Of a stretch of 21,544 nt of DNA, positions 1 through 21,544 are shown one piece after another (positions within the stretch are counted from its first letter, which is position 1; each line of letters opens with the position of its first letter). Both the position numbers and the translations under genes were made by a program. The stretch comes from a virus. The notes under the pieces are model-generated. The model ran no database searches. It was not told the DNA's origin and saw only the letters and a program-made list of their open reading frames with translations. The DNA lies in IMG/VR virus record IMGVR_UViG_3300042549_004808, positions 1-21,544 of that record. The stretch is one strand, 5' to 3'.

Positions 1-957
1 CATGTCCGAGAGTTCGGAGATGGCGCACTTCATGGCCTCCAACTCCTCGCGCATATCGTCGCTGGATGCCATGCTGGCCTCCTCCTTGGTAGTCGTCGGG
101 ACAAAGGTATTGAGTCCGCCACCAGCCCCGACGAGGTCATGGTTGGACTTTGAACAAGTGATCTTCTCGCCCTTGCGGGTGAAATGGGTGTCCGGGAGCG
201 GGCGGCGCGGGGTTTCACGCCCGAGCAACGCCACCTCGGAGAGATGGTTTGAGCCTGACCAAATCTCAGCCGACCGACGCGGAAACGCGTTAGTAGCGAT
301 ATATGCGTCGAAGATGCTGCGGTTGACTTCCATGTCGCCCACAATGTACCCAATTCCATCGCGTTCTTCGTAGGAAATTGTGGGGAATCGACCGACAGCG
401 GACTTCGGTTCCTTGCCGTCCTTTTCGTGCATGATGACGAGGCGAGGGAACGAGCCGCGAGCCATATGCTTGCGCGTACTAGCGACGATGTCCTTGAGGC
501 GCTTGTTGTTGAACCGCTTGAGTTCCGGGTCAGCCTCGCCGTCGTCGATGGCTGGGTCAAACGCCATGAACAGTTCGACGCGCTCAATCATTACCTTGTC
601 GCCATCTTCGGCGACTGTGTGAGATGTCTTTGCGTTCACGGTCTTCTCCTCCTTGCGGTCGAGTTCCTTATCCTTGCGCTCTGCCCATGCCTTGCCCGCA
701 TCGCCGCCCCACAGGAGCCAAGCGATATACCCGGCGGAATCCTTGCCCCAGCCCTCGCCCTGCTTGTCAACCTCATGCCGAGCGAAGTAGGACACCATGC
801 GGCGCACGGTTTCAGGTGACAGGTTTGCCCGGTTCTTGATGTCACGCGCCCGGGCTACGCCGATTTCCGTGCCACCCCTGCCATGCTTCTCGCGCAGCTC
901 AAGGCCACGGGCAGCATTCGATGCCATCTCGGTGGTTGGTTTGAGGTCTATTTCCAT
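1..957 (-). CDS. Prohead protease / scaffold fusion, Mu gpI-like (3' end cut by window edge)
   Basis: The frame is open from ATG at 957 to the window edge (319 codons seen, no stop), so the C-terminus is missing. Residues about 10-95 form a small module (GVARARD, then WLLWGGDAGKAW) that I recall from other phage proteins without an assigned function. Residues about 120-250 resemble the Mu I-protein/XkdF-type capsid maturation protease: His177 in VIMHEKDG, a Gly-Arg-Phe strand after it, Ser229 in PRRSAEIW, then HLSEVALLGRETP. His and Ser are the likely catalytic residues by family analogy. From about residue 290 the sequence turns acidic and helical, as expected for a fused scaffold. It lies downstream of portal and MuF genes, where the protease is expected. 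The ATG at 957 lacks a good SD and follows the SGNH gene stop by only a few bases. Two internal starts with strong SDs lie in the same frame (listed separately). Protease family call is fairly firm; the exact start is not. Confidence 0.8.
   Translation of the reverse strand, partial: MEIDLKPTTEMASNAARGLELREKHGRGGTEIGVARARDIKNRANLSPETVRRMVSYFARHEVDKQGEGWGKDSAGYIAWLLWGGDAGKAWAERKDKELDRKEEKTVNAKTSHTVAEDGDKVMIERVELFMAFDPAIDDGEADPELKRFNNKRLKDIVASTRKHMARGSFPRLVIMHEKDGKEPKSAVGRFPTISYEERDGIGYIVGDMEVNRSIFDAYIATNAFPRRSAEIWSGSNHLSEVALLGRETPRRPLPDTHFTRKGEKITCSKSNHDLVGAGGGLNTFVPTTTKEEASMASSDDMREELEAMKCAISELSDM
70..87 (-). promoter_or_regulatory. Internal SD and ATG: probable nested scaffold start
   Basis: AAGGAGG at 87-81 is followed by an eight-base spacer and ATG at 72-70, in frame at codon 296 of the protease gene. 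The product would begin MASSDDMREELEAM, just after the protease domain and at the start of a helical acidic region. Phages with a protease-scaffold fusion often make a separate scaffold from such an internal start (lambda C/Nu3, Mu I/Z). The rest of the product lies outside the window. Confidence 0.55.
637..654 (-). promoter_or_regulatory. Strong internal SD and GTG start in the protease gene
   Basis: On the minus strand AAGGAGGAG is followed after six bases by GTG at 639-637, in frame at codon 107. This is a far better ribosome binding site than the one before the annotated ATG at 957. It falls exactly between the N-terminal accessory module and the protease domain, so a shorter protease starting here is plausible. 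The bases also encode Lys-Glu-Glu-Lys, so coincidence is possible. Confidence 0.45.
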
Positions 958-961
958 GCGG

Positions 962-2005
962 TTAGACAATCGCAGACAGGTTGGTGGCGATTTCAGACGA
1001 CCCAAGATCATTAGGGTGAATGCCCGCCGCACCCTCGTAAAGCCGATTGATGTTGTTTGTCATGATCGACAAACCATCAACGTAGAACGTGTTCGCGTCG
1101 CCAGCAGCCAACTCAGCCGCTTGTACTGCGCTTCGGTAGTTAGAAAGTTGATACGTTGCGCCAGTATTTGGTGAGTAAATCGGGGAGATGACATAAATGG
1201 CGGCGGAAGGCAATGCCGCTCGGGCGTTGGTAATCCATCCCTGCACGGCAGTTTGAAATGTTGCTGGCAAAGTTTGCGCTACGAAATTGTTGTAGCCAAT
1301 CATGTAGGTCACAACATTGCAGCCCGTGCCAGTCAATCCATTTGCATCTGTTGCAACCGCCGTCGCTCCGCCGTTTGCCAAATTTACCAATTGCTTGGTT
1401 TCAGCGATTGCTAGAAGGTACGGCCATGTCGTTGTGACCTTTGAAGCCGTTGCGCCTTGGGAAATGCTGTCCCCGCACACCGCTATTTTGTTGGCTGGTC
1501 TTGACGGGGCTGTGAATGTTGCGCCTGTGTTGACTTCAATCTTTCGCAACTCAAACCCAGTCCAGTACGGCCAGACGATTGTCACCGTCTTGGAGCCAGC
1601 GGAAAGGCTTATTTCAATCGTCACGATTCCGGTTTCGTTCCAGAGCTGCGCCCATTGATACGTTTTAACCTCTACGCCATCAACAAGAATCGCTCCGATA
1701 CTGAATTGGTTATTGATGTCCGCTGTGTACCTCACAAGGTCGTTGTGAAACATAGACACGCGCACGGAGGTAGCCGTTGTTGTGAACGACACACGGCTTC
1801 CCGGAGATGCGTTTTGAAAGTCATAACCGGGCGAAGAAACCGGGCGAAGGAACCGAAGCGTGCTTGCCGACTGCTCCGCAATAGACGCGTAATCCGAGAC
1901 GGTAAAGCTTGCCGAGTTCGGCAAGTATTGCGTCCATCCCGCTGCCGTCCCGCTTAAACCGGGGCGACGGAATCGTCTAATGACATTGGAGAGTCGGTTC
2001 CGCAT
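962..2005 (-). CDS. SGNH/GDSL-family esterase, virion-associated
   Basis: The protein has 347 residues. The C-terminal half is an SGNH hydrolase: block I is CGDSISQG with nucleophile Ser180, block II is NLANGGATA (about 208-216), block III is GYNNF (237-241), and block V is GIHPND with His330. The usual Asp three residues before the catalytic His is Ala327, so this enzyme may use a Ser-His dyad or Asp333. Residues about 25-160 form a beta-rich domain that probably binds a surface or places the enzyme on the particle. Such phage enzymes typically de-O-acetylate host polysaccharide or act on other carbohydrate esters; the substrate is inferred only from the family. The start ATG overlaps the stop of the fibre-like gene upstream (TAATG), so the two are translationally coupled and probably work on the same appendage. 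Base composition is visibly less GC-rich than the neighbouring head genes, suggesting a separately acquired host-range cassette. Confidence 0.82.
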   Translation of the reverse strand: MRNRLSNVIRRFRRPGLSGTAAGWTQYLPNSASFTVSDYASIAEQSASTLRFLRPVSSPGYDFQNASPGSRVSFTTTATSVRVSMFHNDLVRYTADINNQFSIGAILVDGVEVKTYQWAQLWNETGIVTIEISLSAGSKTVTIVWPYWTGFELRKIEVNTGATFTAPSRPANKIAVCGDSISQGATASKVTTTWPYLLAIAETKQLVNLANGGATAVATDANGLTGTGCNVVTYMIGYNNFVAQTLPATFQTAVQGWITNARAALPSAAIYVISPIYSPNTGATYQLSNYRSAVQAAELAAGDANTFYVDGLSIMTNNINRLYEGAAGIHPNDLGSSEIATNLSAIV

Positions 2006-3153
2006 TAGATGCTATACCACGCCGCGCCCATGCTTCCCGTGCTTGCCTTGAATTGCACTTGAACCAATTGAGATCCAACCGTGTCAATAAGGGCTGAAGC
2101 CGTTTCGGTTGCTGTGGCCGTTACCGTCGATGGGCGATACAGGGATGCGTCTGGGCTGAGTGCAACCTGCGTGATGTTGGAGAAGACATACGAGGAGACA
2201 TTGTTGACCGTCATAGCAGCAACGGTTCCCGTGCTGTAGGTCAGCGTCAAGTCTGCCAAGACGGTTGGGAACCATGCGGTAACTGGCGGGACGGTCGTAT
2301 TCGTTGCTGTGGCGGCCGCAGAATTGGTAGCAAGGTACGGAGATGCGGTCGTTCCAAATTCAGCTTGCCCACCCCACAACACAACACCCTTGGTGACATC
2401 TGAGGTATATGAACCCAAACCCCAGTTGCCACCGCTTGTTGGTGTCGCTGTGTTATTTGGAGAAATCAAGAAATACTGTATTTGACGGCAGGTAACAGCC
2501 ACGCGATACCACGAATTGCCAACGCTTGTCACAGTTGCAGAAGGCGTAGTGGTGAACCACGTTCCCGTATTGACAAGATCGGACTGCGTAATACTGCCCG
2601 TATTTAGATCAACGGTAACTGTGTAGTAGGGGCCAGAAGAGGCGTTGCCGCCGCAAATAGATGCGTATTGCCGACCCAGTCCACCCTTGACATAGACCGA
2701 ATGCGTTCTAATAGTTGTAGACGCGCCGGGAGCACCTAAATCACGACCAATGTAATGATTGACAGTCGCTCCGGTTTCAAGAGCGTTATCTGCGGTTGTC
2801 GTTCCATCTGGAGCAACCGACGCATTAATAGAGCCGCCCGTTACTGCAAGGTTAGATTTAATCCATGCAGCGTTATCAAAATCTTGGCTGTAGGTGATGA
2901 GGTTCGTATAGGTGACTGGAATCGGACATGGGTTCCAGCCCACCACGCGCATACCAACCCCGGTAGCGTTGTTCACGCTGCTCAACGGGGTAATTCGCAA
3001 TAGGCTTGGATTAGCGGCCGTTTCAAGGGTGTAAATAACCCCCGTTGTTGGCTTGGTATCCGTAGGTGCAATTGATCCGTAACTAGCCGACGCAGCTGCT
3101 GGGGTAAGGAATTGCGACGCTGGTTGTGCAGTCGATAGGAATGATTGTGGCAT
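2005..3153 (-). CDS. Fibre/spike-like structural protein with jelly-roll type domain
   Basis: The protein has 382 residues and is rich in Thr, Ser, Ala, Val and Asn, with very few charged residues, as in phage fibres. Near residue 84 it has NLITYSQDFDNAAWIKSN, followed by the APDGTTTADN, VYVKGG and SWYRVAVT signatures. I recognise this as a lectin-like (LamG/concanavalin-type) domain common in phage fibre and head-spike proteins. The C-terminal portion (about 295-382) is a second beta-rich stretch ending MGAAWYSI. There is no catalytic motif. It starts directly after the RPGAK protein at 3154 and ends in a TAATG overlap with the SGNH esterase. Its place inside the head module, upstream of the protease, makes a head fibre as likely as a tail fibre. 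GC content is visibly lower than in the terminase and portal genes. Confidence 0.7.
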   Translation of the reverse strand: MPQSFLSTAQPASQFLTPAAASASYGSIAPTDTKPTTGVIYTLETAANPSLLRITPLSSVNNATGVGMRVVGWNPCPIPVTYTNLITYSQDFDNAAWIKSNLAVTGGSINASVAPDGTTTADNALETGATVNHYIGRDLGAPGASTTIRTHSVYVKGGLGRQYASICGGNASSGPYYTVTVDLNTGSITQSDLVNTGTWFTTTPSATVTSVGNSWYRVAVTCRQIQYFLISPNNTATPTSGGNWGLGSYTSDVTKGVVLWGGQAEFGTTASPYLATNSAAATATNTTVPPVTAWFPTVLADLTLTYSTGTVAAMTVNNVSSYVFSNITQVALSPDASLYRPSTVTATATETASALIDTVGSQLVQVQFKASTGSMGAAWYSI

Positions 3154-3903
3154 TTACAGTTCTCCTCTGCGCTTCATGTCGAGCGCGATTGCGACCGCTT
3201 GGTCTTGTGGCTTGCCTTCTTTGATGAGCTTGGCGATCTTCGCGCCGACGGCTGGGTCAGCGGCGGACATGATCTTCAGCCCTGCCTTCTGCTCCTCGGT
3301 CTGCTCGCGGGTCATGCGGGTCTTCGCGCCGGGGCGGGCAAACTTGCCGCCGTTTTCTGCCCATTGCTGAATGTCTCTTGTTGCGACACCCTTGCTAACC
3401 ATGTCCTTGGCGGCGGCTAGGACGGCCTGAGCGATTGACATGGACGGGTTCTTCTCGTACATACCAGCCGAAAGGTCAGCGAGCAGCATTTGCTTGCGCC
3501 CGGTTTCGATGTTGTTCTTGCTGATCCACGAATATGCCGCGAGCTTCGGATCGGTGTCCTTCCCCAGAATGCCCTCGCTCCAAGACGGATGCGCGGCAAA
3601 CTCGTCTTTCGCGCCGGGGCGGGAGGACTTCTTTTTTGGAGCCGGAATAAAGGTATCGCGCTGCCCGTGTGGGACATCGTCAATCTTCTCCATTGAGCCG
3701 TCCTCGTACAACCAGTAAGGCGTTGAATCCGAGTCGCTTGCCGAGATGCCATGCCATTCAAGGTCAGCGGCGCTCGTAATACCCTTCGCCTTCAGCGCCT
3801 TGCGAAGCGCCCCGGCGGTAGTGCGCTTGTCGGCGAAGACTTCTTTCGCTGCAAATCCAAGACGGGCGGCGATTTCCTTGCGTGTGTTGCTCATGTCGTG
3901 CAT
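3154..3903 (-). CDS. Modular head-region protein with two RPGAK spacers
   Basis: The protein has 249 residues and no enzyme fold that I recognise. The N-terminus (IAARLGFAAKEVFADK, residues 11-26) resembles the N-termini of the proteins at 7317 and 6505. RPGAK occurs at residues 95-99 and 190-194, followed by DEF and TRM. It cuts the chain into an N-terminal piece, a helical middle piece rich in Ala and Lys, and a C-terminal piece. The C-terminal piece ends with IKEGKPQDQAVAIALDMKRR, a short helical phage module I have seen in other phage proteins without a known role. ATG at 3903 has the better-spaced SD (GGGAG, nine bases upstream). An ATG at 3894 would give MSNTRKEI and fits the related protein's N-terminus better. 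It lies between MuF and the fibre gene, so an internal, decoration or ejection protein is plausible, but the function is unknown. Confidence 0.75.
   Translation of the reverse strand: MHDMSNTRKEIAARLGFAAKEVFADKRTTAGALRKALKAKGITSAADLEWHGISASDSDSTPYWLYEDGSMEKIDDVPHGQRDTFIPAPKKKSSRPGAKDEFAAHPSWSEGILGKDTDPKLAAYSWISKNNIETGRKQMLLADLSAGMYEKNPSMSIAQAVLAAAKDMVSKGVATRDIQQWAENGGKFARPGAKTRMTREQTEEQKAGLKIMSAADPAVGAKIAKLIKEGKPQDQAVAIALDMKRRGEL
3323..3623 (-). repeat. Two copies of the RPGAK-coding DNA repeat
   Basis: The 16-base string TTCGCGCCGGGGCGGG (plus-strand sense) occurs at 3323-3338 and 3608-3623. On the minus strand it encodes the Arg-Pro-Gly-Ala-Lys spacer of the 249-residue protein. A third exact copy lies at 8038-8053 in another gene. 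Confidence 0.8.
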
Positions 3904-3928
3904 CGTAGCGATCTCCCTTGCGATTTAT

Positions 3929-5011
3929 TTATGCGTTTACGAAACCGGGGTCAGGAACTTGGCGCGTGTCCACTAGCCGCTGACGCGCTCCGTTGTGCTT
4001 GGCAATAGCGGCTGGGTCTATCGTCCCGTTCGGGCGCGTCCATCGCTCGCGCAAAGCCTCGGCGGCGGGGACGGGGATTAGCGCACAGCGGCAGTTGAAG
4101 CCCAGCGGCGGGGCAATCCCAAGGCGGTCGAAGTCTGCCATCGTCCCGACGTAGCCGTCAAAGGCGCGGTGCGTGTCCCGCGTGCGCGGGTCTTTGGTGG
4201 CGCTAAATTGCACCAGCGGGACAAAAGCCTGTACCCGCTCATCCCGTAGGACTTCGGCGCTGCCCTCGGTCATGGCGCGGTTGGTGTTCGTCCGCAGGAC
4301 GGTTTCAAGGCGGGAGGACGTTAGCCCTGTTCCGGTCATGAGTTGGGCGGTCGTAACGAAGTCGCCGAGGTTCATGGTCTTGATGAGCTTGCCGACCACG
4401 CTCTTGGTCGGGCGCTCCTCGATGACCTGCGCGATCAGTTCCTGCACCATGCGCGTCTGGGCGGGGTTCATGGCGGTCACGAAGAAGGTGGTATCGACAA
4501 TCCGCTTGACCCGGGAGATAGCCCCTTGCGGCCCTCGTGTAACACCGCGTAACAACGAATCGAGAATCGGGGACTGCTTGCGGAGGTCGGGAAGGGCGTT
4601 TTCGCGCTCGTGATCGGTCACGTCCCCGGCGCTGGCGGCTGCTGCCTTGATGAGCAGCTCCCAGTCGGCGCGTGAGATTGGAACGCGCTTCCTGAACCAA
4701 CCCGTGATCGGAGCCATCCATTTCGTACCGAAGCCCTCAAGGGAGATCGGCACGTCCCGGTCGAACTTGACCGCGTCCCCATCGTCGAGCATTCCTTCGA
4801 TAGCCCCGTCTGGGATCTTGGCGGTGTCTACCGTGTCACGCGCCCCGAAGAGCCACGATGCCATCAGGAGCGCCGCAGTCGCCTCATGGAACTCCGCCCA
4901 CGCCGCGAGGGCATCTTCGCCCCTAACCTGAGCCGCGACCGCACGGCGGTACGCCTGCTGCGACTGGCGCAGGACTTTGCGGAGGTGCTTGTCAAGTTCG
5001 GCTTTGGTCAT
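3929..5011 (-). CDS. Minor head / head morphogenesis protein, Mu gpF-like
   Basis: The protein has 360 residues. The C-terminal domain (about 233-315) carries the MuF signature: TVLRTNTNRAMTEG, then DPRTRDTHRAFDGYVG and PPLGFNCRCALIPV, which ends in the conserved Cys-Arg-Cys. MuF-domain proteins are minor head components associated with the portal or carried in the head for ejection. The N-terminal half is helical and shows no added toxin or enzyme domain, so this is the plain structural form. The ATG at 5011 overlaps the portal stop (ATGA), and the gene order portal-MuF is the standard one. There is no clear SD, so translation is probably coupled to the portal. Length and motifs are typical for the family. 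Confidence 0.92.
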   Translation of the reverse strand: MTKAELDKHLRKVLRQSQQAYRRAVAAQVRGEDALAAWAEFHEATAALLMASWLFGARDTVDTAKIPDGAIEGMLDDGDAVKFDRDVPISLEGFGTKWMAPITGWFRKRVPISRADWELLIKAAAASAGDVTDHERENALPDLRKQSPILDSLLRGVTRGPQGAISRVKRIVDTTFFVTAMNPAQTRMVQELIAQVIEERPTKSVVGKLIKTMNLGDFVTTAQLMTGTGLTSSRLETVLRTNTNRAMTEGSAEVLRDERVQAFVPLVQFSATKDPRTRDTHRAFDGYVGTMADFDRLGIAPPLGFNCRCALIPVPAAEALRERWTRPNGTIDPAAIAKHNGARQRLVDTRQVPDPGFVNA

Positions 5012-6501
5012 CGCTTGCGCTTGCGGACGGCGGCTACCTTCGGCGCTTCAGGTTCTGGCTCATCGCCCTCGCTCTCGTTGCCCTGCCCAAGCATGGCGGA
5101 GAGCGGGTTGGACGATGCGCCCGCGCTGCCTGCGGCTTGACCGCCGAGGACGGATTCCCCGTCTTCTGGGTCGGACAAACCAAGGAGGTCGCGGACTTCG
5201 CGCTCGCTGACGCGGCCACCCATTTGGATGAACGTCTGAATTGCTTCCAGCCGCTCCTTCGGGTTCGGTCGCTCAGGGGCAAAGACGAACCGAATGCGGC
5301 GGGCATCCTCTTCGGAGGCTCCGAGCATCCCGGCAATGATGCGGACAAGGTCGGTAGTCAGGCTCTCCGCGAGGCAATCTGCGTGATAACGGATGACGCG
5401 GGAAAGGGTATCGGCGTGGAGGTCGGCGACCCCTGACCCCATGCCCGTCCCGCCAGCCTCGCTCGAGAGCGACTGACCGAGGATCGCTTCCTTGAGTTTG
5501 CCAGAGAGCCAGTTGACCAACTCCATAAAGATCTGGGCGCGGCCACCGTTCGCATCCTTGATGTCGATGTCGTACATGGACTCGGTCGGCGAAATGCGGG
5601 GCAGAACGACCGAGTTGTCGTTGACGAGATTCTGGAGAATCGTCATCATCTCGCTCTTGGCGGCATCGTTCCCGGCTGGGTAGTACCCAACGCGGATACC
5701 GAGGGCGTACCGCTCCACATAGGCGGCGGCGTTCTGTAGGACTTCCTGCTTCAAGAGCCAGATGTACCAACAGACATCTCGCGCCCCTACGCCACGGTAA
5801 ACCGTCTCGGCGCTGTTCGGGTCGATGAAGTTAGGCGCGGTGGTAAATACGCGGTGCAGAACAATGGCGCGGCGTTCGTTGTCGTCGAACAAATGGACGA
5901 GCGAGTCAAAGCCGAGATCGGTGACGGAGGCCTGATTGATATAGGCGCTACCAACGCGCATCGCCACGTTCCCGGTCTGGTCAAAGGCGAGAGTGTCGGA
6001 GGCGAGCGGGAGCCATTCGCGGATGCGTACCCCAAGGCGCGGGTCGCGGTCGTAAACCACGTTCACGGCGCTGCACCCGTACCAGACGGCTTCGTGCAAG
6101 GAGCGGAACATATCGCTACGGCGCGGGGCTGCGCCGATGATCTCGGCAATGCGCTCGGCGAGCTTGACGAGGCGCGGATCTGATTCGTCGTCGGAAAGGA
6201 CGTTCCACTCCAACCCCGCAAGGGTCACGAGCAGGGAGCGCAGTACGCCCTCAATGTCCGCGTCTGCCCGCATCATCGCCTGATAGTTCGGGTCAAGGCG
6301 GTACGCAAGGCTCGAGTTCCGCAGCATCAGGCTGGCGGTGCGGAAGAACGTCCGCTGCACTTCCACGGGCATGGCGAGCGGCCCGGTCAGTCCGCGATCA
6401 ATCGGAGGCGGCAGCGGCTTGCGCGGTCGCTTGGTTGGTGGCAATCCTGCGCCGGGGATCGACTGACGTTGCGAGAGCGGGTTGTTGATCGGGTCGGGCA
6501 T
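5008..6501 (-). CDS. Portal protein, Mu gp29-like (DUF935)
   Basis: The protein has 497 residues. Family features include a central segment (ADADIEGVLRSLLVTLAGLEW, near residues 81-101), then AAYVERYALGIRVGYYP near 260-280, a VVLPRISPTESMYDIDI stretch, and ILGQSLSSEAGGTGMGSGVA near 343-362. These are characteristic of the DUF935/gp29 portal family, which forms the dodecameric DNA entry ring and docks terminase. The N-terminal 40 residues are Pro-rich and probably disordered. The C-terminal about 45 residues are Ser/Gly/Glu-rich and end in a basic KRKR. It starts three bases after the stop of the coiled-coil gene and overlaps MuF by four bases. Confidence 0.93.
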   Translation of the reverse strand: MPDPINNPLSQRQSIPGAGLPPTKRPRKPLPPPIDRGLTGPLAMPVEVQRTFFRTASLMLRNSSLAYRLDPNYQAMMRADADIEGVLRSLLVTLAGLEWNVLSDDESDPRLVKLAERIAEIIGAAPRRSDMFRSLHEAVWYGCSAVNVVYDRDPRLGVRIREWLPLASDTLAFDQTGNVAMRVGSAYINQASVTDLGFDSLVHLFDDNERRAIVLHRVFTTAPNFIDPNSAETVYRGVGARDVCWYIWLLKQEVLQNAAAYVERYALGIRVGYYPAGNDAAKSEMMTILQNLVNDNSVVLPRISPTESMYDIDIKDANGGRAQIFMELVNWLSGKLKEAILGQSLSSEAGGTGMGSGVADLHADTLSRVIRYHADCLAESLTTDLVRIIAGMLGASEEDARRIRFVFAPERPNPKERLEAIQTFIQMGGRVSEREVRDLLGLSDPEDGESVLGGQAAGSAGASSNPLSAMLGQGNESEGDEPEPEAPKVAAVRKRKR

Positions 6502-6504
6502 TGC

Positions 6505-7320
6505 TTAATCCGGGAGTTTGTTGAGTGGTGGAAGCCCGCGCTGCTTGCGCTCTCGATTCACCATGCTGAGGGCTTGTTTGTTGGAGCGTGCAATGTCGGC
6601 AGCGCGTTTAGCCTCTGGGGTGTTCTGCGCTGCACGCTTCTCGCGCATAGTACGCATTGCGGCTTCGCTTGCCTTGGCAGCGGCTTCATGCTGCTTGCGT
6701 AGGGTTTCCACGTCCTGCTTCGCTTTGTCGAGTTGACCTTCAAGGGCGCGAATGGTCTTTGCCTTTTCAGGCAACCCGCCAGCGCGTGCCTGTGGGCCTT
6801 GCCGCTTCACTTCAGCGAGTTCGGCTTCCTTCTTGCGAATGGTGTCCGCCGCCTTCTTTGCTTCCCGCGCATCGCGTTGGTCGTACTGGCGGGTAATGTC
6901 TGAGCGGGTTTCGGACAGCCATTGCTCCGTGAACGACTTCCCAGCCGCCTTGGCGCGGTCTTCAATGCCGCGCACGGTGTCGCTTGGCTTCGATGACGAA
7001 CCGCCGCCGCCGCCACCTTCGGCTCCGCAGGTGTTCCCGGGCTTGAACCCGCCCTTACCAATGCCGCAGTTGCTATCGAACCTCGACCGCTGCATCAAGG
7101 CTTTGATCTGGTCTACCGTCATGCGCTTGACAACGCCGTTCGGCTGTTTCACTTCGTAGGACGTAGCAAAGGCTGGCGGGTTAGTTTCCCCGCTGCGGAA
7201 GTCAAGCGTATACCCGAGGCGCTTGAGCGCCGCTTCGGCTTGGTCGATGGTCAGCTTGCGCTTGCTTGTCGGCAGGGCGAAGATGCCCAGTCGGCGCATG
7301 ATCGCCTTGCGCTGGCTCAC
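6505..7320 (-). CDS. Coiled-coil head-module protein with CG-x-G-x-GGF-x-PGNTCG motif
   Basis: The protein has 271 residues, from GTG at 7320 overlapping the preceding stop by four bases (GTGA). The N-terminus IMRRLGIFALPTSKRKL resembles the RLGFAA N-termini of the proteins at 7317 and 3154. Residues 81-99 contain NCGIGKGGFKPGNTCG, a two-Cys glycine-rich motif that I recall in other phage portal-proximal proteins, followed by a six-Gly linker (102-107). Residues about 115-255 are almost wholly charged and helical (Glu/Lys/Ala/Gln heptads) and should form a long coiled coil. No enzyme motif is present. Its position just before the portal suggests a head-internal, connector or scaffold-associated role. 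The function is not known. Confidence 0.75.
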   Translation of the reverse strand: MSQRKAIMRRLGIFALPTSKRKLTIDQAEAALKRLGYTLDFRSGETNPPAFATSYEVKQPNGVVKRMTVDQIKALMQRSRFDSNCGIGKGGFKPGNTCGAEGGGGGGSSSKPSDTVRGIEDRAKAAGKSFTEQWLSETRSDITRQYDQRDAREAKKAADTIRKKEAELAEVKRQGPQARAGGLPEKAKTIRALEGQLDKAKQDVETLRKQHEAAAKASEAAMRTMREKRAAQNTPEAKRAADIARSNKQALSMVNRERKQRGLPPLNKLPD

Positions 7321-8327
7321 GCCTTTGCTTTCGCGCCCGGTCGCAGGGACAGGGTCTTGAGCTTTTGGGGTGAGTAATCGACTACCTTTAAGATTTGAAC
7401 ATTAACATTCTTGGCTTTTGGATGGCTTTTCTTCAAAGCCTCCAGCACTCGCTTCCCGGAATACTCCGCTTCCGCTTGGGTATCGAACGACGTACTTGCC
7501 CAAATGGAGTTGTCAACATATCCATTAATCGTAAAGTAATTGCCATCGCTACTATCCATCTTCGCCTTCACGCCGGGGCGGGCGGCTTTCATAGACTCGG
7601 TCTTCATTTGCTTGACTGCCGAAACAACCATGTTGATGCCGTCAACTAGCTTCTGCCCAAGTGCTTTGTATTGCGGGTATTTGCGGGCAATCTCTTTAGC
7701 TGCTCCTAGAAGCTCTCGTAATCCTTCTACGTTAAAACCGTCCGCCAAATTCTTTGCATCGAGTTTGGCTTCCCAGTTTGCTGGGGCCGCCATCTCCGCC
7801 TTCACGCCCGGGCGGGCAAAGCCTCCGCGTAGCCCTGAAGTTTCAAGCCCACGCAACGCGGCGGCCTTCGCCCTTGCCTCAGTTGAGTACGCCCGCATCG
7901 TGCCGAGCATATCTTCGTCCTTGCCGATGCCCGTTTCAATGCGCTGCACAACGTATGCGTAATAAGTTCCCGTTGCGTCGCGGGAAATCATCGCGGACTT
8001 GTTGCCCTTGCGACCGACTTCCGTAGCAAACTTCGCCTTCGCGCCGGGGCGGGAGAATGCCTCGTTAAATTCCCAGCCAAGCACTTGAGCGCCTGTGTTT
8101 GCGTCTGGAACCCATTTATTGAATGACGCTCCTCCAGACTTGAGCGCATTGCGAAGGGCATTGGCGCGACTGCTGCTATGTGGCTTGGTCAAGATTTGTC
8201 GAACCTTGGCAACCACTTCGGTCGGAAGCGACCGCATCCATGCAATGTTTTCTGGGTGTGCTGCAAAAGTGTCCTTCACGCCTTGCGCCGCGAATCCCAA
8301 ACGCTTCTCGATGTCTTGCTTGCTCAT
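7317..8327 (-). CDS. Modular head-region protein: four about 79-residue modules bounded by RPG(A/V)K
   Basis: ATG at 8327 is chosen because AAAGGA lies seven bases upstream; a longer form from 8354 has no such site. The product has 336 residues. RPG(A/V)K occurs at residues 93-97, 172-176, 250-254 and 329-333, so the Lys positions are 97, 176, 254 and 333. A degenerate copy, QGVKDTF, puts another Lys at 18. The spacing is therefore 79, 79, 78 and 79. Each motif is usually followed by Ala-Lys/Glu-Phe/Met. The modules between motifs differ: modules 2 and 4 look like small mixed alpha/beta units (YYAYVVQ...TEARAKAAALRGL; WASTSFDTQAEAEYSGKRVL), while module 3 is all helical. The N-terminus IEKRLGFAA is shared with the protein at 3154. 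It lies between the large terminase and the coiled-coil gene. I do not recognise a function; an internal head protein processed or folded in units is the leading idea. Confidence 0.78.
   Translation of the reverse strand: MSKQDIEKRLGFAAQGVKDTFAAHPENIAWMRSLPTEVVAKVRQILTKPHSSSRANALRNALKSGGASFNKWVPDANTGAQVLGWEFNEAFSRPGAKAKFATEVGRKGNKSAMISRDATGTYYAYVVQRIETGIGKDEDMLGTMRAYSTEARAKAAALRGLETSGLRGGFARPGVKAEMAAPANWEAKLDAKNLADGFNVEGLRELLGAAKEIARKYPQYKALGQKLVDGINMVVSAVKQMKTESMKAARPGVKAKMDSSDGNYFTINGYVDNSIWASTSFDTQAEAEYSGKRVLEALKKSHPKAKNVNVQILKVVDYSPQKLKTLSLRPGAKAKA
7330..8053 (-). repeat. Four copies of the RPG(A/V)K-coding DNA repeat
   Basis: Copies lie at 8038-8053 (identical to those at 3323 and 3608), 7801-7816 (two mismatches), 7567-7582 (one mismatch) and 7330-7345 (diverged). 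The mismatches at 7801 and 7567 include the change to a Val codon. The intervening sequences are unrelated, so the repeat is not part of a simple tandem duplication of whole modules. Confidence 0.75.
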
Positions 8328-8367
8328 GTGGTTCCTTTGTTGAGTAGTCCGCAAGCATCGTACCGAT

Positions 8368-9834
8368 TCAACCGAACATTCTGCGCTTGACTGCGCGAGA
8401 ATCGAACATCCTGCTCGTGTCGGTCGCCACGGTGACCGCGCCGCCCGATGTCACCACCGTACCGCTTGACGCTGCCGTGCAGAGGTCAACGATGCAGTCC
8501 ACCGTGTCGTCGTGACTGCCAGCGGGGAAGGCGAGCATTTCGTCAAGGGTTGAGCGGAAGTCGGCGTGAACCTGCCCATCATGGTTCTGCGGGAACAAGA
8601 GCTTCCCCTGCTCAACGAACGGCTGGGCGGCGGCGGCGCGTAAATGCTTGTCGGCGGTACGGGTGACGGCAATGACGGGCTGGTGGCAGTCTTGGCGGAA
8701 TTGGTCGAATACGCCCTTCTGCGGCCCGTTCGCTTCCGCCAGCACCATGCCCACTCCTCGGCGCTCGACGAGGTCTTTCGCCATGCGGGCAAAGTCGGGG
8801 AAGGACTCGCGGACGCGTAGGATGTCGGTCAGGTACAGGTTGCGGGCTTGGTCAACCTCCCCCACGATGCAGACCGAGTAGTCGGGGTCGTCGCGCTCTT
8901 GGCGCTTCTTTCCGTACCCCCAGTCGATAGCGGCGACCGTGCGCGTACCGAGGGGAACCGTCCCGGAGCGGTAGTAGCGCGTCCATTCTGGACGGAAGAT
9001 CAGGAGGTCGGAGGACAGCGGAACGAGTTCGTAGGCACGGGCATACGCCATCGGCCCCATCTCGCGGCGCTTCTGGTCGAGGATCTCAGGCGTGAACACG
9101 CTCGGCCACGGGCTGATGAGTCCCCGGCAAGGCTCGCGCAGGAGCGTGCCAGCGCGTTCGCATTCGCGTCTCCAGTCGGCGGTAATGTCGTCCGTATGGA
9201 AGGGGGTCGCCGTGCGCCAAATGCGAGCGGGGTGCTTCGCGGACGGGTCAAGCATGGGAAGCCAGATGTTGTTCATCGCCTCCTTGACCTGTGCGCGGAG
9301 GGTCGGCTGGAGAACGGCGTTGCGTAGGTCGCAGATGTCATCCGGCCACAGGACATCGGCGCGTCCGCCCGTTCTGCCGAAGATGCCGGAGGCTTGGACG
9401 GACGGGTCACGCCTTGCCCCTACCCCAGGCGCGGTGATTGACCACGCCATGACGGTGTCCTCCCCGGGCTTGAGTTCAATGTGCGGGAAAGTGGCGCGGT
9501 AGATGGGGCTGCGGATGATGTCGCGCAGGAAGCGAGAGGTTGCCGACGCGGCTTCGTCGTTCTGCCCGATCAGCTTAAACCGTGTCGCTGGACGGCGACC
9601 GAGCCACCACGCGGCAAGGTAGGTGAGGGTCGAGGTCTTGGCGTGTCCTCGGGGTAGTTCCGCGTACCAACTATGGTGCTTCAGCCCGTGCGCGAGCAGA
9701 CTGCGTTGCAGGTCGGAGACGGGCTTTCCGAGGCACAAGGCCAAGAACGCTGCCGGGTTCTCCCGCGCTGCGGCGACCGCCTGCTCCGGGGTCAGGCTTT
9801 GCGCTTTGGTTTTCGCTTTGGCTTTGGAAGGCAC
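8368..9834 (-). CDS. terL: Terminase large subunit
   Basis: The protein has 488 residues, from GTG at 9834. The ATPase half has a Walker A variant PRGHAKTS (61-68), Walker B DVLWPDD (160-166) and a coupling motif TATPFH after it. The nuclease half has AIDWGYG followed by DYSVCIV, AEANGPQ, and GSHDDTVDC near residues 439-447, supplying the acidic metal ligands of the RNase H-like fold. It packages phage DNA into proheads through the portal encoded downstream. The N-terminal 11 residues are Lys/Ala-rich. The gene start overlaps the preceding gene by 43 bases in another frame, a common terminase arrangement. Confidence 0.96.
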   Translation of the reverse strand: MPSKAKAKTKAQSLTPEQAVAAARENPAAFLALCLGKPVSDLQRSLLAHGLKHHSWYAELPRGHAKTSTLTYLAAWWLGRRPATRFKLIGQNDEAASATSRFLRDIIRSPIYRATFPHIELKPGEDTVMAWSITAPGVGARRDPSVQASGIFGRTGGRADVLWPDDICDLRNAVLQPTLRAQVKEAMNNIWLPMLDPSAKHPARIWRTATPFHTDDITADWRRECERAGTLLREPCRGLISPWPSVFTPEILDQKRREMGPMAYARAYELVPLSSDLLIFRPEWTRYYRSGTVPLGTRTVAAIDWGYGKKRQERDDPDYSVCIVGEVDQARNLYLTDILRVRESFPDFARMAKDLVERRGVGMVLAEANGPQKGVFDQFRQDCHQPVIAVTRTADKHLRAAAAQPFVEQGKLLFPQNHDGQVHADFRSTLDEMLAFPAGSHDDTVDCIVDLCTAASSGTVVTSGGAVTVATDTSRMFDSRAVKRRMFG

Positions 9835-10214
9835 TTGGGGGGCTGGATCTGGTTGAGGCTTTGAGCGACGGCATCAAGGGCTTGATCTCCAAGGTCGTGG
9901 ATCACTTCCACGCGGTCGGTTGCCGTACCAGCGTCAAGACGCAGGATGCGGTCGAGCTGCACGGTCGCGTCTACGCGGTCACGGGACAGGGACGCAAGGA
10001 CTTCCACGGCTCGCACGCGGGTGCGGGTGTCCATGTTTGGGTCGTTCATCACGTCCTGTAGGAAGGCGGGCGCAGACTTGGCGGCCTCGGCTGGAATGTC
10101 CCAACCGCCGTAGACGGCTCGCTCAAGGCAAGAAAGGTGCAGGGTCTTGTCGCGGCGCGTGACGAGGTCGCGGACATCCCCCTTCCCCCTATCGAGGGGT
10201 GCGTCTTCTGTCAT
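9792..10214 (-). CDS. Probable terminase small subunit
   Basis: The protein has 140 residues and is helical and charged, with a strongly basic tail (PKPKRKPKRK). ATG at 10214 has GGAAGG seven bases upstream and overlaps the stop of the HTH gene (ATGA). The stretch DPNMDTRTRVRAVEVLASLSRDRVDATVQLDRI suggests helical pairs as in small terminases, but I see no clear HTH. The call rests mainly on its position immediately upstream of, and overlapping, the large terminase. It could instead be an unrelated small phage protein. Confidence 0.55.
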   Translation of the reverse strand: MTEDAPLDRGKGDVRDLVTRRDKTLHLSCLERAVYGGWDIPAEAAKSAPAFLQDVMNDPNMDTRTRVRAVEVLASLSRDRVDATVQLDRILRLDAGTATDRVEVIHDLGDQALDAVAQSLNQIQPPKCLPKPKRKPKRKA

Positions 10215-10471
10215 GATCGTACCTTCCGCTTTCTCAGAATCAACTCAAATCCGGCAGCGTGCGCGATTGCGAGCGCGGAGTCGAATGCAGGCTTGCGCCT
10301 CCCGTTGCGTGTCCCCGGTGTCCCAAGGAGGCAGCGCACAGTATGGGCGCGAAGGATGCCATCGGCATCCATGCGGTTTGCAAGCTCGCCTCGCGTCATG
10401 CCCTGCCCCTCAACGGCGGTGCGAATGTGTTCCTTGAAGTCGTCGTAGGTGTTGATGGCGGTGGCGGACAT
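10211..10471 (-). CDS. Small HTH protein (XRE/Cro-like)
   Basis: The protein has 86 residues. Residues about 10-40 (DFKEHIRTAVEGQGMTRGEL, then ANRMDADGILRAHTVRCLL) fit a lambda-repressor-type helix-turn-helix. The later AFDSALAIAHAAGFELILRKR resembles the C-terminal end of small XRE regulators. It probably binds DNA and may act in late gene control or as part of the packaging initiation complex, since it overlaps the putative small terminase by four bases. The start codon lies inside the 3' end of the upstream ORF (76-base overlap), and the SD is weak. Confidence 0.65.
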   Translation of the reverse strand: MSATAINTYDDFKEHIRTAVEGQGMTRGELANRMDADGILRAHTVRCLLGTPGTRNGRRKPAFDSALAIAHAAGFELILRKRKVRS

Positions 10472-10815
10472 ATGCTTTCGAGTATAGCGCGAGATGGAAC
10501 AGGGCGGCGCGAGACGCTGACGAGGCGGGGCATTTCCTTACTGAATGGGTCTTGCGCCCAAGACATGAGCATGGGGATGCGGACGGTGAACCAGTCGGGG
10601 GTGGGGAGTTTCTTGACGTACTCCTCGCGGAAGCGGCCGTGGATACGGTGGCGAACCTGCACGCTGGTGCGGAAGGGGCTGACTTGGATGACGATACCGT
10701 CTTGATCGACGGCAACGATCCCGGTCGCCGTGCGCCCGACCGTAAAACCTTCGTGCGCGAAGTAGGTGGCGAGTTGGTCGAGCTTCTTCTTCATTGCCTT
10801 ACTTGCGTATCTCAT
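10396..10815 (-). CDS. Hypothetical protein
   Basis: The protein has 139 residues. ATG at 10815 has AAGGA eight bases upstream, and that site overlaps the stop of the PAPS-reductase-like gene. The first about 95 residues look like a small globular protein (YFAHEGFTVGRTATGIVAVD, VRHRIHGRFREEYVKKLP). The last about 40 residues are Pro/Ser/Thr/Arg-rich and lie partly over the HTH gene in another frame, so they look less like selected protein. Either a true long overlap or a frameshift near 10480-10500 would explain this. No family recognised. Confidence 0.55.
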   Translation of the reverse strand: MRYASKAMKKKLDQLATYFAHEGFTVGRTATGIVAVDQDGIVIQVSPFRTSVQVRHRIHGRFREEYVKKLPTPDWFTVRIPMLMSWAQDPFSKEMPRLVSVSRRPVPSRAILESICPPPPSTPTTTSRNTFAPPLRGRA

Positions 10816-10826
10816 TGCAATTATCC

Positions 10827-11630
10827 TTAATCCGTGCAGTCGCAGGGGATGGTGTGGTCGTCGTTTGATTCGTTGAACAGGACACCCTGCTGGGTGATTT
10901 GGGTGCGAATTTGGTGGTAGGTGGGGCGGTCTTTGCGGAATCGAGCGCTTCGTTTATTTTCCTCATCTATCCACCATTGCGCCAATTCGGGTTGTTCACG
11001 GATGACGCGCTCTACCCGGGCCATGCCCTTGAGAAAGCACAAGTCGCAATTCCCGAATGCCGGGTCGTTGTTTGGGAGTTCAAGGTCAAAGTCGTTTGCC
11101 GCCCACCAGTTGATGATGGCTTCACGGTCAACCCCTGCGTCTGCAAGCGGCATAGCAATATCGCGGGTCGGGTCGTTCCGCAGCTTGGAAACACGGCGCG
11201 GCTCGTCGGCTCGCAGCCCAAGGATGGTTGTGTAGTCCGGAAGCCCGATAGATGTCATGTATCGGCGTATGGGTACGACTTTCAAATCTGTAGTGCAAAA
11301 TCTTTGTACTGGACTTGGTAGCCATTTCTTCGCCACAATAAGGTCAGAAAACGGCTCCCCGTTTTTGCTAGCCGTTTCGCTGTTCACGATGGCAAACTTT
11401 GGCGCTTCGGCTCGGTATTCGATCCACACGATTGGACACCAGCGTTCGACCTGCTTGACGAAGTCGAGCGTCTTGACGTGTTCACGCCCGGTGTTCGCAA
11501 ACATTACGACCCCGCCAGCAGGCAACGTACCGCCCCAAGCGTCAAGAACCTGCCGTAGCAAATAGCCTGACGTGCGGCCGCCGCTAAACGACATGACGAA
11601 CGGGGGATCGACCTTGTAATAATCTGACAT
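10827..11630 (-). CDS. PAPS reductase-like / PP-loop ATP pyrophosphatase family protein
   Basis: ATG at 11630 has AGGAAG eight bases upstream and gives 267 residues; a GTG at 11639 is less well placed. The N-terminus VMSFSGGRTSGYLL (from residue 12) is a PP-loop (SGGxxS) for ATP binding with alpha-phosphate cleavage. FANTGREHVKTLDFV follows, as in the PAPS reductase/DndC superfamily. Cys112 in RFCTTDLK, Cys195 and Cys198 in NCDLCFLKG, and a C-terminal CDC are candidate metal, cluster or thiol ligands. Phages often carry this family; proposed roles include sulfur transfer to nucleic acid or a nucleotide modification. No DndA/B/D/E or Ssp partners lie in the window, so classical phosphorothioation cannot be claimed. 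It sits between replication-like genes and the terminase region. Confidence 0.85.
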   Translation of the reverse strand: MSDYYKVDPPFVMSFSGGRTSGYLLRQVLDAWGGTLPAGGVVMFANTGREHVKTLDFVKQVERWCPIVWIEYRAEAPKFAIVNSETASKNGEPFSDLIVAKKWLPSPVQRFCTTDLKVVPIRRYMTSIGLPDYTTILGLRADEPRRVSKLRNDPTRDIAMPLADAGVDREAIINWWAANDFDLELPNNDPAFGNCDLCFLKGMARVERVIREQPELAQWWIDEENKRSARFRKDRPTYHQIRTQITQQGVLFNESNDDHTIPCDCTD

Positions 11631-11649
11631 GGCTAGCACTTCCTAGATT

Positions 11650-11690
11650 GCCTCCTGCCGCGTCCCTTGGTCTTGGACGCGCTTGGAGGC
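11650..11690 (-). other. Two-part hairpin in the loader/PAPS-reductase gap
   Basis: Outer arms GCCTCC (11650-11655) and GGAGGC (11685-11690) enclose a three-by-three internal loop. Inner arms CGCGTCC (11659-11665) and GGACGCG (11675-11681) close a nine-base loop. On the minus-strand mRNA the structure ends just before the SD of the PAPS-reductase-like gene. There is no U-tract, so it is not a standard terminator. An mRNA-stability or translation control element is possible. Confidence 0.5.
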
Positions 11691-11701
11691 GTGTTTGGGG
11701 T

Positions 11702-12163
11702 TCAGACGCGGCTGCGGGCAACCCTGCCCCGCTGCGAGCGGACGTAGTCAACGGCAACAGCGAGTACGCGGGCGGTGGTGGGGACGTAGGTCATCATGTC
11801 TCGCACGGCTTCGATCTCAGCATCGGTCACGGTGGCGAGCGTTTTTGCTGCCCACGAGTCCCATTCTGCAAGCTCGCTCGCGCTGGGCGGAATGCAGGTC
11901 TGTGCGCGGGTGTCCTCGATTTCGGTACTCGCTACCCCTGCCGTGTGCGCGGTGGCGGTGATCTTGCAGTACGCCTTGTGGATGGCGGACAGGTCGGGGC
12001 GGCTATCGCGTTCGAGGCGGTGCTGCTTGATGCACTCGCGCAGGATGTCCTGCTTCAGTTGTCCCCAGCGTTCGTTCAGGAGGTCGCCTTCCTCCGAGGT
12101 CGGCTTGTACTTCGGCCACAGTTTGCACAGATAAATCTTGTTGTCGATCCACGTTGTTTGCAT
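11702..12163 (-). CDS. Putative helicase loader-like replication protein
   Basis: The protein has 153 residues, mostly helical. The N-terminal half (YLCKLWPKYKPTSEEGDLLN, then the LKQDILRECIKQHRLERDSR stretch and PDLSAIHKAYCKI) has the helix pattern and LWPKY opening that I associate with small phage helicase-loader/inhibitor proteins such as G39P. This is a similarity of pattern, not a proven match. The C-terminal half has no recognised motif. It follows the DUF1376 gene by 18 bases, where phages usually place a loader or helicase. The distance to the next gene downstream is about 70 bases and contains a hairpin. Confidence 0.5.
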   Translation of the reverse strand: MQTTWIDNKIYLCKLWPKYKPTSEEGDLLNERWGQLKQDILRECIKQHRLERDSRPDLSAIHKAYCKITATAHTAGVASTEIEDTRAQTCIPPSASELAEWDSWAAKTLATVTDAEIEAVRDMMTYVPTTARVLAVAVDYVRSQRGRVARSRV

Positions 12164-12181
12164 TGGTGTCTCCTTGTCGGT

Positions 12182-12724
12182 TTAGAACGGTGTCCAGTTC
12201 GGATCGGCTTCTTGTGCTGCCTTTAACTCCGCTCGCCGTAGGCGACGACCCCCCTTCCCAAGGGGGGTTACGGGGGGATTGGTATTTGTAGTTGTGGTTG
12301 TGGTTGTAGTTGCCATCGGTTTGCCATTGGCTGAGCCATTGGCTGAGCCATTACCTGAGCCATTGGCGGAGCCATTCTTGCCACTCCAACGGGCATCGGC
12401 TCCACGCCTTCCGGATTCGCTTCGTTCGTTGTGGCGCTGCTCGACCTTGACGCGCTCGCGTTCCATGCGCGGGTTCACAAGGCTAGCCATTGGCTTAGCC
12501 AATGGCTGAGCCATAGGCTCAAAGCGTCCCCGAATGATTGACCAGTCACGCTCAGAGAGCGGGCAGCGGGTCAGGATTGAGCAGGCTTCGCGGTCGTCTG
12601 GGATGCCCCCGTTCGTCCACGCGTACATGAGGAGCTGCGTGTATGACCAGCCTTGGATGGGGGTCATCGTTGCGGTGCTGACTAAGAAGTCAGTCGGGTA
12701 CATAGGGAACCACGGTGTAGACAT
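12182..12724 (-). CDS. DUF1376-family phage replication-type protein
   Basis: The protein has 180 residues. The N-terminus WFPMYPTDFLVSTATMTPIQ, then YTQLLMYAWTNGGIPDD and LTRCPLSERDWSII, matches the DUF1376 pattern, a family usually found in phage replication regions. After residue about 70 it becomes low complexity: PMAQPLAKPMA, then Gly/Ser/Asn repeats, then eight Thr in a row, then NPPVTPLGKGGRR. ATG at 12724 has AAGGA six bases upstream. It is the first gene of the leftward block and faces the divergent control region, so it is probably expressed before the head genes. The DNA of the linker contains 12-bp tandem repeats and a perfect palindrome. Confidence 0.75.
   Translation of the reverse strand: MSTPWFPMYPTDFLVSTATMTPIQGWSYTQLLMYAWTNGGIPDDREACSILTRCPLSERDWSIIRGRFEPMAQPLAKPMASLVNPRMERERVKVEQRHNERSESGRRGADARWSGKNGSANGSGNGSANGSANGKPMATTTTTTTTNTNPPVTPLGKGGRRLRRAELKAAQEADPNWTPF
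12286..12313. repeat. Simple repeat of GTTGTG/GTTGTA coding a Thr run
   Basis: An irregular six-base repeat (TTGTAGTTGTGG type) encodes eight Thr on the minus strand. Such runs change length easily by slippage, and here length changes of three bases would keep the frame. Confidence 0.6.
12323..12370. repeat. Four tandem 12-bp units (GCCATTGGCTGA)
   Basis: Units lie at 12323, 12335, 12347 and 12359: two exact, the third GCCATTACCTGA, the fourth GCCATTGGCGGA. They encode the Gly-Ser-Asn/Ala linker of the DUF1376 protein. The same GCCATTGGCT core recurs in the palindrome at 12485-12507. Confidence 0.8.
12485..12507. repeat. Perfect 11-bp inverted repeat with one-base centre
   Basis: AGCCATTGGCT (12485-12495), T, AGCCAATGGCT (12497-12507). 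It lies inside the DUF1376 coding sequence over PLAKPMA codons. The arms share their sequence with the nearby 12-bp tandem units, so together they resemble an iteron-like cluster. Confidence 0.75.
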
Positions 12725-12743
12725 TTGCTTCCTTGCGATAGCC

Positions 12744-12822
12744 GTAGGCAGGGCGGGGAGCGAGTGCGGGCTAACCCGCCCCGCCTACAGTTGTCGAGAT
12801 GTTGAGCGTTTGCACTCGCTCC
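12744..12822 (-). promoter_or_regulatory. Foldable leader of the DUF1376 gene with interleaved arms
   Basis: GGAGCGAGTGC (12757-12767) pairs perfectly with GCACTCGCTCC (12812-12822). GTAGGC (12744-12749) pairs with GCCTAC (12783-12788). The pairs interleave, so they either form a pseudoknot or exclude each other. A small stem GCGGG-CTAA-CCCGC (12766-12779) competes as well. The structure ends about 10 bases before the SD of the DUF1376 gene and could control its translation. Confidence 0.5.
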
Positions 12823-12852
12823 GCTATCCCCACGTTGGGAGTCGCTAGAAAT

Positions 12853-12861
12853 ATGATACCA
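12853..12861 (-). promoter_or_regulatory. Possible leftward extended -10 promoter
   Basis: On the minus strand the sequence reads TGGTATCAT, matching an extended -10 (TGnTATAAT) at eight of nine positions if the central base is free. I see no good -35. It would give a leader of about 120 bases carrying the interleaved inverted repeats. Confidence 0.3.
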
Positions 12862-12916
12862 TAAACCTGCCACCATGTGGCGGGGCGGCCTTGGTCGCTC
12901 CTTACCTCACCCCCGG

Positions 12917-12960
12917 AAGCGCGGCGTGTCGATCGAAAGATCCGCGCCGCGTTTGTTTTT
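12917..12960 (+). terminator. Rho-independent terminator-like hairpin with no gene upstream
   Basis: Ten base pairs (12917-12926 with 12945-12954, core CGCGGCG/CGCCGCG), a small internal loop, then GATC-GAAA-GATC as a four-pair tip with a GAAA tetraloop, followed by GTTTTT (12955-12960). The U-tract gives plus-strand polarity. No plus-strand gene lies upstream, so it may end a short RNA or block readthrough into the early operon. Confidence 0.6.
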
Positions 12961-12975
12961 AGGCGTACCAACCGC

Positions 12976-13001
12976 GCCAGCCGACCACCAGCGCGGCTGG
13001 C
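12976..13001. repeat. 8-bp inverted repeat hairpin
   Basis: GCCAGCCG (12976-12983) and CGGCTGGC (12994-13001) are exact complements around a 10-base loop. There is no U-tract on either side. It may be an operator or an origin element. Confidence 0.5.
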
Positions 13002-13065
13002 ACACCGAGCGGCATCATAATCGGGCGCGGTGTCAATTTATTTGATGCAGGTTTCGGGCTAGGAA

Positions 13066-13081
13066 TCTGCAATTATGCAGA
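13066..13081. promoter_or_regulatory. Small palindrome, possible operator
   Basis: TCTGCA-ATTA-TGCAGA is a perfect six-base inverted repeat with a four-base centre, in an AT-richer stretch about 120 bases before the first early gene. A further TGCAG half-site lies near 13046. The size fits a dimeric HTH repressor site, but no binding partner can be shown. Confidence 0.35.
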
Positions 13082-13176
13082 AATCTGTCAACAAACTCAT
13101 GTACTAGCCCTTGCGTACCGATATACCTTGTAGTACCTTACTGAAGTCAAAGGCGCGTGCCTCTGACAAACGCAAA

Positions 13177-13200
13177 CAGTTTGAGAGGACTGAGCAAATG
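13177..13200 (+). promoter_or_regulatory. Repeated 24-nt leader with SD, copy 1
   Basis: A 24-base string beginning CAGTTTGAGAGGACTGAG and ending in the ATG at 13198 is repeated without mismatch at 14033-14056. GAGAGGA is the SD and lies eight bases from the ATG. The bases after the ATG differ between the copies, so the identity belongs to the leader and not to the proteins. Confidence 0.8.
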
Positions 13201-13752
13201 ACCACCGCAGCAAATACCCCCGCCGAAATCGCAAACAAGTTTGACACCAATTGGGACTTGGCCGCCGAAGCCATCAAGCCAATTATCAAGCGCATCGGAT
13301 TTAAGCGTTTCATTCATGTCGAACGTATGTCAGAAGAAACCGAATGCTTCACCACAGACATCACACTTGACGGCAAGAAGATTGGTACGGCTGAGAATAG
13401 TGGACACGGTGGCAGCACTTTCGTCCGTATCGCTGACTCAAAGATTGAAGCGGAACTTGTCAGCGAGATGACAAAGGCGTTGGTTAACGTCAATGTTGAC
13501 CACTATTTCCATTCCGTTGATGACCTCATCGACCAAGCAGTCGCTGACGAAATTGAACGCCGTGACGAAGAGAAGCAGGTCAAGAGCATTTGCAAGAAGT
13601 TCCACAAGCATGGCATGAATGTCTTGCGTACCGAACAGGGCGACTTCTACGGGTACAAGAATATTGCCGCAGGTCAAGCCGCCATCGAAGCCAAGGGTGA
13701 CAAGGTCATTCACATTTACCACGTCAATCCTGCTTTCAACGTCAAGAAGTAA
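13198..13752 (+). CDS. Hypothetical early protein with DGKKIGTAENSGHGG motif
   Basis: The start at 13198 follows the repeated leader SD. The longer TTG-initiated form from 13111 is rejected because its extra 29 residues read through the leader. The product has 184 residues. Its middle has DITLDGKKIGTAENSGHGGS (about 54-73), a strand-turn pattern (target-G-K-x-[IV]-G-x-x-x-N-x-G-x-GG) I recall from several uncharacterised phage proteins. Residues about 95-150 are acidic then basic helix (DEIERRDEEKQVKSICKKF). The C-terminus is a small beta-like segment ending AFNVKK. It is the first gene of the rightward operon. GC content is lower than in later genes. Function unknown. Confidence 0.75.
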   Translation: MTTAANTPAEIANKFDTNWDLAAEAIKPIIKRIGFKRFIHVERMSEETECFTTDITLDGKKIGTAENSGHGGSTFVRIADSKIEAELVSEMTKALVNVNVDHYFHSVDDLIDQAVADEIERRDEEKQVKSICKKFHKHGMNVLRTEQGDFYGYKNIAAGQAAIEAKGDKVIHIYHVNPAFNVKK

Positions 13753-13765
13753 TCAAAGGAACACC

Positions 13766-13966
13766 ATGAGCAAACCAATCGACCAACAAACACTCGCAAC
13801 GTATCAGGCGGCGTATGCGAACGCCTCGCAAATGATGTCCGATTCGGACGGGTTGGAACCAACCTCCGCGCTCAAACAAGCAGCGAGCGATTTAGGAATT
13901 GCATACGGCGAGCCGATGGGTAAGTTTGTGCGGTGGGCGCACAAGCGAATCAGCGCAACCGTGTAA
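13766..13966 (+). CDS. Small hypothetical protein
   Basis: A 66-residue product begins MSKPIDQQTLATYQ. ATG at 13766 has AAAGGA six bases upstream and follows the preceding stop by 13 bases. A longer frame from 13619 overlaps the preceding gene and is rejected. The sequence is helical (TYQAAYANASQMM; SALKQAASDLGIAYGEP) and ends FVRWAHKRISATV. No family recognised. A short CCCCC-GCGA-GGGGG hairpin at 13985-13998 follows, without a U-tract. Confidence 0.6.
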   Translation: MSKPIDQQTLATYQAAYANASQMMSDSDGLEPTSALKQAASDLGIAYGEPMGKFVRWAHKRISATV

Positions 13967-14032
13967 CAATCGACCGCGCACCGACCCCCGCGAGGGGGAA
14001 GGATGCGACAGCCGATACTGCCGCAACGCACC

Positions 14033-14056
14033 CAGTTTGAGAGGACTGAGCAAATG
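14033..14056 (+). promoter_or_regulatory. Repeated 24-nt leader with SD, copy 2
   Basis: Identical over 24 bases to the leader at 13177-13200 and placed the same way, ending in the ATG at 14054-14056. Confidence 0.8.
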
Positions 14057-14308
14057 TCTACCAAGACCCAAATGACCGTCACCGATGCCTTGAACAGCGA
14101 CCGTATTGCCAAGCAGTACAACGATGCGCTGCTTGCCGCCGCCCGTGAAATTAACGACGACGTAAGCCATCGCGTAATCCGCGCAAACGCCGACCTTGCC
14201 GCCGTTGACCATGATGACGAGAACGCCTTTGCCGCGTGCGTGGATGAACTTGACGCAGCCGAAGGCGCGTTCATTGCCCGCCACGAGAACACGGTGGTGA
14301 GCCTGTGA
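14054..14308 (+). CDS. Small hypothetical helical protein
   Basis: An 84-residue product begins MSTKTQMTVTDALNSDRIAK, from the ATG at the end of the repeated leader. It is Ala/Asp/Glu-rich and predicted helical throughout (DALLAAAREINDDVSHRVIR; AFAACVDELDAAEGAFIARH). Its stop overlaps the GTG of the next gene (GTGA), so the two are coupled. No family recognised. Confidence 0.65.
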   Translation: MSTKTQMTVTDALNSDRIAKQYNDALLAAAREINDDVSHRVIRANADLAAVDHDDENAFAACVDELDAAEGAFIARHENTVVSL

Positions 14309-14634
14309 CCGCACGGCGTACCGACCCCGCGACTAGCCACACGGCCGCCGATGACATGGCTCCCAAACTCGCAGGGCTTCAAGCCGCCCTCCTTGCCGCA
14401 TTTAGCGCGGCGGGGGCGTATGGGTTGACCTCGGACGAGGCGGAGGCGAAAGCCCACCTACACGCGGGGGCGCGAAGGCGCGTCAGCGAGCTGCACGCGG
14501 CGGGGCTTATCGCTCCGACTGGTGGCACTCGCCTTGGTCGCGCTGGTAAGGCGCAGCGCGTATTTATTGCTGTTGTCTCTTCTATCCCCGACAGCCTCTT
14601 CACCACCCCTACCGAAAGGAAATTCCGATGCTAG
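14305..14634 (+). CDS. Winged-helix phage protein
   Basis: A 109-residue product from GTG at 14305. It opens RRTDPATSHTAADDMAPKL and continues LLAAFSAAGAYGLTSDEAEA, then ARRRVSELHAAGLIAPTGG and QRVFIAVV. This DP-x-TS-x-x-AA opening with a winged-helix body (x-R-x-x-EL-x-x-x-GLI) is a common small phage family; a DNA-binding or adaptor role is likely. The C-terminus overlaps the start of the next gene by seven bases. Confidence 0.7.
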   Translation: MTARRTDPATSHTAADDMAPKLAGLQAALLAAFSAAGAYGLTSDEAEAKAHLHAGARRRVSELHAAGLIAPTGGTRLGRAGKAQRVFIAVVSSIPDSLFTTPTERKFRC

Positions 14635-14972
14635 ACACCAAGAAGATCCGCAAGCGCGAAGTTGAATACGACATCAATGTTGACCAGTTGTACGGAATCC
14701 CGGAAGTCGTTGCCGAGTACCTCATGTCCCACGCCGTGACCGTCCTCCTAGAAGGTCGCTACCAAGTCGATGGCGGCAACCCGGACGCAGGCGACCAGCC
14801 AGCATGGCGCTTGCTCGACTGGAAGATCCTGACCGTGAGCCTTGACGGGCAAGTCCTCGACCATGACGAGCGCGTCCCGTCAGACTTCCCGATGGCCATC
14901 GTCATCAACAGCACCTACTCGCGCCATACGCGGGAGTACCTTGAGGCGCGACCGCCGGAAATGTACGAATGA
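14628..14972 (+). CDS. Hypothetical protein
   Basis: A 114-residue product from ATG at 14628 with AAAGGAA nine bases upstream. It contains VEYDINVDQLYGIPEVVAEYL, LLDWKILTVSLDGQVLDHDE and a C-terminal STYSRHTREYLEARPPEMYE. It looks like a compact mixed alpha/beta protein. No motif recognised. It overlaps the methyltransferase start by four bases (ATGA), so it is translated together with it and might assist or regulate it, but nothing in the sequence shows this. Confidence 0.65.
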   Translation: MLDTKKIRKREVEYDINVDQLYGIPEVVAEYLMSHAVTVLLEGRYQVDGGNPDAGDQPAWRLLDWKILTVSLDGQVLDHDERVPSDFPMAIVINSTYSRHTREYLEARPPEMYE

Positions 14973-16351
14973 AATACCTATCTGTCTGTTCAGGCATTGA
15001 GGCTGCGACCGTTGCTTGGCATCGGCTTGGCTGGGAGCCTGTTGGATTCTCGGAGATTGAACCCTTCCCTAGCGCGGTTCTCGCGCATCATTACCCTCAT
15101 ATTCCCAACCTTGGGGACATGACCAAATTTCAGGAGTGGCCGTTAGATGCAGGAGCAATTGACCTTTTGGTGGGAGGAACCCCATGCCAGTCCTTCAGCG
15201 TTGCCGGACTCCGGCAAGGACTCCGCGACCCACGCGGAAACCTCATGCTTACCTACCTTGCAATCGCTGCACGTCTACGGCCTCGATGGGTCGTTTGGGA
15301 AAACGTGCCGGGAGTGCTTAGTTCATCCGGAGGACGGGATTTTGGTTCCTTCCTCAGCGGGCTACGGCAATTGGGGTATCAGTACGCCTACAGGGTGTTG
15401 GACGCTCAATGGTGCAGAACACACGGGCATCCCCGTGCCGTCCCGCAGCGCCGGAGACGTGTCTTCGTTGTCGGATGTCTTGGAGACGCAACCGCTGCCG
15501 CAAAGGTATTGTTTGAGCGCGAAAGCGTGCAGCGGCATTCTAAAAAGAGCGGAGCGGCGGGGCAAGAAGCTGCCAGAGATGTTGAGGGACGCGTTGGAGC
15601 AGGCTGCTGGTGGGACGGCGGAAACACCTCCGACACCCTGACCAAATGCGGGGCAAACGGGGCGCAGCGGATGCCCGACAAAGACAACTTTGGTGCGGTG
15701 TTGCAACCGTTTGACCAACAGCAAAACGGTGCATATGGCATAGGTAAAGTTAGTAGCACTCGTTTAGCGCGAGAATATAAAGGGCCTACCGACCTTGTTG
15801 CCGTCCCGTACACCAAGTCCAAACGCGCCCAGTCTGACACCGATGATGAGACATGGGTGGAGGGGCAGGTCAACCCCACGCTCTCGCTGTTTGACTGCGG
15901 GGACGTGCGGGCGACAACGATTGCCATACAGGGCAACCTCATTGGGCGCAACAAAGGTGGGCCGCAAAGGGTAGGCGCGTCAAACGAAGGAGCTATGTAC
16001 ACAATGACGAAGGCAGATGTGCATGGCGTTGCGGTTGCTTTCCACCCTACCCAAGATCCCATCAGCAGTATTGATGGGTCAGTTCACGCAATGGGGTGCG
16101 GTAGTAGTGGCGGCTGCGCTACGCACGCGGTCGCGCAAGCCATGACCGTGCGCCGATTGACCCCAAGGGAATGCGAACGCTTGCAGGGGTTTCCCGACGA
16201 TTACACGCTGATCCCTTGGCGCAAGAAGGCGGCGGACGATTGCCCGGATGGGCCGAGGTACAAAGCGCTGGGTAACAGCATGGCCGTGAATTGCATGGAA
16301 TGGATTGGAGAACGCATTGCCGCCCTTGAGGCGGAGAAGGAAACACCATGA
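14969..16351 (+). CDS. DNA (cytosine-5-)-methyltransferase
   Basis: The protein has 460 residues and all the main C5-methyltransferase motifs: I (LSVCSGIEAATVAW, 4-17), IV with the catalytic Cys73 (GGTPCQSFSVAG), VI (WENVPG, 110-115), VIII (QRRRRVFVVG, 160-169), IX (RRLTPRECERLQGFPDDYT, about 395-413) and X (ALGNSMAVN, from about 433). The variable target-recognition segment is about 175-390. It transfers a methyl group from AdoMet to cytosine, most likely to protect phage DNA from host restriction. The recognition site cannot be read from sequence. No restriction endonuclease gene accompanies it. It starts and ends in ATGA overlaps, so it is an integral part of the operon. A second long ORF lies inside it in the +1 frame (15147-15641). 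Confidence 0.95.
   Translation: MKYLSVCSGIEAATVAWHRLGWEPVGFSEIEPFPSAVLAHHYPHIPNLGDMTKFQEWPLDAGAIDLLVGGTPCQSFSVAGLRQGLRDPRGNLMLTYLAIAARLRPRWVVWENVPGVLSSSGGRDFGSFLSGLRQLGYQYAYRVLDAQWCRTHGHPRAVPQRRRRVFVVGCLGDATAAAKVLFERESVQRHSKKSGAAGQEAARDVEGRVGAGCWWDGGNTSDTLTKCGANGAQRMPDKDNFGAVLQPFDQQQNGAYGIGKVSSTRLAREYKGPTDLVAVPYTKSKRAQSDTDDETWVEGQVNPTLSLFDCGDVRATTIAIQGNLIGRNKGGPQRVGASNEGAMYTMTKADVHGVAVAFHPTQDPISSIDGSVHAMGCGSSGGCATHAVAQAMTVRRLTPRECERLQGFPDDYTLIPWRKKAADDCPDGPRYKALGNSMAVNCMEWIGERIAALEAEKETP
15147..15641 (+). CDS. Overprinted ORF inside the methyltransferase gene
   Basis: A 164-residue ORF in the +1 frame lies wholly within the methyltransferase, over its residues 60-224, including motifs IV, VI and VIII. 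It begins MQEQLTFWWEEPHASPSALP and has GLDGSFGKTCREC, GCWTLNGAEH, SSLSDVLETQPLPQRY and LSAKACSGILKRAERRGKKL. I recall hypothetical phage proteins with these features (QLTFW, S-LSD-LE, K-AC-GIL-RAEKRGK-LP), often at methyltransferase loci. AGGAG lies 10 bases before the ATG. The last third overlies a part of the methyltransferase that is not a conserved motif, so the alternate frame may be the constrained one there. The alternative is a long chance ORF in GC-rich coding DNA. Function unknown. Confidence 0.6.
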   Translation: MQEQLTFWWEEPHASPSALPDSGKDSATHAETSCLPTLQSLHVYGLDGSFGKTCRECLVHPEDGILVPSSAGYGNWGISTPTGCWTLNGAEHTGIPVPSRSAGDVSSLSDVLETQPLPQRYCLSAKACSGILKRAERRGKKLPEMLRDALEQAAGGTAETPPTP

Positions 16352-16734
16352 CAGAAGACAACCGATGGGCGCGGCCTGTGCTGCATGACGTGGAATGGAA
16401 TCGCAAGGACGGCTACCCCGCATGGCTGAGTGAAGATCGCGTCCAGCGCGGGCTGGCGGGCAAGTTTGACCGCCCGGTGTTGGTCATCGTTGGCGGCGAC
16501 CCCATGCTGCACCAAGTGGACGAATCGGACGGTAACCCGGTACTCGCCTACTGGCGGGCTTCGGTCTACCTCTTGCAGACCAACCCCGAGGGCATTGAGG
16601 GGACGCGGTTTAGCAGCTTGTGCCTCTTTGAAGAAGGAGACACGCAGGACGATATACGCGAGGATCTGATGAACCGCGTTGTGAACTTCATTACCAAGTG
16701 CAACCCCAATACAAAGGTCGCCCATGTCAGTTAA
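16348..16734 (+). CDS. Hypothetical protein
   Basis: A 128-residue product from an ATG that overlaps the methyltransferase stop (ATGA). It has RWARPVLHDVEWNRKDGYPA, FDRPVLVIVGGDPMLHQVDE and YWRASVYLLQTNPEGIEG, and ends with a helical acidic region (FEEGDTQDDIREDLMNRVVN). It looks like a soluble alpha/beta protein. No catalytic motif recognised. Confidence 0.65.
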   Translation: MTEDNRWARPVLHDVEWNRKDGYPAWLSEDRVQRGLAGKFDRPVLVIVGGDPMLHQVDESDGNPVLAYWRASVYLLQTNPEGIEGTRFSSLCLFEEGDTQDDIREDLMNRVVNFITKCNPNTKVAHVS

Positions 16735-16939
16735 CACCATCGCAGGCGGGTTCCTCACCATCACCATTCGTAAGCGTGACGAGTCGATCATCCTGCTTGA
16801 CGAGGCAGGGGAGCAGGTCGCGCAGATCTTTGCGAACCTGCAAGGCTCAAGCAATCACGACCGCATCCGGGTTTCGATCCGCGCCGACCAGCGGTACAAG
16901 ATCACGCGGTCAAAGGGGGAATCCCGTGTTCAAGATTGA
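16724..16939 (+). CDS. Small beta-rich protein, weakly CsrA-like
   Basis: A 71-residue product from ATG at 16724 with AAAGG six bases upstream. The pattern FLTITIRKRDESIILLDEAG, then VAQIFANLQGSSNHDRIRVSI and ADQRYKIT, follows the order of strands in CsrA-like regulators (LTRK-x-GESI, then V-R-L-x-I-x-A). The similarity is weak, and the Gly of GESI is Asp here. If correct, it would bind GGA motifs in RNA near ribosome binding sites; the repeated early leader contains AGAGGA. It overlaps the preceding gene by 11 bases. Confidence 0.5.
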   Translation: MSVNTIAGGFLTITIRKRDESIILLDEAGEQVAQIFANLQGSSNHDRIRVSIRADQRYKITRSKGESRVQD

Positions 16940-17072
16940 CACCTTGACGGTCGAGGGCATCCGCAAGGACAAGAGCAAGGGGATGAAGCAGTCAGACATC
17001 GCCCGGAAGTACCGGGTCAGCCGTTCAGCGGTGTGCCGTATCGTCTTGGGGAGTCGCCGCGTTGCGCGGTAA
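16926..17072 (+). CDS. Very small HTH protein
   Basis: A 48-residue product from GTG at 16926, with GGGGGA just upstream, begins MFKIDTLTVEGIRKDKSKGM. It continues KQSDIARKYRVSRSAVCRIV, a clear helix-turn-helix of the resolvase/sigma type, and ends GSRRVAR. Nothing else is attached, so it is probably a small DNA-binding regulator. A longer reading of the same frame from 16698 is shadow sequence of the neighbouring gene. A strong terminator follows within 20 bases, making this the last gene of the first early operon. Confidence 0.65.
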   Translation: MFKIDTLTVEGIRKDKSKGMKQSDIARKYRVSRSAVCRIVLGSRRVAR

Positions 17073-17088
17073 TCAAGGTTTTTGCGGC

Positions 17089-17129
17089 GATCCCGCCGGG
17101 GGGCGTTCCCTCGGCGGGGTCGTTTTATT
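17089..17129 (+). terminator. Rho-independent terminator of the first early operon
   Basis: GATCCCGCCG (17089-17098) pairs with CGGCGGGGTC (17112-17121), with one G-U pair and a 13-base loop. The stem can extend by one C-G and one G-U pair, and GTTTTATT follows. It lies directly after the small HTH gene. The following 126 bases up to 17256 hold no convincing gene. Confidence 0.88.
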
Positions 17130-17255
17130 GTGGGCGCGGCAAATCTTCAAACGCCCTGCGCCAAAAAAACAGAAGCAAGATACGCTCACCACGGTGAAGC
17201 AAGAACTACACCGCATAACGCTAAGAGACGACCTCTACCGGGGCGAGGGTTAATC

Positions 17256-17438
17256 ATGCGCGGGGACTGGGAAGAGGACATCATTGACCGCATCACGGCG
17301 AGCGAGTCCACCGACCCCCTACTCAAAGAAGCCGCAAGCGAGATCACCTATATGCGCGAGCAGCTCACCGCCCAAATCAAAGAAGTCAACCGCGCACGGC
17401 AAGCGCTTCTCGTATGCCAGCGGGCGCAACGTGCTTGA
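17256..17438 (+). CDS. Small coiled-coil phage protein
   Basis: A 60-residue product begins MRGDWEEDIIDRITASESTD. It continues PLLKEAASEITYMREQLTAQ and IKEVNRARQALLV, a pattern of small phage proteins with a DW-x-[ED]-DII-x-RI opening and a short coiled coil. GAGGG lies six bases upstream of ATG at 17256. A longer frame from 17082 runs back through the terminator and is rejected. It overlaps the RusA gene by eight bases. Confidence 0.6.
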   Translation: MRGDWEEDIIDRITASESTDPLLKEAASEITYMREQLTAQIKEVNRARQALLVCQRAQRA

Positions 17439-17841
17439 ATTCGTAGTCGTTGGAATCCCTGCCCCGCAAGGCTCAAAGCGTGCATTCGTGCGCGGCGGCC
17501 GTGTTTCGCTCGTGGAGTCATGCGCGAGGGTGAAGCCTTACCGCGCCCTTATTTCCCTTGCCGCAAGTCAAGCGCGTAAAGACCCACCAACGCGGCTACC
17601 TGTAGGGATAGGGATTACCTTTGTCTTCGTTCGACCGAAGAGCCACTACACCAGCAAAGGCGCACTCCGCGCTGGCGTTCCGACCCACCCCGGCAAGCCT
17701 GACGTGGATAAGCTCTGCCGTGCCGTCCTTGATGCCCTTACCGGAATCCTGTATCACGATGACGCGCAGGTCGTTTCCCTCAACGCCACCAAGCAGTACG
17801 GGGTTGCGTCGATGACGGCTATTTCGCTCGTCACTTGTTGA
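17431..17841 (+). CDS. rusA: RusA-family Holliday junction resolvase
   Basis: Starting at GTG 17431 gives 136 residues: FVVVGIPAPQGSKRAFVRG at the N-terminus (the G-x-P-x-P-K/Q-x-[RS] loop of RusA), then GKPDVDKLCRAVLDALTGIL and YHDDAQV. Asp91, Asp93 and Asp110/111 fit the catalytic acidic cluster of RusA, which cuts four-way DNA junctions symmetrically with a metal ion. The spacing matches the family. The SD is weak, so translation may be coupled to the small gene before it. It acts in phage recombination or resolves branched DNA before packaging, consistent with ERF and Gp157 next to it. The -35 of the next promoter overlaps its stop codon. Confidence 0.9.
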   Translation: MLEFVVVGIPAPQGSKRAFVRGGRVSLVESCARVKPYRALISLAASQARKDPPTRLPVGIGITFVFVRPKSHYTSKGALRAGVPTHPGKPDVDKLCRAVLDALTGILYHDDAQVVSLNATKQYGVASMTAISLVTC

Positions 17842-17866
17842 CACGGATTATATCTTCGTGTATTCT
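17838..17866 (+). promoter_or_regulatory. Sigma70-type promoter for the ERF/Gp157 unit
   Basis: TTGACA at 17838-17843, a 17-base spacer and TATTCT at 17861-17866. The -35 is a perfect consensus and the spacing is ideal. Transcription would start near 17873, giving a leader of about 57 bases that contains a small hairpin (TCGCCG at 17884 with CGGCGA at 17900). Confidence 0.82.
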
Positions 17867-17911
17867 CCCGATGCCCTAGCATTTCGCCGGGGTCGAGTGC
17901 GGCGAGCCGCG

Positions 17912-17932
17912 CAGTCTTGAGAGGACATTATG
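17912..17932 (+). promoter_or_regulatory. Diverged third copy of the early leader/SD
   Basis: CAGTCTTGAGAGGAC precedes the ATG at 17930-17932. It matches the start of the 24-base leader at 13177 and 14033 except for one inserted C, and differs after GGAC. The SD GAGAGGA is kept. Confidence 0.55.
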
Positions 17933-18712
17933 CAACGAAGTGACACTATTGGGGAGCTGGCGAAGGCGCTGGCGGCCGCAAACTTGGAAATCGTGAACCC
18001 TAGCCTTGACGCGGTGAACCCGCATTTCAAGAGCCGCTACGCCAGCCTTGGCGCAATCATCAACGCCGTCCGCCTGCCGCTTGCCCGTCACGGGATCAGC
18101 GCCGTGCAGACGGTCAGCACCGATGGTGGGGCGGTCGGAGTCACGACCACCTTGCTCCACGCGAGCGGGGAATGGATGGCGGAGACGGCTATGTCCGCAC
18201 TACCTGACCGCGCTACGGTTCAGCAGCTTGGCTCGATAATTACTTACCTTCGCAGGTACTGCCTAGCCTCTGTGACCAACATCGTAGGGGAAGAGGATCA
18301 GGACGGGAACGAGGCAAGCCTGCCAAGCGCACCGCGTAGCGAGCCGCGTAAGCCCTTCAAGCCGCAAGACCCACGGACAGCCGTTCCGCCGCCTCCGACC
18401 GCTCCTAGGGCAACCAAGCCCGCTCCTGAGCCTGTGGCGGAAGTCAAGGCGGCAACCAAGGCGCTTGACGCGTACCCGGACGTATACGAGGGGACATTCG
18501 ACATCCTGCGCGTAGTCGTTCGTGACGGCAAGGCTCACGCCATTCAGGTGGACGGCCTGCACGGGAAAGCGTGGCTCGCCACAACCATACAAGAGTACGT
18601 CAACATGGCGAAAGAACACGTCAACGGCTGTATGCAGTTGCAGCTTGAGCGCGTCGGCGACACGCTCCAGATCATGAAGGTCATCGCATCCAAAAAGGAG
18701 ATTCCGTTTTGA
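17930..18712 (+). CDS. ERF-family single-strand annealing protein
   Basis: The protein has 260 residues. The ERF domain occupies about 1-125: LAKALAAANLEIVNPSLDAV, NPHFKSRYASLGAIINAV, PLARHGISAVQTV, LLHASGEWMAETAMSALP, QQLGSIITYLRRYCLASV and GEEDQDGN. These are the conserved ERF blocks. The family anneals complementary single strands in phage recombination. A Pro/Ala-rich linker (about 130-170) leads to a C-terminal domain (DVYEGTFDILRVVVRDGK, then LHGKAWLATTIQEY), which probably binds DNA or partners. ATG at 17930 has a GAGGA SD. It is followed, with a four-base overlap, by Gp157. Confidence 0.92.
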   Translation: MQRSDTIGELAKALAAANLEIVNPSLDAVNPHFKSRYASLGAIINAVRLPLARHGISAVQTVSTDGGAVGVTTTLLHASGEWMAETAMSALPDRATVQQLGSIITYLRRYCLASVTNIVGEEDQDGNEASLPSAPRSEPRKPFKPQDPRTAVPPPPTAPRATKPAPEPVAEVKAATKALDAYPDVYEGTFDILRVVVRDGKAHAIQVDGLHGKAWLATTIQEYVNMAKEHVNGCMQLQLERVGDTLQIMKVIASKKEIPF

Positions 18713-19218
18713 GCCTCTATCAAATTACGTCGGAAATGCAGTCCATTCTCGATGCCGTCTTGGACGGTGGCATCGACTCGCCCGAGGCGCAGGCCGCGCT
18801 CGACGAGCATCTCACGGGTCTAGATGTCGCCCTCGACACCAAGGCCGAGTCCTACGCGGGATTCATTCGTGAGCTAGAGATGCGAGCGGAGGCGAGGGGC
18901 AAGGAAGCCTCTCGCATCCGTGCGCTCGCAGCGGCTGACGATGCCCTTGCCCTACGCCTCAAAGAAGGGCTAAAGGCGGCAATGGAAACGACTGGGCGGC
19001 TCAAGATCGAAACGCCCCGGTTCAAGCTGTCGGTCGCTGGCAATGGCGGAAAGCAGTCGCTTCAGATCGACGACGATGCCGTCAAGGGGCTTGAAGTTCC
19101 CCTCGTCAAGATCGTCACCGAGCCTAACAAGGAAGCGATCCGGATCGTCCTTGAGGCTGGCGGCGAGATCCCCGGATGCCGCTTGCTCCCTCGCGGGACA
19201 AGCCTCCGCATTCGCTGA
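18709..19218 (+). CDS. Gp157-family phage protein
   Basis: The protein has 169 residues and starts at TTG 18709, which overlaps the ERF stop by four bases (TTGA) and has AAGGAGA seven bases upstream. The order of features fits Siphovirus Gp157: SLYQITSEMQSILDAVLDGG, a long coiled coil (KAESYAGFIRELEMRAEA to LKEGLKAAMETTG), RLKIETPRFKLSVAGNGG, then VPLVKIVTEPNKEAIRIVLE and AGGEIPGCRLLPRGTSLRIR. The family is regularly found beside phage recombination genes. Its exact biochemical role is not settled as far as I know. Confidence 0.9.
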   Translation: MSLYQITSEMQSILDAVLDGGIDSPEAQAALDEHLTGLDVALDTKAESYAGFIRELEMRAEARGKEASRIRALAAADDALALRLKEGLKAAMETTGRLKIETPRFKLSVAGNGGKQSLQIDDDAVKGLEVPLVKIVTEPNKEAIRIVLEAGGEIPGCRLLPRGTSLRIR

Positions 19219-19222
19219 CCTA

Positions 19223-19651
19223 CTACCTTGCCTCTCCCTCGCCGTTGCCTTCGGGTGGCGGCGAGGTTTCTTTTTGCCCAAAGGGAACTAGGCGGTTGAG
19301 CGCCTCGCGCCGCTTCGCGCATGGGCCGCACGAGTTCGCCTTGATCCCGACCGCGCTCGTCATCGCCGCAACCACGTCACCCAGCCCGCGCATCCGAGGG
19401 GGTGCAACCGTCCCCGGCGCTGGCGGCTGCATTTCCTTTGTCAGCTTGGCGCGGGCAACGGCGGGGCGTGCGCCAAGGAAGAGGGGCGGGTCAACGACAT
19501 TGCCTTCCCGCGTCTCGCGTTCCTCGCAGGTCGCACACTTGGCTACGTCAAGGTTTTTGAGGCAGATGGGTTGTGTGCCAGCCACGCGCCACGACTTGCA
19601 ATCAATGATCGGGAGCGAGATGCCAGAGACGTTGAGCGTGCCGATGGTCAT
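19223..19651 (-). CDS. Small cysteine-containing late protein
   Basis: The protein has 142 residues. ATG at 19651 overlaps the stop of the Cys-rich gene (ATGA), so it is coupled to it. It contains IIDCKSWRVAGTQPICLKNL, AKCATCEERETREG, a Pro-rich linker, then RGLGDVVAAMTSAVGIKANS and CGPCAKRREALNRLVPF. The last part (GLGD to CxxC-x-x-RR-x-x-LN-x-LVPF) is a motif I recall in other phage late proteins. The CxxC pairs could bind metal or form disulfides. Its last 13 or so codons overlie the plus-strand terminator of the early operon. Function unknown. Confidence 0.65.
   Translation of the reverse strand: MTIGTLNVSGISLPIIDCKSWRVAGTQPICLKNLDVAKCATCEERETREGNVVDPPLFLGARPAVARAKLTKEMQPPAPGTVAPPRMRGLGDVVAAMTSAVGIKANSCGPCAKRREALNRLVPFGQKETSPPPEGNGEGEAR
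19237..19275 (+). terminator. Rho-independent terminator of the ERF/Gp157 operon
   Basis: A 13-base-pair stem (19237-19249 with 19254-19266, including three consecutive G-U pairs) is closed by a UUCG tetraloop and followed by TTTCTTTTT. It lies 19 bases after the Gp157 stop and inside the 3' end of the converging minus-strand gene. The opposite strand has no U-tract, so it works in one direction only. Confidence 0.92.
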
Positions 19652-21486
19652 GAGGTGAGGGTGACGACTGAGCCGTCAGACTTGCAGAAGATGCGGGGGT
19701 ATTGGACAGAACGCACGCATGGCTGCGGGAGGGGGTGATCGATGTTCCATTGAGCGCAGTCCGGGTACTGATCTGGGCAGCATGGCGCTGGCTGGTAAAC
19801 GAATGGGTAGGCGTAGCAGCCCGTGCGCGGGTCAGGCATCCCCGGGCAAAGCGAAGTCCAGCCATACACAAGCACGATGATGTCGTTGCCGATTGTGACG
19901 GTGATGTCTTCTAACGGCCACCCGTCGCGGGCTTCGCAATTGGTTGCGGGTTGATAGAAGCCGTAATCCACACAGATCTGAATATCGGGTGACGCGTACT
20001 CCTGCACGCGCTTCATGGTGTACCGCTCCCCGAATGAATACTCGGGGAAGGACAGGCATTGGATAACGAAGTTGTTTGGGGTTGCGCTGATGGCTGAGAT
20101 GGACGCGTTGCAAGTGTTCTCGCTTGTCATCCGCCACGGGTAATCGACAAGCAAGGTCTGCGACGCGCAGGCGTAATATCGAGGGGACGAGCCGACAAGC
20201 GTGACCGTAATGTCTTGATTTCCATTCGTAAACGCCACGCGGTCAACCGTCAAGGTATCCCCATCAGAGAACCCGGGGCGGTCGTTTGGGGTCTGCCAGT
20301 CGCACAATACGCAGCTCTGGCGATTGCCGAACCAGAAGTACGCCGACCACGGCGGGATACCGGAAGCCGTCACCAGCGCCCCGATACGGGTATTGATGCG
20401 CTCGGCAATGTGCGCGGCGTTGCCTGAGAAGATCACGATGTCAAGACCGCAGACACTTAGCTTCGGCGCTCCAAGCGTTCCCCAGCCCGTTGCGACCGTG
20501 TTCTGTTGGTCAATGTGGACAATCCCGGTCGGGCCAAGGAAGAGGGCATTGAGCGCCGCCTGAGCGCCCGGGCTTTCGGGGTCAATCCCCGGCGCAAAGC
20601 AGGCCGGAAAGACAATGGTCATGATGTCCTCGTCATGGGACGGGCAACCAAACCCACCGAGCGAGTAGCACGTCCGCACGTCGTACGTCTCAAAGCGATC
20701 CTCAAAACTCTCGCAGTAGTCAGGCACGTCCTCGCAAATTGGGGTATTGCCGCAGCAATCGCCCTCCGGTTCGCAGTCCGGGCAATTCATGTACTCAATG
20801 TATGACTGAGTGACTTGATTCGGGCAACTAGCAGGGGTCACAGGGTCGCGCACGGTGCAGAAGCCCATCTCCTGCGACATACCCACGTCGAGGCTGACGA
20901 TCTCTACTGGCGGGCCGTGATCGCAACGAACGTACCAAGGAACGCCAATCGTCTCAATACAGGTGCGAGCGGAGCTTGCAATCGTGACCCCGCTCCCTTT
21001 CACCGTTCCGGCTTGATCTTTGAAGGGGTAGCACTCCGCCACCAATTCCTCGCATGGGAGTTGAGGGTTGTTCGCAATGGCGGGGCCATACTCAGGGATT
21101 TGCAGGTCTGCAATCCCGCCCGGGTTCCCCTGCTGCTGGGGCGCGGCATAGCAGCACGGCGGCCCCTGCGCGGCACGGTTCTTGATCTCAACCAATTCAC
21201 CCACGTTGACCGGGTAAATCGAGAGCGGGTTCGGGCAGGGCAGCGCCTCAACCCCGGTCAGGATGTAGATGCAACAGTCGTACGAGATGTAGTAGCACTT
21301 GGTCGCAATGTCTGGCGGGTCGGGTATGCCTATCGAAATCAGATAGCCGATGCAGAACTCAATGCGAGCAGGAGCCTGCGAGCAATCAGGCTCGCAGCAA
21401 TAATTGGCAAAGTAGTCCTCGCACTTGAGGGCGTACCACAACACGCCGGGGTCGCAGCAACACGAAACCGCCGGGAGTGCGCTCAC
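19648..21486 (-). CDS. Large cysteine-rich late protein
   Basis: The protein has 612 residues, from GTG at 21486. By my count 44 are Cys (about 7%), spread over the whole length, including CCC at 9-11 and several CC, CxxC and PCC pairs. It is also rich in Pro, Tyr, Ile, Asn and Asp, with few Lys. There is no signal peptide or transmembrane segment that I can see. A region about 320-420 (TGIVHIDQQNTVATGWGT, then IVIFSGNAAHIAERINTRIG) reads like a globular beta/alpha domain, and the surrounding parts are beta-rich. I do not recognise a family. The position at the distal end of the late block suggests a virion or host-interaction protein. The Cys load implies disulfides formed outside the cytoplasm or metal sites. 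The frame is open throughout and the Cys are in its frame only, so it is a real gene. Confidence 0.75.
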   Translation of the reverse strand: MSALPAVSCCCDPGVLWYALKCEDYFANYCCEPDCSQAPARIEFCIGYLISIGIPDPPDIATKCYYISYDCCIYILTGVEALPCPNPLSIYPVNVGELVEIKNRAAQGPPCCYAAPQQQGNPGGIADLQIPEYGPAIANNPQLPCEELVAECYPFKDQAGTVKGSGVTIASSARTCIETIGVPWYVRCDHGPPVEIVSLDVGMSQEMGFCTVRDPVTPASCPNQVTQSYIEYMNCPDCEPEGDCCGNTPICEDVPDYCESFEDRFETYDVRTCYSLGGFGCPSHDEDIMTIVFPACFAPGIDPESPGAQAALNALFLGPTGIVHIDQQNTVATGWGTLGAPKLSVCGLDIVIFSGNAAHIAERINTRIGALVTASGIPPWSAYFWFGNRQSCVLCDWQTPNDRPGFSDGDTLTVDRVAFTNGNQDITVTLVGSSPRYYACASQTLLVDYPWRMTSENTCNASISAISATPNNFVIQCLSFPEYSFGERYTMKRVQEYASPDIQICVDYGFYQPATNCEARDGWPLEDITVTIGNDIIVLVYGWTSLCPGMPDPRTGCYAYPFVYQPAPCCPDQYPDCAQWNIDHPLPQPCVRSVQYPRIFCKSDGSVVTLTS

Positions 21487-21544
21487 GCCACGATCACAAT
21501 GCAGAGGGCGAGGATCACAACGCGGATCACTTGCCAGCCTTCTT
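21483..21544 (-). CDS. 3' end of an upstream gene or a tiny hydrophobic ORF (partial)
   Basis: One frame is open from the window edge to TGA at 21485-21483 and ends in MIRVVILALCIVIVA if started at GTG 21530, a membrane-like tail. Another frame ends KKAGK with TGA at 21529-21527. Both stops overlap a GTG by four bases, so either a 15-residue coupled peptide lies between two genes, or the hydrophobic tail belongs to an upstream gene. The window is too short to decide. Confidence 0.3.
   Translation of the reverse strand, partial: EGWQVIRVVILALCIVIVA

Follow-up and report, generated by a model that had tools for sequence, protein, structure and literature searches.

What does a PAPS-reductase-like protein with intact motifs do in a phage that seems to lack the partners with which such proteins modify nucleic acids? 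The question is raised by a gene in a virus record of 21,544 bases (IMG/VR record IMGVR_UViG_3300042549_004808), the whole of which we call the window. According to the available text of PMC11437467, lambda, marine phages, archaeal viruses and defence systems all have homologues of PAPS reductase, which "deserve further investigation". A preliminary description of the window had proposed that the gene, together with a C5-methyltransferase, could mean two layers of nucleic acid modification, or else a role in sulfur or nucleotide metabolism.

The gene and its surroundings

An open reading frame is present at 10827-11630 on the minus strand, as first described, and its 267-codon product fits an ATG at 11630 and an AGGAAG at 11644-11639. 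Close relatives on viral contigs are 86-92% identical to the window protein, with one of them (A1) at 100%. The dN/dS of the window gene against six close relatives (L003, L004, L005, L007, L008, L010) lies between 0.036 and 0.130, so the protein is under purifying selection. Given its PHROG and Pfam matches, its AlphaFold2 fold and this dN/dS, the reading frame is a genuine gene, far from chance. The locus contains the following features:

10827-11630, minus strand: gene for a NinC-like PP-loop protein of 267 aa, a putative sulfur transferase; start codon ATG, 11630-11628
11639-11644, minus strand: AGGAAG, probable ribosome-binding site of the NinC-like gene, from the sequence
11702-12163, minus strand: hypothetical gene directly upstream, 153 aa, open reading frame with no family found
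12182-12724, minus strand: DUF1376/primosomal-type replication gene (phrog_9327; DUF1376 below the Pfam cut-off)
10396-10815, minus strand: hypothetical gene directly downstream, 139 aa, open reading frame with no family found
14969-16351, plus strand: cytosine-C5 DNA methyltransferase, 460 aa (PF00145, 5.8e-49)
17284-19218, plus strand: recombination genes RusA (17284-17841), Erf (17930-18712) and Gp157 (18709-19218), by Pfam

The gene does sit with replication genes, the DUF1376/primosomal-type frame being two genes upstream; downstream of the 139-aa hypothetical gene there are small reading frames and a terminase gene. The claim that no Dnd or Ssp genes are nearby also held for the ten other window proteins, of which PADLOC at 0.01 matched only the C5-methyltransferase, with no Dnd or Ssp among the best 25 of 60 matches and no SspA, SspB or SspC gene seen. 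Linear virus records are often fragments. As the window is such a record, this absence applies to the fragment and not to the whole phage genome.

A member of the lambda NinC family

PHROG 424 (phrog_424) matches the window protein at 1e-47 over residues 4-242, and lambda NinC itself at 1.2e-89. Pfam PAPS_reduct reaches 24.6 bits, barely above its cut-off of 22.5, and NCBIfam cysH gives no match at 0.001. The best PADLOC match is SspD (6e-13), and the SspD profile finds the protein at 1.8e-14 versus 0.038 for the CysH profile. A NinC-family profile scores SspD rows of the alignment at 73.9-87.8 bits, the two PptA-type rows discussed below at 46.1 and 60.1, DndC rows at 13.9-46.2 and CysH rows at 8.4-24.4, and profile-profile comparison with the NinC family ranks them alike (SspD 7.8e-26, DndC 3.9e-13, CysH 6.8e-11). 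On these sequence grounds, the lambda NinC family (PHROG 424), which is known, widespread and functionally unexplained, gains a new member in the window protein. Membership of DndC was rejected: its family TIGR03183 is absent among the NCBIfam matches at 0.001, PADLOC DndC gives only 0.003, and 6/6 DndC rows lack the terminal cysteine pair. Two single-sequence PDB matches, and HIV integrase zinc-domain matches of the A4 profile (E 0.04 and above), were judged chance.

A maximum-likelihood tree of 59 rows included eight SspD and six DndC sequences from genomes, eight CysH sequences, and the E. coli proteins CysH, YbdN and CysD; because some of its branches are long, motifs and profiles were also used for placement. 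CysH forms a clade (100/97) and SspD another (100/100), with the window protein outside SspD. The NinC-like proteins, PptA and SspD group together (98/94), and inside this group NinC-like proteins join PptA (95/84). The PptA-type rows are sister to the NinC-like group and do not include the window protein, whose own clade is a supported branch separate from lambda NinC. The phylogeny against CysH, DndC and phage clades, suggested beforehand as a check, leaves the window protein outside the CysH clade in the best tree, although the AU test does not reject a joint clade of NinC-like proteins and CysH (p 0.148), which costs 21 log-likelihood units. Sequence comparison as a whole indicates that the window protein is probably not an assimilatory CysH.

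The AlphaFold2 model has a mean pLDDT of 92.3 and a pTM of 0.87, and its low-confidence part is the C-terminal tail alone (blocks from residue 251, pLDDT near 51). The modelled fold is that of PAPS reductases and PP-ATPases, with an APS reductase as top structural match (Z 12.3). The best matches (Z about 12 to 9) are APS/PAPS reductases, ATP sulfurylase, FAD synthase, LarE, GMP synthetase, NcsA, TilS and TtuA, of which LarE, NcsA and TtuA are sulfur transferases. For a predicted structure, such matches show a PP-ATPase fold and not a function.

Conserved motifs and a C-terminal cysteine pair

The preliminary description had reported an intact PP-loop and C112, C195 and C198, all of which we confirmed. 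Overall, the motif set comprises the PP-loop SGGRTS, CT..K, GxRxDExxR, NCxxC and a C-terminal cysteine pair, located as follows (GxRxDExxR being given with the residues below):

11568-11585, minus strand: PP-loop SGGRTS, residues 16-21; S16, G17, G18, R19 and S21 invariant in 84/84 viral relatives
11280-11297, minus strand: C112-T..K117 motif, first cysteine of a putative [4Fe-4S] triad; 84/84 viral relatives
11037-11048, minus strand: C195-xx-C198, cysteines 2 and 3 of the putative triad; 84/84 viral relatives, the motif having helped to find the loci
10836-10844, minus strand: C-terminal cysteine pair C263-D-C265, proposed persulfide relay; 84/84 viral relatives

C263 and C265, in the C-terminal CDCTD and previously unmentioned, are as invariant as C112, C195 and C198, all five cysteines being kept in 84/84 viral relatives. 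Also unchanged in all 84 are S16, G17, G18, R19, S21, E50, T113, K117, G138, R140, D142, E143, R146, N194 and K201; the invariance of some motifs partly reflects how the loci were chosen, since the locus search used them, while the C-terminal cysteine pair was no search pattern in the two locus scans. The same 20 positions (S16 to C265) are each kept in 77 to 80 of 80 genome relatives, found by an alignment scan of genome contigs (a single-protein scan returned none). Among 12 sequences comprising the window protein, phage homologues and lambda NinC (alignment A3), 28 columns are invariant, including SGG..S, TGxE, C112, K117, GxRxDE..R, NC..C and the two C-terminal cysteines.

Lambda NinC (PHROG 424 / 33262) shares all motif positions and the five cysteines, and its gene likewise adjoins replication and recombination genes. 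It is only 29% identical to the window protein, however, and its tail pair, CSESC, is near the C-terminal end but does not lie at the terminus itself. SspD of the SspABCD phosphorothioation system has the PP-loop, CT..K, DE..R, CxxC and the terminal cysteine pair, and the residue set of its active centre is present in the window protein; apart from forming its own clade, it differs in a PP-loop of the form SGG(K/R)DS and a tail pair of the form CxxC. The pair ends 7/8 SspD rows, the eighth (L350) being short, and 0/6 DndC rows. C112 is found in 8/8 SspD rows, 6/6 DndC rows and both PptA-type rows, and C195-xx-C198 in all rows of these three types. DndC thus shares the PP-loop and the first three cysteines in 6/6 rows, but keeps R146 in only 1/6 and has the weaker profile score.

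With CysH the window protein has in common the fold, TG and GxR. E50, E143 and R146, kept in 8/8 SspD and both PptA-type rows, are replaced in 9/9 CysH rows, and the CysH tail is ECGLH, which carries the catalytic cysteine, versus CDCTD. The APS-type CysH rows L365 and L366 also have cluster-capable cysteines (CC and GCxPC), so finding an Fe-S cluster would not by itself tell the families apart. The NCxxC column is absent in 9/9 CysH rows and was left unused as a difference, the GCxPC of L365/L366 being misplaced by the alignment.

In the available text of PMC10853773, DndC holds a 4Fe-4S centre by three cysteines, a further cysteine dyad likely passes sulfur, and SspD is the DndC equivalent. 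By this analogy, C112, C195 and C198 would hold a cluster and C263 and C265 would serve as relay. In this sense, the flexible predicted tail with its two invariant cysteines fits a relay arm.

Association with C5-methyltransferase genes

Most direct neighbours in viral loci are on the same strand as the NinC-like gene (71/82 downstream and 62/83 upstream). Among the 84 of 94 representative same-strand neighbours that were scanned, those with annotation mostly act in replication or recombination; the commonest PHROG names, with only 1 to 4 members each, are NinB (whose gene adjoins ninC in lambda), replication initiation, primase/helicase, NinG and RusA. Neighbour families of genome loci were left unused, as the query-gene cluster covered only 53/80 of them.

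Within at most 6 kb of flank, a C5-methyltransferase occurs in 23/84 viral and 30/80 genome NinC loci, versus 8/80 Erf and 4/80 terminase control loci, counted with a profile trained partly on NinC neighbours. The count was repeated with E. coli Dcm as sole query, giving 15 NinC viral, 11 NinC genome, 2 Erf and 2 terminase loci, and similar loci were then merged. In merged loci, 22/66 NinC stand against 8/54 Erf (Fisher p 0.016) and 4/56 terminase (p 0.0003), and with the Dcm query 14/66 against 2/54 (p 0.004) and 2/56 (p 0.003). The odds ratios of 2.9 to 7.3 refer to these two control families only, and the general methyltransferase richness of some phage groups could contribute to them; loci L045 and L068 are in both the NinC set and a control set, and the terminase control used a smaller alignment, the larger one being too diverse. 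A crude motif count of N6/N4 methyltransferases (0, 5, 0 and 3 loci) was uninformative.

The C5-methyltransferase is on the strand of the NinC-like gene in 17/23 viral and 30/30 genome loci. No fewer than seven genome loci (L113, L114, L138, L167, L169, L174, L179) have a gap of about 60 bases or less between the two matches. On genome contigs L138, L167, L169, L174 and L179 the end of the C5-methyltransferase match is followed, after 15-24 bases and on the same strand, by the NinC-like match, apparently a two-gene unit in bacterial genomes. The idea of two layers of modification gains statistical support from this association across relatives.

Other arrangements were also seen. In Bosea sp. 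plasmid pANAM02 (L370:5120-7295), the genes for thymidylate synthase and dihydrofolate reductase flank the NinC-like gene, all on one strand, a hint that some lineages may use it at the nucleotide level. In phage Chi (L021), about 4 kb separates two genes annotated PAPS reductase (gp42 and gp52). At L079:998-5935, a 1646-aa polyvalent-type protein with an ADP-ribosyltransferase domain is encoded close upstream of the NinC-like gene.

A phage relative deposited with IscS

The PDB profile search returned one strong relative, chain C of 21fy, named PptA (E 3.4e-11), whose printed letters are identical to a protein of Vibrio phage vB_VhaP_VH-5 along the latter's residues 1-250; that protein carries the annotation hypothetical. 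A query with E. coli IscS found the IscS sequence also listed in 21fy. Hence, the E. coli cysteine desulfurase shares a deposited entry with a phage protein from this branch. Like the window protein, PptA is a phage protein with CT..K, NCxxC and a cysteine pair near its C-terminal end, but it is only 22% identical to it and its PP-loop reads SCGAPS. A profile of the window clade alone matches PptA weakly (0.021), indicating a sister and not a close homologue. Literature searches found no published paper on PptA or 21fy, and 21fy is not among the structural matches listed for the predicted fold (fold library to 2026-04-08).

Phosphorothioation systems may use the housekeeping IscS, according to the available texts of PMC12839542, PMC12707154 and PMC10853773. 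Since known systems can borrow it, no phage desulfurase gene need be nearby, and 21fy suggests host IscS as a simple answer to the puzzle of the missing partners. That the gene is "without modification partners" is right in so far as no Dnd or Ssp gene was seen, but as a puzzle it is weak, given the deposition of PptA with IscS and this borrowing.

Proposed mechanism and alternatives

We propose, at an even balance of confidence, that the window protein is a NinC-family PP-loop ATP pyrophosphatase acting as an IscS-fed sulfur transferase, with phage DNA as the likeliest substrate. The proposal is based on the family of the protein, its motifs and predicted fold, the selection acting on it, its gene context and the co-deposition of a relative with IscS. 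Host IscS would place a persulfide on the protein, for which the flexible C-terminal cysteine pair is the probable site; C112, C195 and C198 would hold an iron-sulfur cluster like the three DndC cysteines; the PP-loop and ATP would adenylate a substrate oxygen, and sulfur would replace it. Phage DNA would be the likeliest substrate, modified at the replication fork or close to it; the phosphorothioate or thiolated base so formed may protect the DNA alongside C5 methylation. By analogy, the mode of action is most probably that of SspD, with host IscS as the sulfur source, although the protein lies outside the SspD clade. Sulfur modification of nucleic acid is the reading that fits best, and DNA is favoured as substrate by sequence kinship and context.

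Several points count against this proposal. The IscS partner may not carry over from PptA, a distant sister, to the window clade, and 21fy may reflect inhibition or co-purification. SspD is described in PMC12707154, as far as its available text goes, as acting together with Ssp partners, and the fragment has no SspB, SspC or Dnd partner. Also, the available text of PMC10695390 reports ninC as nonessential for lambda plaques by CRISPRi with Q supplied, and plaques stay intact upon loss of the nin region. A limited literature search found no report of a biochemical activity of lambda NinC.

That the protein thiolates tRNA or a free nucleotide (at the thymidylate level, for instance) instead of DNA appears unlikely, though it has points in its favour: the PP-loop thiolases NcsA and TtuA have the same fold, the Bosea homologue is flanked by genes of thymidylate metabolism, and phage Chi has ThyX-type and nucleoside deoxyribosyltransferase genes near. 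However, the nearest characterised relatives by sequence are DNA-modification enzymes, SspD and less so DndC, and most annotated direct neighbours act on DNA. Distinctly unlikely is a decoy that binds IscS for host takeover, starving host Dnd/Ssp defences or Fe-S assembly and leaving nucleic acid unmodified. The deposition of PptA with IscS, its altered PP-loop and the intact plaques of lambda without the nin region would agree with it, but a mere decoy would not need the PP-loop, CT..K and GxRxDExxR that are unchanged in 84/84 viral relatives, and the C5-methyltransferase linkage and replication context suit modification better. An auxiliary assimilatory PAPS/APS reductase (CysH) feeding host sulfate assimilation is very improbable, since the database label of the window protein, the superfamily fold with its APS reductase match, the AU test and the cluster cysteines of APS-type rows, which all allow it, are opposed by the CDCTD tail, by E50, E143 and R146 and by the profile scores, so that the role in sulfur metabolism raised in the preliminary description is unsupported in the sense of assimilation.

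Viral genes labelled cysH

Of 50,697 phage records, the window protein matches 400 and lambda NinC 501, with certain overlap between the two sets. Queries with E. coli CysH and with an APS-reductase-type CysH matched 4 and 5 records, respectively, of which several are chromosome-sized or short fragments, at a sensitivity that could miss divergent viral CysH. Viral cysH has been interpreted as sulfur cycling, according to the available text of PMC9301287. Many viral "cysH" labels are probably misleading, and if NinC-like proteins are IscS-fed sulfur transferases, the sulfur-cycling interpretation needs revision.

A wider possibility, which we regard as tentative and somewhat doubtful, is that each NinC-family protein modifies phage DNA with sulfur as a one-gene system, with host IscS as sole sulfur partner and access provided by the replisome, making phosphorothioates or thiolated bases as a second layer next to C5 methylation. 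If so, the "cysH" listed as a global core metabolic gene of viruses would be, for the most part, a gene of DNA modification, and lambda NinC, long unexplained and with relatives in hundreds of phage records, would gain its function. Lambda in laboratory E. coli makes the question of NinC and sulfur directly testable.

Other features of the window

Near the fragment end, a 612-aa reading frame (19648-21486, minus strand) is unusually cysteine-rich, with 44 cysteines and several CC pairs, and matches no Pfam family. A Radical_SAM match on 13111-13749, below the cut-off, was judged chance. In the structural region, two minus-strand frames (3154-3903 and 7317-8354) have a common N-terminal RLGFAA and contain 2 and 4 copies, respectively, of RPG(A/V)K repeats, which might be sites of processing or linkers. 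Where the structural genes end, the frame at 962-2005 (minus strand) encodes a GDSL-type hydrolase domain, possibly a tail-associated esterase.
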